Shown piece by piece: positions 1-64,000 of a DNA stretch of 64,000 nucleotides (position 1 is its first letter; the number at the start of each line of letters is the position of its first letter). The notes under the pieces are model-generated. The model did not search any database. It was not told the origin of the DNA and worked only from the letters and a program-made list of their open reading frames with translations. This stretch comes from Thermococcus profundus (GTDB lineage: Archaea > Methanobacteriota_B > Thermococci > Thermococcales > Thermococcaceae), in NCBI RefSeq assembly GCF_002214585.1, contig NZ_CP014862.1, positions 124,001 to 188,000 of the forward strand, written 5' to 3'. Position numbers and translations under genes: made by a program.

Positions 1-485
1 TATAATTTTGCTTTATGTATGTGTAGTCATCCCTTGTTGTGTACAACGCATTTAGGAGCTCCTCCACTACTTTTGCCGATTTAATGTTATGAACCCCCCG
101 TATGATGCGCCATTGCGACTGCGAGGAACGCGTGGAGTAGAGGATAATGCACAGTGATTATTTTTTCTTCCGGCGTTGCCTCACGTACATATTTTTTTGT
201 AACCTGCTTCTTGTGTTGCGTCAGGGGTTCCTGTGCGCGGATCATGGCCGAGGATCGTCATTATTTTACTGACGTCTTGGTCTGGAGTCGCACGGCTGAG
301 CAGGTAGTAGAGGCCCTTTCCATGCCTTTGTACTACGACAGATACTTTTTTCCGCAGGCTTTTTGGCACCTTTGTTTCCTCTTTTTTCTTCTCTTTCTTT
401 CTGAAGATGAACATCCCGGCGAGCGGCAGGAGCGACAAGAACACCACCCTCTAAACTTAAATCTTTGAGGAGATAAGCCTTTTCC
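1..485. other. unassigned left edge, no convincing gene
   Basis: I see no recognisable gene here. Short open frames exist on both strands. One minus-strand frame begins with a hydrophobic run followed by a lysine/arginine cluster (reading LLPLAGMFIFRKKEKKK near 380-440), which resembles the C-terminal anchor of a Thermococcales surface protein. It lacks the upstream sorting motif and a body, so at most it is a decayed fragment. Another minus-strand frame is open from about position 150 through the left edge, but it has no start codon or recognisable family. Confidence 0.3.
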
Positions 486-739
486 TTACCTGTAGGCCCT
501 CTCGCGCCGCTCAACCTTAAAGATGACCACCCTCATGTTCTCATCATCAACCTCGTAGAGAATCCTGAAACTGCCAACCCTGATCCTGTAAGTGCGTCCT
601 CACCCCTAATCTTCTTGTAAGGGTAGGAAAAGGGATTCTGAGAAAGCGCTAGAATTATCCCCTTGAGCTTTCTCCTGTGGGCCGGCTCAAGGTTCTTAAC
701 CTGCTTCGCGGCTTTACGAGTAAAAACGACCTCGTACAT
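486..739 (-). pseudogene. RelE/ParE-type toxin, frameshifted
   Basis: The first 48 or so codons (MYEVVFTRKAAKQVKNLEP...) are a typical RelE-superfamily mRNA interferase start. Near 589-595 the frame then breaks, and the in-frame product ends in an unrelated tail at 533. In the neighbouring frame the sequence continues as a normal RelE C-terminus (YRIRVGSFRILYEVDDEN, then a beta strand ending in RRERAYR) to a stop at 486-488. One missing base restores an 84-residue toxin. The start lies two bases after the stop of the upstream antitoxin gene, so the two genes are one operon. Either the toxin is inactivated or the base is a sequencing error. Confidence 0.75.
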
Positions 740-741
740 GC

Positions 742-924
742 TCAGTCCTCGAAGAGCTCTTCAAAGCGAACGAACTCGCCCCTCTTAACCTCTTCGCGCA
801 TCTTCTTGAGTTCTTCTCTCTCCTTCTTGCTCAACGACTCGTAACCGAGGAAGTTGTCTATTTTCGCGTTGAGCTGAATGAGAAGGTGCTCAATCCTCTC
901 AAGCCTCTCAACAACCTCACTCAT
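742..924 (-). CDS. RelB-like antitoxin, small coiled-coil protein
   Basis: A 60-residue, highly charged, mostly helical protein: a short N-terminal heptad-like segment (VVERLERIEHLLIQL) and an acidic C-terminus (FVRFEELFED) expected to wrap the toxin. The fold and its place immediately upstream of a RelE-type toxin support the antitoxin role, which is otherwise inferred. The two genes are separated by two bases. A TATA-like AT-rich stretch lies at about 950-965 on the minus strand, upstream of the ATG. With the partner toxin frameshifted, this antitoxin may have no partner to neutralise. Confidence 0.7.
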   Translation of the reverse strand: MSEVVERLERIEHLLIQLNAKIDNFLGYESLSKKEREELKKMREEVKRGEFVRFEELFED

Positions 925-983
925 GCAACCACCGGATTAAACTCGCTCCCGAATTAAATAAACTTTGTCCCGCTAACTCGATA

Positions 984-2375
984 CTACAATTCATCAAAAT
1001 CCTCCAAATCCCAAACCAAAAACCCCTCCTCCCTAAGCTCCGCCTTTCCTTCAATCCTTTTGGCAACTAGCCCGTAGTTTTTCTTCCAGTCCTCCAATGC
1101 GACAAGCTCCGCCTTCCTCTCCAAACCCTTCAAAATTCCCCTCGCCTCTCTCTCGCTCAAATCCTTCCACTTCACTTCAACAAAGAGTGCCTTCCTCTCC
1201 CGCTCGTTGAGAGCAACGATGTCAATCTCCTCGCCCTTATACCACCACCTACCAATCTTGGTAAAGGGGAACCCCGTCAGCCTGAAGAAGACCTCGGGGG
1301 TTCTCACGAGCCTCTCGAAGACATAACCCATGTAGGCGTTAAAGTCCTCCGCTGAGCGCTCCCAAACTCTTTCTCCAAGGCCGGCCTCGAGGTAGCTCTT
1401 GTTCGGGAGAACGTAGCGGAACCAGAAGGTGAAGTAGTTGTCCTTAATCGAGTAAAGCCCCCGCTTGCTCATTGCTTTCAAGGTCGCCGTTACGGGGACT
1501 TCGCGCTCGACTATCCCGAGCCTCTGAAGAACCGTCAGGTACTTTGAGACGAGGCTCTTATCGAGTCCGGTGGCGTTCACTATCTCCCCAAAGCGGTTCC
1601 TTCCGCCTGCTATCGCCTGCAGTATCGCGAAGTAGTTTGCCGGTTCGCGGAGCTCCTCCCGGAGCAGGAACTCCGCCTCCTCGTAGAGGAAGGCACCCTT
1701 CGAGAGGACTTTCTCAACCACGTTCTCATCAAAGCCCTTCCTCGGATCGAACTGGAGCAGATACGCCGGGATTCCCCCAACAACGCCCCACGTCTTTACG
1801 AGATCTTCGGCAGTGTAGCCCGGCAGGAACTCCCCCAGGTAAAAGAACGGGATCTCGGTCAGCCGCCACTGTCCGGTTCTCCTTCCATAGAGGGGGCTTT
1901 TATAGACTAAAACCTCACTCTCCATCGCCGAAACGCTTGAACCACAGAGGACGAGCATTATTCTGGTCTTCGACAGCTTCAGATCCCAGGCCTTCTGGAG
2001 GAGGGAGGAAACCGGGCGGTAGTGCTCGACCAACAGGGGGAACTCGTCTATTATCAGGATCACCCTCTCATTTCCAATCCTGTCGGCAAACGCCATGAGG
2101 AGCTCATCTATGTCATTAAAGGCTACCTTTCCAAAAAGTTCGTCCCCCAGAAACTCCGCCAAAAGTCTCTGGAGCTCCCTCAGGTTCTCGCGGTAGGGTT
2201 TTTCCGTTACGAGGAAGTAGACGTGAGGTTTATCCCTTGCAAAGTACAGAAGCAACTCTGTTTTTCCTATCCTTCTCCTGCCGTAGATCACGAGAAACTC
2301 AGCCCTGTCGCTGGAGTATGCCCTCTCAAGGAACTCAAGTTCGGCCCTCCTGTCTATGAACTTTTGTCTACTCAT
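984..2375 (-). CDS. archaeal ATPase with DUF234 nuclease-like C-terminus
   Basis: A 463-residue protein of the archaeal AAA-like ATPase family (ATPase_2 plus DUF234). A Walker A site is seen near residue 32 (YGRRRIGKTELLL) and Walker B near residue 105 (RVILIIDEFPLLV). A winged-helix segment follows in the middle (GLDKSLVSKYLTVLQRLGIV). The last ~110 residues carry a PD-(D/E)XK-like signature (GEEIDIVAL, then LFVEVKWKD), so a nuclease-like domain is likely. These genes are abundant and expendable in Thermococcales and their physiological role is unknown. A TATA box at about 2398-2408 places the transcript start next to the ATG, suggesting a leaderless mRNA. Confidence 0.85.
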   Translation of the reverse strand: MSRQKFIDRRAELEFLERAYSSDRAEFLVIYGRRRIGKTELLLYFARDKPHVYFLVTEKPYRENLRELQRLLAEFLGDELFGKVAFNDIDELLMAFADRIGNERVILIIDEFPLLVEHYRPVSSLLQKAWDLKLSKTRIMLVLCGSSVSAMESEVLVYKSPLYGRRTGQWRLTEIPFFYLGEFLPGYTAEDLVKTWGVVGGIPAYLLQFDPRKGFDENVVEKVLSKGAFLYEEAEFLLREELREPANYFAILQAIAGGRNRFGEIVNATGLDKSLVSKYLTVLQRLGIVEREVPVTATLKAMSKRGLYSIKDNYFTFWFRYVLPNKSYLEAGLGERVWERSAEDFNAYMGYVFERLVRTPEVFFRLTGFPFTKIGRWWYKGEEIDIVALNERERKALFVEVKWKDLSEREARGILKGLERKAELVALEDWKKNYGLVAKRIEGKAELREEGFLVWDLEDFDEL

Positions 2376-2426
2376 GAGTATAATACTTGAGTTTCAACTA
2401 TTTAAAAATTACGGCTCTCCGGATTG

Positions 2427-3692
2427 CTAAACCTTTCTTATGAGCTTCATCACCGCCTCAACGTGGGGCGTGTGGGGGAACATATCGATGAGAACGGCAT
2501 CCTCAACGCGGTAGGCCTTGCTCAGGTGTTTCTCGTAGTCGAGCTTGAAGGCCTTTGGGTTGCAGGAGACGTAAACAACGTTCTCAACCCCACTCTTGGC
2601 GATGAGTTCAGCCGCTTCTTTTAACCCTTTACGCGGGGGATCGACTATAACAGTGTCGTACTCGCCTATTGGTGTTTCCTCAGCCCTTCCAACTTCGAAC
2701 CCCGCTTCCACTCCGTTGAGCTCGGCGTTTCTCTTAGCCATCTCAACCGCGAACGGATTCAGCTCGACGCCGTCAACACTGGAGTCCCTCTTCGCCAGCC
2801 AGACTCCGAACGTTCCAACACCCGAGTACAGGTCAAGAACATTTTTCCCCTCCGTAAAGTCTTCAACAGCTTTCAGAAGTAGGGGTAAAGCGTAGCTGTT
2901 GGTCTGGAAGAAGGAATTGGGGTGAATCAAGTAAGTAACGTCCCCAATTCTCTCGCGGATGTACGGCTCTCCAGCTATTAGCTGGGCGTTGCCGCGCGGG
3001 TCGTCCCTCTCGTCCACCTTAAAACTCCAGTAGAGCGAGTCCGCGAAGGAGAAGTAGTCCTCAAACGCCTCTAGAACTTCCTTTGAGGGCTTGACGTGGG
3101 CGATGAGGTTAACCATGACATCTCCGGTAAACTTGCCCTCCCTCACCTGGAGGTAGTGAACCTCACCGGTTTTCTTCTTCTGGTTCCAGGGCCTAAGACC
3201 CATCTCGCGGAGGAAGCCCTTTAGGGCACTCAGATATTCAATAGTCTTCTTCGAGAAGACAGGGCACCCGCTAAGGTTCACCACCTCGAGAGGATTCCCG
3301 TACTTCTTCAGCCCGATTCCAGAGGTTGTCACTATGAAGTTGCTCACGTTCCTAAAGCCCCAGATTTTAGGTGAACCCCTGATCTCGGCGCTTATTCCTG
3401 TTATCCGCCCGAAAATTTCTGCCTTAATGCGAAGCTGCTCCTTGTACTTCAACCCCTGCCAGAGGCAGCCACCGCAGGTTCCAAAGTGAGGACACCTCGG
3501 AGAAGCCCTCAGGGGCGACTCCTCAAGAAGGACAAAATCGATCGCGATCTTTCTTCCGAAACGGCGTTTTGTCCCCTTAACCCTGACAACGTCTCCAGGG
3601 TAAGCGAAGGGAACGTAGAGCTCTTTATTTTCCTCTTTCAGTATTCCAAGACCGTCGTCGCTTATCCCCGTGATCTCACCCGTGCCCTTCAT
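2427..3692 (-). CDS. TrmA/RumA-family RNA m5U methyltransferase
   Basis: A SAM-dependent uracil-C5 RNA methyltransferase of 421 residues. It has an N-terminal TRAM-like beta domain (GTGEITGISDDGLGIL), then the cluster cysteines of RumA-type enzymes (CPHFGTCGGC near residues 68-77, with a further Cys near 143). The Rossmann methylase motif is VLDLYSGVGTFG, followed by DPPRKG and the catalytic cysteine loop YVSCNPK. Thermococcales have two paralogues of this family, one for U54 of tRNA and one for 23S rRNA; I cannot tell which this is. It stands alone on the minus strand, divergent from the zinc-ribbon gene. Confidence 0.85.
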   Translation of the reverse strand: MKGTGEITGISDDGLGILKEENKELYVPFAYPGDVVRVKGTKRRFGRKIAIDFVLLEESPLRASPRCPHFGTCGGCLWQGLKYKEQLRIKAEIFGRITGISAEIRGSPKIWGFRNVSNFIVTTSGIGLKKYGNPLEVVNLSGCPVFSKKTIEYLSALKGFLREMGLRPWNQKKKTGEVHYLQVREGKFTGDVMVNLIAHVKPSKEVLEAFEDYFSFADSLYWSFKVDERDDPRGNAQLIAGEPYIRERIGDVTYLIHPNSFFQTNSYALPLLLKAVEDFTEGKNVLDLYSGVGTFGVWLAKRDSSVDGVELNPFAVEMAKRNAELNGVEAGFEVGRAEETPIGEYDTVIVDPPRKGLKEAAELIAKSGVENVVYVSCNPKAFKLDYEKHLSKAYRVEDAVLIDMFPHTPHVEAVMKLIRKV

Positions 3693-3774
3693 ATACAGTG
3701 GTTTGAACTCACCTTTAAGAGGTTTCCCTGCCTCAAACGAAAACCATTTATACCTCCTTTGAGTAGTAACGGCG

Positions 3775-3960
3775 GTGATTGCTGTGGAGAGGAGACAGCT
3801 TAAGTGCCCCCTCTGCGGGGGAACTGACTTTCAGGTCGAGGAGGGTAAGCTCGACAGCAAGTGGGGCTTCACGGCCCATAAGGTAAAGATCGTCATCTGC
3901 AAGAACTGTGGCTACGTCATGCTGTTCTACGAGGGAAGGACGATTTGGGACTTCGACTGA
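3775..3960 (+). CDS. small zinc-ribbon protein
   Basis: A 61-residue protein made essentially of one zinc ribbon: CPLCGG at residues 11-16 and CKNCGY at 42-47, four cysteines in two CxxC knuckles, and a conserved-looking tail EGRTIWDFD. The GTG at 3775 is taken as start because it leaves few residues before the first knuckle. A TATA-like sequence (catttataccTC) lies near 3747-3756. The function is unknown; such ribbons usually bind nucleic acid or a protein partner. It is 46 bases upstream of the glyoxylate reductase start and may be cotranscribed with it. Confidence 0.75.
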
Positions 3961-4006
3961 GGGCAAATCCTTAAACCTCTCTTCCAATTTTCTCCGGTGG
4001 TGGGGG

Positions 4007-5011
4007 GTGAAGCCGAAGGTATTCATCACGCGCAGGATTCCGGATAACGGGATCAAGATGCTGAGGGAGCACTTTGAGGTTGAGATCTGGGAGGACGAGC
4101 ATGAGATACCTAGGGAAGTCCTGCTTGAGAAAGTCAGGAACGTAGATGCTCTCGTCACAATGTTGAGCGAGAAAATTGATGCCGAAGTCTTCGATGCCGC
4201 ATCGAGGCTGAGGATAGTGGCCAACTACGCCGTCGGCTACGACAACATAGACATCGAGGAAGCAACCAAACGCGGAATCTACGTCACTAACACGCCAGAT
4301 GTCCTCACCAACGCGACAGCGGACTTTGCCTGGACACTCCTCTTAGCCACCGCGAGAAGGCTCGTTGAGGCGGACAGCTTCGTCCGCTCTGGAGAATGGA
4401 AGAGGAGAGGCGTAGCCTGGCACCCGCTCATGTACCTCGGCCACGATGTCTACGGCAAGACGATTGGAATAGTCGGCTTTGGAAGGATAGGTCAGGCTAT
4501 AGCGAGAAGGGCAAAGGGCTTCGGCATGAGAATTCTATACAACGCCCGCTCAAGAAAGCCAGAGGTTGAGAAGGAGCTCGGGGCGGAGTTCAGACCCCTT
4601 GAAGAGCTCTTAAAGGAGAGTGACTTCGTCCTCCTTGCCGTTCCACTCACGAAGGAGACATACCACATGATAAACGAGGAGAGGCTTAGGCTGATGAAGC
4701 CAACGGCAATTCTGGTCAACATCGCACGTGGCAAGGTGGTTGATACCAAAGCGCTGATAAAGGCCCTCGAAGAGGGATGGATAGCCGGTGCCGGTCTGGA
4801 CGTCTTCGAGGAGGAGCCCTATTACAACGAGGAGCTCTTCAGCCTGAAAAACGTCGTTCTGGCTCCACACATAGGGAGCGCAACCTACGGCGCCAGGGAG
4901 GGAATGGCCGAGCTCGTCGCTAGGAACCTCATAGCCTTCAAGAACGGCGAAATACCGCCAACGCTGGTGAACCGGGAGGTCTTGAACGTCAGGAAGCCCG
5001 GCTTTGAGTGA
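4007..5011 (+). CDS. gyaR: glyoxylate reductase, D-2-hydroxyacid dehydrogenase family
   Basis: A 334-residue NAD(P)H-dependent D-isomer 2-hydroxyacid dehydrogenase, reducing glyoxylate to glycolate. The Rossmann motif [15 protein letters not shown] is near residue 150. The catalytic triad is visible as Arg in NIARGKVVD, Glu in DVFEEEP and His in APHIGSAT. Length and motifs match the characterised Thermococcus and Pyrococcus enzymes. The GTG at 4007 is chosen because it gives the family-type N-terminus ([15 protein letters not shown]); the frame is open further upstream but overlaps the zinc-ribbon gene there. Substrate choice (glyoxylate or hydroxypyruvate) cannot be read from sequence alone. 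Confidence 0.9.
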
Positions 5012-5095
5012 GGTTTATATCTTTCCATTCCAATTCTCTAAGCGATGATGATCGTTGAGGGTTCTTGAACTGAAACGTAACGATCAGGTGGTAGT
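5011..5095 (+). promoter_or_regulatory. promoter and GATGATGA leader of the PfkB gene
   Basis: TATA-like TTTATAT at 5014-5020 predicts a transcript start near 5041. The leader then opens with GATGATGA (5044-5051), which can be read as a seven-codon upstream ORF (ATG at 5045 to the TGA near 5068) or as a C box followed by a CTGA at 5070-5073. GGTGGT at 5087-5092 is the ribosome site for the ATG at 5096. The next gene has a leader with the same opening. Confidence 0.4.
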
Positions 5096-5917
5096 ATGAG
5101 GTGTCTGGTTGTGGGTCACGTTGTCAGGGACATCGTGAGGAAGGGGGGAAGAACGTTCGAGAGACTTGGCGGAGGAGCATACTACTCGGCCCTGGCCCTC
5201 TCCCGCTTCTGCGATGTTGAGATACTGACATCTTTCTCGGAACTCCCTGAAAGCTGGCTTTCGGAGCTTGAGTCAATTGGAAAGTTGAGGTTAGTACCCG
5301 CAGAGGGGACAACCACCTACGAGCTGACCTATCTTGACGGGAACAGGCGAAAGCTTAGACTGCTAGAACGCGCCTCCCCAATCGAAAGTCTCCCGGGCGG
5401 GAGTTACGACGCAGTCCTTATCAATCCCGTCGCTGGGGAGGTGAGCTCAGAACTCGTGAGAAGGGCAGTGAAGAGGTTCCCCTCCGTGGCGGCAGACCTC
5501 CAGGGCTTCATACGGAGTACAGAACCTGGGGAAGTGGGATACAAACCCTACGACGGTTCATCCCTTGAAGGTTTGAAAGTTCTCCACGCGGACGTTTCCG
5601 AGTTTGATTACATTGAAAACTTCTCTCCGGACGCGGTTGAGGCACTCCTGCTCTCGAACGGGCCTGAGGCGGGAAGGGCTTTCCTGCGGGGATGGGAGTA
5701 CTCCTTCCAGCCGGTTCGGGTTGAAGTTGATGAGTCAACCGGAGCGGGAGACGTTTTCCTGGGGGCCTTCACGGGATTCTACCTCAGATGCCCGTTCATT
5801 CAGTCCCTAAAGAGGGCGACTGCATTCACTTCCCTCTTCCTAGAGCGCAGGGGCGTGGACTTCTCGATGGATGAAGTTGGGGAACTCGCGAGGAAGGTCG
5901 AAGTGAAAAGGGTATAA
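5096..5917 (+). CDS. PfkB-family carbohydrate/nucleoside kinase
   Basis: A 273-residue ribokinase-fold kinase. Seen: an N-terminal substrate lid region ([12 protein letters not shown]) followed by [14 protein letters not shown], and near the C-terminus the ATP/anion-hole signature with the catalytic Asp ([12 protein letters not shown]). It is shorter than typical ribokinases (about 300 residues), with a small lid, as in archaeal minimal PfkB proteins. The phosphorylated substrate cannot be assigned. It lies between gyaR and a Nudix gene, all co-directional but each with its own TATA box, so they need not be one operon. Confidence 0.8.
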
Positions 5918-5936
5918 ACCCCAAGCCGTACTCCCT

Positions 5937-5996
5937 CCACCGATGATGAAACGTCAGCACGCTGAACGCTGATGAGAAGGGACTTCCATGAGGTGG
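5937..5996 (+). ncRNA. candidate C/D box sRNA in the Nudix leader
   Basis: Elements in archaeal C/D geometry: C box ATGATGA 5943-5949, 12-nt guide 5950-5961, D' box CTGA 5962-5965, 4-nt spacer, C' box TGATGA 5970-5975, 12-nt guide 5976-5987, and a degenerate D box ATGA 5988-5991. CCACC (5937-5941) is complementary to GGTGG (5992-5996), giving a five-pair closing stem, although G5942 is unpaired. A TATA box (TATAAA 5913-5918) predicts a 5' end close to 5939. The same GGTGG is the ribosome site of the Nudix gene, so folding could hide it. The alternative reading is a nine-codon uORF starting at 5943. The degenerate D box lowers confidence. Confidence 0.45.
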
Positions 5997-6001
5997 TGCT
6001 T

Positions 6002-6505
6002 ATGGACAGGTACGTTCTCCTCGTTAAGGCTCCGAAAGGGGCCGACACATCTTCCTTCAGAGAGGAAGCGAAGGAGCTAGCTGAGAAGCACGGTTTCAAG
6101 GCTGAGCTTCACAGGTGCATAGGCCTAACGGTCGACGCCGTGATAATCCACAACAACGGCCTCGTTCTGATAAAGCGGAAGAACGAACCCTTCAAAGACC
6201 ACTACGCCCTTCCGGGAGGCTTTGTTGAGTACGGGGAGACCGTTGAGGAGGCCCTCGTCCGCGAAGCTAAGGAGGAGACTGGCCTTGACGTGAGGCCCGT
6301 AAAGCTGGTTGGTGTCTACTCAAGGCCCAACAGGGATCCAAGGGGACACACGATAACTGTTGCGTTCCTCTGCATAGGCGAAGGGGAACTGAAGGCTGGC
6401 GACGATGCCAAAGACGTCTTTGTGTTTCCAGTGGAAGAGGCCCTGAAGCTTCCGCTGGCCTTTGATCACGGGGAAATCCTGAGGGATGCCCTCACACTGA
6501 GGTGA
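6002..6505 (+). CDS. Nudix hydrolase, ADP-ribose pyrophosphatase type
   Basis: A 167-residue Nudix protein. The Nudix box is seen as GGFVEYGETVEEALVREA followed by KEETGLDV, with the Mg-binding REAKEE glutamates intact. About 45 residues precede the catalytic domain. A proline ~15 residues after the box (YSRPNRDPRGH) is typical of ADP-ribose pyrophosphatases, which cleave ADP-ribose to AMP and ribose 5-phosphate. The ATG at 6002 is preferred over upstream codons because GGTGGT stands 5-10 bases before it. The 5' leader carries the C/D-like element at 5937-5996. The following gene begins four bases after this stop, so they are likely cotranscribed. Confidence 0.85.
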   Translation: MDRYVLLVKAPKGADTSSFREEAKELAEKHGFKAELHRCIGLTVDAVIIHNNGLVLIKRKNEPFKDHYALPGGFVEYGETVEEALVREAKEETGLDVRPVKLVGVYSRPNRDPRGHTITVAFLCIGEGELKAGDDAKDVFVFPVEEALKLPLAFDHGEILRDALTLR

Positions 6506-6509
6506 GAAC

Positions 6510-6866
6510 GTGAAGCTGGAATATCCTGTCTTTGGAAGAATAGTGGTTGATGGCAGGGAGTACGAGCACGACATCGTGATCTACCCAAGTGGAAAGGTGG
6601 AGAGGAGAAAGAAGGAGATAAGCAAGGGAAAGCACGGGACGAGCCACAAGATTGATCCAGAGGAACTGAGGGAGTACGTTACAGAGGATTTTGACGTCCT
6701 CATCGTGGGCACTGGGATGTACGGAAGGCTCTCGCTCCTCCCAGAGAGCAAGAAACTCGTAGAAGGAAAGGAAGTCGTTGAACTGCCAACAGGTGAGGCG
6801 GTTAAGCTCTTCAACGAACTTCAAGGGAGAAAGAAGGTTCTTGGAATCTTCCACGTTACATGCTGA
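6510..6866 (+). CDS. MTH938/NDUFAF3-like domain protein (DUF498)
   Basis: A 118-residue single-domain protein of the MTH938 family. Seen: the start YPVFGRIVVDGREYEHDIVI, the central DVLIVGTGMYGRLSLLPE (the family's most conserved stretch) and a final strand GIFHVTC. Bacterial and archaeal members have no proven activity; the eukaryotic relative NDUFAF3 is a complex I assembly factor. The GTG at 6510 is used as start because it begins the family-type N-terminus and lies just after the Nudix stop. It ends about 150 bases before the convergent surface-protein gene; nothing else is seen in that gap. Confidence 0.8.
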   Translation: MKLEYPVFGRIVVDGREYEHDIVIYPSGKVERRKKEISKGKHGTSHKIDPEELREYVTEDFDVLIVGTGMYGRLSLLPESKKLVEGKEVVELPTGEAVKLFNELQGRKKVLGIFHVTC

Positions 6867-7017
6867 CTAGGAAGCTCATCAAGAGCCACCCTCACCCAAT
6901 TGAAAGGCTACTCCCAATCCAGGGTAGAGAGACGGGGGCTATCAAAAGGCAGGAGTCAGAACTATACCCCTTACATTCCTCTCCTGCAATCTCCCGTCAA
7001 AAAAAGAAGAGAAGGAA

Positions 7018-8469
7018 TCATTCCTTGCGTCTTTTGAGGGCCATCCATGGGGGCAAAAGCAACAGAAACGTTCCTATGCCGCAGATGCCCTTCCCTTCAA
7101 CAGTTGCTTCGGGAGATGACTCAGAGGATCCAGTGGTAGTTAATGGCGTAAGAGGAGACGTCGTGGTTGTAGTTATAGAGGGTGTTGAAGAGGTTGAAGA
7201 ACCTGTAGGGGTAGTTGTAGTGGTCTCCGCTGAGCTCGTTGTTGTGCTTGATGAAGCACTGGTTGTTGAATGAAGGGCCGTCGTGGTGGTTGTAGTCGTC
7301 CCAATGGGAGATGAAGTCGCCGTGGTCGTAGTTGTCACAGTGGTGGTTGTAGCAACTGGAGGGGATGTTGTAGTGGTTTCCACCGAGCTTGTCGTGGCGG
7401 TTGTTGAGGAGGTAGTAGTGATAGACGGGGCTGATATCCTCCCACCTTCCCAGGGATACATCAGGGGATACTTATCCACCTCCCCGCCACTGGGTATGGC
7501 ATAAGGCGAGTCCCCCACACCGTTCCCATCGGAGTCCTCTCCAGAGTAATCCGACCAGTAATTGCCTAGATACGAGGGGCCCAGACTTTCTCCGAGGTAT
7601 TCATATGTCATTTCCTCGGGGGAGTTCCAGGTATTGTCACCTTCTGCCCCGTTTGAGGTGCCGCTCACAATGTTGTTCAGATATATAACGTTGTTCCGGG
7701 AGTCGTGGATAAGGATGCCCTCCGTGTTTTCAAGGAAGTCATTTTCAAATATCACGTTAGCGTCGGAATGTGAATCGATAATAATCGCCCGATCCGCGCC
7801 GGTAATGATGTTACCCCTAACAACGTTCCCCTTGGAGAGATGGAGGTACAGGCCGGTACCAGTACGGGTCACCAAGTTGTTCTCGATTGTGCTCGAATCC
7901 ATCCCAGTGCCGAAAATTCCCGCTACAGTGTCACAGATCCTGTTATCAAATACACGCACATTGGAGGCGGAGACAATGCGGATTCCGTAGTAGTTCCCGC
8001 TCAAAATGCATGAACTTACGTTGACATCCGAGGCCAGGACATACACCCCAGCCATAGCCGAGCCCGACGCCCCGCTTATGGTGAAGCCCGAGATCATTAC
8101 GTCACTGACGGTAACTTTAAAAACCGGCTTTGAAGGATCAGCCGCTTCCACAGTGGTAGCTGCGGGGTCTGCCTCAGAAACAATATGCACTTTTTTGTCA
8201 ACAATCACGTTCTCGACGTAAGTTCCAGGCGAGATTACTATCTCATCCCCATCGGACGCCCCATCAACCGCTTCCTGAATGGTTGGGTAGTCTCCAGGAA
8301 CGTGTATCACACTGGAATGGGTGCTTGCGAGGGGTACATGAACACAAAGGCTGATCGCAATTACTGAAAATAAGAAAACACCAAAAACCAGGCTGCGGTT
8401 CCTCATCCCGACCACCCCATGAAGCCCCAGAATGTACTTCAAAAAAGATGTAAAGCGGATTTGGAACAT
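7018..8469 (-). CDS. secreted NosD/CASH-type beta-helix surface protein
   Basis: A 483-residue extracellular protein. Residues ~25-45 form a signal sequence (VFGVFLFSVIAISLCVHV). A right-handed parallel beta-helix follows (IHVPGDYPTIQEAVDGASDG, then repeats such as NVRVFDNRICDTVAGIFG and NVIFENDFLENTEGILIHDS), as in NosD and periplasmic copper-binding proteins. Residues ~345-455 are an almost pure Thr/Ser linker, probably an O-glycosylated stalk. The C-terminus reads CGIGTFLLLLPPWMALKRRKE: Cys, hydrophobic segment, basic end, a variant of the CGP-CTERM anchor of Thermococcales. It probably sits on the outer face of the membrane or S-layer. Its ligand is unknown. Confidence 0.85.
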   Translation of the reverse strand: MFQIRFTSFLKYILGLHGVVGMRNRSLVFGVFLFSVIAISLCVHVPLASTHSSVIHVPGDYPTIQEAVDGASDGDEIVISPGTYVENVIVDKKVHIVSEADPAATTVEAADPSKPVFKVTVSDVMISGFTISGASGSAMAGVYVLASDVNVSSCILSGNYYGIRIVSASNVRVFDNRICDTVAGIFGTGMDSSTIENNLVTRTGTGLYLHLSKGNVVRGNIITGADRAIIIDSHSDANVIFENDFLENTEGILIHDSRNNVIYLNNIVSGTSNGAEGDNTWNSPEEMTYEYLGESLGPSYLGNYWSDYSGEDSDGNGVGDSPYAIPSGGEVDKYPLMYPWEGGRISAPSITTTSSTTATTSSVETTTTSPPVATTTTVTTTTTATSSPIGTTTTTTTALHSTTSASSSTTTSSAETTTTTPTGSSTSSTPSITTTTTSPLTPLTTTGSSESSPEATVEGKGICGIGTFLLLLPPWMALKRRKE

Positions 8470-8601
8470 ACAAATTTGTGAAAATCATCGGGGCTTTTGT
8501 CAACTATACTATGGTTTTTCCCTTTTAAGCTTTCCGTAAATCATGTTAAAAGACAAAGTTAAAATTTAAATAGTTCAGAGAAATCCATCCCTACTTTTTA
8601 A

Positions 8602-8804
8602 TTTTACTTCTTTTTTCAGCTCGAAGCATATGATCCCTGGAATACCCTCAAGTCGATCACGTTTCTCTCCACCCCAAGTCGAGGGTCCCTTCTCTATCTG
8701 CTGAGCTGGAAGGACCTTATTCTGGAAAGAACGCCGAATTCGTTGAGTGAATTACTCAATAAAGCTAAAATAGTTGAGTCAAGAGGGATTGCGGGGTTTT
8801 CTGG
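8602..8804 (+). pseudogene. open-frame remnant running into the tRNA-Gln 3' end
   Basis: A frame with coding-like codon use (reading AYDPWNTLKSITFLSTPSRG, then LLYLLSWKDLILERTPNSL and SELLNKAKIVESRGIAGFSG) is open from 8602 and continues through the antisense of the tRNA to a stop at 8914-8916. It has no start codon. Protein frames that run into the 3' end of a tRNA gene are typical of the int(N) scar left by SSV/TKV-type integrases, whose attP lies inside the integrase gene. No integrase motif can be seen, so this may equally be a fragment of another decayed gene. Confidence 0.3.
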
Positions 8805-8877
8805 TAGCCCCGCCGGGATTCGAACCCGGGTCGCGGGATCCAAAGTCCCGCATGCTTGGCCGCTACACCACGGGGCT
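8802..8877 (-). tRNA. tRNA-Gln (anticodon TTG), CCA encoded
   Basis: Minus-strand cloverleaf. The seven-pair acceptor stem is AGCCCCG with CGGGGCT. The anticodon arm is CGGGA, loop CTTTGGA, TCCCG, giving anticodon TTG. The T arm carries GGTTCGAATCC. The discriminator base is A (8805), and CCA is encoded (8802-8804). No intron is seen. It lies in an otherwise non-coding gap between the surface-protein gene and the zinc-ribbon gene. Confidence 0.95.
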
Positions 8878-8950
8878 GCCCATAGAAAGAGCAGAAGGGG
8901 AACTTATAAAGTTTAGCAAACCACCGACGCGCTAGGGTCACATGGCTTTG

Positions 8951-9637
8951 CTAGAATGCGAACTCCCCCACGGAGAACTCATCCATGATCCTCTCGAAGT
9001 CGTTCTCCGGAGCGTAGGTGAAGCCGCACTTAGGGCACTTCAAAACTCCGTTCTCCCCGTGTAAAGGAGAGAAGCAGACAGGACAGCGGTACTCTTCACG
9101 GTGAAGCTTATCATAGACCTCATCGCGCATGACGACGAGGTTGAGCTCGCTCTCCCAATCCTCGTGGAGCATGCCCCAGTAGGGGGTCTCAACGGGATAG
9201 AAATCCTCAAGAACGAGGGCGTTTATCCCTATCCCCCGTACTCCGGGCGGAAGCTTTCCAGTCGGTTCTATCGAGACGACGTACTGGTCGTAGAACTCGA
9301 TGTGCTCCGCCCTAATCGTCAACCCCCTAGAAAGTCTTGAGCGGAGTGGAATGAGCTGGAGAAACAGGCTTTCCCTCTCAACGTCCCAACTTGCGCTTAT
9401 TGAAACGCTCCCCTTCGTGAAGAACTGGGTTATGAAGTGCTCGTCCTTCTCCTCACCGGTAAGATGAAATCCCAGCTTACCCATGGCCCGGAAGACGAAG
9501 TTGGGCCTCGGGAGCTTCTGGTGGTTGATCAGATACTCCCCTACCCAGCCCGCCAAGGGCATCGAATAGCCCACGAATGCCTGTCTCTGGACGCGCAGGT
9601 ATGCAACGCTGGGGAGGAGCTTGAACTGGTGTGACAT
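8951..9637 (-). CDS. uncharacterised protein with C-terminal zinc ribbon
   Basis: A 228-residue protein I do not recognise. Residues 1-175 form a mixed alpha/beta domain with no familiar motif. Residues ~185-215 form a zinc ribbon with two CxxC knuckles (CPVCFSPLHGENG, then CPKCGFTYAPEND). The C-terminus is acidic. The second Met (9637) is used as start; the first is three bases upstream. A strong TATA sequence (catatatatcatg, 9657-9669) is placed for leadered initiation. It lies between tRNA-Gln and the end of the DP2 gene, inside a pair of 13-bp T-arm repeats (8814-8826 and 9671-9683). Confidence 0.65.
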   Translation of the reverse strand: MSHQFKLLPSVAYLRVQRQAFVGYSMPLAGWVGEYLINHQKLPRPNFVFRAMGKLGFHLTGEEKDEHFITQFFTKGSVSISASWDVERESLFLQLIPLRSRLSRGLTIRAEHIEFYDQYVVSIEPTGKLPPGVRGIGINALVLEDFYPVETPYWGMLHEDWESELNLVVMRDEVYDKLHREEYRCPVCFSPLHGENGVLKCPKCGFTYAPENDFERIMDEFSVGEFAF

Positions 9638-9670
9638 CAATGGAAAAACGGCGTCATGATATATATGCTT

Positions 9671-9683
9671 AACGGGATTCGAA
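9671..9683. repeat. 13-bp copy of the tRNA-Gln T-arm sequence
   Basis: CGGGATTCGAACC here repeats exactly the T-arm part of the tRNA gene at 8814-8826, same orientation, 857 bases away, in non-coding DNA. It could be a remnant attachment site or a tRNA fragment. Confidence 0.45.
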
Positions 9684-9711
9684 CCGAAGGGAGAGAAAAG
9701 TCAAGGGGTAT

Positions 9712-12700
9712 TCATGAGCCAAAGAACTCATCCAAACTTATGCCCCTCCGCTTCTTCTTTTTGGGCTTTTCGTCCCCCTTCTCCTCAACCGTCCCGGCAG
9801 TCTTGCTTGATGTCTGCCCCTTCTTAGCGGCAGCTTCAAAATTGGTCAGGGTTTTGACCTTCTTTTCGGGGCGCTTTTGTTTCGGTCCTGCCTTTCCTTT
9901 ATGAGAACCAGACCTGCCCTTTTCACGGGACTTCCCGTTCTTCCCATTGAACTCGTCGAGGTAGCCATTCCTCCCGTTGGACTTTCCTGTTCTCTCCTTG
10001 ATCATCCTCTCGCAAACGTCCGCCGAGAAGCCCATCAGCGTTCTCTGCCTCTCGGGGAAGACGTTCTCGAAGAGGGTCTTTATGTCCTTCTCGGTCATGC
10101 AGATCCTCTGTCTCGTGTAGTCCAGAACGTTGTACTTCGTTACGAGCATCTTAGCGGTGGGAAGGTACTTCTCTATGGCCCCTTTGCTGACTGTTAAGAC
10201 TATCTTTCCGCCGCATTTGGGGCACTTGCCCGTGAGCGGTGGCCTGCGGTACTTCGTGTTGCACTTGACGCAACGGAACTCCTGCCTCGTGAAGCTCCTC
10301 AGGTTGCCCCTCAGGTCTGGGATTATGTGGGAGTTGAGGATGGTCTCGGCAACGTGGTGCTCGTCAACTGCCCTTATCCTCTCGGCCAGGGCGAGCTGTC
10401 TGGCGACCTTCTCCTCCATGTCACCGAGCTGTTTGTACAGGCTCATCTTCGGACCGAGGCCGATGTCGTCCGTGTCGTGGGTGAACTTTATCCCCTCGTA
10501 CATCTCCGGTTTGCCGAGCCTGTTCTCGACGCGCTCTATGAACTTGATCTCCTTCGGTGATTTGAGCTCGTAAGTTGCTTTATAAAACTCAAGAGGATAA
10601 TAACGGACGACGTCCATGTTGTGGACCTCACTGTCAACTTCTCTCGGGTCCAAGCGGGTTGTAACAACGAGAGGAGCGTCCATCTTTCCGCCGCGCTTTT
10701 CTGGAAGGTAGTACTTGCTGAAGTTGAGGAGGGCATCTAGGAGGAGCATAACGGCGTCTTCGTCGCCGTCGCATTGATGTGTTACAATATTTTCATTTAT
10801 TAGAACATTATGATACTTTTTAGCATTTAAAGAGAACACAAAGTCCTCTTTTGGAGTGATGTATTCAACACGCCTGACTTTCACCAGCCAGCCGTTTTCT
10901 ACTGAGTACCTGTCGCGGGCTGGAGATTTCTCTGAGTGGAGTGAATATACCGAGTTCTTGCGCTTGCTAACAAAGCCAATATCCCTAAAGAACCTGTGAT
11001 AGTGCTTACCTGCAATGTTAAGAGCATAGACTTTTGAAACCGGAGCTTTAGTTCCGCGTTCAAGGTGGTATAATCTTCCACGAGCGTTGCCTCTATTGGC
11101 GTTACTGTCAAGAGTATAATAACCGCGAATGCCAAACTTGGAAAGCAACAGAGTTTCAATGTCCTCCAGGAGGGCCTTGTTAACGCTATACGCCACTACG
11201 CGAGGCACAGATTTAAGGGCACTTCCGTCTCCTTCAAAGTACGCCTTTAGCAATTCTGCTACGGCTTCACGGGGCAGAGTGAAAACCAGAGAGGGAACAC
11301 GCTTGCTGTACGCGTTCTTTCCAGCTTTAAGGACTTCCGTAAACAGAAGGTAGAGAACACGTGAGCCTACTGTAACCTTCTCGCCCCTCTCGTAGATACC
11401 AAAGCCATCTCCAAAAGCCTCTCTAATTGCTCTCTTGAGGTCTTCCCTGACCTCATTATCTGCTATCGAGAAGCTCAGCTGATATACGCTTTTACTCTCC
11501 CTAGCGTAGCCTTCAGCAAGATAGTACCCAACGACACGAAGGAGAGGCTTAATGGGCACGAAACGCTTGATCCGGACTTTATCGCGCTTGAATCCAAGCC
11601 AGCAGGAAGGTACTTCCTCAATGGATATTCCCTTCTCCCTGAGAACCCTGAGGAGTACACTCAAAGGTATGGAATCTCTGCGCAGGTAGTCCTCTTTTAC
11701 GTCAGCCCTAACCGAATGAAGCCAGCTGGCTATTCCACGAACCATTATCCGGTCGTGTAAGTGAGCAAACTCCTCCTTAGAGAATTCCTTTAGAAGGTCA
11801 AGATACTCCAAGCTTATTTCGGGAAGCTTCAGATTAGGCACGAGAATCTTATCTCCTTCCCTGACTTCAAAGGCCCTTTTCTCAACGAATTTGCCGTTTT
11901 CGTAGACGAGCACCGGATGGTCAACCGTCGTCTCAAAGCTTCTGCCGAGCTCAAGCTCAAACCTTATCATATGATCGGTTGATGGGGCCTTTATAACGTC
12001 CTCTACATCAGTAAGAACGACCTTTCCGCTCTCAGGGTCAAAGGAATAAACCTTAACGTCCACTTTCGGCTTCTTCCTCACGTAGGCCATGTTCTCATAC
12101 CGCTCGTCTTCAAATAGGTCGTAGAGTTCTCTAAGGGTTATCCTCTGAGGAAGGCCGTTGATCTGGACTAATATCCGCGTATCACCTGGGAAGCAGTTCC
12201 TCCTCTTCGCCGCATGATAATACGGATGGGCATAGCCCACGAGAACGTCGGAAAAGCCTATTATCCTTCCGATGATTCCAGCGGAGGTGTGGGGGGCCAA
12301 GCCGATAACGAGATGGCCAACCAAATCCTCCATCTTCTCGGCGTTGTAGAAGCGCGGGAGGCCATAGAACTTCTCGAGGAGATCATCGATGAAGTTGGCA
12401 ACCTTGAGGAGGTACCTGCCGGCTTCGTAGGGCAGGATAACGTCCTGAACCTTGAGCTCGAGTATCTGGTCGTCCCGCTCAAGGGGCTTGCCCTCGAAGT
12501 CGTGGGTGTAGCCGAGCTCCCTCAGCTTCTCAACGCTCGTACCAATCTCCTTTGGCTTGAAGTGAGTTATCGGGGCGTCGGTTGCATCGAAACGGATGGT
12601 TCCATCTTTAAAGACGTAGACGTCGTTTTTAACGCGGAGGAGGCCCTTCTCAAGCGGCTCGGCCATCTTGTAGCCGGACGTCATTCCCTGTACTCCCTTC

Positions 12701-15084
12701 AGCCTGTCAATGCCGTAGACTTTGACGTTCTCCATCGCCGCCCTCAGAAGCTCCGAGGGCTTTATCGTTCTCCTCGCGTAGGGGGACAGCTCGGAGCCGC
12801 ACTTTGGACAGCGGAAATCGAAGTTCTCAGCCTCGCCCTCCGTGTAGTCAACGTTGCATTTGTGGCAGTGCCACAGGAGCTCTTTCCGAGTGCCGCAGCG
12901 GGGGCAGATGTGCTCCGGCCCAACGTGACCGCAGTTAGGACACTTAAAGAACGCGATCTCCACGCTGGTTACCTTCCCCTCCTCGGCGGCCTTCTTGATG
13001 TCCCTGCTCGAACCGCCGGCAAGGCCTATCGGGAAGAGAACCTGAACGGGGGGCTTCATCTTCCTCTCCTTGGCCTTCTCCGGCCTCCCCATTCTAGCTC
13101 CTATCCAGCTTATTCCCCTGTCGCGGAGCTTTATCCTGCTGTTCTCGTTGATGATGTCTATAACCGTGTAGAACGGCTTCGCCCTGAACTCCCACTCCAG
13201 GTTGCCGAGGGGAACGAGGAGGGCGGCGCTCCAGGGATAGTCAACCACTATAACCTTTCTCCGATCCTCGGTCCTCTCAATCCTGTGGGGAAGGCCGAGG
13301 AGTTCAAGGTAGCGTTTAATCGTCTTGTCGTTCTCAAGGACTACCTTCCTGGCAAAGCGGTTCTTCCTGGACTCGTCCCACTCTATCTGAGCATTTACAA
13401 GGGCCTTCTGGAGCTCCTCAACTTCCTCGGGCTTGAGGGTGTTCCAGTAGAGGGTGTAATAGGGGTGGAAGGGAATATCTAGGACTTTCGAGAGGTGAAT
13501 CGCGGTCTCAACGTCGGGTTTAACGCGCAGGGGATCCCTAAGGAGATCCCACAGGAAATCGGGGTCAACCTCAAGATATTCAGCCGCTTCCTCAACGGCA
13601 TCCCTATCGTTCTCGGCGAAGGGCTGGAGTTCGACCTCGTAGAGATCCCCAACTGCATGAACGAGTTCCTGAATCCACCATTCCTCGGCGTAGTTAGCCG
13701 GTAGGAGGGTCTGGTTGTTCTCAACGAAGTCTCCGAAGTTGACCAGTGCGTCGCCGACGTAGAGGATCTCCTCCAGTTCATTCCGCACATTCAGGGCAGT
13801 CTCGTAGTCATCTACCCTTATCACGCTCCCGTTCTTGAGCCTGACTATGGGGCCCTCAATTGTAGTTGCAGGCGTCACGATGCAGCCCTTACCTGGCCTC
13901 TCGGTCTTCATCTGAGTCCCTATGGCTATGAACTCGTCGAGAATGAGCATGGTGGCGGGATTAACGCTCCAGGTGGCAAAGCCTGAAACGCGGGAGCGGC
14001 CGTAGCGGAGACGGAAGCCGCCGTTCGTCGAAGGTTCAGCGAAGAGCGGCCTTCCTCCGATTATCTCCTTTGTGTACTTCTTGTTGGGGGCGATGTTGGC
14101 CCTGAACTTCTCATAGAGTTCGTAGTAGAAGCCCTTCTCGACTTTCTCTTTCTCCTCAGCGGCACTTTCCGTCCCGGCCTCTTCCGCTTTAGATTCTTCC
14201 TTTTTATCCCCACTTCCCTTACCCTTCTCCTTTGCCTCAACAAACTCCTTTATCCAGTCCCAGCCCTCAATACCCATCTTGTCGATGTACTTGATGAGCT
14301 TCTTTGCTTTCTGGAGAACGCCCTCTGCAAGAACGAGGATGGCACCGCCACGGAGGTGGTTGGTCTCAACACCGGGGATATTCCTGTGGGAGACCTCAAC
14401 TTTGTCAGTCTCCTCACCGGTTATCTCAATGGGGATGTTCCTCATGGCGAGCCTTACCTCGTCCGCCTCAGGATGGTACTGCAACCTAGTAACCGCGCGG
14501 TGGTAGAGATCAACCTCCTCAACCATGCGCTCTATGTGCTTCTCACTCGGTTTGAAGCGGTCAAGGCCAAGTTTTTTCCTAACGTAGTCGCCAACGAGAA
14601 CGCTGAGGGCCTGCGCGGTTCCACCGGAGCTCCTGATGGGACCTGCGTAGTAGAGAGCCAGATACTCACTCCCATCAGCCCACTCATTGCGCTTGATTTT
14701 AACGTCGGCAATACCTTCAAGGGGAGCAGAAACTATGCCCTCCGTAAGGATCGCAAGGGCGGTTCTGACGGACTGCTCAGCGTACTTCTCCTTGCTACCC
14801 AAATCGCCGAACCTGCCATCTATTATCTCATCAACGATCTTAAGGGCCGCAAGCTCCTTTCCGTACTCCTTGACGAGCACCCGTATTCTCTCCGCGACCC
14901 CGGGCGGCCCAACGAGACTCTCAACACGGCCCGCCATGTCAGTTGCCTGCGGAACTTCCACATCGAGGCTCGGATCCTTGCCCTGGGCCCTCGCTTTCCT
15001 CGCTATCTCATAGGCCCGGTCTATCTCGCGCTGGAGTGATTCGAAGTAGGCCTTCATTTCAGGGGAATAAAGTTCCTCGGACAT
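9712..15084 (-). CDS. polC: DNA polymerase D large subunit DP2, intein-containing
   Basis: The catalytic subunit of family-D polymerase, the main replicative polymerase of Euryarchaeota. The precursor is 1790 residues; removal of the 474-residue intein leaves about 1316. Seen: zinc ribbon at ~700-780 (CPNCGHVGPEHICPRCG, then CHKC and CPKC), the active-site loop YYHAAKRRN joined after splicing to CDGDEDAVMLL with the catalytic aspartates, a second zinc site near the C-terminus (CVKCNTKYRRPPLTGKCPKC), and a terminal PCNA-binding box GISLDEFFGS. The Met at 15084 is chosen; it lies one base after the DP1 stop, so orc1, DP1 and DP2 form one operon. A low-complexity basic stretch precedes the PIP box. 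Confidence 0.97.
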   Translation of the reverse strand: MSEELYSPEMKAYFESLQREIDRAYEIARKARAQGKDPSLDVEVPQATDMAGRVESLVGPPGVAERIRVLVKEYGKELAALKIVDEIIDGRFGDLGSKEKYAEQSVRTALAILTEGIVSAPLEGIADVKIKRNEWADGSEYLALYYAGPIRSSGGTAQALSVLVGDYVRKKLGLDRFKPSEKHIERMVEEVDLYHRAVTRLQYHPEADEVRLAMRNIPIEITGEETDKVEVSHRNIPGVETNHLRGGAILVLAEGVLQKAKKLIKYIDKMGIEGWDWIKEFVEAKEKGKGSGDKKEESKAEEAGTESAAEEKEKVEKGFYYELYEKFRANIAPNKKYTKEIIGGRPLFAEPSTNGGFRLRYGRSRVSGFATWSVNPATMLILDEFIAIGTQMKTERPGKGCIVTPATTIEGPIVRLKNGSVIRVDDYETALNVRNELEEILYVGDALVNFGDFVENNQTLLPANYAEEWWIQELVHAVGDLYEVELQPFAENDRDAVEEAAEYLEVDPDFLWDLLRDPLRVKPDVETAIHLSKVLDIPFHPYYTLYWNTLKPEEVEELQKALVNAQIEWDESRKNRFARKVVLENDKTIKRYLELLGLPHRIERTEDRRKVIVVDYPWSAALLVPLGNLEWEFRAKPFYTVIDIINENSRIKLRDRGISWIGARMGRPEKAKERKMKPPVQVLFPIGLAGGSSRDIKKAAEEGKVTSVEIAFFKCPNCGHVGPEHICPRCGTRKELLWHCHKCNVDYTEGEAENFDFRCPKCGSELSPYARRTIKPSELLRAAMENVKVYGIDRLKGVQGMTSGYKMAEPLEKGLLRVKNDVYVFKDGTIRFDATDAPITHFKPKEIGTSVEKLRELGYTHDFEGKPLERDDQILELKVQDVILPYEAGRYLLKVANFIDDLLEKFYGLPRFYNAEKMEDLVGHLVIGLAPHTSAGIIGRIIGFSDVLVGYAHPYYHAAKRRNCFPGDTRILVQINGLPQRITLRELYDLFEDERYENMAYVRKKPKVDVKVYSFDPESGKVVLTDVEDVIKAPSTDHMIRFELELGRSFETTVDHPVLVYENGKFVEKRAFEVREGDKILVPNLKLPEISLEYLDLLKEFSKEEFAHLHDRIMVRGIASWLHSVRADVKEDYLRRDSIPLSVLLRVLREKGISIEEVPSCWLGFKRDKVRIKRFVPIKPLLRVVGYYLAEGYARESKSVYQLSFSIADNEVREDLKRAIREAFGDGFGIYERGEKVTVGSRVLYLLFTEVLKAGKNAYSKRVPSLVFTLPREAVAELLKAYFEGDGSALKSVPRVVAYSVNKALLEDIETLLLSKFGIRGYYTLDSNANRGNARGRLYHLERGTKAPVSKVYALNIAGKHYHRFFRDIGFVSKRKNSVYSLHSEKSPARDRYSVENGWLVKVRRVEYITPKEDFVFSLNAKKYHNVLINENIVTHQCDGDEDAVMLLLDALLNFSKYYLPEKRGGKMDAPLVVTTRLDPREVDSEVHNMDVVRYYPLEFYKATYELKSPKEIKFIERVENRLGKPEMYEGIKFTHDTDDIGLGPKMSLYKQLGDMEEKVARQLALAERIRAVDEHHVAETILNSHIIPDLRGNLRSFTRQEFRCVKCNTKYRRPPLTGKCPKCGGKIVLTVSKGAIEKYLPTAKMLVTKYNVLDYTRQRICMTEKDIKTLFENVFPERQRTLMGFSADVCERMIKERTGKSNGRNGYLDEFNGKNGKSREKGRSGSHKGKAGPKQKRPEKKVKTLTNFEAAAKKGQTSSKTAGTVEEKGDEKPKKKKRRGISLDEFFGS
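10774..12195 (-). mobile_element. PolD large-subunit intein with LAGLIDADG endonuclease
   Basis: A 474-residue in-frame protein intron in the DP2 active-site loop. The N-terminal splice block begins at Cys (CFPGDTRILVQ); block B is seen as TTVDHPVLV. The C-terminal block reads NVLINENIVTHQ and is followed by the extein Cys. The last intein residue is thus Gln, not Asn, as in the PolII inteins of Pyrococcus. Two endonuclease motifs have their acidic residues: VVGYYLAEGYA and LLKAYFEGDGSA. The element is therefore a full homing intein rather than a mini-intein. It looks more A+T-rich than the surrounding DP2 sequence, consistent with separate ancestry. Confidence 0.95.
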
Positions 15085-15085
15085 C

Positions 15086-17131
15086 TCAAACCCCCTCGCA
15101 GAACTGGTCAAACCTCACCACCGCACGGAGGCGGGCGGTCTCAACGTCGATTATCGGAACGACGGCAGGTGTGGGCTGTATGTTAACCATCTTCTGGAAC
15201 TCGGTCTGGGCCTGCCAGGTGCCGGTATTTATCAAAAACACCCCGTTGTAGACTTTATGCTGGAGAACGTGAACGTGACCCGCCTGAAAGAGGTCCGGAA
15301 CGTTCTCAATAACCAGGAGGTCCTCGGGATCTGGGGCAATCGGAACCTTTTCGCCGAAGGTCGGCGCCAGGTGGCGGAGCTTCAAAAGATTGATCATGGC
15401 TTCAGCAGGGCGGTGGTGGCTCCTGTTTGGGATCTCAGTGACGACGTCCTCTATTCCCCTCCCATGAGCGATGAGGAAGTCCCTGCCATGGAGCCTTATC
15501 ACGGCAGGATTGCTTATTATCGTCGTGTTCTTGAGTTTGAATAGGGGCCTCGCGTACTCCTCATAGAAACCGGGCTGTGGAAGGGCCGTTCTAGCCGCAT
15601 CGTGGTTGCCCGGACCTATGAATGTGTGAATATGCTTGGGAACGTTGCGGAGAAGGTTGTAGAGGGCCTCGTACTGATCAAATATATCGGGTATCTTAAG
15701 CTCATCGTACTGGCCGGGGTAGATTCCAACCCCATCCACCACATCGCCGGCTATTATGAGGTACTTAACCCTGCTCACGAGCTCCGCATGAACCTCGTTC
15801 TCAACGTCCCCGTTGAGCCACTCAAGGAACTTCACAAAAGCCTCTTCACAGAACTTGTTGCTGCCAACGTGGATGTCGCTCAGCAGGATGGCGTACACCT
15901 TCTCTTTCAGCGGGGGCTTTCTGCGGCGGAATCTTGGAACGTCGGGGATGTACAGCCTGTCCGCGAAGATTATGCCCCTACCGGAGTACCTCCCAGTGAC
16001 CGCTATGACGGAATCGTGCATTATCTCCATCACGAGCTTCGCGTCCTCTCGCTCGCGGTTTATGAAGACCTTTATTCTTCCCGTGGAATCCTCAAGCTCC
16101 AAGACAAAGCCCTTGGCGGTTTCCTTTTTCTCGTTGACCATTCCAACGATGGTGACGTCTGTGTTCGGCTGGACGTAACTCAGCTTTCCTATGTCTATAA
16201 TGCCCCCTATCTCGGGGTTCTCGCGGAAGATGTTCCTCATCCTCCTGAGCCTGGAGCGGAAGTGAGCGCGGTAAGCCTCGACCAGAAACTCCCCCTCTTT
16301 CCCCGCGGCATTCTTGGCCTTTGGCGGCGAGAACTTGAAGTTCTTTACGTCAAAGACAACCTCCGCATCCTCAGGGATCTCAACGGCCCGGTAGTGAAAG
16401 CCCTCCTTCGGGGAAACGACAACATCCTCGTAAACCGAATAGCTCTTCTTTTCCTCTGGAATCTCCTCTTCAACGTACGCTATAGGCACTCCATAGTCCC
16501 CATAAACCACCTTCGGTTTGATACCGTTCCCGTTTTCTTCAGCGGAGCCGTTGCCGTTGGGCTCGTATTCGGTCTCCCCCCCAATTTCCACCGGAAATAC
16601 GTCCTCTTCGCGGATCCCTTCAACGAGGGTTTCCCCATCCCCACCAGCTTCCTCGACTACAGAAGGGCCAGAAGTTCCAGTGGAAATCAAGCTCTCCCCC
16701 TCAGAAGAAAGGCCAGCTACTCCCCCTTTTGAGCCAGAAAACTGTTGAGAAATCCCCTGCTCCACGGCATTTCCAGTGGAAACAAAACTTTCCGACTCCG
16801 GAGATGGTTCATCCAGGGAAGAACTCCCTGAAGATTTTGAAGGCTCAGCAGGCTCGTGTTCCTGTGGAGAAACACCCTGGTTGTCTTCTTGTTCTTCGGC
16901 GACATCTGGGGGAGTCTCCCCCAAGGAAGGGGCCTCGTTTCCAGTGGAAACCAGACCCTTGGATGCGAGGAACTCCTCCGCAATGGCAGAGGTCACAACG
17001 AAGGATCCTCTGGCTTTGACGAATTTTATGAGTTCCGCGAGCGTGAAGTCCTTCCGGTAGTGGGGTTCAAGGAGGTAGTACGCGGGGGGTGTTATGAGGT
17101 AGTTGTTCTTGATTAGATCCTCCACCAGCAT
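15086..17131 (-). CDS. polB: DNA polymerase D small subunit DP1 (3'-5' exonuclease)
   Basis: The proofreading subunit of PolD, 681 residues. An N-terminal helical domain (1-60) is followed by a long acidic, low-complexity linker (~60-220), an OB fold (~300-395) and a calcineurin-like MPE domain with its metal motifs: SDIHVGSNKFCEE (~415), GDVVDGVG (~460), GPGNHDAART (~508), AHGRGIED and GHVHVLQ (~615). The linker carries three short repeats of (V/I)STG encoded by ORB-like DNA boxes (see 16674-16951). The start overlaps the orc1 stop (TGATG), and the stop is one base before the DP2 start. DP1 pairs with DP2 at the fork. Confidence 0.96.
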   Translation of the reverse strand: MLVEDLIKNNYLITPPAYYLLEPHYRKDFTLAELIKFVKARGSFVVTSAIAEEFLASKGLVSTGNEAPSLGETPPDVAEEQEDNQGVSPQEHEPAEPSKSSGSSSLDEPSPESESFVSTGNAVEQGISQQFSGSKGGVAGLSSEGESLISTGTSGPSVVEEAGGDGETLVEGIREEDVFPVEIGGETEYEPNGNGSAEENGNGIKPKVVYGDYGVPIAYVEEEIPEEKKSYSVYEDVVVSPKEGFHYRAVEIPEDAEVVFDVKNFKFSPPKAKNAAGKEGEFLVEAYRAHFRSRLRRMRNIFRENPEIGGIIDIGKLSYVQPNTDVTIVGMVNEKKETAKGFVLELEDSTGRIKVFINREREDAKLVMEIMHDSVIAVTGRYSGRGIIFADRLYIPDVPRFRRRKPPLKEKVYAILLSDIHVGSNKFCEEAFVKFLEWLNGDVENEVHAELVSRVKYLIIAGDVVDGVGIYPGQYDELKIPDIFDQYEALYNLLRNVPKHIHTFIGPGNHDAARTALPQPGFYEEYARPLFKLKNTTIISNPAVIRLHGRDFLIAHGRGIEDVVTEIPNRSHHRPAEAMINLLKLRHLAPTFGEKVPIAPDPEDLLVIENVPDLFQAGHVHVLQHKVYNGVFLINTGTWQAQTEFQKMVNIQPTPAVVPIIDVETARLRAVVRFDQFCEGV
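16674..16951. repeat. three ORB-like boxes inside the DP1 coding sequence
   Basis: Three copies of the origin-box dyad lie in the DP1 linker: GTTCCAGTGGAAAT at 16674-16687, followed downstream by a CTCCCCC tract; TTTCCAGTGGAAAC at 16770-16783, followed by AAAAC; and GTTTCCAGTGGAAAC at 16937-16951. They have the same dyad and orientation as the boxes beyond orc1. In the protein they encode LISTGT, FVSTGN and LVSTGN, all in a region with no other constraint visible. Confidence 0.7.
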
Positions 17132-18375
17132 CAGATCAGCCTCCTCTGGCGGGAGAGGTTAACGGTGAGGAGCGGTCTGAGCTGGTCATCCTGGCTGAAT
17201 ATCTTCTTAACCTTGTGGGGAGTCACGTTGAGCCTTATCTCTTTAGTCCTTCCATAGCGGCCTTTACTGACCACCTTGGCGTTGATTATGCCGAGCATGT
17301 CGAGCTCGTTTATGAGATCGCTAACCCTGCGCTGGGTTAAGGGGTCAAGGTCTATGTAGTCGCACAGGGATTTGTAGACCGAGTAAACGTCGCCGGTGTT
17401 TGCAGGAAGCTCCCCGTTCTCATCAAGTAGGACGATAGAATGTAGGAGAACCTTGGAATGCAGGGGAAGTGTCTTTATCACTTCTTCCATGGTATCCTGC
17501 TCAATCTTTTCCTGAGCCAGCCATACATGCCGCTCCGTGACTTTGCTGGCACCTTCGCGCTCGGCTATCTCTCCCGCCACACGGAGGAGATCCAGGGCGC
17601 GTCTGGCATCGCCATGCTCCCTCGCGGCTAGAGCGGCACAGAGGGGGACAACTGCATCGTCGAGGACGCCCTCGTTGAAGGCATCCTCGGCACGCTGCAT
17701 TAGGATATCCTTGAGCTGAGTGGCATCGTAAGGCGGGAATACGACCTCTTCCTCACTCAGACTGGACAGAACGCGCGCGTCCAGGTACTCCTTGAACTTC
17801 AGATCGTTTGAGATACCGATTATGCTGACCTTGGCCTTTCCGAGTTCCGTGTTTATTCTTGTCAGGGAATACAGTATATCATCACCGCTCTTCTTCACGA
17901 GCTTGTCTATCTCGTCGAGGACTATTATGACGAAGCGCTCCCTGGCGTCGATGACCTCCCGCAGGCGAGCGTACACCTCATCTGTCGGCCAGCCTACGAG
18001 AGGCACCTCGATCCCGCTCTCCTCCTTGAAGTAGTTGACGATGTTAGCAAGAACGCGGTACTGGGTGTCAACTATCTCACAGTTTATGTAGATAACTTCC
18101 ACTGGAACCCGGTACTTTTCGGATATCCTCTTCAGCTCCTCGGTAACGAACTTTATGGTGACGGTCTTACCTGTTCCGGTCTTTCCATACACAAAGACGT
18201 TGGAAGGTGTCTCGCCCCTGAGAACAGGGACAAGTATGTGGGCAAGCTCTTCAATCTGTTCCCTCCTGTGGGGAAGCTCTTTAGGGGTATAGCTGTGTCT
18301 GAGAACCTCTTTATTTTTGAAGATCTTCTTTGCGTGAAGGTACCTCTCGAATATTGAACCCAGGTAGTCGTTCAT
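17131..18375 (-). CDS. cdc6: Orc1/Cdc6 replication initiator
   Basis: A 414-residue AAA+ origin-binding protein that recognises ORB sequences and loads MCM. Seen: Walker A VYGKTGTGKTVT near residue 67, Walker B FVIIVLDEIDKL near 145, sensor 1 region VSIIGISNDL, and a C-terminal winged helix (TQRRVSDLINELDMLGIINA). The reading frame is open to 18441, but the Met at 18375 gives the family-type start (MNDYLGSIFERYLHAKKIF), is preceded by GGTGGT, and keeps the ORB at 18393-18417 outside the protein. The first gene of the orc1-DP1-DP2 operon. An ORB between its promoter and start suggests that it controls its own expression. Confidence 0.96.
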   Translation of the reverse strand: MNDYLGSIFERYLHAKKIFKNKEVLRHSYTPKELPHRREQIEELAHILVPVLRGETPSNVFVYGKTGTGKTVTIKFVTEELKRISEKYRVPVEVIYINCEIVDTQYRVLANIVNYFKEESGIEVPLVGWPTDEVYARLREVIDARERFVIIVLDEIDKLVKKSGDDILYSLTRINTELGKAKVSIIGISNDLKFKEYLDARVLSSLSEEEVVFPPYDATQLKDILMQRAEDAFNEGVLDDAVVPLCAALAAREHGDARRALDLLRVAGEIAEREGASKVTERHVWLAQEKIEQDTMEEVIKTLPLHSKVLLHSIVLLDENGELPANTGDVYSVYKSLCDYIDLDPLTQRRVSDLINELDMLGIINAKVVSKGRYGRTKEIRLNVTPHKVKKIFSQDDQLRPLLTVNLSRQRRLI

Positions 18376-18392
18376 AGCCACCACCGATTTGA

Positions 18393-18417
18393 GTTCCAGT
18401 GGAAATGAAACTCCCCC
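18393..18417 (+). repeat. ORB, between orc1 promoter and start
   Basis: GTTCCAGTGGAAATGAAAC followed by TCCCCC. Lies 18 bases upstream of the orc1 ATG, so initiator bound here would affect orc1 transcription or translation. Confidence 0.85.
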
Positions 18418-18621
18418 ATGCACATGCAGGCACACATACATGCCGAATAGTGAAAGATCATCACGATCCCATGCAGTTCGGCGAGAGTTATGTTACATAT
18501 ATCCCAGCGGTTGATACGTAGAGGACGGGTATTTCCACTTGAAGCACCGGTCACAGTGGAAAGCAAACCATGATTGCAGTGAAGGGTTTATATCGTTTGT
18601 TGGACAGGAAGTTGTCCAAAG

Positions 18622-18643
18622 GGGCCCTTTGTTTCCAGTGGAT
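18622..18643 (-). repeat. ORB, imperfect dyad
   Basis: Minus-strand reading ATCCACTGGAAACAAAGGGC, with the one-sided AAAGGG(G) tract of ORBs. A weaker dyad GTTCCAGAGGAAAC follows at 18651-18664. Confidence 0.7.
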
Positions 18644-18722
18644 AGACAGGGTTCCAGAGGAAACGGCGAGAAGGCAAAGAACATTAATGTTCATTAGACT
18701 TTACGTTCGTAAAAGATGAAGA

Positions 18723-18748
18723 CGGGGGAGATTCCGTTTCCACTGAAA
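18723..18748 (-). repeat. ORB with C tract
   Basis: Minus-strand reading TTTCAGTGGAAACGGAAT, then CTCCCCC. Confidence 0.7.
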
Positions 18749-18852
18749 GAAGAATGAACATCTATGGACATGAAAATCCGTACTGTAAGGTACAGATAAG
18801 CACATTTGAGGTAAACAAAACAACTTAAAATTTCTGAAATGTTATACAAAAT

Positions 18853-18887
18853 CTGCCCCCCTGGGGGTTTTGTTTCCACTGGAAGCG
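18853..18887 (-). repeat. ORB with strong C/G tract
   Basis: Minus-strand reading CTTCCAGTGGAAACAAAACC, then CCCAGGGGGG. The most complete box on this side of the A+T-rich element. Confidence 0.85.
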
Positions 18888-18943
18888 AGCTATGGAAACA
18901 CCTTAGTTGCATATTGAACTTTGGTGAAAACACTCCCACTTTT

Positions 18944-19100
18944 TCATCGTTTTTCTTTTTTTATTTCTTTCTATGAACAATGATCAATATTTGGGATAAA
19001 ATAGGGCCTATAAATGAACATATGATAGAATAAATCAAAATTTTGTGAACGTCTCTAAAGTTTACATTTGAAAATCCCATTATAATTATCGGATTTGCAT
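18944..19100. other. A+T-rich putative duplex unwinding element
   Basis: About 155 bases dominated by A and T runs (TTTTTCTTTTTTTATTTC at the left end, further AT runs up to the TATAATTAT near 19081), with no coding potential. It lies between the ORB at 18853-18887 and the pair at 19138-19209, the expected place for origin melting. Confidence 0.7.
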
Positions 19101-19137
19101 AGTCCAGCCTGCCTACCCCGTCCTTTTCCCTATCCTG

Positions 19138-19165
19138 GTTCCAGTGGAAATGAAACTCTGGGGGG
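19138..19165 (+). repeat. ORB with G tract, right side of origin
   Basis: GTTCCAGTGGAAATGAAACT followed by CTGGGGGG. The plus-strand orientation is opposite to the boxes left of the A+T-rich stretch. Confidence 0.85.
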
Positions 19166-19190
19166 TCTTTTAGATGGTCATCGAAATGGA

Positions 19191-19209
19191 GTTTTGTTTC
19201 CACTGGAAG
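19191..19209 (-). repeat. ORB, minus orientation, near the channel promoter
   Basis: Minus-strand reading CTTCCAGTGGAAACAAAAC without an obvious G/C tract. It lies about 35 bases upstream of the TATA-like sequence (TTTTTAAG, 19246-19253) of the potassium-channel gene. Confidence 0.75.
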
Positions 19210-19277
19210 TATCGGTTCTCTGGGGTACTGATGAGTTCCTCAGTGAGGTTTTTAAGTCATGTTGGGCAGTATCGATC

Positions 19278-20282
19278 ATGCTTCCAGTGATGGTGGTCAG
19301 GAAACTCCTCCGAATGAGGGCCAAGATAAGCAGGAACCGGGTTCTTCAGATAGCCAGTGCCGTTGTTATCCTCGCTCTCCTGTTTGCCGTGTTGTTCATG
19401 TACTCCGAGGGGGTGGACTTCTACACTGCCCTATACTGGGCGGTCATAACGATGGCTACCATCGGCTACGGAGACGTAACCCCAGCGACGCCGTTGGGGC
19501 GAGCCGTGGCCATGGTTGCCGCAGTGGCGGGAATCTCAACGTTTACTGCCCTCGTTTCGGTGCTGGCAGAGTTTTTTATTTCATCTTCGCTGAGGAGGAT
19601 GATGGGTATGCACAGGGTTAGGTATTCTGGCCATTACATCATAATCGGGCAGGGTAGCACAGTACCCAGCTGTGTTGGGGAGCTCCTCTCAGCCATCTCG
19701 AGAGGGGAAGCTGATACAAAGCCCATAGTCGTTGTTTTTCCCGACGAGGCCGAGCGAAAAAAGGTCCAGCTTCCAGAGGAAATCGAGGTCTTGGTAGGCG
19801 ATCCGACGAGCGAGGAGACATTGAAGCGGGCGAGAGTTGAAACTGCTTCCCATGTCATTCTGGCGCTTGAAGACGATTCCAAGGCGGTGTTCACGACTCT
19901 CATGGTTAAGCGGCTCTCCAAGGCCAAGGTTCTTGTGGAGGCTCTGCGGGAAGAGAGCGTTGATCTTCTGAAACAGGCGGGCGCCGATAGGGTCATACTT
20001 AGCAGGAGTTTCGCCGGGAGGCTCCTTGCGAGCTCCGTATTTGAGCCGGAGGCGGTGGACGTTGTGGATGATGTCACCACTTCCCTGGGCAGATACGACA
20101 TTTCAGTAATCCTCCGGGAGGATCTGTGGGGGAAGTCTTATCTGGAGGCCTTGCGCGAGCTCAGAAAAAGCGGGTACTCTTTGATTGGGTACTACCTGAA
20201 TGGTCCCGTTCTGAACCCTGGTCTCGATGAGCCGATTCCCCACGGTGCTAAGCTGATCGTGATAAAGCCCTCTGCCTCTTGA
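19278..20282 (+). CDS. MthK-type potassium channel with RCK domain
   Basis: A 334-residue two-helix K+ channel. TM1 is at ~16-35 (IASAVVILALLFAVLFMY), the pore helix and selectivity filter at ~50-62 (TMATIGYGDVTP), and TM2 at ~70-95. A RCK/TrkA-N domain follows, with a degenerate nucleotide loop (YIIIGQGSTVPS), then a TrkA-C-like tail (ISVILREDLWGKSY). Tetrameric gating by Ca2+ or nucleotide is expected for the family. The frame is open upstream to 19095 across two ORBs, but the ATG at 19278 fits a TATA box at 19246-19253 with an almost leaderless transcript. Its promoter borders oriC. Confidence 0.88.
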   Translation: MLPVMVVRKLLRMRAKISRNRVLQIASAVVILALLFAVLFMYSEGVDFYTALYWAVITMATIGYGDVTPATPLGRAVAMVAAVAGISTFTALVSVLAEFFISSSLRRMMGMHRVRYSGHYIIIGQGSTVPSCVGELLSAISRGEADTKPIVVVFPDEAERKKVQLPEEIEVLVGDPTSEETLKRARVETASHVILALEDDSKAVFTTLMVKRLSKAKVLVEALREESVDLLKQAGADRVILSRSFAGRLLASSVFEPEAVDVVDDVTTSLGRYDISVILREDLWGKSYLEALRELRKSGYSLIGYYLNGPVLNPGLDEPIPHGAKLIVIKPSAS

Positions 20283-20345
20283 CGTGTTCATGTCCGTTGT
20301 GCTTTCCGTTTTCGTTTTTCGACTCTGTTTGGGGCTTTTTATCGG
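20283..20345 (+). terminator. T-rich terminator after the channel gene
   Basis: Several T tracts (CCGTTTTCGTTTTTCG, GGGGCTTTTT) directly after the stop, the usual archaeal intrinsic termination signal. Confidence 0.5.
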
Positions 20346-20385
20346 TCTTGATTCAATCTGCTGTCTTCTTTCGAACCCTGAGAAA

Positions 20386-20394
20386 AGTATATAA
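20386..20394 (+). promoter_or_regulatory. radA TATA box
   Basis: AGTATATAA, about 50 bases upstream of the chosen radA start; the predicted transcript begins near 20415. Confidence 0.55.
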
Positions 20395-20441
20395 CCCTCC
20401 AGATTTACCCCCTCCAAGGGTATGCATCAGTGGTGATGGTT

Positions 20442-21497
20442 ATGGCCAGGAAGAAGAAGGATGAAATTAAAGAGCTCGAGGAGTTTGAGGAGCTCGAGGT
20501 CGTTGAGAGCGAACCCGTGACTGCACGCTCATCAAAGGAAAAAACTGCAAAAAACCTTGAAGATCTTCCCGGTGTCGGTCCAGCAACGGCCGAAAAGCTT
20601 CGCGAGGCTGGTTATGATACAATAGAGGCAATAGCCGTTGCGTCGCCCCTTGAGCTCAAGGAGATAGCGGGAATAAGCGAGGGAGCCGCCCTCAAGATAA
20701 TCCAGGCTGCCAGGGAAGCGGCTAACATAGGAACCTTCATGCGCGCCGATGAGTACATGAAGAAGAGGACGGCTATAGGAAAGATCTCCACTGGAAGCAA
20801 GAGCCTCGACAAGCTTCTCGGTGGAGGAATCGAGACGCAGGCTATCACGGAAGTATTCGGAGAGTTCGGATCTGGTAAGACTCAACTCGCCCACACCTTG
20901 GCTGTAATGGTCCAGAAGCCCCCCGAAGAGGGTGGCCTCGGCGGTTCCGTCATCTGGATCGACACGGAGAACACGTTCAGGCCGGAAAGGATTAAGCAGA
21001 TCGCCGAGAACCGCGGCCTCGATCCAGAGGAGGTTCTCAAGAACATCTACGTTGCGAGGGCCTTCAACAGCAACCATCAGATGCTCCTCGTTGAGAGGGC
21101 AGAGGAGATAATCAAGGAGAGGGCCGAGAGCGACAGGCCGGTTAAGCTCCTCATCGTTGACTCCCTCATGGCCCACTTCAGGAGTGAGTACGTGGGAAGG
21201 GGCACCTTAGCTGAGAGGCAGCAGAAGCTCGCGAAGCACCTCGCCGACCTCCATAGATTGGCTGACCTCTACGACATAGCGGTCTTCGTTACCAACCAGG
21301 TTCAGGCGAAGCCCGATGCATTCTTTGGCGACCCAACGAGGCCCGTCGGTGGCCACATCCTAGCACACAGCGCCACGCTTAGGATATACCTCAGAAAGGG
21401 CAAGGCCGGGAAGAGGGTGGCCAGGCTGATAGACAGCCCGCATCTGCCTGAAGGTGAGGCCGTCTTCAGGATAACCGAGAAGGGGGCGGAGGATTAA
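20442..21497 (+). CDS. radA: RadA recombinase
   Basis: The archaeal RecA/Rad51 homologue, 351 residues, catalysing strand exchange on single-stranded DNA. Seen: N-terminal helix-hairpin-helix DNA-binding domain ([19 protein letters not shown]), a polymerisation segment ([13 protein letters not shown]), Walker [10 protein letters not shown] near residue 145, Walker [13 protein letters not shown] near 240, and loop L2 region [20 protein letters not shown]. No intein is present, unlike RadA of some Pyrococcus. The ATG at 20442 has GGTGATGG just upstream; in-frame GTG/ATG codons further up would add four residues. nucS starts 30 bases downstream, co-directionally. Confidence 0.97.
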
Positions 21498-21527
21498 CCT
21501 TTTTAATCCCCCCTCCAACTTTTCTCC

Positions 21528-22286
21528 ATGCACAAGGATAAGGTCGTTGTTTCAGTCAACCCATCGCGCGAGGAGCTTATCAGGATAGTTGATTCGGGCC
21601 TTCTGAGCGAGGCCATAATCACGGTCTTCGCCCGCTGTAGGGTTCACTACGACGGCAGGGCCAAGAGCGAGCTAGGTCCGGGTGACAGGGTGATCGTAAT
21701 CAAACCTGACGGTTCTTTCCTCATCCACCAGAGCAAGAAGAGGGAGCCCGTAAACTGGCAGCCGCCGGGAAGCAGGGTACGGCTTGAACTCAGGGAAAAC
21801 CCCGTTCTCGTGTCTATTAGGAGAAAACCCAGGGAGACCCTTGAGGTCGAGCTTGAGGAGGTTTACATGGTTTCCCTCTTCCGCGCCGAGGACTACGAGG
21901 AGCTGGCACTAACCGGAAGCGAGGCAGAAATGGCCGAACTCATCTTTGAAAGACCAGAACTCATCGAACCCGGGTTCAAACCCCTCTTCCGGGAAAAGCA
22001 GATAAAGCACGGCATAGTTGACATCCTGGGCAGGGATTCCAGTGGTAATCTCGTTGTCCTTGAGCTGAAGCGCAGGAGAGCCGAACTTCACGCGGTAAGC
22101 CAGCTGAAGCGCTACGTCGAGGCTTTGAGGGAGGAGCACGGCAATGGGGTTAGGGGCATCCTCGTGGCCCCTTCATTGACCTCTGGGGCCAAGAGGCTCC
22201 TAGAAGAAGAGGGTTTGGAGTTCAGGAAGCTGGAGCCCCCTAAGAGGGATCGGAAAAGCAGGGGAAGACAGACCACACTGGTTTAG
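21528..22286 (+). CDS. nucS: NucS/EndoMS mismatch endonuclease
   Basis: A 252-residue NucS-family enzyme. In Thermococcales it acts as a mismatch-specific endonuclease making double-strand cuts, which fits its pairing with RadA. N-terminal DNA-binding half: SVNPSREELIRIVDSGLLSE. The C-terminal RecB-like nuclease core has HGIVDILGRDSSG, VLELKRRRAE and QLKRYVEAL, which supply the catalytic Asp, Glu and Lys. The last residues, RQTTLV, resemble a short PCNA-interaction motif. It starts 30 bases after the radA stop and is probably in the same transcript. Its stop overlaps the convergent DUF473 stop. Confidence 0.94.
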   Translation: MHKDKVVVSVNPSREELIRIVDSGLLSEAIITVFARCRVHYDGRAKSELGPGDRVIVIKPDGSFLIHQSKKREPVNWQPPGSRVRLELRENPVLVSIRRKPRETLEVELEEVYMVSLFRAEDYEELALTGSEAEMAELIFERPELIEPGFKPLFREKQIKHGIVDILGRDSSGNLVVLELKRRRAELHAVSQLKRYVEALREEHGNGVRGILVAPSLTSGAKRLLEEEGLEFRKLEPPKRDRKSRGRQTTLV

Positions 22287-22666
22287 CCCATCCCCATCTC
22301 GTGGGGCATCATCTCCCTCACTTTCACAACCACCGTTGAGTTCCGCTTTTCAATTGAGACGACCCTTCCGAGGCCGAGGAGCTTTACCCTGGCCCTGCAA
22401 ACGGTGATCTCCCTCTCGTCGCTTTCCTCCCAGGGTATCCTCGTGTCCATCTCTTCAGCCTTCACGAGCTCGGCTATTAGTCCCTCTGATCCAGCTCTTA
22501 CGTCGCTGAAAGGCTCGTAGGTTAAGAAGAGGATGCCTGGGCCGTTTAGGGCCTTCTCTACGGCCAGGACGTTCCTTGCGCTTCTAACTTCTACGGTTCT
22601 GTATGGGTTCCTCATAAGCTCGTCCAGAACGCGCCGGGCTATTCCGGCCAGCAGTACCGCCTCCAT
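22283..22666 (-). CDS. DUF473 family protein
   Basis: A 127-residue protein recognised as DUF473, an archaeal family of unknown function. Seen: LLAGIARRVLDELMRNPYRT, then VEVRSARNVLAVEKAL at the N-terminus, and a beta-rich C-terminal half (ITVCRARVKLLGLGRVVSI) that could be a small RNA-binding or ligand-binding barrel. It is downstream of the PAC2 gene in the same direction, 9 bases apart, so the two are probably cotranscribed. It overlaps the end of nucS by four bases. Confidence 0.75.
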   Translation of the reverse strand: MEAVLLAGIARRVLDELMRNPYRTVEVRSARNVLAVEKALNGPGILFLTYEPFSDVRAGSEGLIAELVKAEEMDTRIPWEESDEREITVCRARVKLLGLGRVVSIEKRNSTVVVKVREMMPHEMGMG

Positions 22667-22675
22667 GCTCTCACC

Positions 22676-23404
22676 TCACAGGTAGATGCTTTCGTACTGT
22701 TTCTGGGCCCTCTGTCTGGCCTGCTCCATCTGCTCGTGCATCTTCCTGAGCTGTTCCTCTATGGCCCTGGCTTCTTGGAGGAGAGGCTCGGTGCTGAACT
22801 CAAGGCCAGTGAGCTTCTTGACGACCTCCAAAACGTTTGCCGCCGCCCGTGGATCCGGCCTGTCTCCGAAGGTCTCCCCCAGCAGCACGCAGGACTTGAT
22901 GCCTGCCTTTGCTGTCTCCCACAGCAGCTTCCCGCTCATCCCCATTATCGACCCGTACTGGAGTATCTTAACCCCGTTGCTTTGGAGCTCTTTGTTGAGC
23001 TCTTCCGTGGCTCCGACCCCCCACACTTCCATCTTCTCCTTGAAGAACCCAATGCCTATGCCCCCCATGGATATAGCCCTGGCAGTTCCGGCATTGAGGA
23101 GGTACCTTGTCAGCTCCTTGGCTATCTCGTTGACGAGGGTAGGCGGGACGTAAACGTCTGCCACCGCCACTATGATGTTGTCCTTACCGTAGAAGCGGAG
23201 AGGCGGATTGGGCTTCCCCTCCAGTATCATTGCCATCGGCGGGAGGAACGGGCTCTCCACGTAGCCTATCATGTCCATGCCGAGCTCCTTTGCCAGAAAG
23301 TTGGCCGCTATGTGTCCCACGAGGCCGACCCCGGGGTAGCCCTCTATGAGGATGGGGTTATCCACCTCTGGAAGAACGAGCTGGACGGGTTTTTCGTTCT
23401 CCAT
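22676..23404 (-). CDS. PAC2-family proteasome assembly chaperone
   Basis: A 242-residue protein of the PAC2 family, archaeal homologues of which (PbaA/PbaB in Pyrococcus) help 20S proteasome assembly. Seen: ILIEGYPGVGLVGHIAANFL near the N-terminus, SMGGIGIGFF in the middle, and a C-terminal coiled coil (AIEEQLRKMHEQMEQARQRA). The last three residues are Ile-Tyr-Leu, a hydrophobic-Tyr-X (HbYX) tail of the kind that docks into proteasome alpha rings. The Met at 23404 is preferred over 23422 because it begins the conserved region. It may bind proteasome subunits; direct evidence is lacking. Confidence 0.82.
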   Translation of the reverse strand: MENEKPVQLVLPEVDNPILIEGYPGVGLVGHIAANFLAKELGMDMIGYVESPFLPPMAMILEGKPNPPLRFYGKDNIIVAVADVYVPPTLVNEIAKELTRYLLNAGTARAISMGGIGIGFFKEKMEVWGVGATEELNKELQSNGVKILQYGSIMGMSGKLLWETAKAGIKSCVLLGETFGDRPDPRAAANVLEVVKKLTGLEFSTEPLLQEARAIEEQLRKMHEQMEQARQRAQKQYESIYL

Positions 23405-23457
23405 CCTCTCACCCCTATGCAATTTAGTTCCTAAAGGTTATCAAATTTTCGGAGCTG

Positions 23458-23490
23458 TCTTTCCACTGGAAAGGCAACCCTTAAATAACT
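23458..23490 (+). promoter_or_regulatory. mtnP promoter with ORB-like palindrome
   Basis: CTTTCCACTGGAAAG, an almost perfect inverted repeat identical to the ORB core dyad, stands immediately upstream of the TATA-like CTTAAATAAC (23480-23489). A protein bound here would touch the TFB/TBP site. No G or C tract follows, so it may be an unrelated operator. Confidence 0.5.
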
Positions 23491-23518
23491 CGGACGCTAT
23501 TTTTACAGGGTGATGTCT

Positions 23519-24292
23519 ATGGTGAAGATCGGTATCATCGGCGGTTCAGGCGTTTACGGCGTCTTCGAGCCGAAGGAGACCGTCAAGGTGCACACCCCCT
23601 ACGGAAGACCCTCGGCTCCAGTGGAAATCGGGGAGATAGAGGGCGTTGAGGTTGCCTTCATCCCGAGGCACGGCAAGCACCACGAGTTCCCGCCACATGA
23701 AGTTCCATACCGGGCCAATATCTGGGCGCTTAAGGAGCTCGGCGTCGAGAGGGTTATCGGAATTACAGCCGTAGGCTCCCTCCGTGAGGAGTACAAGCCC
23801 GGTGATATAGTCATAACCGACCAGTTCATAGATTTCACAAAGAAGCGCGACTACACATTCTACAACGGGCCGCGCGTTGCCCACGTTTCCATGGCCGATC
23901 CCTTCTGCCCGGAGATGCGGAGGATATTCTACGAGACTGCCAAAGAGCTCGGCTTCCCAGTCCACGAGAAGGGCACCTACGTCTGCATTGAAGGTCCACG
24001 CTTCTCAACGAGGGCGGAGAGCTTTATGTTCCGTCAGTACGCCCACATCATTGGAATGACCCTCGTCCCTGAGATAAACCTCGCGCGCGAGCTCGGAATG
24101 TGCTACGCCAACATAGCGACGGTTACCGACTACGACGTCTGGGCAGACAAGCCGGTAGATGCCCAGGAAGTCCTCAAGGTCATGGCTGAGAACAACTACA
24201 AGGTGCAGGAGCTCCTCAAGAGGGCCGTCCCGAGGATTCCGGAGGAGAGGAAGTGCGGCTGCGCCGATGTCCTCAAGACGATGTTCGTCTGA
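23519..24292 (+). CDS. mtnP: 5'-methylthioadenosine/nucleoside phosphorylase
   Basis: A 257-residue PNP/MTAP-family trimeric phosphorylase, splitting 5'-methylthioadenosine (or purine/uridine nucleosides in some Thermococcales paralogues) into base and pentose 1-phosphate. Seen: [13 protein letters not shown] at the start with the phosphate-binding Gly-Ser, [20 protein letters not shown] (the family signature), [16 protein letters not shown], and a late catalytic Asp region (ATVTDYDVW). The ATG at 23519 is chosen, with GGGTGA five bases upstream. An MTA/SAH deaminase lies 3 kb downstream beyond the CRISPR array, acting on the same metabolite. Confidence 0.9.
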
Positions 24293-24340
24293 TTTCGTTG
24301 TCTTTTTCTTGTCTGTTTTTTGTAGATTTTGCATTTGTGT
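24293..24340 (+). terminator. T-rich terminator after mtnP
   Basis: Runs CTTTTTCTTG and CTGTTTTTTG directly after the stop codon. Confidence 0.5.
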
Positions 24341-24398
24341 TGACATCCCAGACGTAAAACACTTAAGCGGCCTCTTTAATTTTCATTGGTGATCTCAA

Positions 24399-24863
24399 AT
24401 GAGGCGCGCTGTAATTGTATTCGCTGCGCTGGTGGTTTTTGTTCTTCTGGGTTCGGGCTTCGTCTCTGCCTATGAGTTCCAGGCCTACGGAAAGGTTACC
24501 AGGGTCATCGACGGCGACACCGTTTGGTTCTACTCCTACTACGGCTACCGCGCAGGGGAGAGCTTCAAAGTCCGCTTTGCCGACATAAACGCGCCGGAGA
24601 TCTACACGCAGGAGGGGCAGGAGTCGAAGGCCGCTCTTCAGTGGCTCTTTGACAACTACGGCTACTACGTCTACCTCGACGTCGATGACGTTTACGAGAC
24701 CGACCACTACGGAAGGGTGGTTGCGGTCGTCTACCTACCGTTCTGGGACTACGGCTACGCCCTCAACGTAAACGAATGGCTCGTGGAGAGCGGCTATGCC
24801 TCCATCTGGAACCACTACAACGAGTTCAACCCCTACTCCTGGAGCCTCTGGGTTCCGATTTGA
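24399..24863 (+). CDS. secreted thermonuclease-like (SNase) nuclease
   Basis: A 154-residue staphylococcal-nuclease-fold protein. An N-terminal signal peptide (AVIVFAALVVFVLLGSGFVS) ends near residue 24. The SNase core follows: VTRVIDGDTVWFYSY with the metal-binding Asp, VRFADINAPEIYTQEGQESK with Arg, Asp and Glu of the active site, and DHYGRVVAVVYL with the second catalytic Arg. It is expected to degrade extracellular DNA or RNA with Ca2+, possibly for nutrition or DNA uptake. It is unusually rich in Tyr and Trp. It stands alone upstream of the CRISPR leader. Confidence 0.88.
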   Translation: MRRAVIVFAALVVFVLLGSGFVSAYEFQAYGKVTRVIDGDTVWFYSYYGYRAGESFKVRFADINAPEIYTQEGQESKAALQWLFDNYGYYVYLDVDDVYETDHYGRVVAVVYLPFWDYGYALNVNEWLVESGYASIWNHYNEFNPYSWSLWVPI

Positions 24864-25436
24864 ACCTATTTCCATTTTATACTTCGAAGGTGATTTTCCC
24901 CGGAGACTTTGAGGAAAGCTGACCTGTGCTCATTAAAACTAACCGTTATTTGGGCTTGTTTTTGTTTGTATCACGTTTTAAGAGGTTTTAATTGCTTTTT
25001 TTGGACTTTGTGGTCCCTTAATATACAAAAGACGTGTTTTGTCGGATTTTGAAGTCTAAAGTAACCCCGAGTTATTTTGTATTATTTGTTACGTTTTTAA
25101 GAATTCATTGTAACGAAAATTTTTCGAAAAAACGGACAAAGCATGCAACGAGCTAGAAATCATAAGTATCCCGTGGAAAACGTTCTTTTTCTGCTTTTGT
25201 CTATTCATAATCGAGTTTTCTCCGTTTAAATTCCTCTATTTTCTCTGGGAGTCTTGTGGACATTTGTGTTCATGCTCTTAAAGGGGAAATGAAATTTTTG
25301 ATATCTCTGCTTTTGCCTCTGAGAGGGTTGCAAATCAGGGCGGCTCTGGGCCCTTTTGAGGCCCCTTTGGGAAAAGGCTTATAAAATTGGGGACCTCTTA
25401 TTATTTCATCTGGCAAAAGAAGGAAAAATCTGCCCT
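24864..25436 (+). promoter_or_regulatory. CRISPR leader
   Basis: A 573-base non-coding, A+T-rich stretch with many T runs, immediately before the first perfect repeat. A TATA box (GCTTATAAAATTG, 25378-25390) lies about 50 bases before repeat 1 and would drive array transcription on the plus strand. Orientation is supported by the decayed repeat at the far end. I see no gene in this stretch. Confidence 0.8.
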
Positions 25437-27128
25437 GTTGCAATAAGACTCTAGGAGAATTGAAAGTGAGGAATTGTGGGTAGTTGTAAACGGCGTAGCT
25501 TTGTTGCAATAAGACTCTAGGAGAATTGAAAGTCTTAAGCTTCCCAGAGTCGTTAGTGAACTTTATGTTTACGTTGCAATAAGACTCTAGGAGAATTGAA
25601 AGTCTTAAAGAGAACTACGCTCTCGCCCTCGAATTCTTTACGTTGCAATAAGACTCTAGGAGAATTGAAAGTCATGTTCACGAAGTTGTAAGCGTGCCTA
25701 CTAACAGTTGCAATAAGACTCTAGGAGAATTGAAAGCGAGCCATCTCTTTTCAATGCCCCTATCTTCGACACCGTTGCAATAAGACTCTAGGAGAATTGA
25801 AAGTGAAGCCTGTATTTCCGAGGAAGCTCCTTTCTAATGGCCAGTTGCAATAAGACTCTAGGAGAATTGAAAGAAGCGTTTCCGAGGGTTATGGATTTTG
25901 CTACTGTCTTAGTTGCAATAAGACTCTAGGAGAATTGAAAGTTACCGGGTCGTCGGCCCTCCCCTCGGCATTCTTCAAGTTGCAATAAGACTCTAGGAGA
26001 ATTGAAAGTCATGCTCCCGGAGGAGTATTAGAGGTGATGAAAATGAGTTGCAATAAGACTCTAGGAGAATTGAAAGGCAGAGGGTAGACGGTAGAAATAC
26101 AGAGCTTAGTAGTTGCAATAAGACTCTAGGAGAATTGAAAGCTTTTGCTTAGCCCTCTTCCGCTGCTTCTTTCCTTTCTGGTTGCAATAAGACTCTAGGA
26201 GAATTGAAAGCTTTTGCTTAGCCCTCTTCCGCTGCTTCTTTCCTTTCTGGTTGCAATAAGACTCTAGGAGAATTGAAAGACTCCTCTTTTTCCGATGTAG
26301 CAAATACGCGATTATCGTTGCAATAAGACTCTAGGAGAATTGAAAGTTATCAGCCACAAGAACGCGAAAAAGAACACTCCCGTTGCAATAAGACTCTAGG
26401 AGAATTGAAAGCCAGTTCCTCCATCTTCTTCCTGACAACCTCCACCTGTTGCAATAAGACTCTAGGAGAATTGAAAGGTCGCGTGGGAACTCGACGACTT
26501 GCGTGTTTCTATCGTTGCAATAAGACTCTAGGAGAATTGAAAGATTGCGAGGCCGACCGTGCTGGTTATTGGGATCTCGGTTGCAATAAGACTCTAGGAG
26601 AATTGAAAGTCCTGTCGGCAGTTTCCAGCCCGAAGCGCTCCGCTATGTTGCAATAAGACTCTAGGAGAATTGAAAGATTGTAGTGAGCGCATTGATCTTC
26701 TTCGGGACCTTGTGTTGCAATAAGACTCTAGGAGAATTGAAAGCAAGGATGGGGCAGAATGAGCACAGGGACAAAAGACTTGTTGCAATAAGACTCTAGG
26801 AGAATTGAAAGATTGTAGTGAGCGCATTGATCTTCTTCGGGACCTTGTGTTGCAATAAGACTCTAGGAGAATTGAAAGTGACCTTGTAATAAACCACGTC
26901 GCCGAATTTGCTCGGAGTTGCAATAAGACTCTAGGAGAATTGAAAGTCGGACTCTTCATCATAGTCGGCATGGTGGCCTTCGGCGTTGCAATAAGACTCT
27001 AGGAGAATTGAAAGCTTTCTCAGCCTCAAGAGCCTTCAGTGTCGCCGTTTTGTTGCAATAAGACTCTAGGAGAATTGAAAGACGTCTTTCGCGCCCTTTT
27101 TGAGGCCGCGCTTATAAGGTTGCAATAA
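25437..27128 (+). CRISPR. CRISPR array, 25 repeats plus a decayed one
   Basis: There are 25 intact 30-base repeats (starting GTTGCAATAAG, ending GAATTGAAAG) and 25 spacers of 35-40 bases. The final repeat at 27119 matches only for its first 10 bases (GTTGCAATAA), marking the leader-distal end. The repeats are identical throughout. Spacers 11 and 12 (26142-26180 and 26211-26249) are the same, a tandem spacer-repeat duplication. Spacers 19 and 21 (26677-26713 and 26812-26848) are also the same, separated by spacer 20. The repeat type is the one seen in Thermococcales, associated with type I/III systems. No cas genes lie in the window, so interference must be supplied in trans. Confidence 0.98.
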
Positions 27129-27281
27129 ATTAGACATGAAAAATAGAGGCCAATTGTGGGTTAAGGGTGGGATCTGGAGTTCTGCTTTTCTTGATGACAT
27201 GGGAGGGGCGGGGGGGTCCCCTGAAAACCTTTTTAACTTCCACCGGAAACAAAGCTTTTCAAAGGGGTTAAGGTGGTGCTC

Positions 27282-28556
27282 ATGAGCATTCTCATCAAAA
27301 ACGGCCTGGTTGTCTACGGCGAGGATCTAAACGTGGTTAATGCGGATGTCCTCATAGAGGGCAACAGGATAGCCAAAGTGGCGAAGAACATCAGGGAGGG
27401 CGCCGACACGGTGATCGACGCGAGCGGCAGGGTGGTTTCTCCCGGCTTCGTGAACCTCCACACGCACTCTCCGATGGGCCTTCTTCGCGGTCTTGCCGAC
27501 GACCTGCCCCTTATGGAGTGGCTTGAGAAGCACATCTGGCCTAGAGAAGCTAAACTGACGAGGGAAGCCATTAAGGCCGGCGCCTATCTCGGGGCCCTTG
27601 AGATGATAAAGACCGGCACCACGGCCTTCCTGGACATGTACTTCCACATGGACGCCGTCGGGGAAGCCGTTCTGGAATCCGGCCTGAGGGGATATCTGGG
27701 ATACGGTATGATAGACCTAGGTGACCCTGAGAGGACCGAAAAGGAAGTGAAAGAGGCCCTGCGCGAGATGAGGGAAATAGAAAAGCTTGAATCAGACAGG
27801 ATCCAGTTCGTTTTTGGACCGCATGCACCGTACACCTGCTCCCTTGCCCTGCTTAAAGAGGTGAGAAAACTCGCGGACGAGCACGGGAAGCTCATAACGA
27901 TACACGTGAGCGAGACCATGAGTGAGGTCGGTAGAATCCAGGAGCGCTACGGAAAAAGTCCTGTGGTTCTCCTCGACGACATAGGCTTCCTTGGTAAGGA
28001 CGTCATCATCGCCCACGGCGTCTGGCTCGACAGCAGGGACGTTCAAATACTGGCGAGAAACGGCGTCACCGTCGCCCACAATCCAGGCTCAAACATGAAG
28101 CTCGCCAGCGGCGTCATGCCGATAGGGAAGCTCCTCAACGCCGGCGTTAACATCGGCCTCGGCACTGACGGGAGCGCCAGCAACAACAACCTTGACATGC
28201 TTGAGGAGATGAAGCTGGCCGCGCTCCTCCACAAGGTTCACAACCTAGACCCCACGATAGCCGATGCAAGCACTGTTTTCAGGATGGCCACGCAGAACGG
28301 GGCCAGGGCCCTCAACCTGAAGGCGGGGGTAATAAAGGAGGGCTACCTAGCTGACATCGCGGTGATAGACTTCAACCGGCCCCACTTAAGGCCGATCAAC
28401 AACGTGGTGAGCCATCTGGTTTATTCTGCCAACGGGAACGACGTGGAGACGACGATAGTGGACGGGAGGATCCTGATGCTCGATGGCGAAGTGCTCACCC
28501 TCGACGAGGAGAAAGTACTTGAGAAAGCGGAGAAAGTCGTGGAAAGCCTCCTCTGA
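27282..28556 (+). CDS. mtaD: MTA/SAH deaminase (amidohydrolase family)
   Basis: A 424-residue metal-dependent amidohydrolase of the 5'-methylthioadenosine/S-adenosylhomocysteine deaminase type, converting these to the inosine derivatives. Seen: metal ligands FVNLHTHSPMGLLRG, the substrate stretch FGPHAPYTCS, HVSETMSE, DVIIAHGVWLD, and the catalytic Asp in GLGTDGSASNNNLDML. The ATG at 27282 follows AGGTGGTG; an in-frame GTG nine bases upstream is less likely. A TATA-like CCTTTTTAAC lies at 27228-27237. Between it and the gene is an ORB-like TTCCACCGGAAAC (27239-27251). It may form a salvage route with the mtnP product. Confidence 0.9.
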   Translation: MSILIKNGLVVYGEDLNVVNADVLIEGNRIAKVAKNIREGADTVIDASGRVVSPGFVNLHTHSPMGLLRGLADDLPLMEWLEKHIWPREAKLTREAIKAGAYLGALEMIKTGTTAFLDMYFHMDAVGEAVLESGLRGYLGYGMIDLGDPERTEKEVKEALREMREIEKLESDRIQFVFGPHAPYTCSLALLKEVRKLADEHGKLITIHVSETMSEVGRIQERYGKSPVVLLDDIGFLGKDVIIAHGVWLDSRDVQILARNGVTVAHNPGSNMKLASGVMPIGKLLNAGVNIGLGTDGSASNNNLDMLEEMKLAALLHKVHNLDPTIADASTVFRMATQNGARALNLKAGVIKEGYLADIAVIDFNRPHLRPINNVVSHLVYSANGNDVETTIVDGRILMLDGEVLTLDEEKVLEKAEKVVESLL

Positions 28557-28577
28557 GAACTTTGGGAAAACGGGGGT

Positions 28578-28865
28578 TCATCCCCCGAAGTACTCCTGAA
28601 CGAGCTCCTTCGCGGAGGGCTTGTGTAGTTCGAGAACCTCTATTTTTTCTATAACGTTTCCCTCCCTGAGCTTGAGTTTGACCTTGCCCCCGTAGACCTG
28701 GAGGTCATCGAGCATGCCGTATACCGCGTCCTCGGCTTCCAGGGGTGTTTTGAACTTCATAATGTACTCCTCACCTTCCGAAAGGATGAGCTTGATCCAG
28801 TACTCGTTTTTCCTCTTGAAGGGCCTCGTCACCTTCGGCTTGAAGTTCTCAATGACTATTTCCAC
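28578..28865 (-). CDS. small conserved-looking protein, function unknown
   Basis: A 95-residue protein I do not recognise. It begins at a GTG preceded by GGAGGTGG and reads as an alternating charged/hydrophobic beta-alpha protein (VIENFKPKVTRPFKRKNEYW, then IKLILSEGEEYIMKF), with a helical C-terminus (SAKELVQEYFGG). No cysteine pairs, signal peptide or membrane segment. The strong ribosome site and coding-like composition support a real gene. Convergent with the deaminase gene and downstream of the PfkB kinase in the same direction. Confidence 0.6.
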   Translation of the reverse strand: MEIVIENFKPKVTRPFKRKNEYWIKLILSEGEEYIMKFKTPLEAEDAVYGMLDDLQVYGGKVKLKLREGNVIEKIEVLELHKPSAKELVQEYFGG

Positions 28866-28940
28866 GGGACCACCTCCGCGTTTAATGATCTTCAGCCTCT
28901 CTAAACCTTTTAGGCTTTGAATTTTTAAGGGTTCCCATCC

Positions 28941-29819
28941 CTAAAACGGAAGGTTGAGACCTAGTTCCATACTCTTCTCGATTATTTTTTCCAGTGGAAC
29001 CACCGCGCTCCTCGCCCCCACCTTTTGGACGGTCAGATAAGCCAGCAGCATTCCGAGCTTCGCCGAATCCCTGAGCCGCCATCCCTTCAGGACGCCGTAG
29101 ATGACCCCGGCCGCGAAGGAATCCCCCGCTCCCGTCGAATCGACGACCTTCGCGCTCAGGCCCCTTATCTCTTCAACGTTCCCTTTGACGTCTCTAATGA
29201 TGGCCCCTCCTCCGTTGAGGGTTATCACAAGGTTTTTGGAGCTGCACAGGTTCGGATCAAGGGAGCCGAACTTCCTCCTGTACTCGTCCTCGTTCATGAG
29301 CAGATAATCTATCTCCCCTTCCACGTCCTTTGGGAGCTCTGCCTCCCCTATGTCCACCGAAACGAGTATCCCTTCCTCTTTGGCTATTGAAACGGCCTTC
29401 CTGATGGTCTCCACTGGGTTGGAGGATAGGTGTATGAGCCTAGCCTTTTTTATGTACTCCCTATCAAGGGTTTTGAACCTGTTGGCCCCGGGGTACTTCA
29501 CTATCCTCTTGTCCTCGCCGTGGATCATCGCGACTGCCACTCCCGAGGGCTCGTCCACGACCTTTATCCCAGAAGTGTCCACCCCTATGATTTGGAAATA
29601 CCTTATGTGGGCCTCCCCTATCTCGTCCCTTCCAACTGCTCCTATAAACCCAGTTTTCAGCCCCATGTGGGCGAGCCAGGTTATAGTGTTTCCAGCCGCG
29701 CCGCCCAGGCCGAAGACCGCATTTTTCGCGTTCACCTTCTCGTGGAACTCTGGGAAGTGGTCGATGAGCATTATGATGTCGTAGTTGAGGTTTCCGATCC
29801 CCACGACGTCCAGCTCCAT
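28941..29819 (-). CDS. PfkB-family kinase (nucleoside or sugar)
   Basis: A 292-residue ribokinase-fold kinase. Seen: [20 protein letters not shown] at the start, the substrate-binding [15 protein letters not shown], and the C-terminal anion hole with catalytic Asp, [12 protein letters not shown]. Some Thermococcales PfkB proteins phosphorylate nucleosides or ribose 1-phosphate in nucleoside degradation. The nearby phosphorylase and deaminase genes make a nucleoside-related role plausible, but the substrate is inferred only. It is divergent from the ATPase operon with a 180-base intergenic region. Confidence 0.82.
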
Positions 29820-29927
29820 GTTCCCTCACCTTTTTGGCTGTTAGGGGTAGTCGTTTATCTATTTTGCGATCTTCAAGTGAAGGGCTCTTTTTTCCAAACG
29901 TCTTTCATATAAATCCCGAGCACCACA

Positions 29928-29939
29928 AATTATTTAAAG
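29928..29939 (+). promoter_or_regulatory. TATA box of the A-ATPase operon
   Basis: AATTATTTAAAG with A-rich flanks, 60-70 bases before the first ATPase gene; predicted transcript start near 29962. Confidence 0.55.
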
Positions 29940-29998
29940 TGGGTTAGGCTAGCCAAAACGGAAACTGAGCCTGTTTTCAATATCATGGGGGGCCGATC

Positions 29999-30310
29999 AT
30001 GGAGGACGTCATCAAGCGCATTGTTGATGCGGAAAAGGAGGCAGAGGCGCGGATTGAGGCTGCAAAGGGCGAGGCTAAAAAGATCGTTGAGGAAGCTAAG
30101 GCAGAAGCTAAAGTTATTGAGAACGAGATCCTTGAGAAGGCCAGGAAAGATGGAGAGGAGCTAGTTGAAAGGGCCAGAAAAGAGGGGGAGGAAGAGGCCA
30201 GGAGGATCCTTGAGGATGGGGAGAAAGAAATAGAGGACATGAAGGTCAAAGCCACCCAGAACTTTGAGAAAGCTGTTTCCGCCGCTATAGAACTTGTGAG
30301 AGGGAGTTGA
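29999..30310 (+). CDS. atpH: A-type ATP synthase subunit H (peripheral stalk)
   Basis: A 104-residue, almost entirely helical coiled-coil protein (VIKRIVDAEKEAEARIEAAK, then AEAKVIENEILEKARKDGEE) rich in Glu, Lys and Ala. Subunit H pairs with subunit E as the peripheral stalk linking A1 to the membrane part. It is the first gene of the nine-gene operon H-I-K-E-C-F-A-B-D. The stop lies two bases before the subunit I ATG. Confidence 0.9.
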   Translation: MEDVIKRIVDAEKEAEARIEAAKGEAKKIVEEAKAEAKVIENEILEKARKDGEELVERARKEGEEEARRILEDGEKEIEDMKVKATQNFEKAVSAAIELVRGS

Positions 30311-30312
30311 GC

Positions 30313-32319
30313 ATGTTCAAGCCCGCTCCTATGCTGAAGGTCGAGCTCATAACCCTCGAGAGGTACAGGGACAGGTTGCTCACCTATCTACATGAGGCCG
30401 GAGTCCTTGAGATAAGGGAGGTCAACGTTGGAATAGCCCAGCGCGACGCCCCCAACGAGTTCTACAGGAAGGCCGCCTCCTACGCCATAACCATATCCAG
30501 GATGGCCGAGTTCCTGAAGGCCCACCTTCCAAAGAAGGGCGGTGGGCTGAGGGAGTTCATATTTCCGCCTGAACCAAAGAAGAGGGAGTACCCCTATAGG
30601 AGCATTGAGGAGCTCATAAAGGACACCGAGAGGTTCCTTGGGGAAGTGGAGCCGGTCATCCGTTCCGTCGAGGCGAAGATAAACTCGATAAACACCGAGA
30701 TAGAGAGGATAAAGTCCGACATTGAGACCCTTGAGTTACTCTCACCCTTCAGCATAGACTCGTCTTACCTGAGGCACTCCGGAACCGCGGTCGTCCTCGT
30801 TGGGAGTGTGGAGAGGGTTAAGTTCCCGGCCCTTAAGGAGGAGCTTGAGAAGTCCCTCGGGGGCAGGATAGTTATAGTCCCCAAGGAGCTCAAGGACAGC
30901 GTTGTTATGGCGGTAGTCTTCCTCTCCAGGGACTACGAGAAGGTAAACCCTGTTCTGGCTAAGTACTCCTTTGAGAGGCTTGAGGTTCCAGAAGGGGAGG
31001 GAACGCCCTCAGAACTTCTTGCGGAGTACAGGAGGATGCTCTCCAAAAAATTGGAGGAGCTTGAGGGGGCTCACAAGGAGGCCGCTGAGGTAGCTGAGAA
31101 GTACTACGAGGACGTCCGCTTCTACCTTGAGCTCATGGAGAACGAGCGCAACAAGGCCAACGCCCTGGGCATGCTCGCTAGGACTAACATGACCTTTGCC
31201 CTTACCGGGTGGGTTCCAAAAGAGGATGCTAAGAAGGTTGAGGATGGGGTTAAGGAGATCACCGGCGGAAAGGTCTACATAAACTTCAGGGAGCCAAGCC
31301 CGGAGGAGCTCGACGAGATACCAATAAAGCTCAGGAACCCTGGATGGGCCAGACCCTTCGAGATGCTCACGGAGATGTACGGCATGCCCAAGTACAACGA
31401 GATAGATCCCACGCCCATAATAGCGTTCACCTATTCGTTCTTCTTCGGCTTCATGCTCACCGACTTCCTCTACGGTCTCATAGTCGGCATCGTCGCGGCT
31501 TTACTCGTCAAGGGGCACAAGAAGTTCGACGACGGCACCTACAAGTTCTCCTACACGCTCCTCTGGAGCTCGTTCTTCACGATGCTCATGGGAGCCCTCT
31601 TCGGCAGCTTCTTCGGCAACGCCCTCGACATCGTGGGTGCAAGTCTAACCGGGAACCCGAACTTCGCAATGTGGCGCATAACCGACCCGCTCAAGGATCC
31701 GATGTTCGTGCTCATACTGGCGCTGGCGATAGGCCTCGCCCACCTCTTCGTGGGCTACACGCTGGGCTTCATAGTCAAGTGGAAGAACGGGGAGAAGAAG
31801 GGAGCGCTCTTCGACCAGCTGTCATGGATGCTCATCATACTAGCCATAGTGCTCTTCGCAACGGGAAAGGACGTTCCAGCGTTCATGAGCGGTGCCAAGG
31901 CCCTCTTTGGGGTGGGCATAGTGCTCTTCGCAATAGGTGAGGTCGTGAACAACGGAGGCCTTGCCGCGCTCCTAATAATCTCGGACTTCTTCGGCTTCGT
32001 CGGAACGTGGCTCAGCTACGCCCGTTTAATGGCCCTTGCACTGGCAACCAGCGGAATAGCGATGGTCATCAACGTCCTGGTTCAGATGATCTGGGGCATC
32101 AAGTTCCTCTACATAGGCCCGATACTGGGTGTGATATTGTTCTTCGGTGGCCAGCTGTTTTCAACGGCCATAAACGCCCTCGGAGCCTTCGTTCACTCTC
32201 TCCGTCTTCAGTACGTTGAGTTTTTTGGGACGTTCTACTCAGGTGATGGCAAGCCCTTCGAGCCCTTCAGGGCTAGGAGGGAAGTTTCAAAACTTAAGGT
32301 CGAAACCGGAACTGAATGA
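30313..32319 (+). CDS. atpI: A-type ATP synthase subunit I (a subunit)
   Basis: The large membrane stator subunit, 668 residues, which forms the ion half-channels against the c ring. Residues 1-~340 are cytoplasmic and coiled-coil rich (MLKVELITLERYRDRLLTYL at the start). The C-terminal half has seven or eight membrane helices, for example FTYSFFFGFMLTDFLYGLIV, LILALAIGLAHLFVGYTLGF and AIVLFATG. The functional Arg is probably in WLSYARLMALALATSGIAM, the most conserved stretch. The ATG at 30313 is chosen over the TTG two codons upstream because of the GGGAGTTGAG ribosome site. Confidence 0.93.
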   Translation: MFKPAPMLKVELITLERYRDRLLTYLHEAGVLEIREVNVGIAQRDAPNEFYRKAASYAITISRMAEFLKAHLPKKGGGLREFIFPPEPKKREYPYRSIEELIKDTERFLGEVEPVIRSVEAKINSINTEIERIKSDIETLELLSPFSIDSSYLRHSGTAVVLVGSVERVKFPALKEELEKSLGGRIVIVPKELKDSVVMAVVFLSRDYEKVNPVLAKYSFERLEVPEGEGTPSELLAEYRRMLSKKLEELEGAHKEAAEVAEKYYEDVRFYLELMENERNKANALGMLARTNMTFALTGWVPKEDAKKVEDGVKEITGGKVYINFREPSPEELDEIPIKLRNPGWARPFEMLTEMYGMPKYNEIDPTPIIAFTYSFFFGFMLTDFLYGLIVGIVAALLVKGHKKFDDGTYKFSYTLLWSSFFTMLMGALFGSFFGNALDIVGASLTGNPNFAMWRITDPLKDPMFVLILALAIGLAHLFVGYTLGFIVKWKNGEKKGALFDQLSWMLIILAIVLFATGKDVPAFMSGAKALFGVGIVLFAIGEVVNNGGLAALLIISDFFGFVGTWLSYARLMALALATSGIAMVINVLVQMIWGIKFLYIGPILGVILFFGGQLFSTAINALGAFVHSLRLQYVEFFGTFYSGDGKPFEPFRARREVSKLKVETGTE

Positions 32320-32331
32320 GGAGGTGTTTGA

Positions 32332-32808
<477 letters not shown>

Positions 32809-32850
32809 GCCTCTACTTTCCCTTTCCATTCAGACAACGGAGGAAGGAAG

Positions 32851-33444
32851 ATGGAGGGTGCAGAACTCATCATCCAGGAGATCCATAAGGAGGCCGAGCA
32901 GAAGGTTCAGTATATCCTCAACGAGGCCAGGGAAGAGGCTGAGAAGATCAAGGAGGAGGCGAAGAAGAGGGCGGAGGCCCAGGCTGAGTGGATCCTCAGG
33001 AAGGCCAAAACCCAGGCTGACGTTGAGAAGCAGAGGATAATAGCCAACGCGCGGCTTGAAGTTAGGAAGAAGAAGCTCGCGGTGCAGGAGAGCCTCATAA
33101 GGGAAGTCCTGAGCGCGCTGGAGGAGAGGCTCGCCAACCTTCCGGAGGATGAGTACTTCGACGTCCTCGTAAAGCTCGTCAGGGAGGCTGTTGAGGAACT
33201 CGGCGTCGGCTCCGTCGTCATCCGCTCCAACGAGAGAACCCTGAAGATCATTGAGTCCAGACTCGACGAGCTCTCAAAGGCGGTGGGGGCTGAAATTGAT
33301 CTCGGCGAGCCGGTGGATGTCATCGGCGGTGTCATCGTTGAGGGCAGGGACGGAAGGGTTAGGGTTGACAACACCTTTGACGCTAGGATAGAGAGGATGG
33401 GCAACGAGCTGAGGGCCGAGATAGCCAAGGCTCTCTTCGGGTGA
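32851..33444 (+). CDS. atpE: A-type ATP synthase subunit E (peripheral stalk)
   Basis: A 197-residue stalk subunit. The N-terminal ~100 residues form a long coiled coil (AELIIQEIHKEAEQKVQYIL, then NEAREEAEKIKEEAKKRAEA) that pairs with subunit H. The C-terminal globular domain (DVIGGVIVEGRDGRVRVDN, then a final helix) caps the top of the A3B3 head. The GGAGG-like ribosome site (ACGGAGGAAGG) precedes the ATG at 32851. It ends six bases before the ATG of the next gene. Confidence 0.94.
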   Translation: MEGAELIIQEIHKEAEQKVQYILNEAREEAEKIKEEAKKRAEAQAEWILRKAKTQADVEKQRIIANARLEVRKKKLAVQESLIREVLSALEERLANLPEDEYFDVLVKLVREAVEELGVGSVVIRSNERTLKIIESRLDELSKAVGAEIDLGEPVDVIGGVIVEGRDGRVRVDNTFDARIERMGNELRAEIAKALFG

Positions 33445-33449
33445 GGGAG

Positions 33450-34556
33450 ATGGGAGCAGAGACGACCGTGACGGCCATACTAGACACGACCCTGGGGGTC
33501 ATATTCACCTGGCTGGGCTGGAAGACCTACAAGATACTCTGGAAGTACACTCCCTACTCCTACCCGAACGCGAGGATAAACGCAATGGAGGCGAAGCTCC
33601 TCAGTGAACAGCGGTTCAACGAGCTGGCCGAGAGCAGGACCCTTCAGAACTTCATAGTCAACCTTGAGGACACTGACTACAAGGCCCATCTCACCTCGGT
33701 CCCGGAGGATCCAGTTGAGGTGGAGAAGGCCTTTGAGAGAGCCCTGGCAGCTACGTACCTCCTGATGAAGGAGATCCTCCCCGACAGGGTTAGCGGATTC
33801 TTCCGCCTGCTCCTCGAGGAGTGGGACGTCAGGAACATAGCCAACGTTGTTAAGGCCAAGGTCATGGGAGAACCCGCCGTTGACTACGTTATCGACATTG
33901 GGACTATGGTTCCCAAGGTCAGGGCAATGGCAGAGGCAAAGACGATGGAGGAAATCCTCGTTATACTCGAAGGCACTCCATACGAGGAATTCTACCAGAA
34001 GCTTCTCCTCGGTGAGATCGGTGTCAGTGAGTTTGAGACGGCGCTCTACCGGGTCTACTACTCAAAACTGCTCAACTACGCCATGGAGCGCAAAGACGAG
34101 GAGAGAGCGATCCTCGAGGAGTTCGTCAGGACGAAGATAGACATAAGGAACATAATGACCCTGCTGAGGGCCAAGAGGGCGGGCCTTTCCGGCGAGGCTA
34201 TAAAACCCCACCTGATACCCGGCGGAAGCGTCAGGCTCGACACTGCTTTGAACGTTGACGATCTGGGCATGGCGCTGGCTGAGCTCGACTCCACGAAGTA
34301 CGGCAGGGCCCTCAGGGATGTCCGTGAGAGGATAGAGAGGGATCTCAGCCTCGTCGAGGTCGTTCTCAGGGATCATCTGATGAAGAGAATGGGCGAGCTC
34401 ACGAGGTTCTACCCGCTCAGCGTGGCCACGCCCCTAGCGTACGTAATGAAGAAGGAGCGCGAGATCAGGAAGCTTAAGGCCATCGCAAAGCTGATAGCCG
34501 ATGGTGTTGAGCCCGAGAGGATCAAGGCCATCATAACGGGGGAGGAGTCGTCATGA
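33450..34556 (+). CDS. atpC: A-type ATP synthase subunit C (central stalk socket)
   Basis: A 368-residue, largely helical protein that connects the c ring to the D/F rotor shaft, homologous to V-ATPase subunit d. Seen: a first segment [18 protein letters not shown], then repeated helical units with the family stretches [18 protein letters not shown] and [18 protein letters not shown] (an internal duplication). The Met at 33450 follows GAGGGAG and is preferred to the GTG at 33441. The stop codon overlaps the ATG of subunit F (ATGA), showing translational coupling. Confidence 0.94.
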
Positions 34557-34861
34557 AGATCGCTGTTATGGGAGACCCCGATACCGCCCTCGGCTTCAGG
34601 CTGGCAGGTGTTCACGAGGTTTATTCCTTTGGATCTACCCCTCTCGAACTTGAGAGGGCCAACAACAAGCTCAGGGAGCTTATAGAGAGGGATGATGTCG
34701 GCATAATCCTCATAACCGAGGGGTTAGCTCAGAGTATGGACATTCCGGAAGTGAAGTTTCCGATCATCCTTCAGGTGCCGGACAAGTCCGGTTCGAGGTT
34801 TGGAGAGGCCCAGCTGAGGGAGATAGTTAGAAGGGCCATAGGTGTTGAGCTGAAGAGGTGA
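34553..34861 (+). CDS. atpF: A-type ATP synthase subunit F
   Basis: A 102-residue Rossmann-like rotor subunit. The start [19 protein letters not shown] and the middle [17 protein letters not shown] are characteristic; the C-terminal helix ([18 protein letters not shown]) inserts along subunit D. It starts inside the stop of subunit C and ends seven bases before subunit A. Confidence 0.95.
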
Positions 34862-34867
34862 GGCAAG

Positions 34868-36625
34868 ATGGGAAAGATAATCCGTGTTACGGGACCCCTC
34901 GTCGTTGCAGACGAGATGAAAGGTTCCAAGATGTATGAGGTCGTTCGCGTCGGCGAAATGGGTCTCATAGGAGAAATCATCCGCCTTGAGGGGGACAGGG
35001 CAGTCATCCAGGTTTACGAGGAAACCGCTGGTATAAAGCCAGGTGAACCGGTTGAGGGAACCGGTGCCTCGCTCAGCGTCGAGCTCGGTCCGGGACTGCT
35101 TACCGCCATGTACGACGGTATTCAGAGGCCGCTCAACGTTCTTAGGGATTTGAGCGGTGACTTCATAGCCAGGGGTCTTACCGCCCCGGCACTCCCGAGG
35201 GATAAGAAGTGGCACTTCACGCCGAAGGTCAAGGTCGGAGACAAGGTTGTAGGTGGAGACATCCTCGGCGTAGTTCCCGAGACCAGCATCATCGAGCACA
35301 GAATCCTCGTCCCGCCTTGGGTTGAAGGTGAGATAGTTGAAATAGCGGAAGAAGGTGACTACACCATTGAAGAGGTTATCGCCAAGGTCAAGAAGCCAGA
35401 CGGGAGCATAGAGGAGCTCAAGATGTACCACCGCTGGCCGGTCCGTGTCAAGAGGCCTTACAAGAACAAGCTCCCGCCTGAGGTTCCGCTCATCACAGGC
35501 CAGAGGACAATCGACACCTTCTTCAGCCAGGCCAAGGGTGGAACCGCGGCCATTCCAGGTCCGTTCGGTTCCGGTAAGACCGTCACCCAGCACCAGCTCG
35601 CCAAGTGGAGCGACGCACAGGTCGTCGTTTACATCGGTTGCGGTGAGCGCGGTAACGAGATGACCGACGTCCTTGAGGAGTTCCCGAAGCTTAAGGACCC
35701 GAAGACCGGAAAGCCGCTCATGGAGAGAACGGTTCTCATAGCGAACACATCGAACATGCCGGTAGCTGCTCGTGAGGCGTCCATCTACACCGGAATCACC
35801 ATAGCGGAGTACTTCCGCGATCAGGGCTACGATGTGGCCCTTATGGCAGACTCCACCTCGAGATGGGCAGAAGCTTTACGTGAGATATCCGGCCGTCTTG
35901 AGGAGATGCCCGGTGAGGAAGGCTACCCGGCATACCTTGCCTCAAAGATAGCGGAGTTCTATGAGAGGGCGGGTCGTGTAATCACCCTCGGAAGCGACGA
36001 GAGGATCGGCAGTGTCTCGGTCATAGGTGCCGTTTCACCGCCCGGTGGTGACTTCAGCGAGCCGGTCGTTCAGAACACCCTCCGTGTCGTCAAGGTCTTC
36101 TGGGCTCTCGATGCTGACTTGGCAAGGAGAAGGCACTTCCCGGCAATCAACTGGCTGAGAAGCTACTCCCTTTACGTTGACGCCATCCAGGGCTGGTGGC
36201 ACAAGAACGTTGACCCAGAGTGGAGGAAGATGCGCGACCAAGCCATGGCCCTCCTCCAGAAGGAAGCGGAACTCCAGGAGATAGTCCGTATCGTCGGTCC
36301 GGATGCTCTGCCCGACAGGGAGAAGGCGATACTCATTGTTACCAGGATGATACGTGAGGACTACCTGCAGCAGGATGCATTCGACGAGGTTGATACCTAC
36401 TGCCCGCCGAAGAAGCAGGTCACTATGATGCGCGTTATCCTCAACTTCTACGAGAAGACCATGGAGGCCGTCGACAGGGGGATACCTGTTGACGAGATAG
36501 CGAAGCTCCCTGTCAGGGAGAAGATAGGCCGTATGAAGTACGAACCCGACGTCGAGAAGGTTAGGGCGCTCATAGACGAGACAAACGAGCAGTTTGAGGA
36601 GCTCTTTAAGAAGTACGGAGCGTGA
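34868..36625 (+). CDS. atpA: A-type ATP synthase catalytic subunit A
   Basis: The catalytic head subunit, 585 residues. Walker A is [17 protein letters not shown] near residue 233 (the A-type GPFGSGKT P-loop); the Walker B region reads [19 protein letters not shown] near 325. The non-homologous bulge specific to A subunits lies at ~110-200 ([20 protein letters not shown]). There is no intein, although some relatives carry one at the P-loop. The C-terminal helical bundle ends [10 protein letters not shown]. Three copies alternate with subunit B; the enzyme couples ATP synthesis to the membrane ion gradient. Confidence 0.97.
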
Positions 36626-36630
36626 TCCTC

Positions 36631-38022
36631 ATGCCGGGAATGGAGTACTCAACCGTTAGCAAGATTTACGGTCCGCTCATGATCGTCCAGGGCGTTAAAG
36701 GAGTAGCGTACGGTGAGGTCGTCGAGATAGAGACTGAGAGCGGCGAGAAGAGGAAGGGCCAGGTCCTTGAGGCCAGGGAGGACATGGCCATCGTGCAGGT
36801 CTTCGAGGGAACCCGCGATCTGGACGTCAAGACAACGCGCGTCCGCTTCACCGGCGAGACCCTCAAGGTTCCGGTCAGCATGGACATGCTTGGAAGGATA
36901 TTCAACGGTATCGGAAAGCCGATAGACGGCGGCCCGGAGATCATCCCAGAGGACAGAAGGGATGTCCACGGTGCTCCCCTCAACCCCGTTGCCCGTGCCT
37001 ACCCGAGGGACTTCATCCAGACAGGTGTAAGCGCGATAGACGGGATGAACACCCTCATCCGCGGTCAGAAGCTCCCGATATTCAGCGGTTCAGGTCTTCC
37101 GCACAACATGCTCGCGGCCCAGATAGCCAGGCAGGCTAAGGTCCTCGGTGAGGAGGAGCAGTTCGCGGTGGTCTTCGCGGCAATGGGTATCACCTACGAA
37201 GAAGCCAACTTCTTCAAGAAGAGCTTCGAGGAGACTGGTGCAATAGAGAGGGCAGTGCTGTTCCTCAACTTAGCGGACGACCCGGCCATCGAGCGTATCA
37301 TCACCCCGCGTATGGCCCTCACCGTCGCCGAGTACCTCGCCTTCGACTACGACATGCAGGTGCTCGTTATCCTCACGGATATGACCAACTACGCCGAGGC
37401 TTTACGTGAGATTTCAGCGGCTAGAGAAGAGGTCCCCGGAAGGCGCGGTTATCCTGGTTACATGTACACTGACCTCGCTACTATCTACGAGCGCGCCGGC
37501 CGTGTTAGAGGCAGGAAGGGTTCGATAACCCAGGTGCCCATCCTGACGATGCCCGATGACGACATCACCCACCCGATTCCCGATCTGACCGGCTACATCA
37601 CCGAGGGACAGATAGTCCTCAGCAGGGAGCTGCACAGGAAGGGTATCTACCCGCCAATAGACGTTCTCCCGTCCCTCAGCCGTCTGATGAAGGACGGCAT
37701 CGGTAAGGGAATGACCAGAGAAGACCACCCGCAGCTCAGCCAGCAGCTCTATGCAGCGTACGCCGAAGGAAGGTCGCTCAGAGACCTTGTCGCCGTTGTC
37801 GGTGAGGAAGCCCTGAGCGAGACGGACAGGAAGTACCTCAAGTTCGCGGACAGGTTTGAGAGGGAGTTCGTCGCCCAGAGATACGACGAGGACAGGAGCA
37901 TCTTCGAGACCCTCGACCTCGGCTGGGAGCTGTTAGCGGAGCTTCCAGAGAGCGAGCTCAAGCGTGTCAGGAAGGAGTACATCCTCAAGTACCACCCGAA
38001 GTACAGGAAGAGGGGCGAGTGA
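36631..38022 (+). CDS. atpB: A-type ATP synthase regulatory subunit B
   Basis: The non-catalytic head subunit, 463 residues. Seen: the N-terminal barrel [19 protein letters not shown], then [17 protein letters not shown] at the position of the P-loop, which has lost the Walker Lys/Thr as usual in B subunits, and the [20 protein letters not shown] segment. The Met at 36631 (MPGMEYS) is chosen; an in-frame GTG at 36622 overlaps the subunit A stop. Arg residues from B complete the catalytic sites of A. Confidence 0.95.
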
Positions 38023-38049
38023 GCCCCTTCAAAATTTTAGGTGGTCGAG

Positions 38050-38694
38050 ATGGCAGAGCTGCTCAACGTGAAGCCCACCAGGATGGAGCTCCTGAACCTC
38101 AAGAGGCGCATCACTCTGGCCAAGAAAGGACACAAGCTCCTCAAGGACAAGCAAGATGCGTTAGTCATGGAGTTCTTCACCATCTACGATGAGGCCCTCC
38201 AGCTCAGGGAGGAGCTCAACAAGAAGATGGAAGCTGCATTCGAGACCCTGACCAAGGCCCAGCTTGAGGTGGGAACCATCCCTCTCAGGGAGGCTGCCCT
38301 CTCCGTTAAGCCCAACAGAGAAGTAGAGATCCGCCAGAGGAACGTGATGGGCGTTCCCGTTCCCCTCATTGAGGCAGAGAGTTTCAAGAGGAGTGCGGGG
38401 GAGAGGGGCTACGCCTTCGTCTCCACTAGCCCCCTCGTGGATATCAGCGCCGAGAAGTTCGAGGAAGTTCTCGACCTTGTGGTTAGGTTGGCTGAAGTTG
38501 AGGAAACCCTCAAGAGGCTTGCCAAAGAGATAGAGGTTACGAAGAGGCGCGTCAATGCGCTGGAGTACATCATCATCCCGCGCATGGAGGCGACGGTCAA
38601 GTTCATAAAGCAGCGCCTCGACGAGATGGAGCGCGAGAACTTCTTCAGGCTGAAGAGAGTCAAGGCCCTCATCGAGGCCCGGAGCGGGGGCTGA
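38050..38694 (+). CDS. atpD: A-type ATP synthase subunit D (rotor shaft)
   Basis: A 214-residue coiled-coil shaft subunit. N-terminal helix [20 protein letters not shown] and C-terminal helix ([20 protein letters not shown]) form the antiparallel coiled coil turning inside A3B3. The Met at 38050 follows GGTGGTCGAG; an upstream in-frame GTG is part of the ribosome site. It is the last gene of the operon and is followed by T-rich sequence. Confidence 0.94.
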
Positions 38695-38720
38695 TTTCGT
38701 TTTTTGGGTTTCTCCATTTT
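38695..38720 (+). terminator. T-rich terminator of the ATPase operon
   Basis: TTTCGTTTTTTGGGTTTCTCC directly after the atpD stop, without a strong hairpin. Confidence 0.5.
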
Positions 38721-38797
38721 CTAAACGTTTGTGTAGGTAGTTATGTAGGCGAATCGCTTAAATATACCTCTTTCTTAAAATTACTTCGGTGGTATTC

Positions 38798-39565
38798 ATG
38801 GGGGAGTATTTCATAGAGCCGGGCCTTGATCCTCGGAAGGACCACGTCCTCTACCGCGATGAGGAGCATATGGTTGTTTACCTCGGCACTCAGGAGGGCG
38901 GTGAGGACGTTGATGTGAACTCCTACCTCATCGTTAGCAGGGGCAAGGGAATACTCATAGATCCTGGGGGGTACAAGATATTTTCAAAGGTTCTGGCAAA
39001 CGCATCAAAGTACGTTGATCCCAGGGACATAGAGTACGTCTACATATGCCACCAGGATCCGGACGTCGCGGGCAGTCTGCCTCTCTGGAGGGAAATCAGC
39101 AACGCCAAGATAATTACCCACTGGCTCTGGACGAGGTTTCTGCCTCACTTCGGCTTTGAGGATTCTGGGAGCGTAACCCACGAGCTCCCGGATGAGGGGG
39201 AGACCATGAACTTCGGTGCGACGACCCTTGAGTTCATTCCCGCTCACTTCCTTCACAGCCCGGGGCACTTCACCATCTACGACAGGAGGAGCAGGTTCCT
39301 CTTCAGTGGGGACATAGGAATAGCCCTTCTGGATGAGCCGTATCTCGTCGTTGAAAGCATGGAAAAGCACATCCAGGCTATGAAGCCGGTTCACGAGAGG
39401 CTTATGGCCAGCAGCAGGGCCATTAAGGCATGGCTCGACAGGGTGCGGGGTCTTGACATCGAGGCTATCCTGCCCCAGCACGGCGCAATAATTCCGAAGA
39501 AACATGTACCGAGGTTCTTTGACTTCCTTGAGAATCTGAAGTGCGGGGTTGACTTCCTCCGCTGA
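38798..39565 (+). CDS. diiron MBL-fold protein, ODP/FprA-like oxygen sensor
   Basis: A 255-residue metallo-beta-lactamase-fold protein of the flavodiiron type without a flavodoxin domain. Metal motifs seen: CHQDPDVAGS (an HxDxD variant of the usual HxExDH), FIPAHFLHSPGHFTIYD, the bridging Asp in LFSGDIGIA and the last His in ILPQHGAII. This matches the oxygen-binding diiron proteins (ODP) that in Thermotoga and Treponema bind O2 and signal through a chemoreceptor. Here the next gene, 9 bases downstream, is exactly such a receptor. The Met at 38798 follows GGTGGT. It could instead be a simple oxygen or NO reductase partner. Confidence 0.82.
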   Translation: MGEYFIEPGLDPRKDHVLYRDEEHMVVYLGTQEGGEDVDVNSYLIVSRGKGILIDPGGYKIFSKVLANASKYVDPRDIEYVYICHQDPDVAGSLPLWREISNAKIITHWLWTRFLPHFGFEDSGSVTHELPDEGETMNFGATTLEFIPAHFLHSPGHFTIYDRRSRFLFSGDIGIALLDEPYLVVESMEKHIQAMKPVHERLMASSRAIKAWLDRVRGLDIEAILPQHGAIIPKKHVPRFFDFLENLKCGVDFLR

Positions 39566-39574
39566 GGTGGTACC

Positions 39575-40327
39575 ATGGACATCAGGGGCCTTGAAAAAGC
39601 CTCCAGTGCTCTCTCCCAGTCCGTCAGGATCAAGACGTCAAGTAAGGAGTCGAGCCGGATAATAGATGAGCTGGCCGAGCAGATAAGCGGGCAGTTCCTT
39701 GAGAACAACGATGTCATAATAGAGAACATTGAAAAACTGTCCCAAGTCATGCACGAGCTTGAGAGATTTCAGAGGGAGTTTCTCCCATTCTTTCAGAGAT
39801 TTGAGGTTTTTGCCAGGGACTTCAACACACTGGTTGAGAACCTCGAGTACGTTTCGAGGATAAGCGACTCGATAGCGACTGTTGCCAAACAGACGAACTT
39901 GGTTGCTTTGAACGCTTCCATTGAGGCCGCCAGGGCTGGAGACGCCGGTAGGGGCTTTGCCGTTGTCGCAGAGGAGATACGGAAAATGGCGGTCCAAACG
40001 ATGAACCTCGCGAAGGAGATCAAGGAGTTCAACAACAAGGTCATGAGCCAGCTCAACACCCTTCGGGGGGCCCTCGACGTTATGGACAGGATAAAGGAGG
40101 GCACTGAGATACTTGGGAAGGACATAGGGGTCATAGTTGAGCTCAGCAACGTTCTGAGCGAGATCTCAAAGGAGCAGGAGGAGATCGTCAACGACATAAA
40201 GAGACTCAAGGGAATTGCGGTTGCACTCAGGAAGTTCTCTGAAATGCAGGATAAGTACAACAAGGAGCTGGCGTCCCTCCTGAGGGTGTTGGCGAGTGAG
40301 TATGCAAAGGAGAACAGGGGCGATTGA
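39575..40327 (+). CDS. soluble methyl-accepting chemotaxis-type signalling protein
   Basis: A 250-residue chemoreceptor signalling module without membrane helices or a periplasmic domain. The hairpin tip that contacts CheA/CheW is fully conserved: [20 protein letters not shown], then [14 protein letters not shown]. Before it lies a ~95-residue helical region ([20 protein letters not shown], then a Phe-rich stretch) with no known sensor fold; this may be where the diiron partner docks. It directly follows the ODP-like gene and has its own GAGGTGGT ribosome site. No che genes are in the window, so the output pathway must be elsewhere. Confidence 0.87.
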
Positions 40328-40328
40328 G

Positions 40329-41546
40329 ATGAGCGGGAAGCTCTTTTATGAGGATCCATATCTGCGGGAGACTACAACCCGCGTTTTGGAAGTTAAAGAC
40401 CTGGGAAGCGGAATGGTCTCTCTCAAACTGGAGGAGACCATCTTCTATCCAGAGGGAGGAGGCCAGCCATCTGACAGGGGTACGATCGAGGGGGATGGCT
40501 TCAGGATAACCGTCGAAAGGGTGGAAGAAACTGATGGTATATGGCACTCTGGGAGGCTTGAGGGGAGGCTCCCCAAGGAGGGGGATCGGGTCAGGTTGAC
40601 GCTTGACTGGGAGTGGAGATACGAGAACATGAAGAACCACACCGGTCAGCACATCCTCTCAGCGGTCCTCAAAAAGCTCTACGACTTAGAAACCACTGGA
40701 TTCCAGATATTCGATGGCTACAACAAGATAGAGGTCAACGGGAAGGTTGACTGGGAGATGATCACCAGGGCGGAGATCGAGGCCAACCGCGTGGTCTCCG
40801 AGGGTATTCCGATAACTGTCGAGGAGTACAAGTACCTGCCCGACGACGTGGTTTCTATACTAAGGAAGCACGTCAGCAAGGTGAAGGACAGGGTGAGGAT
40901 AGTCAAGATCGGCGACGTTGACGTGACCCCCTGCGGGGGAACCCACGTGCGGAACACGAGTGAGGTAGGGCCCATAAAGGTGGTGAACTTCTACAAAAAG
41001 AGTAGGGATCTTTGGAGGATAGAGTTCGTCTGCGGAAACAGGGCCATCAGGTACCTCAACGAGATCCTGGACGATTACTGGAGAAGCCTTGACGAGATGA
41101 GAAACAAGAACAGACCCCTGGTTGAGCGCGTGAAGGAGCTTAAGGCCGAGGTTGATGGTCTTGAAAACGAGAGGGATTCTCTAAGGAGGGAGCTCTGGCG
41201 GTGGAAGGCTGAAGCCCTACTCAAGGATGCGGAGGAAGTTAACGGAGTTAAAGTGGTCTCCCACGTTGAAGCCGCCCCCATGAAGGATGCCCAGGCCTTC
41301 GTGGTGTACCTCGTTGACAAGAACCCCGGAACCGTCGCGGCTGTTGCGGGAGAGAACTACATAATTCTGGCCAAGAACGAGGGCGTTGAAGGGATATCCA
41401 TGAACGAGATCCTGAGGGACGTCCTGGCCGAGACCGGTGGGGGCGGAGGCGGAAGCGAGGTACTTGCCAGGGGAGGGGGGTTTGAGCGTCCTCCTGAGGA
41501 AGTTCTGGAGGTGGCGCTGGAAAAACTAAAGAATGCGCTCTCCTGA
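40329..41546 (+). CDS. alaX: alanyl-tRNA editing protein AlaX, long form
   Basis: A 405-residue free-standing editing enzyme that hydrolyses Ser- or Gly-tRNA(Ala). Seen: the beta-barrel start with IFYPEGGGQPSDRG, the zinc-binding NHTGQHILSAV and CGGTHVRNTSEVG (His-x3-His plus Cys-x3-His), and a C-terminal DHHA1-like domain after a coiled coil, ending in a glycine-rich loop (TGGGGGGSEVLARGGG) as in the AlaRS C-terminal domain. It starts one base after the chemoreceptor stop, so it is translationally linked to the ODP-MCP pair though functionally unrelated. Confidence 0.92.
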   Translation: MSGKLFYEDPYLRETTTRVLEVKDLGSGMVSLKLEETIFYPEGGGQPSDRGTIEGDGFRITVERVEETDGIWHSGRLEGRLPKEGDRVRLTLDWEWRYENMKNHTGQHILSAVLKKLYDLETTGFQIFDGYNKIEVNGKVDWEMITRAEIEANRVVSEGIPITVEEYKYLPDDVVSILRKHVSKVKDRVRIVKIGDVDVTPCGGTHVRNTSEVGPIKVVNFYKKSRDLWRIEFVCGNRAIRYLNEILDDYWRSLDEMRNKNRPLVERVKELKAEVDGLENERDSLRRELWRWKAEALLKDAEEVNGVKVVSHVEAAPMKDAQAFVVYLVDKNPGTVAAVAGENYIILAKNEGVEGISMNEILRDVLAETGGGGGGSEVLARGGGFERPPEEVLEVALEKLKNALS

Positions 41547-41549
41547 CCT

Positions 41550-42836
41550 TTAGATGTTTTCGATTGAAAACCTGTCCTCTATCTCCCTGTTTATCAGCAC
41601 GAATGCGAGGGCGAAGAATCCGAGTGCCAATGTTATCGGGATGACCTCCCACCAGTAGAGCGTTGCCTTTGGGTTCTCTATGACGACTGAGGCCATTAGG
41701 GTTCCCCAGTTGAATCCAGGTGCGGCCCTGAAGAACCCCAGAATGGAAACCAGGGCGACTACCCTCGGTACGAGGAGCGTTAGCTGGTAGATGCTGTAAG
41801 GAAGGACTGCCCTGAGAACGTGGTTTTTCAGTATCCACCATTTGCTACCCCCGAGGCTCACCGCGGATTCAATGTACTCCTTCTTCATCTCGGTCGCCAC
41901 CATGACCTTAACGTTCCTCGATATCTTTCCTGAGAGCAGGAACCCAAGGATGGCCACGAAGAGCGTCATGGAAATGTCCAGGATGCCGTCGGGGCCCACT
42001 TCGCCTTTCACGGGTACGAGGGCTATCATCACAGGTACGAGGGGCGTTATCGCTGAGATCTTCGATACCGCGTCTGAGAAAAACCCGGTTGTTCCGCTGA
42101 GGCCGCCGCTTATCCCCAGCAGGGTTCCGAGGAAAGTTGCCAGCAGGCTGGTTGTGATCACGAGAATCATGGTCTCCCTGAGGCCCCACAGGAAGCCGAC
42201 CCACAGATCCCTTCTTTTTACATCGGTACCCAGGAGGCCGTGGACCTTCCCGACTACTGTCACCGTTGGTTCCGCCCGAGAGGTTACTGTGATCGTGTAC
42301 TTTCCTGTGTTTGGCACGATCTTCCCGCTCTCGTTCTTAAAGAACACGGGTTTCAGGGCGTCTCCGAAGAGAATGTCCGTCTCTGTTACTTCAATTCCGT
42401 TTGCTTCCCCGATTTTCATGAGCGTTGATACCTTTGTTCTAAGCGACAGCTCCTCCATTATGAGCGAGTTGTAGAGGACGTATTCCTTTCCGTCCGGCGT
42501 TTTGATCGTGATCCTTACCCTCTCGAACCTGCTCTGATTGAACCTTATCTTTATGTCCTCCGGGGAGTGGGAGTAGTGGAAGTCGTACTCGAAAACGTGC
42601 TTTCTTCCGTTCTCCTCCACTGGTCTGAGGGTTTCGCTGGGCGGCTGGTTGGCCCCGAAGAGGTTTACCCACTCGGGCGGCGCGAGCTTGGGGTTCTTGA
42701 TCCAGTAGTTTCCGTTGTACCAGTTGTTTACGTCCTCCTTGTTGACGAAGTGAGGGGCTACCGCGGCGCCCAGGAGGTAGGCCGTCACAATGATTAACGC
42801 AACGGTGAGCTTTATAGATGGCCTTTGGATCTTCAT
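41550..42836 (-). CDS. DppC-type ABC permease with large external insertion (copy 1)
   Basis: A 428-residue permease of the Dpp/Opp C family. TM1 is at ~10-30 (TVALIIVTAYLLGAAVAPHF). It is followed by ~190 residues outside the membrane (WIKNPKLAPPEWVNLFG, then a beta-rich stretch) that ordinary DppC proteins lack. The remaining helices and the EAA-type loop follow (EYIESAVSLGGSKWWILKNH). The Met at 42836 begins the TM1-containing form; upstream codons overlap the B subunit. The start overlaps the B-subunit stop (ATGA). The transported peptide or sugar is unknown, and no ATPase or binding protein is encoded nearby. Confidence 0.85.
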   Translation of the reverse strand: MKIQRPSIKLTVALIIVTAYLLGAAVAPHFVNKEDVNNWYNGNYWIKNPKLAPPEWVNLFGANQPPSETLRPVEENGRKHVFEYDFHYSHSPEDIKIRFNQSRFERVRITIKTPDGKEYVLYNSLIMEELSLRTKVSTLMKIGEANGIEVTETDILFGDALKPVFFKNESGKIVPNTGKYTITVTSRAEPTVTVVGKVHGLLGTDVKRRDLWVGFLWGLRETMILVITTSLLATFLGTLLGISGGLSGTTGFFSDAVSKISAITPLVPVMIALVPVKGEVGPDGILDISMTLFVAILGFLLSGKISRNVKVMVATEMKKEYIESAVSLGGSKWWILKNHVLRAVLPYSIYQLTLLVPRVVALVSILGFFRAAPGFNWGTLMASVVIENPKATLYWWEVIPITLALGFFALAFVLINREIEDRFSIENI

Positions 42837-43882
42837 AAGCCCGTCTCCCTCCCGCTGCGTGGGTCCAGCTTCACGTAGAGGCTCTCCATTACGACGGCGG
42901 TTATGAAGTAGAGGACCATCATGATGAACGTCGAGAAGAATATGCACTCGGGACAGTAGTGGAACTTAATGCCCTCCGGCCCTTCCCTCACGACGTTGAG
43001 CGAGACTCCCAGTAGCCATCCGACACCGCGGATGTCGAAGAGGAGCTCAACCAGGAAAACGCTGGCTAGAATATCGAGGAAGTTGTAGGTAGTAAACGTG
43101 AGGAACGAGGGAAAGCTGATCCTGAGGAGCTTTCTCATTATCCTCCTGTCGGGCAGTCCGCGGGCTTTGTCGTACATGACGTGGGGGCTCTCGCTCTCGA
43201 ACCTGATGAAGTTGCGGACGTTGAAGGCGTACTCCCATACCAGGCTTAGGACGAGGGTGGCAACCGGGAGGATCATTCCCACGAGGTAGGCTATTGCCGT
43301 CGAGTCGCCGTTTAGCAGTGCGTCCTTCAGGTGCCTCTCGAAGTCCGCGGGAAGGAAAGGCAGCTTCCAGTAGAAGATGTATATGAAGAGTATCGCCAGG
43401 AACCACGGTGGGATTCCCGAGAACAGCGGGGCCATAACTGTTATCACCTTGTCCAGCTTGCCCCTTTTGTAGCCCGCCCTCAGACCCAGGTAGAGGCCGA
43501 GGGGAACCACTATCGCCCCTGTGAGGAGGATGAGTAACAGGGTTTTGAGGATGTACGTGTAGAGATCGTTCCCGTACCTGTCCTTTTCATGGGGATGCGT
43601 GAGGAACCGGGAGGTGAAGTTGAAGTATTTCTTTACAAGCTTCCACCTGTCGTCGACTCCGAGGGCTTTTTCCGTCATTTTCCTAGCCTTATCTTCGATG
43701 TTCCCGCTGGCGCCCCGGGCTTTGAGCATCTTGAGGTTATTTAGGAACACCTTGTCGTTGTTGTAGACCTTTGCCCTTGCCTCCCCTTCGGCCACTAGAT
43801 ATCCAAAAACCAGGAGAACAATGATGAGGATGGCGAGGTTCTTGATGATTATTCCAATGTACCTGTGCCATTTTACGGGCAT
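42833..43882 (-). CDS. DppB-type ABC permease (copy 1)
   Basis: A 349-residue permease of the Dpp/Opp B family. TM1 at ~10-30 (IIIKNLAILIIVLLVFGYL) is followed by a charged ~70-residue external region and then the transport domain: LRAGYKRGKLDKVITVMAPL, FSGIPPWFLAILFIYIFYW and the coupling loop RGLPDRRIMRKLLRISFPSF. It closely resembles the second copy at 46951-47949. The start lies 14 bases downstream of an inverted repeat overlapping its promoter. The two-gene operon B-C continues into 41550-42836. Confidence 0.86.
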   Translation of the reverse strand: MPVKWHRYIGIIIKNLAILIIVLLVFGYLVAEGEARAKVYNNDKVFLNNLKMLKARGASGNIEDKARKMTEKALGVDDRWKLVKKYFNFTSRFLTHPHEKDRYGNDLYTYILKTLLLILLTGAIVVPLGLYLGLRAGYKRGKLDKVITVMAPLFSGIPPWFLAILFIYIFYWKLPFLPADFERHLKDALLNGDSTAIAYLVGMILPVATLVLSLVWEYAFNVRNFIRFESESPHVMYDKARGLPDRRIMRKLLRISFPSFLTFTTYNFLDILASVFLVELLFDIRGVGWLLGVSLNVVREGPEGIKFHYCPECIFFSTFIMMVLYFITAVVMESLYVKLDPRSGRETGL

Positions 43883-43895
43883 CAGTCCTCCCCAT

Positions 43896-43923
43896 TTTAC
43901 AATGTTGTAAATCTTTTAAAAGG
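43896..43923 (-). promoter_or_regulatory. dppB1 promoter with palindromic operator
   Basis: TTTACAATGTTGTAAA (43896-43911) is an inverted repeat with seven-base arms, between the TATA-like CTTTTAAAAGG (43913-43923, minus strand) and the start codon. A related repeat CTGTAAAATGTTACAG is at 44007-44022. The position over the transcript start suits a repressor site. Confidence 0.5.
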
Positions 43924-44036
43924 ATTACGCTCAGGTTTTGGAACTTTTATGTTACTAGATGATTCAGGAATTAAAAACTGAAGAGAAGTCATCGGCTACA
44001 ATGGTGCTGTAAAATGTTACAGTAGTTATAACGCGA

Positions 44037-44855
44037 TTATAAAGACAATCCCAGTCTTTTGAAAACGAGTTCCTTCTGTTCATCGGGAACGTGGGGCCTT
44101 TTCAGCTCTTCCTCCGCCCTCTCCCTGCTCATTAGTCCGTAGCGTACCAGCGCCGCTATTCTCCTGTGCTCGAAGGAGTGCCCGTGCTTTTCCCAGTACC
44201 TCTCAAGCGCGGGGCCGAGAACGAGGCAGTTCGTCGTGTAGCCGGGAAGCTGTGGGAACTCGAATGGAAGCTTTCCCAGAATTTCAAGCCTTTCTTTCTC
44301 TGACATTAGCGAGAGCAGCCTTATCTGGGTTATCCCCCCGCTCATCTGCCTGTAAGGATGGTGCCCGAAGGGGAGTTCGTGGCCTGTGATTATGTATCTG
44401 TAGCCGTTTCTCAGCGCGTATTTTCTCAGCTTTTCCATGGTCCTTCGAGAGCAGGCCCTGCACGGGCTTTGGGCCTTAAGGAGGGCCTCGCGGAAGATGT
44501 CTGAGTAGTCGTAGCGGAGGATTTTGAAGGGCACGTCCAGGTACCGGGCTATTCTCTCGGCGTTCTCTATGGCTTCCTCTGCCATGAGTCCGTGGTCTAT
44601 CATGACAGCCTCCAGCTCGGGGATCTTGTAAACCTCTTTGGCGAGATATAGTGCTACCACACTGTCCTTTCCCCCGGAGTATGCCAGAACTGCCTCCTCA
44701 ACGGTTTTCATGAGTTCATCGAGTTCTTCCCGTATCTTCTCCCGATTGAAGGGGTGTTTCAGATAGACCTGGCACTCACGGCATATCGGCCTTCCGTCGA
44801 TTATGTCTATCTTCGCCGTCCTTTCATCGTGGATGCAGAGTGAGCACTTGAGCAT
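44037..44855 (-). CDS. PP-loop ATPase, TtcA/TtuA-like tRNA thiolation type
   Basis: A 272-residue ATP-pyrophosphatase. N-terminal zinc-binding CxxC pairs (CSLCIHDERTAKID, then CRECQVY), the PP-loop AYSGGKDSVVALYLA near residue 57, a central CRACSRR within KAQSPCRACSRR, and GHELPFGHHPYRQMSGG near 165. The layout resembles tRNA 2-thiolation enzymes, with an Fe-S or zinc site from the internal cysteines, but it lacks a clear C-terminal zinc finger. The exact substrate is not known. It lies between the two permease operons, on the same strand, with its own short leader. Confidence 0.75.
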   Translation of the reverse strand: MLKCSLCIHDERTAKIDIIDGRPICRECQVYLKHPFNREKIREELDELMKTVEEAVLAYSGGKDSVVALYLAKEVYKIPELEAVMIDHGLMAEEAIENAERIARYLDVPFKILRYDYSDIFREALLKAQSPCRACSRRTMEKLRKYALRNGYRYIITGHELPFGHHPYRQMSGGITQIRLLSLMSEKERLEILGKLPFEFPQLPGYTTNCLVLGPALERYWEKHGHSFEHRRIAALVRYGLMSRERAEEELKRPHVPDEQKELVFKRLGLSL

Positions 44856-44898
44856 GTTTTGCAGTTCCCGGAGGGGTTTAAAAGATTGCCTCTGGGTT

Positions 44899-45579
44899 TC
44901 ATTCCTTTCTTCTTAGGTGTTCTATGGGCTTTTTGGCTATTTTCTTGGACTTTTTAATTCCCTCTTCGGCCTTTCTTTTTCCGCTTAGGGTGGTGAAGAA
45001 GAGAACCACCGGAGCCTCGTTCTTGAGGATTACCCCTTCGTTGTCCCTGGAAACGAGCCACGCGAACACCGCTCCAAAGAGAAAGCCGCCTATCCACAGA
45101 TAGATGATGAAGCTTCCCGCAGTGGTCGTTGGTCCGGCGGTGGCTGACAGGATCCTGTACGCGGTTGCAAAGCTGAGGACGAAAATGCCCTCCATAAGCA
45201 GGGAGAAGGCCGAGGCAATCCCTACCACAGAGAGCAGTCTGTCCCCCTCGGAGTATCTCTTCAAGATGTTGCGGTCGTGGAGGGCGTAGACCGCCGTTTT
45301 TGAAACGTTGGATCCGCTTCTGAACGAAAGAAAGCCGAATACTGCTCCTAGCAGGGTGGAGCTTTTCAGCCTCCAGAACGCCCAGATCCCGATCAGAAGC
45401 CACACTGCGGTGTGTACTTTCTCCCAGCTTTTCTTCTCGTTTTCAGGGATCTCCACCCGCAGGGCCTTCCTCCACACCGCGCTTCCAGCCCTCATTATAG
45501 TTCCCATTACCTTTACCGCAGCGCTTATCCCGAGGAACATGGTGAGCAGGATCGCGGCCAAAAGTTTCTCCAGTATCAT
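44899..45579 (-). CDS. uncharacterised integral membrane protein
   Basis: A 226-residue membrane protein of no recognised family. Hydrophobic segments are near 1-22 (LEKLLAAILLTMFLGISAAV), 55-70 (AVWLLIGIWAFW), 120-140 (IASAFSLLMEGIFVLSFAT), 150-180 (FIIYLWIGGFLFGAVFAWLV) and 190-200. The C-terminus is strongly basic (SGKRKAEEGIKKSKKIAKKP) and probably cytoplasmic. The Met at 45579 is used. It lies between the PP-loop gene and the second DppC gene in the same direction, so cotranscription with the permeases is possible. Function unknown. Confidence 0.6.
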   Translation of the reverse strand: MILEKLLAAILLTMFLGISAAVKVMGTIMRAGSAVWRKALRVEIPENEKKSWEKVHTAVWLLIGIWAFWRLKSSTLLGAVFGFLSFRSGSNVSKTAVYALHDRNILKRYSEGDRLLSVVGIASAFSLLMEGIFVLSFATAYRILSATAGPTTTAGSFIIYLWIGGFLFGAVFAWLVSRDNEGVILKNEAPVVLFFTTLSGKRKAEEGIKKSKKIAKKPIEHLRRKE

Positions 45580-45602
45580 TGCCACCCCTTTGTGTTAGGG
45601 TC

Positions 45603-46958
45603 TTAGATTTTAATAAACTCTTCCTCGATCCAGTTCGCTATGGCCACGAACGCAAGGGCCAGCAGGCCAATGGAAACTCCGATGGGAAGCACCTGCCACC
45701 AGAGGAACTGGTACTCAGCGTTGTAAACGATGGTCTGGCTCATTAGACCGCTCCAGTTGAAGCCTGGGAGAATGTTGAAGAAGCCCAGGAGGGTTAGGAA
45801 CGCCACGACCCCTGGAACCGCGAGGGCTAGCTGTTCGAGGGAGTACGGTATCAGAACCCGGGACACATGTTTTCTGATTATCCAGACCAGTGTTCCACCC
45901 AGGGCTTTGGAGGACTCGGCGTAGCCCTTTCTGAGCTCCTCTTTGACTATAGCCCTGATGTTCCTCGAGACGTTTCCAGCCAGAAGGGTTCCTATTATGA
46001 GCGAGACGAGGAGGGAGTTTATCTTTATCATGTACGTGTTGTTTTCGAGGCTCACCCTTCCAAGCCACACGACGGAGGCCATGGCGAGGGGGAGAACTGG
46101 CAGCACCGTCAGGAAGCGGGAGATCAGATTGATACCGTCCCCCAGCTTCCCGGAGATCCCGCCGAGCGTTCCGAGGATGAGGCCCAGCCCCACGGAGATC
46201 AGGGCGGCCTCCAGTGCTATTACCAGGGTTTCCCTCATCCCTCCGATGAAGCCGACCCAGACGTCCCTCCCAAGGGTGTCCGTTCCGAGGTAGCCATAGC
46301 TCTTCCCTGCGATGAATATCCTGACCGTTTCATTTGGATTGAGGCTGGGTGTACCTCCGTAGATGATCCGCGTTAGGGGAGAGTCCTCTGCCTTCACTTT
46401 TATCTCGTACTTTCCATAGACCGGCTCTGGGTCTGTGATGCACTCCTTTACCGGCTTGGAGAAAACCGCGTTCAGGATGGTCTTCTCGAAGAGGGACTGC
46501 CCCCTCATGTTTGTCCTGCACCTCTCCGCTGTTATCTTCTCCAGCGTCAGATAGTTCCTTCCGAGGTGTACCACGTAGTTCTGCAGGCTTGGGGATCCCT
46601 TGAAGAGGAGGAAAGACTCGTTGAGGGGAGTTTTCAGTTCAATCTCTATGGATTTAGTGGTGTTTATGAAGACGACGATGTCCTTGGGGGCGCTCCGGTA
46701 GTGGAAGTCGTAGGTGAAGACATAGCTCCCGTTAAGATACCTCCCCTCCATCCATCCGGAGGGAGGCAGGTTCTTCAGTCTCCCGTACCACTCCGGCGGC
46801 ATCCCTCTGGGATTTTTGTCCCAGTAGGCGAGGTTGCCCCAGTTCTTGATGTCCTCCCCTTTCAGCGTGTAGGGGCCTATTATTGATGCCAGAGTGTAAA
46901 AGAGCACTATAGCAACCGCCGCTTTGATCTTCCACGGGATCCCTGGAGGTTTACTCAT
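45603..46958 (-). CDS. DppC-type ABC permease with large external insertion (copy 2)
   Basis: A 451-residue paralogue of the permease at 41550-42836. It has the same layout: TM1 (VAIVLFYTLASIIGPYTL), a long external insertion with the shared pattern NWGNLAYWDKNPRGMPPEWY, then the transport helices and coupling loop (GYAESSKALGGTLVWIIRKH). The Met at 46958 is chosen by analogy with copy 1 and its overlap with the B subunit stop. The insertion contains three cysteines (RCRTN and KECITD regions) not seen in copy 1. Substrate unknown. Confidence 0.84.
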   Translation of the reverse strand: MSKPPGIPWKIKAAVAIVLFYTLASIIGPYTLKGEDIKNWGNLAYWDKNPRGMPPEWYGRLKNLPPSGWMEGRYLNGSYVFTYDFHYRSAPKDIVVFINTTKSIEIELKTPLNESFLLFKGSPSLQNYVVHLGRNYLTLEKITAERCRTNMRGQSLFEKTILNAVFSKPVKECITDPEPVYGKYEIKVKAEDSPLTRIIYGGTPSLNPNETVRIFIAGKSYGYLGTDTLGRDVWVGFIGGMRETLVIALEAALISVGLGLILGTLGGISGKLGDGINLISRFLTVLPVLPLAMASVVWLGRVSLENNTYMIKINSLLVSLIIGTLLAGNVSRNIRAIVKEELRKGYAESSKALGGTLVWIIRKHVSRVLIPYSLEQLALAVPGVVAFLTLLGFFNILPGFNWSGLMSQTIVYNAEYQFLWWQVLPIGVSIGLLALAFVAIANWIEEEFIKI

Positions 46959-47949
46959 GAACCTCCCTCCTTGGGTCGAGGTGGAGGTAGAGGGCCTCAA
47001 GAACCGTTGAGTTTATGAAGTAGAGGAAGGCCATCACAAAGGCCACGAAGAAAACCTCGTTTCCATGGAACTGGAATTCAGGTATCGTCGGAATCCCAAA
47101 CTCGTTGTTTTCGTACGTGACCGTTACTGCCTGAGTCAGAACCCACCCGATACCAGGAACATCGAAGAGCTTCTCCACTGCCATGGCGTTTATCATGAGG
47201 TTGAGGAAGTTGTAGCTTGTGAAGGTTAGAAAAGAGGGGAGGACGGTTCTCAAGAGCTTCTTCATTATCCTCCTGTCCGGAAGCCCTTTGAGGAGATCCG
47301 CGAAGAAGTGATCCTCGTTGGATTCCCTCTTAACGAGGTTTCGGACGTTGAATGCGTAGACCACGACGTTGGAGAGGGTTAGGGCCAGCACTGGTATGAG
47401 GAGGGCACCTAGGTACGTGAGAATAGTAACTCCACCGTGCCGCTTGGCCTCTATGATGTAGCTGGAGTAGTTTATGGAACCTATGTCCCACTTCCACCAG
47501 AGGGTCCACAGGAACAGGAGCGACCAGAACCAGGCGGGAACACCTGAAAACAGGGGGGCCAAAGTTGAAAGAATTCTGTCCGACCATCCACCTCTGTACC
47601 CGGCTCGAAGACCCCAGTATAGGCCGAATACGAATACCAGCGCCATTGTGAGTGTCAGAAGTGCGAGGGTGAATCCCACCTCCCTAAGGGCATAATCCCT
47701 CCTCCGGCCCGTGAACGAGTTCCAGACGAAATGGAAATACCTATCAACGCGGGATTCCAGGGTTTCCTTCTTTTGGGGGGCCATCGTAAGGTTGTCCAGT
47801 TCCGAAGGGAGGTCGATGGTGGAGTTCTCCTCTTTAGGAGCTTCCATCGCCGAGATCTTCTCCTCTGCCTCGGCCACGACGGCGGCTGTGAGGAGGAGTG
47901 AGATGATTATGAGTGCTAGGTTGGTAGCTATGCTCCTCAGGAGCCTCAT
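46951..47949 (-). CDS. DppB-type ABC permease (copy 2)
   Basis: A 332-residue paralogue of the permease at 42833-43882. Seen: TM1 SIATNLALIIISLLLTAAVV, an external acidic stretch, then WGLRAGYRGGWSDRILSTLA and the shared coupling loop KGLPDRRIMKKLLRTVLPSF. A TATA-like sequence (GTTTATAAG) lies near 47980-47990 on the minus strand. Unlike copy 1, no palindromic operator is seen in front of it. The pair 46951-47949 and 45603-46958 forms the second B-C operon. Confidence 0.86.
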   Translation of the reverse strand: MRLLRSIATNLALIIISLLLTAAVVAEAEEKISAMEAPKEENSTIDLPSELDNLTMAPQKKETLESRVDRYFHFVWNSFTGRRRDYALREVGFTLALLTLTMALVFVFGLYWGLRAGYRGGWSDRILSTLAPLFSGVPAWFWSLLFLWTLWWKWDIGSINYSSYIIEAKRHGGVTILTYLGALLIPVLALTLSNVVVYAFNVRNLVKRESNEDHFFADLLKGLPDRRIMKKLLRTVLPSFLTFTSYNFLNLMINAMAVEKLFDVPGIGWVLTQAVTVTYENNEFGIPTIPEFQFHGNEVFFVAFVMAFLYFINSTVLEALYLHLDPRREVHE

Positions 47950-48034
47950 AATCCTCCCTGCTGTGGTGTCTCAAAAATTTCTTATAAACTTTCTGGGTAA
48001 TTTATGCATCAAGGGAAATTATAAAAATTGGAAC

Positions 48035-48946
48035 TTAAAGTTTTGTTTTCTCCCTCTTCACTGCGGGCGCGACGTCCCTTCCAACACGTTTTGCGCTGAA
48101 CAGCGTCAGCGGATCCATCGTTCTGTACACTGCCAGCTGACAGCCGCTTATCCTCACGTCGATGTACTCCTTGGCCTCCATCGCTGCCTTGAGGAAATCC
48201 CTCACACTCTCGGCCCTCTCAAAGTCCAACCCTGCCCTCTTCAGCCTCTCGACGTTGAGCTCGTGGATAGTCAGCGGCTGGAGCATCATCTCGTCAACAC
48301 TTAGGGAGGCGGCAAGTTCCGCTATTTTTGGGATGTCCTCGTCGTTTATCCCCGGCATGAAGATCGTCCTCACGACCGAGCGGACTGACTTGTCCCCTCC
48401 AACTATTCGGAGAGCATTGACAACGGCCTCGAACGTGTCGGCGTTGGTTATCTTCAGGTGCTTCTCCCTGCTCGCGGCGTCAAGGCTTATCATCACGAGG
48501 TCGAAGTCGAGCTTCCTCCACAGCTCCTCGGTCAGTAGGGATCCGTTGGTCTGGAGGTCTAACCTTGCATTCGGAAACCTCTCGCGGAGCATCCTGTTAA
48601 CCTCGACTATGCGCGGGCTTATGAGCGGCTCCCCATACTGGGAGACGGTTATCGCGTAAGGGTTTTCCCAGCCGTAGTAGCCCGGCTTCGGGGCCTTTCC
48701 GAGCTTTACCGCTACATTGGAGTAGCAGAAGATGCAGTCGTGGTTGCAGGCAGGAGTCAGCTCGTAGCTCGGATGATGAACGGGGTTTGGATTGCTCAGA
48801 TCGAGCCCCTGACAGCCCTGACAGTGGGTTGGGAACTTCAGATCCATCACGAACTCCTTAAGGACCCTCGCCTCCCTGTTCTCGAGTATCTGGGGCTCGA
48901 CCCCCATGCTCCTCGCGAAGTCTTCCCACCTCATCTTTATCCCCAT
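48035..48946 (-). CDS. radical SAM protein, function unassigned
   Basis: A 303-residue radical SAM enzyme. The cluster motif is CNHDCIFC (Cys-x3-Cys-x2-Cys) within YELTPACNHDCIFCYSN; a preceding CQGCQGLDLS could bind a metal. Later family features: QYGEPLISPRIVEVNRML in place of the usual GGEP, DLQTNGSLL, and VMISLDAASREKHLKIT. It may be a peptide- or RNA-modifying enzyme; I cannot name its substrate. The Met at 48946 follows GGCGGTGAG. It is divergent from the VapBC module. Confidence 0.8.
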   Translation of the reverse strand: MGIKMRWEDFARSMGVEPQILENREARVLKEFVMDLKFPTHCQGCQGLDLSNPNPVHHPSYELTPACNHDCIFCYSNVAVKLGKAPKPGYYGWENPYAITVSQYGEPLISPRIVEVNRMLRERFPNARLDLQTNGSLLTEELWRKLDFDLVMISLDAASREKHLKITNADTFEAVVNALRIVGGDKSVRSVVRTIFMPGINDEDIPKIAELAASLSVDEMMLQPLTIHELNVERLKRAGLDFERAESVRDFLKAAMEAKEYIDVRISGCQLAVYRTMDPLTLFSAKRVGRDVAPAVKREKTKL

Positions 48947-49076
48947 TTTCTCACCGCCCTCCACTCGGAAAACCCTTTTAAAAGGTTGGCTGGACTAATC
49001 TGCCCATAGCTCTTTTGAGAACAGTGACGAAAAACGTTAAAATACGCTGAAAGCTACAACCTCACAGGGGATAATT

Positions 49077-49298
49077 ATGGGGAAGGTCATTACGGTCTCT
49101 GTGCCCGATTGGGTCGATGAGAGGAAGTTCCGGGAGGCATTCCTGCGGGCGCTGTTGGAAAGCTCACCGGAGAAGGTGAGTATCGATGAGTTGAGGAAGC
49201 TCATGGGAATCTCTGAAACGGAGGAGAGCATTGAAATACCCGCGGAAATCGGGAGGATCCGTGAAAAAGACAAAAGGCGGTTGGAATGGTTGTCGTAG
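49077..49298 (+). CDS. VapB-like antitoxin
   Basis: A 73-residue protein. The N-terminal strand KVITVSVPDWVDERKFREAF is typical of AbrB/RHH-like archaeal VapB; the C-terminal half is acidic and helical. It overlaps the PIN-domain gene downstream by 13 bases. A TATA-like GTTAAAATAC lies near 49036-49045. The antitoxin role rests on the partner gene. Confidence 0.7.
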   Translation: MGKVITVSVPDWVDERKFREAFLRALLESSPEKVSIDELRKLMGISETEESIEIPAEIGRIREKDKRRLEWLS

Positions 49299-49618
49299 AT
49301 ACAAACGTGGTCATTGATCGGATTAGAAATAAGGAGGGCATAACCGAGGCAATAACCGGGGTTACCTTTGTTGAATTCCCTCAGATCGCCAGGTATTCGC
49401 GCTTTAATGGGGAGGTTCTATTTCCTACCCTCGACGACTTTCTCTTGGCTCACCAACTTCAGGAGAGGCTCCTTAAAAGGGGCGAACCTCGTGGATTCGC
49501 TGATCTCTTAATCGCGGCAATCTGCATAAATCGCGGGGAAGAACTGATAACACGCGATTCTGACTTTATAGCGATAGCTGAGGTCTCAAATCTGAAGCTG
49601 ATTCTCTTAGAAAAGTGA
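49286..49618 (+). CDS. VapC-type PIN-domain ribonuclease toxin
   Basis: A 110-residue PIN-domain protein. Acidic active-site residues are visible in VVVDTNVVIDRI, TFVEFPQI, GFADLLIAA and TRDSDF. It is about 20 residues shorter than usual VapC, apparently missing helices between the first Asp and the Glu, but the catalytic set is complete. Start overlaps the antitoxin stop. Expected to cleave tRNA or rRNA when released. Confidence 0.78.
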   Translation: MVVVDTNVVIDRIRNKEGITEAITGVTFVEFPQIARYSRFNGEVLFPTLDDFLLAHQLQERLLKRGEPRGFADLLIAAICINRGEELITRDSDFIAIAEVSNLKLILLEK

Positions 49619-49643
49619 TGCCAAAGTTAGAGAGGTGAGTTGG

Positions 49644-50240
49644 ATGTTCCTCTACACTGAAAACTTCGACGAACAGAAGGGGAAGGCGATGGAGGGCCTG
49701 ATGAAGGCGCTCGAAGAGGACAAGGTCGATCATGACATAATCCCGCTCCTGGAGAAGATAAACGCACTTCCCAACTACTTCACGACCTCCTCCTGCTCGG
49801 GAAGGATTTCAGTTATGGAGATGCCGTACTTCGGGGACAAGGTGAACTCCGTCTGGCTCGGCAAGTGGCACAGGGAAGTGAGCGTTGAGGAAGTCCTTGA
49901 GGCCGTTGGAAAGCATCGCTCTGGCCAGCTCTGGTTTTTGGTCAGAAGTCCGATCCTCCACGTTGGAGCTAGAACTCTCGAAGATGCCGTGAAGCTGTTA
50001 AACCTCGCGATAGACCTCGGCTTCAAGTACTCCAACATAAAGAGCGTGAGCCACAAGAAGCTGGTAGTTGAGATACGCTCAACTGAGAGGATGGACGTTC
50101 CGCTTGGGGAGAACGGAGTTCTCTGGGTCGATGAGGCCTACATTGAGAGAATCGTTAAAATCGCGAACGCACAGGTCAGAAGGTTTAAGGGAAAGCTGAA
50201 GAGGCTTGAAGAGGAGATTAAAAGGCTATCAGAACTTTAA
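49644..50240 (+). CDS. taw3: tRNA wybutosine methyltransferase Taw3/TYW3
   Basis: A SAM-dependent N4-methyltransferase of wybutosine synthesis at position 37 of tRNA-Phe, 198 residues. Seen: DHDIIPLLEKINALPNYFTT, then SSCSGRISVMEMP (the family signature) and GQLWFLVRSPILHVGARTLE. A C-terminal coiled coil follows (RRFKGKLKRLEEEIKRLSEL). The start is uncertain between GTG 49635 and ATG 49644; AGAGGTGAG precedes the latter. The end overlaps the convergent PIN toxin gene by 12 bases. Wybutosine genes elsewhere (taw1, taw2) are not in the window. Confidence 0.9.
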   Translation: MFLYTENFDEQKGKAMEGLMKALEEDKVDHDIIPLLEKINALPNYFTTSSCSGRISVMEMPYFGDKVNSVWLGKWHREVSVEEVLEAVGKHRSGQLWFLVRSPILHVGARTLEDAVKLLNLAIDLGFKYSNIKSVSHKKLVVEIRSTERMDVPLGENGVLWVDEAYIERIVKIANAQVRRFKGKLKRLEEEIKRLSEL

Positions 50241-50657
50241 AAATTGTTTCAGTTCTTCAAACTCTTCAAGCAGATAAAAGGCAGTTATACCGGCCCTTCT
50301 ACTGTTTTTGATCATAACTCTATCGTTTGAAACAAGAACGCTGCCGGTAAGTATGGCAGTTGCTATATAGTAGGCATCAACAGCCCTAGGGTGGATGTTC
50401 TCCGCAACATAAACTGCTAGATTAAACAGTTCACCTTCGCTCTTGACGTTAAACTCTTCTATGAGTGAGAGCAGGATTTGGTAATCAATTTTAATGCCGA
50501 GTCGTCTTGCTATGGAGAGAACCTCCACTATGAAAATCCTTGGAACGTAAACGGGTTTTCCTTCGATGGTTCTAAAGAACTCAATCGCTAGATTTCGACG
50601 CTCTGGATTTCTCTCGAAAAGTGCATCTATCAAAACGTTCGCATCAACCACTATCAT
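50229..50657 (-). CDS. PIN-domain toxin (VapC-like)
   Basis: A 142-residue PIN-domain protein: VVDANVLIDALF at the N-terminus with the first Asp, FIVEVLSIARRLG with the Glu, AVDAYYIATAILTG with the third acid and VLVSNDRVMIKN with the fourth. Full length, so likely active. The start overlaps the upstream antitoxin gene by four bases. Confidence 0.8.
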   Translation of the reverse strand: MIVVDANVLIDALFERNPERRNLAIEFFRTIEGKPVYVPRIFIVEVLSIARRLGIKIDYQILLSLIEEFNVKSEGELFNLAVYVAENIHPRAVDAYYIATAILTGSVLVSNDRVMIKNSRRAGITAFYLLEEFEELKQFLKF

Positions 50658-50857
50658 CTTCTGTCCTCCTCAAGGAGCTTTGAGGGGTTTTGGAATTTTG
50701 GAAGGGTTTTGCCGAGCTCTTCAAGCCTCTGAATGAAGTTCTTTGTGAGGACTTTCTCTTTAACGACTATGACAACCTTCTCTTTGTCCTTGAGGTGGGG
50801 CTTTTTGAGGGGTTTAAAAACACCGTTCTCGTAAACTGCCTCTATCTCCTCCATCAT
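50654..50857 (-). CDS. AF2212-like antitoxin
   Basis: A 67-residue protein of the AF2212/PG0164-like antitoxin family: EIEAVYENGVFKPLKKPHLK with the typical Tyr-Glu-Asn-Gly-Val-Phe-Lys-Pro core, then VVIVVKEK and a helical acidic tail. It pairs with the overlapping PIN toxin. Start at 50857 or the next Met at 50854; GGTGGT precedes both. Confidence 0.8.
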   Translation of the reverse strand: MMEEIEAVYENGVFKPLKKPHLKDKEKVVIVVKEKVLTKNFIQRLEELGKTLPKFQNPSKLLEEDRR

Positions 50858-50927
50858 ACCACCATCATGAATTGGGGTTTTGGAACTTAAAAACGTCGTG
50901 TAGTCATAAAGTCAAATATTCCAACCT

Positions 50928-51608
50928 TCACACTTCAAATCCCTTGAACCTCCAGAGGAGAAGTGCCCCAAAGACCGACCAGAAAAGCGAAATCAGGAAA
51001 GCTTCTCCCCCTCCCTCAGTCATCAGCCTGGCCGCGCTCACCGTTGGGAGAAGGTTCATCAGGGCAGCGAGCTTTTCCGGGAGAACTCTGGCAGGATAGT
51101 AAACCGGTGGAAAGACCGTTAGGACCGTAACGGTTAGGTTAGAGAGTCTCATAATGGTGAGCGGCTCCTTTGTCTTGACTCCCATGAGAAAGCCCATCCC
51201 GATACCCCAGAGCCAGAGCGAGACTATTCCAAACAGCATCTTCGGTACCTCTTCCAATCCAAGGTGCCATGAGAGGAGGAACATTAGAAGCAGGACGTAA
51301 GGAAAGGCTGGAGTGCTCATGCCGATGGATATCCCCAGGGCCTTCCTCCAGTTTTCTCCGGGAAGGGACATTATTATGTCGTAGAACTTCGAGCGGGCCT
51401 TCATTCCAACCAGCTCGATGGAGAGGTCAGCTATCCCGACGCCGGCTATGAAGCTCACGATCGCTCCCGCGAGCGCCCTGTCAAGGAACCTCCCGCCGCT
51501 CACGACGTAGACGATGAAGATGAACGAGAGTGGCTGAAGGGCAAAGCTCACCAGCGCGAACTTTCCTTTGGTTAGAGCCCTCGCGTAGTACTCAACCAGC
51601 GCCATCAT
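50928..51608 (-). CDS. ABC-2 type export permease
   Basis: A 226-residue membrane protein with about six hydrophobic segments, such as FALVSFALQPLSFIFIVYVV, AIVSFIAGVGIADLSIEL and FGIVSLWLWGIGMGFLMGV, of the ABC-2 family. It ends in a basic tail (LLWRFKGFEV). The Met at 51608 follows GGTGGTATCG and lies within the end of the ATPase gene, so the pair is coupled. The exported substrate is unknown. Confidence 0.82.
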   Translation of the reverse strand: MMALVEYYARALTKGKFALVSFALQPLSFIFIVYVVSGGRFLDRALAGAIVSFIAGVGIADLSIELVGMKARSKFYDIIMSLPGENWRKALGISIGMSTPAFPYVLLLMFLLSWHLGLEEVPKMLFGIVSLWLWGIGMGFLMGVKTKEPLTIMRLSNLTVTVLTVFPPVYYPARVLPEKLAALMNLLPTVSAARLMTEGGGEAFLISLFWSVFGALLLWRFKGFEV

Positions 51609-52473
51609 CGATACCACCGACCAGGAAGACGTCCTCTATCGTTACCCCCTCCCTCCTGAAGGGCACCCGAAGCTCCTCAAGCTTCCCGATGATTTCCTTC
51701 TCCTCCGCTTTGGAGCGCGCGTAGATGTAGGCCTTCCTTCCGGCCCTCCTCAGGGTAAAACCCTCAAGTGAAACGTCCTCAAAGGCGACGATCTTCGAGG
51801 TGAACTTCCTCAGATAGTCCCGCGCTATCTCCTCAGGCTTGCCGTCGGCAACTACCTTCCCCGCTTTGAGTAGGAGCACCCGGTCGCAGACGCTCGATAT
51901 CTCGTTGAGGTAGTGGCTTGTGAGGATTATCGTGGCTTCTTCGGCCCTTTCTCTAAGCATCTCCCACAGCTTGAGCCTGTTCTGGACGTCGAGGCCGACG
52001 GTAGGTTCATCAAGGAAGTAGAGCGGAACCTCCGCCGAGAGAACCATAGCTAGAAGGGCCCTCCTGACCATGCCGCCAGAGAGGGTTGAAAAGAGCTCAT
52101 CAGCATAGGTTATCCCGAAGGCTTCCATTGCTTCATCAGCCTTCTTCATGGCTTCCCTCTTTGAGAGACCGCGCATCCGGAGGTAGTGGTAGACGTAATC
52201 TCTCGGCGTGAGCGTGTAGAAGTGGGCCCTGACGTCCTGGGGCAGGAGTGCAAAGAGCTCCCTGGCTTTCTCGGGTTCTCTCCCGAAGAGCTCAACGTTG
52301 CCAGAGTCCGGTCTCAAAAGCCCCGTTAGGATTCTAATCAGGGTCGTCTTCCCAGCGCCGTTGGGACCGATTATTCCTACTATTCCGGGCCCCTCTATAG
52401 AGAAGGAAACGCCGTCAAGGGCGCGCTTTGAGTTGAAGGATTTTGAAAGGTTAGTTGCTTTGATCGGGAGCAT
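51592..52473 (-). CDS. ABC exporter ATPase
   Basis: A 293-residue DrrA/CcmA-type ATP-binding subunit. Walker A GPNGAGKTTLIRIL near residue 38, Q-loop LLPQDVR, signature LSGGMVRR near 135, Walker B PLYFLDEPTVGLD and the H-loop ILTSHYLNEI. A C-terminal ~70-residue extension (IVAFEDVSLEGFTLRRAGRK) is typical of drug or lipid exporters. It is the first gene of a two-gene operon with the permease. A T-rich stretch before the start (near 52500) separates it from the lipoprotein gene. Confidence 0.9.
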   Translation of the reverse strand: MLPIKATNLSKSFNSKRALDGVSFSIEGPGIVGIIGPNGAGKTTLIRILTGLLRPDSGNVELFGREPEKARELFALLPQDVRAHFYTLTPRDYVYHYLRMRGLSKREAMKKADEAMEAFGITYADELFSTLSGGMVRRALLAMVLSAEVPLYFLDEPTVGLDVQNRLKLWEMLRERAEEATIILTSHYLNEISSVCDRVLLLKAGKVVADGKPEEIARDYLRKFTSKIVAFEDVSLEGFTLRRAGRKAYIYARSKAEEKEIIGKLEELRVPFRREGVTIEDVFLVGGIDDGAG

Positions 52474-52536
52474 ACGTGGGGTTTAGATGAATCCAGATAA
52501 AAAAGTTTTTTTTTCAAAAAATTTTGAAATTCACTT

Positions 52537-53109
52537 TTAGCCGCATTCCCCCAAAGTCACGTTGGCTTCTGCCTCAAGCCTTCCCCTCCATACCGGCTTG
52601 CTTGTATCTACCTTTACGTCCCTTGTGTCGTAGAGGACGAGGAGCGTGTACGTTCCATTCTCCGTAGTCCAGAACTGAGTGTTGAGGGTGAAGGTTTTCT
52701 CTAGGGAATCCCCTGCCTTTAAAACTGCTACATCTTGATCCTTCAGGGGGAGATAGGTCGGCTCTGGCCCCCGGTACTCCAGCTCACTTCCATTTTCGTC
52801 GTAGAGCTTGAAATGGAGCGTAATCATGCTTATGGGCTTGAGGACAAGTACCGTGTTGTTTCCGACGTTGGTTATTACAACAGTGACTTTGAACCACCCG
52901 GAGGCGCAGTCCGGGGCTTTGAGCTCCAGCGAGAGGTTCCCGAAGGGTGAAGCGTCTTCCGGGAAAGTGATCCCTCCGCTTGAGGAGGTCGTCATGCTGC
53001 TAGTGTTTTCAGTACTCGAAGTTGTGGGAGAGGTCCCCTTCTCCTCAATGCAGCCTGAGGAAAGAACAGCCAAAATGATGATAAAAGCCGCAAGGGCCTT
53101 CTTCTTCAA
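52537..53109 (-). CDS. predicted lipoprotein with beta-sandwich domain
   Basis: A 190-residue exported protein. Signal peptide with lipobox: KKKALAAFIIILAVLSSGC, the Cys at ~20 being the lipidation site. A Ser/Thr-rich linker (~28-48) leads to a beta-rich domain (LELKAPDCASGWFKVTVVIT, then TYTLLVLYDTRDVKVDTSK) resembling the archaeal intracellular proteinase-inhibitor/BsuPI-like sandwich. It has two cysteines outside the lipobox that may form a disulphide. The start is a TTG with GGAGGG at good spacing. No partner function is seen. Confidence 0.7.
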   Translation of the reverse strand: MKKKALAAFIIILAVLSSGCIEEKGTSPTTSSTENTSSMTTSSSGGITFPEDASPFGNLSLELKAPDCASGWFKVTVVITNVGNNTVLVLKPISMITLHFKLYDENGSELEYRGPEPTYLPLKDQDVAVLKAGDSLEKTFTLNTQFWTTENGTYTLLVLYDTRDVKVDTSKPVWRGRLEAEANVTLGECG

Positions 53110-53178
53110 GAAGATCCCTCCTATCCAAATCTCCCGTTTTGGGATTCGTGGGGTGTCTTTAGTTTCGTAAACTTTCCG

Positions 53179-53715
53179 TCAATACCTGTAACTGACATTT
53201 TTGAAGACCTCATCCTTGGATGAATACCCAACCACGACGGGCTTTCCGTCGAGTTTTGTCTTTGTGGACCTCAGGTAGTACCATTCATTTGGCACCCACA
53301 CGGTAACGAACACTGCCCTGTCGCTTATGGTGAGAGCGACCATGCTTTCGGGGACGCCTTTGACGCTCCCCCTGAAGGAGTAGATGGGTCTGTCCGTGGC
53401 TCCCGGGGCTAGAGTGCTGGTGTCACGGGTTAAGACCAGCTCGAACTTTCTTCCCCTTATCTCGAGAGTTACCGATCCAGTCTCGGCTTTCGCTAGGAGA
53501 TCGTCTAAATCAACAGCGTAGAGAGAATACCCCTTAAGTCCCTTTGTAGTTGCTTGAAAGCTCAGGTCAGATGTCAATCCTGGTATCTCCGAGGGGTTTA
53601 CTGTAAGCGGATATATGTCGCCGTGCTGTTGAGGGCTACCGGAGTTAATACTGAGGACCGCGGGGGCCATGAGAAGGGCTGTAAAAACCAGAACTATGGT
53701 TATCTTTTTTAGCAT
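53179..53715 (-). CDS. secreted protein, propeptide-like domain only
   Basis: A 178-residue exported protein. Signal peptide at 1-22 (KITIVLVFTALLMAPAVLS). The mature part has the pattern TLEIRGRKFELVLTRDTSTL, then IYSFRGSVKGVPESMVALTI, SDRAVFVTVWVPNEWYYLRS. This resembles the propeptide of reprolysin-type metalloproteases, in which a catalytic domain should follow; here the protein stops after a further ~35 residues. It could be a truncated protease, a stand-alone inhibitor, or an unrelated domain of similar pattern. The resemblance is from memory of the pattern, not a search. Confidence 0.55.
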   Translation of the reverse strand: MLKKITIVLVFTALLMAPAVLSINSGSPQQHGDIYPLTVNPSEIPGLTSDLSFQATTKGLKGYSLYAVDLDDLLAKAETGSVTLEIRGRKFELVLTRDTSTLAPGATDRPIYSFRGSVKGVPESMVALTISDRAVFVTVWVPNEWYYLRSTKTKLDGKPVVVGYSSKDEVFKNVSYRY

Positions 53716-53907
53716 CTATATCCCCCCTTGAGGAATGTTGTATAATCATTGTCATTAATGGCATATCAACTTTTCGGTTTCTCAATATTGAACTTGACCG
53801 TAGAAAACAATGCTTACGTTTAGCTGGAGCAGGTTGGGGAGATCTGAGAAGAATTGAGATAAGCCGTAGATAAGAGATAAAAGAGCGAAAATTAGGGATT
53901 AGAGACT

Positions 53908-55548
53908 TCAGTCGAGGTCGCTTCCGAAGTCGTTGCTTCCTCCGCCCTCGCCGCCCTTGTCCTTCTCGAGCTTGCTGGCGGCGATGACGTCGTCGATTCT
54001 GAGGATCATTATAGCTGCTTCGCTGGCGCTCTTGATGGCCTGCTTGGTCACCCTGACCGGAGCTATAACTCCGCGCTCCATCATGTCGGCTGGCTCGCCC
54101 TCGAAGACGTCGACACCGACGGTCGGTCCCTTCTCCTTGTGGGCGGCGATGACCTTCACGAGGGTCTCGATCGGGTCGAGACCGGCGTTCTCGGCGAGCG
54201 TCCTCGGGATGACCTTGAGGGCCTCTGCGAAGTTCTCTATGGCGAGAGCCTCCTTGCCGCCGACCTCCTTGGCGTACTCGTCGAGCTTGATGCTGAGCTC
54301 GATCTCCGGAGCACCGCCAGCTGCCACGATCTTGCCGTCCTCGACGATGTCCTTGACGACCTTGACGGCATCCTCGAGGGCCCTCTCAACCTCGTCAACG
54401 ACGTGCTCGGTACCGCCGCGGATGAGTATGGTTACCGCCTTCGGGTTCTTGCAGCCCTCAACGAAGATCATGTTCTCGCCAGCTACTTTCCTCTGCTCGA
54501 CGAGCTCGGCCTCACCGAGGTCCTCCGGGGTGAGGTCGCGGACGTTGGTGACGATCTTGGCTCCGGTGGCCTTGGCGAGCTTCTCCATGTCGCTCTTCTT
54601 GACCCTTCTAACGGCCATTATGCCGTACTTGGCGAGGTAGTGCTGGGCAAGGTCATCAATACCCTTCTGGACGAACACGACGTTAGCTCCAACCTCCTTG
54701 ATCTTGTCGACCATCTCGCGGAGCATCCTCTCCTCCTGCTCGAGGAAGGCCTGGAGCTGGTCCGGGCTGGTGATCCTGATCTCGGCGTCGGTTTCGGTCT
54801 CCTTAACCTCAAGGGCCTCGTTGATGAGGGCGATCTTAGCCCCCTCGACCCTCTTGGGCATGCCTGGGTGGACGACCTCCTTGTCGATGACGACACCCTT
54901 GATGAGCTGAGTGTCGCTGACGGCACCGCCTTCCTTCTTCTCGAACTTGATGTTGTCGAGGTCGACCTTGTAGCGGCCGTCGACCTTCTCGGCGACCTGC
55001 TTGACGGCCTCAACGGCTATCTCAGCCAGGTACTCCCTCTCCTCCTCGGCGGCCTTTCCGGTGATTGAGGTGACGGCGGCCTTCTTGAGGATCTCCTTGT
55101 CCTCCACGTCAACCTCCTTGGCTATCTCGTCGAGGATTTCCTGGGCCTTCTCTGCTGCGAGAGCGTATCCCTTGATGACGATGCTCGGGTGGATGTTCTG
55201 GTCGAGTAACTCCTCAGCCTTCCTGAGGAGCTCGCCAGCGATAACAACGGCAGTAGTAGTACCATCACCAGCCTCCTTGTCCTGAGTCTTAGCAACCTCA
55301 ACCATCATCTTAGCAGCAGGGTGCTGGATGTCCATCTCGTCGAGTATTGTGGCACCGTCGTTGGTGATGACGATGTCGCCGAGGCTGTCGACGAGCATTT
55401 TGTCCATTCCCTTTGGACCGAGGGTGGTTCTAACGGTCTCGGCTATGATCCTAGCGGCAAGAATGTTGAGCCTCTGGGCGTCCCTACCAACGTACCTCTG
55501 AGTCCCCTCAGGCAGAATAACAACCGGCTGGCCTGCAAGCTGGGCCAT
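53908..55548 (-). CDS. ths: thermosome (group II chaperonin) subunit
   Basis: An archaeal chaperonin subunit of 546 residues. Seen: ATP-site motifs [48 protein letters not shown] and the late GVDVFEG. The protein ends in a Gly/Asp/Ser-rich tail ([15 protein letters not shown]) that lies inside the folding cavity. Thermococcus has two subunits, one cold- and one heat-induced; the tail and length fit the heat-inducible type, but I did not compare paralogues. A TATA box at 55634-55646 and a leader of ~65 bases with GGTGAGGGG precede the ATG. Confidence 0.95.
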
Positions 55549-55633
55549 CTCCCCTCACCCCCCTTTTCATCTTTTTTTAGGTGGGGAAATGTTTTAGTTA
55601 CAATTAGTGTTTCCGGGGAATGGTTCCTTTGCT

Positions 55634-55646
55634 CTATTTATAAAGT
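55634..55646 (-). promoter_or_regulatory. thermosome TATA box
   Basis: Minus-strand reading ACTTTATAAATAG, about 90 bases upstream of the ATG and less than 30 bases after the nrdG stop. Transcript start predicted near 55612. Heat-shock regulators of Thermococcales bind near such sites, but no known operator could be recognised with certainty. Confidence 0.6.
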
Positions 55647-55661
55647 TTTCGGTGGATGTAC

Positions 55662-56375
55662 CTACTCTGAGAAATCGTTCACGTGGACCTTAATCCCAAT
55701 TTCTGTTAGTTTTTCTTTGAGCTTTTCTACCTCTTCTCCGGGCCAGCAGTGCTCAGAGCACCATGCACCATCTCTTGGGCTGGTTAAAGGTGCGCCCACC
55801 AGAGGGTTAAGGACAACGTAAAAGTCCGTTCTTACATGTTTCAGACCCTCTTCTATCCACGGCCACTGCTCGAACCCTCTGGCCACTGGTATTCTGAGCT
55901 CCAAGGGGATACCATAATCAGAAACCAAGTCAAGACCTCTAAGGAAAAGCTCCCAGAGATGCTTCGAGGCTTCTTGAGGAAGTCCATAGAGCTCCTGGGG
56001 TGGGGCCTTCAGGTCGGTCGCTATGTGGTCAACGAATTCGGCTTTTAGGAGTCTCTCCATGGGGCCTACAAGAGTGAGGTTGGTGTTCAGGCTGATCGGG
56101 AGGAGTTCCTCGGATTCTGCGAGCAGGGATGAGAGCTCAGCCCACTGCATCAGGGGCTCGCCGCCGGTTATGTGGAAGTAGTCCACGAGGAATGAGCTTG
56201 AAGATAGCTCATCCAGTAATGTCACTCTATCGAGGGGGAGGCAATCCCTACCTTCCGCTACCCGCCAGTTGTGGCAGAATGGGCACTTCAGGTTGCAGCC
56301 GCAGAGCCAGAGGGTAAAGGTCACCTTTCCGTGTACATCGACCATGCTGACAGTCTTCCAGCCACTTGTGAGCAT
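55662..56375 (-). CDS. nrdG: anaerobic ribonucleotide reductase activase NrdG
   Basis: A 237-residue radical SAM activase. The cluster motif is CNLKCPFC within LWLCGCNLKCPFCHNWRV near residue 30, followed by YFHITGGEPLMQW. It generates the glycyl radical on NrdD. A CSEHCWPGEE segment near the C-terminus is extra relative to short NrdG proteins. It follows nrdD by ~30 bases on the same strand, a two-gene operon. Confidence 0.9.
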   Translation of the reverse strand: MLTSGWKTVSMVDVHGKVTFTLWLCGCNLKCPFCHNWRVAEGRDCLPLDRVTLLDELSSSSFLVDYFHITGGEPLMQWAELSSLLAESEELLPISLNTNLTLVGPMERLLKAEFVDHIATDLKAPPQELYGLPQEASKHLWELFLRGLDLVSDYGIPLELRIPVARGFEQWPWIEEGLKHVRTDFYVVLNPLVGAPLTSPRDGAWCSEHCWPGEEVEKLKEKLTEIGIKVHVNDFSE

Positions 56376-56405
56376 TGAATCACCTCCAAAAAAGGAATAA
56401 GGACA

Positions 56406-58247
56406 TCAGGAAGAGTAGTGTCTCCTGCTCCAGAACTCCCTCTTTCTGTAGGGGTTCCAGTTCTTGAGTGGGCGGTAGTAGCCAATGATCCTACTCCAGA
56501 TCTCAACGTCTTCGCTTCCGCAGTAAAGGCAAGCCGTGTGGAGTCCTGTTGAGGATCTTCCGCAGGCATTGCAGACAGTTATTGCCGGTGTGTAGCTCCA
56601 GTAGACGAGCTTGGTCCTTAGGAGCCTCTTTGTGAGCTTCGCTAGTGCTTCAGGATCGGGTTCCTCTCCGAGGAAGATGTGCATCATGACCCCACCGGTG
56701 AAGCTCCCCTGAACTTCTTCTTCGATCCTTATCCTGTCGGCTAGCTCAATCGGACCGTAGTAGGGGGCGATGCTCGTTGAGTATATGGGATTCTCAGGGT
56801 CGTCGAGGTAGTCCTTCAGCTCCGGGAACTCGCGCAGGTCCTTGATGGCGAGCTTTGCAGCGGCGCTCTCTCCTGGGACTTCCTCAACGTTCCACGGCGT
56901 TCCATTCTCCCTCATCCACTCCCTCGCTTTTTCAACCGCGAACTCCACCATTCTCTTCATCAGCTTCGCGGCCTTTGTCCACTCTGACCTTGAGCCTTCC
57001 CTCCACAGATCAGGCTCGTTGAGGTATATGGCGGCCGCCTCCGGGAGGCCGAGAATTCCGATGGTGTTGAAGTGGCTGGACGGGAACTCCTCCAGATAAG
57101 TGTGTATCATACTGTACATCTCGCGGTAGTTCGTTAGTAGCCTTACGTATCTCTCTCTGAACCAGTCTGTGGTTTTCCTGACGGTTTCGAGAAGGTTAGC
57201 GTACTCCTCCCAGAACTTATCGTCATCCCCTGCCTTCAGTGCCAGCCGTGGCAGGTTCACGGTTGTGACGTTCACTGAACCCGTTATATCTGGCATCGCC
57301 CAGAGGCCTCCAAAGCGCTGCCTCTCAAGCCGCTCCATGACCTCTTCCTCGGCGCTCTTGGAGGAAGCGCTGAATGCAAAGGCGAACTCCCTCTTGTCTA
57401 TGTTTATCCTGCAACACATCGAGTAGCTCGCATCTGGATCAACTACGTTTGTGTTGAGCCAGTAGAAGCTCCCCCTCTTAGCCGCCGTGTTGAAAACTGC
57501 CTCGAACACCTCAGGATCGTTCCAGAGCATCTTGGCGGTTCCCATTATTGTTGGTATCGGGAATGTGAATGGCTGACCCTTCGCATCCCCTTCCCTGAGT
57601 ACATCGATTAAAGCCAAGAAGAACTCCTTGGCTTCCCTCTCGTAATCTCCGAGCGGTTCCACTTCCCTCCCATCATAAACCGCCATATCCCCGGTGAGCA
57701 TCTCCTTGGGGGCATCAAGCGTCACCGTGAAGTTGGTGAACGGCGTCTGCATCCCGACCCTGCTCGGGTAGTTGAGATTGTAGACGAGCCTCTGAACCTG
57801 CTGGCGTATCTTCTCCCTGCTTAGGCCGTCCCTTCTTATGAAAGGTCCCGCGTACCACTCAACGCTAGACAGGGCTTGGGCGCCGCTAAAGTAGTGCTGC
57901 ATAGTGATTAAATAGTTCGCTATGTGGTCAACGTATGTGTCGAAGTGCCTCGCTGGCCTTGACGTTATTGTGGGCGTTCTCAGACCCTTCTTTAACATCC
58001 TCGATGTGCTGTGGCCGGTACAGTATGGTATGTAGATGCTGTAAGGGAGTTTATGAATGTAGATGTCACCTGAGAAATGTGCTTTTCTCCCATTCTCCGG
58101 AACTAGAGTGACGCTCTCCTTCAGGGCTTCTTCCATAACGTAGGCAAAGAACCCCGTTGGACCAGGGTAGCGATTGGCGTTTTCAAGTACATCCAGGCTT
58201 TCCCAGCCTGCGTATTCACGGATAATATCTTTTTTAACGGTCTCCAT
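56406..58247 (-). CDS. nrdD: anaerobic ribonucleoside-triphosphate reductase NrdD
   Basis: The oxygen-sensitive ribonucleotide reductase, 613 residues, making dNTPs by a glycyl-radical mechanism. Seen: IPYCTGHSTSRMLKKGL and SMCCRINIDKREFAFAFS with active-site cysteines, VNVTTVNLPRLALKA, the C-terminal zinc site CNACGRSSTGLHTACLYCG, and the glycyl loop RIIGYYRPLKNWN with the radical Gly. There is no N-terminal ATP-cone of usual length. Start at Met 58247 after AGGTG; an upstream TTG at 58256 is less likely. The promoter region carries repeats (58248-58548). Confidence 0.94.
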   Translation of the reverse strand: METVKKDIIREYAGWESLDVLENANRYPGPTGFFAYVMEEALKESVTLVPENGRKAHFSGDIYIHKLPYSIYIPYCTGHSTSRMLKKGLRTPTITSRPARHFDTYVDHIANYLITMQHYFSGAQALSSVEWYAGPFIRRDGLSREKIRQQVQRLVYNLNYPSRVGMQTPFTNFTVTLDAPKEMLTGDMAVYDGREVEPLGDYEREAKEFFLALIDVLREGDAKGQPFTFPIPTIMGTAKMLWNDPEVFEAVFNTAAKRGSFYWLNTNVVDPDASYSMCCRINIDKREFAFAFSASSKSAEEEVMERLERQRFGGLWAMPDITGSVNVTTVNLPRLALKAGDDDKFWEEYANLLETVRKTTDWFRERYVRLLTNYREMYSMIHTYLEEFPSSHFNTIGILGLPEAAAIYLNEPDLWREGSRSEWTKAAKLMKRMVEFAVEKAREWMRENGTPWNVEEVPGESAAAKLAIKDLREFPELKDYLDDPENPIYSTSIAPYYGPIELADRIRIEEEVQGSFTGGVMMHIFLGEEPDPEALAKLTKRLLRTKLVYWSYTPAITVCNACGRSSTGLHTACLYCGSEDVEIWSRIIGYYRPLKNWNPYRKREFWSRRHYSS

Positions 58248-58548
58248 TTTCAACACCTGGATAATTTATCCAATTGGAATGAACGAGAGTGTGGTTATAA
58301 CTGTTGCCATTGGATGAATGGTCACCTCTGCAAAAACAATGTCTTTATATGGATAAATTGTTCACTAAGTTCAGTTAATTACTGTTTGTTGTGCAACTTA
58401 AAATGACCAAGAGATATTCTTATCAGACAAATTACGCCAAAATTTTGGTATCTATTCAATATTGATTCTAAATATTTTGGCGAAATGTCCCTAGTTTATA
58501 AAGCATAGCTTTTTAACCCCTCTTCTGAGATAGGCCCGGTGGTCAAGA
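58248..58548. promoter_or_regulatory. divergent intergenic region nrdD / TPR gene
   Basis: A+T-rich, non-coding. On the nrdD side: TATA-like ATATAAAG (58345-58352, minus strand), a half-site GGATAA beside it (58351-58356), and the perfect inverted repeat GGATAATTTATCC (58259-58271) overlapping CCAATTGG (58270-58277), just upstream of the nrdD start. On the other side, TTTATAAAG near 58496-58504 is the likely TATA box of the TPR gene. Confidence 0.5.
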
Positions 58549-59574
58549 ATGAGTGAAATGAAATTCGAATGGGAAAATGCACTCAAAGAGAAAGACTGTG
58601 AGAAGCTCCTTGAGCTCTTTGACGATTACTTTGACTCCATAGAGGACGAGGAGACCCTCAGGAAGGAGCTGGAGAGGGTGAAAGAGGTTGCCGTTGAGTG
58701 CGAAGACCCCTACGACCTGGCCCATGAGATAGCCCACGTCTACGCGTACCTCGACGATATCGATGGAGGTATAGAGCTCTACAAGAAACTCGTCGAGCTG
58801 AAGAAAGACGATCCGGAGGAATATGCAACGGCGCTATACTACCTCGCCGACGCATACGAGCACTTTGGAATGCCCGAGAAGGCTATAGAGACATATCAGA
58901 AGCTCCTCCAGCATGAAGAGAACGTCCTGAAGAACGAGAAGGAGATAGGCCTTACCCTTGCCAACTTGGCCGTCAACTACGACGAGCTTGGAGAGACTGA
59001 GAAGGCGGTAGAGCTGATGGAGCGCGCTAGGGAGATTTTTGAGCGCCTTAACGACGAGAAGAACCATATGATAAGCCTCCTTGATCTTGCCCACTTTAAG
59101 TACGAGCTGGGCGAATACGACGAGGCCGAGGCCCTGATAAAAGAAGTCCTCAGGAGCCCGAGGGACGACGAGGTTGAGATAAACGCCAGGCTTATTGAGG
59201 CCGAGATATGGGCGGGCAGGGAAGAGTACGGGAGGGCGTTTAAGGCGCTCCGCGATGCCCTGATAAAGGCGATAAACGTGAACGACGACATCTTTGGGCT
59301 GGTTTTTGATACCCTCGTTGACTTCATCGAGGGGCTCTTCAATGAGGGCTCCTACAACGTCGTTGCGGAGAACATGAAGGCCTTTAAGGAGCTCTTTGAG
59401 GACGATACCGCGTACTTTTTCGAGGCAATAGCAGAGTTAGCACGCTGGAAGGCTGGAGATGGGGAGGCAAAGAAGCGCTTCGACGAGCTCTACGCTAAGA
59501 TCGAGAACGAGGAGCTAAGGGAGATCCTTGACGAGTGGAAGAGGCCGAAGCTGACTCTGGAGCTGGGCTTTTAA
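58549..59574 (+). CDS. TPR-repeat protein
   Basis: A 341-residue acidic all-helical protein of tetratricopeptide repeats. Recognisable units: ATALYYLADAYEHFGMPEKA, LANLAVNYDELGETEKAVEL and LLDLAHFKYELGEYDEAEAL, with the TPR Trp/Gly/Tyr pattern. The N-terminal ~60 residues and C-terminal ~90 are also helical. TPR proteins mediate protein-protein contacts; the partner is not known. Start Met 58549 follows GGTGGTC. It is a single gene between nrdD and a short unassigned gap. Confidence 0.85.
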   Translation: MSEMKFEWENALKEKDCEKLLELFDDYFDSIEDEETLRKELERVKEVAVECEDPYDLAHEIAHVYAYLDDIDGGIELYKKLVELKKDDPEEYATALYYLADAYEHFGMPEKAIETYQKLLQHEENVLKNEKEIGLTLANLAVNYDELGETEKAVELMERAREIFERLNDEKNHMISLLDLAHFKYELGEYDEAEALIKEVLRSPRDDEVEINARLIEAEIWAGREEYGRAFKALRDALIKAINVNDDIFGLVFDTLVDFIEGLFNEGSYNVVAENMKAFKELFEDDTAYFFEAIAELARWKAGDGEAKKRFDELYAKIENEELREILDEWKRPKLTLELGF

Positions 59575-59703
59575 TGCTCCTTCTTTTTACTATTATCTCC
59601 TGTTTTCCAGCAACTTGGTGACTTTTAGATGGGGATCCTGAAAAGCCAGAAGATTTTTGTATGCTTCAAAATGTGGAAAAACTGTTGTAGAGGGCAAAAG
59701 CCC

Positions 59704-59979
59704 TCAGATCCTCGAGACGGTCTCAACTTCGGCGCTCTCGACGTTCTCAACCTCACGGAAGATGTCGGCGACAGCGTCGTAGGAGTAGCCCTCTTCGTCC
59801 CTCCCGAGGACGTAGAACTTGAGGGCAACGAGGCCGAAGGCTATGGGTTCTCTCTCGACCTTCGCAAGGCCGTACTTCTCAGGGATGACTGCCTTGAGCT
59901 TCTCCTCGAGCTCGTCGAGGTTGACATCAGGGTCAGTCGGCATGACCTTTATAACACCAACTAAGTTGAAGTCGCTCAT
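59704..59979 (-). CDS. ef1b: translation elongation factor aEF-1beta
   Basis: A 91-residue guanine-nucleotide exchange factor for EF-1alpha: start MSDFNLVGVIKVMPTDPDVN, middle LKAVIPEKYGLAKVEREPIA, FGLVALKFYVLGRDEEGYS, end VESAEVETVSRI, matching the archaeal family in full length. The Met at 59979 follows GGAGGTGG. It lies 21 bases downstream of a zinc-ribbon gene on the same strand, and that pairing is common in Thermococcales. Confidence 0.95.
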   Translation of the reverse strand: MSDFNLVGVIKVMPTDPDVNLDELEEKLKAVIPEKYGLAKVEREPIAFGLVALKFYVLGRDEEGYSYDAVADIFREVENVESAEVETVSRI

Positions 59980-60000
59980 CTTTTCCACCTCCAGACTAAT

Positions 60001-60174
60001 TCACGGCCCCTCCCATCCGCACTTGGGGCACTTGTAGGGGACGCTTAGGACCCTGCAGGATTCGCAGCGCCAGATTATCTCCTCTCCGCAGTTCGGGCAG
60101 ACGAAGTGAGTGGCGTGCTCCCTAGGGGTTATCTCCTTTCCGCATGATGTGCATACGGGTATCTCGAACTTCAT
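60001..60174 (-). CDS. small zinc-ribbon protein upstream of aEF-1beta
   Basis: A 57-residue protein with four CxxC knuckles, enough for two zinc ribbons: [26 protein letters not shown] and CPKCGWEGP. It is of the HVO_2753-like small zinc-finger family. The Met at 60174 gives the family-type start (MKFEIPVC); a GTG at 60180 is an alternative because of the ribosome-site spacing. A TATA box (GATTTATAAAAG, 60238-60249) precedes it. Function probably RNA-related. Confidence 0.82.
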
Positions 60175-60260
60175 CTCCACTGCGAACACCTCCAAGAAAG
60201 GTGTGGTTTTTACCCACTGCTCACCGTTCCGGGATAGCTTTTATAAATCTTTCGAAGGGC

Positions 60261-60309
60261 TCAGGAAACCTCGCGTCATCACAAAATCAGAAAGGAGAAC
60301 GCCAATCAT
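60261..60309 (-). ncRNA. candidate C/D box sRNA between lrp and zinc-ribbon genes
   Basis: Minus-strand order: degenerate C box ATGATTG (60309-60303), 12-nt guide (60302-60291), D' box CTGA (60290-60287), 4-nt spacer, C' box GTGATGA (60282-60276), 11-nt guide (60275-60265), D box CTGA (60264-60261). Box spacing fits archaeal C/D sRNAs, and the element fills an intergenic gap just downstream of the Lrp stop. The C box is imperfect and no good closing stem is seen. Confidence 0.4.
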
Positions 60310-60320
60310 CGCTCCTGCCC

Positions 60321-60773
60321 TCAGATCTCCTCCTTTATCGAAACGAAGGAGACCATAGTTACAGTCTGACCCACGCCCTTTATCTCCCTCAGCTTGTCTA
60401 TGACGATCCTTCCTATCTCCTCCGAGTTCCTGGCACGGACCTTTATTAGCAGATCCCACTCACCCGTTATTATGTGCACCTCGTAGACTCCATCGAGGGT
60501 TGCCACCTTTTTGGCGACCTCCCTCTGGTTGACACCTGATTCCGGGTCGTATCTGGCCAGGATGAACGCTGTTGTTCCGAGGTCGAGCTTTTTGTAGTTT
60601 GGCTTTATTGTGAACTTCTCTATCACGCCCTCGTCAACAAGCTTCCTTATCCTGTAGTGGACGGTTGTCCTGGGGATCTTAAGCTTCTTGCTCAGAGCCG
60701 CTATGTTCTCCCTTGCGTTTTTTCTCAGCTCTTCAAGCAGTCTCATGTCGATTTCATCAAGCTGTCCCGACAT
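60321..60773 (-). CDS. Lrp/AsnC-family transcriptional regulator
   Basis: A 150-residue one-domain-pair Lrp protein. N-terminal winged helix: DEIDMRLLEELRKNARENIA, then ALSKKLKIPRTTVHYRIRKL. The C-terminal RAM domain is VHIITGEWDLLIKVRARNSE, then VGQTVTMVSFVSIKEEI, expected to bind amino acids and drive octamer formation. The Met at 60773 begins the usual family N-terminus. It is single and its targets are unknown. Confidence 0.9.
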   Translation of the reverse strand: MSGQLDEIDMRLLEELRKNARENIAALSKKLKIPRTTVHYRIRKLVDEGVIEKFTIKPNYKKLDLGTTAFILARYDPESGVNQREVAKKVATLDGVYEVHIITGEWDLLIKVRARNSEEIGRIVIDKLREIKGVGQTVTMVSFVSIKEEI

Positions 60774-60832
60774 TTGGGATCCCGTCCCTGTCACCTGTCC
60801 AATTTTAATTTCTGTATTTTGGTTGTCTTCTG

Positions 60833-61387
60833 TTATTTAAGGTTTTCTTTTAGCCATGTGGCAAAGGCTTTCAGTGCCAAACCCCTGTGGGATATTCTGT
60901 TCTTCTCCTCCGTTGTCATTTCGGCAAAGGTTCTGTTGAATCCCACCGGTTTGAACACAGGATCAAAGCCAAAGCCCCCGCTTCCCCTGGGCTCCAGGGT
61001 TATCTCGCCGTCAACCCTGCCGGTGAAGAGGTGGAGCTCGCCGTCCCAGTAGGCTATAACGCTCCTGAAGTGGGCCCCTCTGTTCCCTGCCCCTTCCATC
61101 AGCTTGAGGATGCCGTCTATCCCGAGCGTTTTGTAGACGTATGCTGAGTACACCCCCGGAAAGCCCTTCAGGTGGTCGATGAAGAGGCCGGAGTCATCTA
61201 GGAAGAAAGGCCCGTCCACCCTCTCCGAGAGCCACTTTGCCCCGTACTCGGCCACCTCTTCTAGGGTATCTGCCTGTATCTCCGGATACGGGAGACGTAG
61301 CTGGTAGACCTCAACTCCAAGGGGCTTGAAGTACTTCCTTGCCTCTTCGACCTTCCCGGGGTTGGACGTTACAAAAGCTATCCTCAT
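60833..61387 (-). CDS. XTP/dITP diphosphatase (RdgB/HAM1 family)
   Basis: A 184-residue house-cleaning pyrophosphatase hydrolysing (d)ITP and XTP to monophosphates. Seen: [19 protein letters not shown] at the start with the SNPGK motif, [33 protein letters not shown] and [18 protein letters not shown], all family signatures. The Met at 61387 follows AGGTG. It lies between the Lrp gene and the DUF355-type gene, on the same strand. Confidence 0.94.
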
Positions 61388-61434
61388 TTTTGACACCTGA
61401 AAACTGGGGGAGAAAAGGGCTAAAAAACTTGCCC

Positions 61435-61923
61435 TCAGTCGATTTTGTAGCCGATCTTTTCAACGAGCTCGCGTCTCTCCGCCTTCTGTTCTTCCGTTTC
61501 AATCTTGTTGGCTGCTTTTCCGTCAACTACTCCGAGAACACTCCTCCCGAGTTCGGTTTCCGCGACTATCACCTGGAATGGGTTCTCGCTGGCTCCATAC
61601 ACCATTGCAACGGCGGGGTGGTTTTTCACCGTGTTGAGGACGTTTATTGGAAAGGCGCCTTTCATGAGGATAACGAAAACATGTCCGGCCCCTATCTTAA
61701 CCGCGTTTTTGGCGGCGAGCTCTTCTAGCTCCTTATCGTTGCCGGTGAAGCGCGTGAGCTGGGGTTTTGCCTCGTTCATCGCTATGCCGAACTTTATCCC
61801 CGGGACCGCCGTTAAGAGGGCCTTTGCCAGATCGTCAACGGTGAATATCGAGAAGTTGCCCTGGCCGATTATTACCTCGGCCCCCTCGGGCTTCTCAATG
61901 TCGACTACCTCTATCTTCACCAT
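61435..61923 (-). CDS. adenosine-specific kinase family protein (DUF355)
   Basis: A 162-residue protein of the PAE2307-like family once annotated as adenosine-specific kinase (PF04008). Seen: [60 protein letters not shown] and [20 protein letters not shown]. The biochemical role is unsettled. The Met at 61923 follows GGTGGTTGAG; the longer frame to 62076 is antisense to the next gene. Divergent from the frameshifted regulator, with 55 bases between starts. Confidence 0.85.
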
Positions 61924-61978
61924 CTCAACCACCGATAAAGATTTAATGTTTGTCGATTTTAACCTTTTCGTGAAGGCT

Positions 61979-62892
61979 ATGTCCGATGTTAATTGGGATG
62001 AAATAGAGTTCCTGGCCGATATTCTGAACAGGCATCCAATTGAAAGCCTTCGGAGAATAGCCGAGATCGAGGGCATTGATTACTACCGCCTCAAGCGCAT
62101 TTACGATAAGTACTATGGGAAGTACGTCACCGTTAATGCCATGTACAACATAAAGAGAATTGGGTTGAGAAGCTACATAGCTTTTCTCTCCGTTCCAAAA
62201 GAACGGCTTAGGGAGACCGCCATCAAACTCCGGAAGAACCCTTTTTTCTCCATGTGGACGCTCTTTTTGGGTTCAAAAACGGCATCTCCGCGATACTTCA
62301 CGTTCCCAAAGAGCAGGTTGGTCTTCTGGATCGGGTTATGGAGAAGTACTCCGACGACTACGAGTACTATGAGGTGAGGGGGTATCCTCCCTCCGGGGAC
62401 GACAACTTCGGAGAGTGGGATCTCCCCTACTCCTACGCCCTCCTTATGGACATACTCAAGTGGGATGCCAGAACGCCTTTGGTGGAGATATCGAGGCGCC
62501 TCGGAAAGAGCAGGCCTACGATAAGGTACATGATTGACAGGCTGATAAAGAGGGATATCCTTACCGGGTATGTAACCGCCATTGAATCTGAGGGATACGA
62601 CAGGGGGGTCATTGGAATAACGGGCGAACTTAACGAGGAGGTTTTGACCAAGTTCAAGGAGTACGAGGTTAACGTGGGGGTGCTCGTTGGGGGTGGCTAT
62701 CTAATAGAGTGGTACTTCTCATCTGAGGACGACCTCGCCGAGAAGCTCCTCGAGTTCAGCGACTATGTGGACCGGCTTGGGATAGAATATTTCGACGTCT
62801 TGGCAGATCTGGATGAGATGTACCCGGGTCAGAGGTTCTCTAGAATGGTTAGGAAAGATGGAAAGGGCTATCACTCAATACTGGACTTCTGA
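61979..62892 (+). pseudogene. two-winged-helix Lrp-like regulator, frame broken at T6
   Basis: Two overlapping frames together encode one ~304-residue regulator. Frame 1 (MSDVNWDEIEFLADILNRHP, then LKRIYDKYYGKYVTVNAMYN) covers 61979 to ~62248 and stops at 62377 in unrelated sequence. Frame 2 continues (HVDALFGFKNGISAILHVPK, second winged helix VEISRRLGKSRPTIRYMIDR) to 62892. The break is at a run of six Ts (62242-62247) followed by C; in the zero frame this reads U UUU UUC, a -1 slippery heptamer, and a -1 shift there joins the frames exactly. Either a programmed shift, a real inactivating deletion, or a sequencing error. It overlaps the end of the SPASM gene. Confidence 0.75.
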
Positions 62893-63857
62893 GATTCGGA
62901 TGAGAAGACCAGCGGGCAGTACTCGATTCCGTTAAGGTCTCCCGTCACTTGGTATTCGATAGCCCTGCAGTCGTGGCACAGGTAGCGGAACGGGCAGCTT
63001 GAACATCCTTCCACGCTGTCCTTCGTTAGGGTCCAGAACTTCCGGATTTTCCTGGTTTTGTTAACCGTCCACTTCAGCCCCTTATCCCTTACGTCCCCGG
63101 CGGCGAAGTTTCTGAGGAGCGGGCAGGGGGTAATGTAACCGTCCCCCGTGACGGCCACCGTACCAGCCAGACAGTCGTGGTACTTCACGCTCGTCGGGTT
63201 TTTGTTTCTCCTCAGCTCTATCAGGTTGAAACTGAGATCCCTGGCAGATCTGGGGTATAGGACGTCGAGGTATATCTCGAGTTCGCTGTCTCCCTTAACT
63301 TTCCTGATGAACATTTTGGCCTCTTCGAGCCTCTCGGGAGGTACCATGATAAGCAGTCCCTTGACCCACAGCTTCATTGAGGCTGTGATGATCTTCTCCT
63401 CGTCGTACTCCATCTCGGCTATGTAATTGATCCCGTCCAGGGGTTCTACTTCCTCCAGATCCTCAAAGAGAACGGTTGCGTTTACGTTTGGAATGCCAAA
63501 GCTGAGGGCGATCTGGGCGGCGTACTGAAGCTCTTCGATCCTGTCGTAGCTGTTTATCCAAACCTCTTTTCCCCCCATGACCTTGAACTCCCTCAGTACC
63601 GTCCTTATTTCATCGAAAGTCAGCTTCTCCCTCCTGAGGATGAACCTGTTGTTTCCGATGCAACCGATTGACCTGGGTATCCCGTGAACCTCGTCGAACC
63701 TGCCCTTTCCGGCTCCAAGCTGCAGGATAAGCCTCTCAATCTTTCCCGTGTGCTCAACTTCTGTCCAGGGAGGTTTTCCCACCGAGATGGTTTTATCCTC
63801 GGCGCGGAGCTTCGCAAGCTCGGCGCCCCTTACATCAACCCTGGTTACCTCGGCCAT
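62871..63857 (-). CDS. SPASM-domain protein lacking the radical SAM cysteines
   Basis: A 328-residue protein with a radical-SAM-like barrel and a C-terminal SPASM domain. SPASM cysteines are present: HDCLAGTVAVTGDGYITPCP, then CSSCPFRYLCHDCRA and GIEYCPL. At the place of the Cys-x3-Cys-x2-Cys loop it reads IPRSIGCIGNNRFILRREKL, with one Cys only, so the SAM-binding cluster is apparently missing. The Met at 63857 follows GGTGAG; a TATA-like AAGTATATATAC is near 63888-63899. It could be a non-catalytic scaffold or a binding partner of a peptide modification system. No precursor peptide gene was found nearby. Confidence 0.75.
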   Translation of the reverse strand: MAEVTRVDVRGAELAKLRAEDKTISVGKPPWTEVEHTGKIERLILQLGAGKGRFDEVHGIPRSIGCIGNNRFILRREKLTFDEIRTVLREFKVMGGKEVWINSYDRIEELQYAAQIALSFGIPNVNATVLFEDLEEVEPLDGINYIAEMEYDEEKIITASMKLWVKGLLIMVPPERLEEAKMFIRKVKGDSELEIYLDVLYPRSARDLSFNLIELRRNKNPTSVKYHDCLAGTVAVTGDGYITPCPLLRNFAAGDVRDKGLKWTVNKTRKIRKFWTLTKDSVEGCSSCPFRYLCHDCRAIEYQVTGDLNGIEYCPLVFSSESQKSSIE

Positions 63858-63952
63858 TGAACTCACCAGAAATGAATCAACCCGCATTGTATATATACTT
63901 TTTCTATGCGGATTTTAAGTACTACTAAAAATGGTTACAAAAACATGGAAAA

Positions 63953-64000
63953 CTATGTTCTGTGGTAACCCTCTGGGACCAGCCTGTCCCCCTCTATCCA
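63953..64000 (-). CDS. C-terminal end of a gene continuing past the window
   Basis: Minus-strand frame open from the right edge to a TAG at 63953-63955, reading WIEGDRLVPEGYHRT. Too short to identify; the codons and clean stop before an A+T-rich gap suggest a real 3' end. Confidence 0.5.
   Translation of the reverse strand, partial: WIEGDRLVPEGYHRT

Follow-up and report, generated by a model that had tools for sequence, protein, structure and literature searches.

Among described systems, the closest to the locus presented here is that of Treponema denticola, in which the oxygen-binding diiron protein (ODP) is a chemotaxis oxygen sensor genetically coupled to the MCP TDE2496, a receptor that has neither a sensor nor a membrane part, is able to modulate CheA, and presumably becomes part of the membrane array (PMC7666581). 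ODPs have also been mentioned, in general terms, in archaeal signal transduction (PMC7319448). The metallo-beta-lactamase diiron fold is common to ODPs and flavodiiron proteins (FDPs; FprA/ROO; PDB 1e5d, 1ycf, 1vme), but FDPs carry HxExD where ODP has HxDxD and, unlike ODP, possess a flavodoxin domain and are not paired with MCPs. The T. denticola pair is reportedly the one presented by Muok et al. in 2019, with the ODP as TDE2498, the soluble MCP as TDE2496, and PDB entries 6qnm and 6r9n. Little is known about how hyperthermophilic anaerobic archaea steer relative to oxygenated vent water, and our search for literature on oxygen avoidance in Thermococcus yielded nothing. Regarding the control of motility genes in Thermococcales, the EarA motif A(C/G)(C/G)TACA(T/C) is found in up to three repeats before the BRE of arlB0; it was reported for the archaellin operon, and regulation in species that have chemotaxis systems was named as further work (PMC10665913).

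The window analysed here is a stretch of 64,000 nucleotides from Thermococcus profundus (genome G000, C1:124001-188000). It carries an ODP-MCP pair of the kind known from bacteria, which we connect with archaeal motility through co-inheritance and a common promoter signal. What we add is a detailed account of the pair in Thermococcales, together with its separation from an unpaired group of ODPs (ODP-B), a Leu202 signature, the co-decay of the receptor with the che genes, and a shared promoter repeat. Both reading frames proposed in the initial annotation were recovered where it had placed them, on the + strand, and the features of the locus are as follows.

38041..38694, + strand: AtpD of the A-type ATPase, a neighbour outside the system (Pfam, gene order)
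38732..38749, + strand: direct repeat TGTAGG-N6-TGTAGG with a 12-bp period, reverse complement of the EarA-type motif CCTACA
38752..38766, + strand: BRE/TATA-like element (..AATCGCTTAAATATA..), about 40 nt ahead of the start codon, in the same place in 16/17 related loci
38798..39565, + strand: ODP gene (oxygen-binding diiron protein family, PF19583), 255 aa from ATG 38798, with an alternative GTG at 38789
39050..39067, + strand: HQDPDV motif with the first three metal ligands, H85, D87 and D89 (alignment)
39566-39571, + strand: GGTGGT, the MCP's own ribosome-binding site
39575..40327, + strand: small soluble MCP of 250 aa, the partner receptor (ORF and PF00015)
39881..39982, + strand: MCP hairpin tip, the CheA/CheW contact region (sequence alignment)
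40296..41546, + strand: AlaX-type alanyl-tRNA editing protein, overlapping the MCP end, with an alternative ATG at 40330

The first protein had been described as an FprA-type metallo-beta-lactamase protein without flavodoxin. Pfam profiles bear out the domain content: the protein matches PF19583 'ODP' with 238.4 bits (cut-off 27.2) and PF00753, the metallo-beta-lactamase fold, with 86 bits, and these profiles revealed no further domain in its 255 residues, neither an FMN-carrying flavodoxin domain after the lactamase domain nor a rubredoxin domain. A PDB sequence search retrieved the ODPs of T. denticola and T. maritima as the closest solved structures, the two matches standing at 1e-62 and 5e-60 (identity to the T. 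denticola protein about 41%), whereas the best FDP matched much more weakly, at 1e-14, a difference of more than 40 orders of magnitude. An AlphaFold2 model built from 32 aligned sequences (mean pLDDT 95, pTM 0.93) agrees with this ranking. Its best 10 PDB matches are all ODP chains (TM 0.84-0.91), whose entries describe a chemotaxis sensor in its zinc, apo or peroxy-diiron form; 6r9n, titled 'Peroxy diiron species of chemotaxis sensor ODP', is one of them. T. maritima ODP (6qrq, 6qwo) is the best structural match, and FDPs rank below the ODP chains, at E 1e-16. In the tree, the protein groups with ODPs, the FDP lying on a far branch. The refuting condition named at the outset, a grouping with NO/O2 reductases, was not borne out. 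By profile, sequence and predicted fold, the product of 38798-39565 is thus a member of the ODP family, and its identity as an FDP-type enzyme (FprA) is rejected, as profile, PDB and fold scores all favour ODP.

Among 115 genomes of the class Thermococci, which also made up the entire phylum-level set, true ODPs, defined as short frames scoring more than 230 bits, split into two clades with 100/100 support each, ODP-A, the type of the window, in 30 genomes, and ODP-B in 31. ODP-A sits on a long branch (1.4 changes per column) as a clade separate from the bacterial ODPs, and a possible sister relationship to ODP-B has a support of 87-92% with a long-branch warning on the tree. The partner MCP lies directly downstream of ODP-A in all 30 loci, a conservation that excludes chance pairing. 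By contrast, no MCP was found beside ODP-B in the locus stretches examined from its 31 genomes. For comparison, we took the 80 bacterial ODP loci that best matched T. maritima ODP in a scan, a set thus selected for likeness to the Thermotoga protein; it spans Thermotogota, Synergistota, Aquificota, Nitrospirota, Spirochaetota and further groups. An MCP directly follows ODP in nearly all 80, in the same order and usually with little or no gap. The initial annotation's identification of the pair with that of Treponema and Thermotoga is supported by protein family, modelled structure, phylogeny and gene order, as well as by the che co-occurrence and the motility promoter element described below.

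The partner had been read as a soluble MCP with an intact tip and no sensor domain of its own, and this holds: PF00015, the MCP signalling domain, is its sole Pfam domain (98 bits), and its tip is intact and conserved within the group of ODP-A partners. A search for the canonical methylation-site pattern found none in the partner MCP, but this pattern also misses one array receptor of G000. At 250 aa, the archaeal receptor is shorter than the bacterial partners (mostly 275-310 aa) and is not specifically related to them: it resembles bacterial ODP partners no more than it does other MCPs (46-74 bits), and in the MCP tree it stands on a long branch by itself. Descent of the archaeal and bacterial partner MCPs from one ancestral pair was considered; the tree does not join them, although its branches are too long for this to count against it. 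What the T. denticola and archaeal pairs do share is the family, the fold, the metal-ligand motif, an MCP without membrane or sensor part, and a full che system, whereas the archaeal pair differs in its archaellum and CheF host and in its EarA-type promoter repeat.

We propose, with a probability of roughly 0.78, that the ODP-MCP pair is a soluble sensory unit of archaeal chemotaxis, in which an Fe/O2-responsive ODP acts through the MCP and CheA1 on the archaellum; very probably, the pair informs the swimming machinery about oxygen or iron. Given the homology with T. denticola, the most likely chain runs from Fe/O2 and ODP through an ODP-MCP contact to CheA1, CheY, CheF and the archaellum. ODP would hold a diiron centre in its flavodiiron-type metallo-beta-lactamase fold, and the binding of Fe(II)/O2 would change its conformation and alter its contact with the small MCP. 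The MCP tip would enter the CheW/CheA array and modulate CheA1, and phospho-CheY would then change archaellum rotation via CheF. In this chain, we infer O2/Fe sensing by the archaeal ODP from homology, and the ODP-MCP contact and its effect on CheA would likewise follow the bacterial analogy. The oxygen avoidance suggested in the initial annotation would be one form of the response; attraction, or Fe(II) sensing, would be others. In Thermococcales, which include laboratory strains open to genetic modification, the pair offers a single defined sensor unit of two genes.

The metal site both supports and qualifies the sensing step. The HxDxD motif, singled out in the initial annotation and present here as HQDPDV, is common to the two solved bacterial ODPs, to all 80 sampled bacterial ODPs, and to both Thermococcales groups, and it therefore marks the ODP family rather than being an oddity of this protein. 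By alignment, the remaining ligands are H153, D172 and H228. H85, D87, D89, D172 and H228 are kept in all 30 ODP-A, 30 ODP-B and 80 bacterial sequences, and H153 in all but one of them. Residue 202, however, is Leu in 30/30 ODP-A, whereas the position is Tyr in 78/80 bacterial ODPs, in 30/30 ODP-B and in G000's own FDP; this Tyr is a feature of the relatives compared here, not a published family definition. In flavodiiron proteins, the equivalent Tyr lies near the diiron site. Together with the long ODP-A branch, the invariant Leu suggests that ligand or reactivity could differ, and the chemistry of ODP-A may thus depart from that of the bacterial ODPs. ODP-A would then still be a taxis sensor, but one that no longer responds to O2 through a peroxo diiron state and instead senses something else, such as how much Fe(II) is available, NO, peroxide or a different metal. 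Besides the Tyr-to-Leu change and the long branch of the whole clade, such a shift would suit a host that is a strict anaerobe by lineage, and the title of a paper on bacterial ODP already describes it as a sensor of Fe(II) and oxygen. We nevertheless consider it unlikely: ODP-A has kept both the fold and the full set of six metal ligands, and a globin-fold MCP that adjoins the pair in two genomes, which we count in favour of a sensor pair, hints at O2 or a related gas.

A link to chemotaxis is apparent from co-occurrence in 74 good-quality genomes of the family, tallied as both, ODP only, partner only and neither. ODP-A gave 29/0/4/41 with MCP, 28/1/3/42 with CheF and 27/2/3/42 with CheA1, the last two being the fair test because the MCP tally counts the partner MCP itself; as the genomes are related, the p-values should be read with caution. 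The co-occurrence proposed as a check of the pair has thus been found: the pair is kept in 30/30 loci, and ODP-A is accompanied by CheF in 28/29 and by CheA1 in 27/29 good genomes. Three good genomes have CheF and MCPs but no ODP-A. In the same 74 genomes, ODP-B showed no association with MCP, CheF or CheA1 (odds ratios 0.75-0.96), and this contrast within one order indicates that it is ODP-A, not ODP in general, that depends on chemotaxis. One genome (G090) provides a natural experiment, in which che loss is accompanied by decay of the partner MCP. There, CheF is the sole che cluster protein found in the region searched, no CheA was found genome-wide, and the partner MCP is cut to 166 aa, its N-terminal arm gone, with the ODP frame intact. 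In another, near-complete genome (G045), CheA1 (L167:6312-8659) is split over two frames, by a frameshift or an assembly error.

The host system of the window's genome is complete in both its che and its archaellum clusters. The former comprises CheR (recognised by eye in the reading frame before CheY), CheY, CheB, CheA, two CheC, CheD, CheF and CheW, along with MCPs, and the latter archaellins, ArlC, ArlD/E, a KaiC-type ATPase (ArlH) and a secretion-type ATPase (ArlI). A second CheY/CheA/CheC-like set adjoins the archaellum cluster (L165:9891-13169; G000:C1:807890-811168), and the small MCP might in principle stand outside the main array and serve a separate kinase such as this second CheA (CheA2). 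The arms of the MCP, of 122 and 127 residues, are indeed shorter than the C-terminal arm of the array MCPs (153). Yet CheA2 was found in no more than 8 genomes, and ODP-A is missing from 6 of these, whereas CheA1 goes with ODP-A, and the counterpart in T. denticola is presumed to be part of the membrane array (PMC7666581). CheA2, being rare and mostly found without ODP-A, is an unlikely partner of the small MCP; we reject it as a dedicated one and regard a separate kinase as very improbable. CheA2-type CheA was also seen in several genomes without any MCP. That the first protein is instead an enzyme (an O2 or NO reductase, or a hydrolase), with a coincidental MCP neighbour, is scarcely credible and already largely refuted, for it shares only a superfamily with the flavodiiron reductases, has the domain content and PDB matches of an ODP, keeps its pairing and its che co-occurrence, and G000 encodes a separate FDP-like protein elsewhere.

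The promoter brings further support for the ODP-MCP pair as a sensory unit of the swimming machinery. In 16/17 ODP-A loci, TGTAGG-N6-TGTAGGC lies immediately before the conserved BRE/TATA, a few copies having 1-2 changed bases. In the exception (L047/G049), an MCP gene is inserted before ODP and the repeat sits upstream of the inserted gene. The exact repeat occurs eight times in G000: before ODP, at two MCP promoters, twice at the first archaellin, at the che/MCP divergent promoter, near CheF, and inside an ATPase gene. Over 13 related genomes, 54 of 69 matches have an ODP, MCP, Arl or Che anchor no more than 6.5 kb downstream of them, against 1.6 expected from the genome share covered by the anchor regions. 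With its 12-bp period, the ODP repeat fits the EarA motif of P. furiosus and other Thermococcales on the opposite strand, and on the strength of this match the pair probably belongs to an EarA-type motility regulon. It would be transcribed from its own promoter under this EarA-like repeat, so that sensor and swimming machinery would be made together. The published EarA target is the archaellin operon, whereas the repeat is found here at MCP, che and ODP promoters as well; it likely marks a wider motility regulon and suggests one regulator for archaellum, chemoreceptors and ODP sensor, a question left by the EarA study (PMC10665913). EarA itself is the candidate binder of the ODP promoter repeat, judging from the motif. 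Compared with the arl promoter, the ODP repeat is inverted and abuts the BRE, and its mode of action may therefore differ. More tentatively, at somewhat below even odds, an EarA-type regulon may span the archaellum, chemoreceptors, che genes and ODP unit, with ODP-A and its Tyr-to-Leu change as a distinct archaeal sensor subtype whose signal range or ligand differs from that of bacterial ODPs. Copies before archaellin, MCP and che genes include G000:C1:806150-806179. The copy near CheF (G000:C1:1149458-1149475, - strand) is followed by a TATA-like box and no obvious gene.

Of the genomic context, the initial annotation had mentioned the ATPase operon. AtpD does lie ahead of the pair in the window, as it does in 27/30 ODP-A loci overall (2 of these 27 with an extra MCP in between), but the functional weight given to this neighbourhood does not stand. 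AtpD and ODP lie about 100 bp apart, with a conserved promoter belonging to the pair in the gap, and in 3/30 relatives the pair has no adjoining AtpD; the ATPase neighbourhood is thus probably incidental, and an ATPase-linked function is rejected. AlaX follows the pair in 29/30 loci and is probably a co-transcribed passenger. The globin-like MCP inserted before ODP in two genomes is located at L047:3704-4942 (-) and L061:3704-4930 (-) (also L161 and L163). A model of its N-terminal domain (pLDDT 91.5) shows a globin-like fold, and the 50 best PDB matches (TM 0.41-0.66, E 0.2-1.6) include little besides globins and globin-like sensors.

ODP-B has a neighbour of its own. In about 30/31 genomes, many of them without MCPs, a protein of about 264 aa without Pfam family adjoins it upstream (ODP-B loci L036:2106-3672, L039, L040, L048, L033, L063). 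One ODP-B (G044, L048:2809-3687) shifts frame before the last metal ligand and has lost its normal C-terminus. A remote relative of the 264-aa protein weakly matches CoxG, suggesting a START/SRPBCC fold, and ODP-B and this neighbour possibly form an ODP-based system outside chemotaxis.
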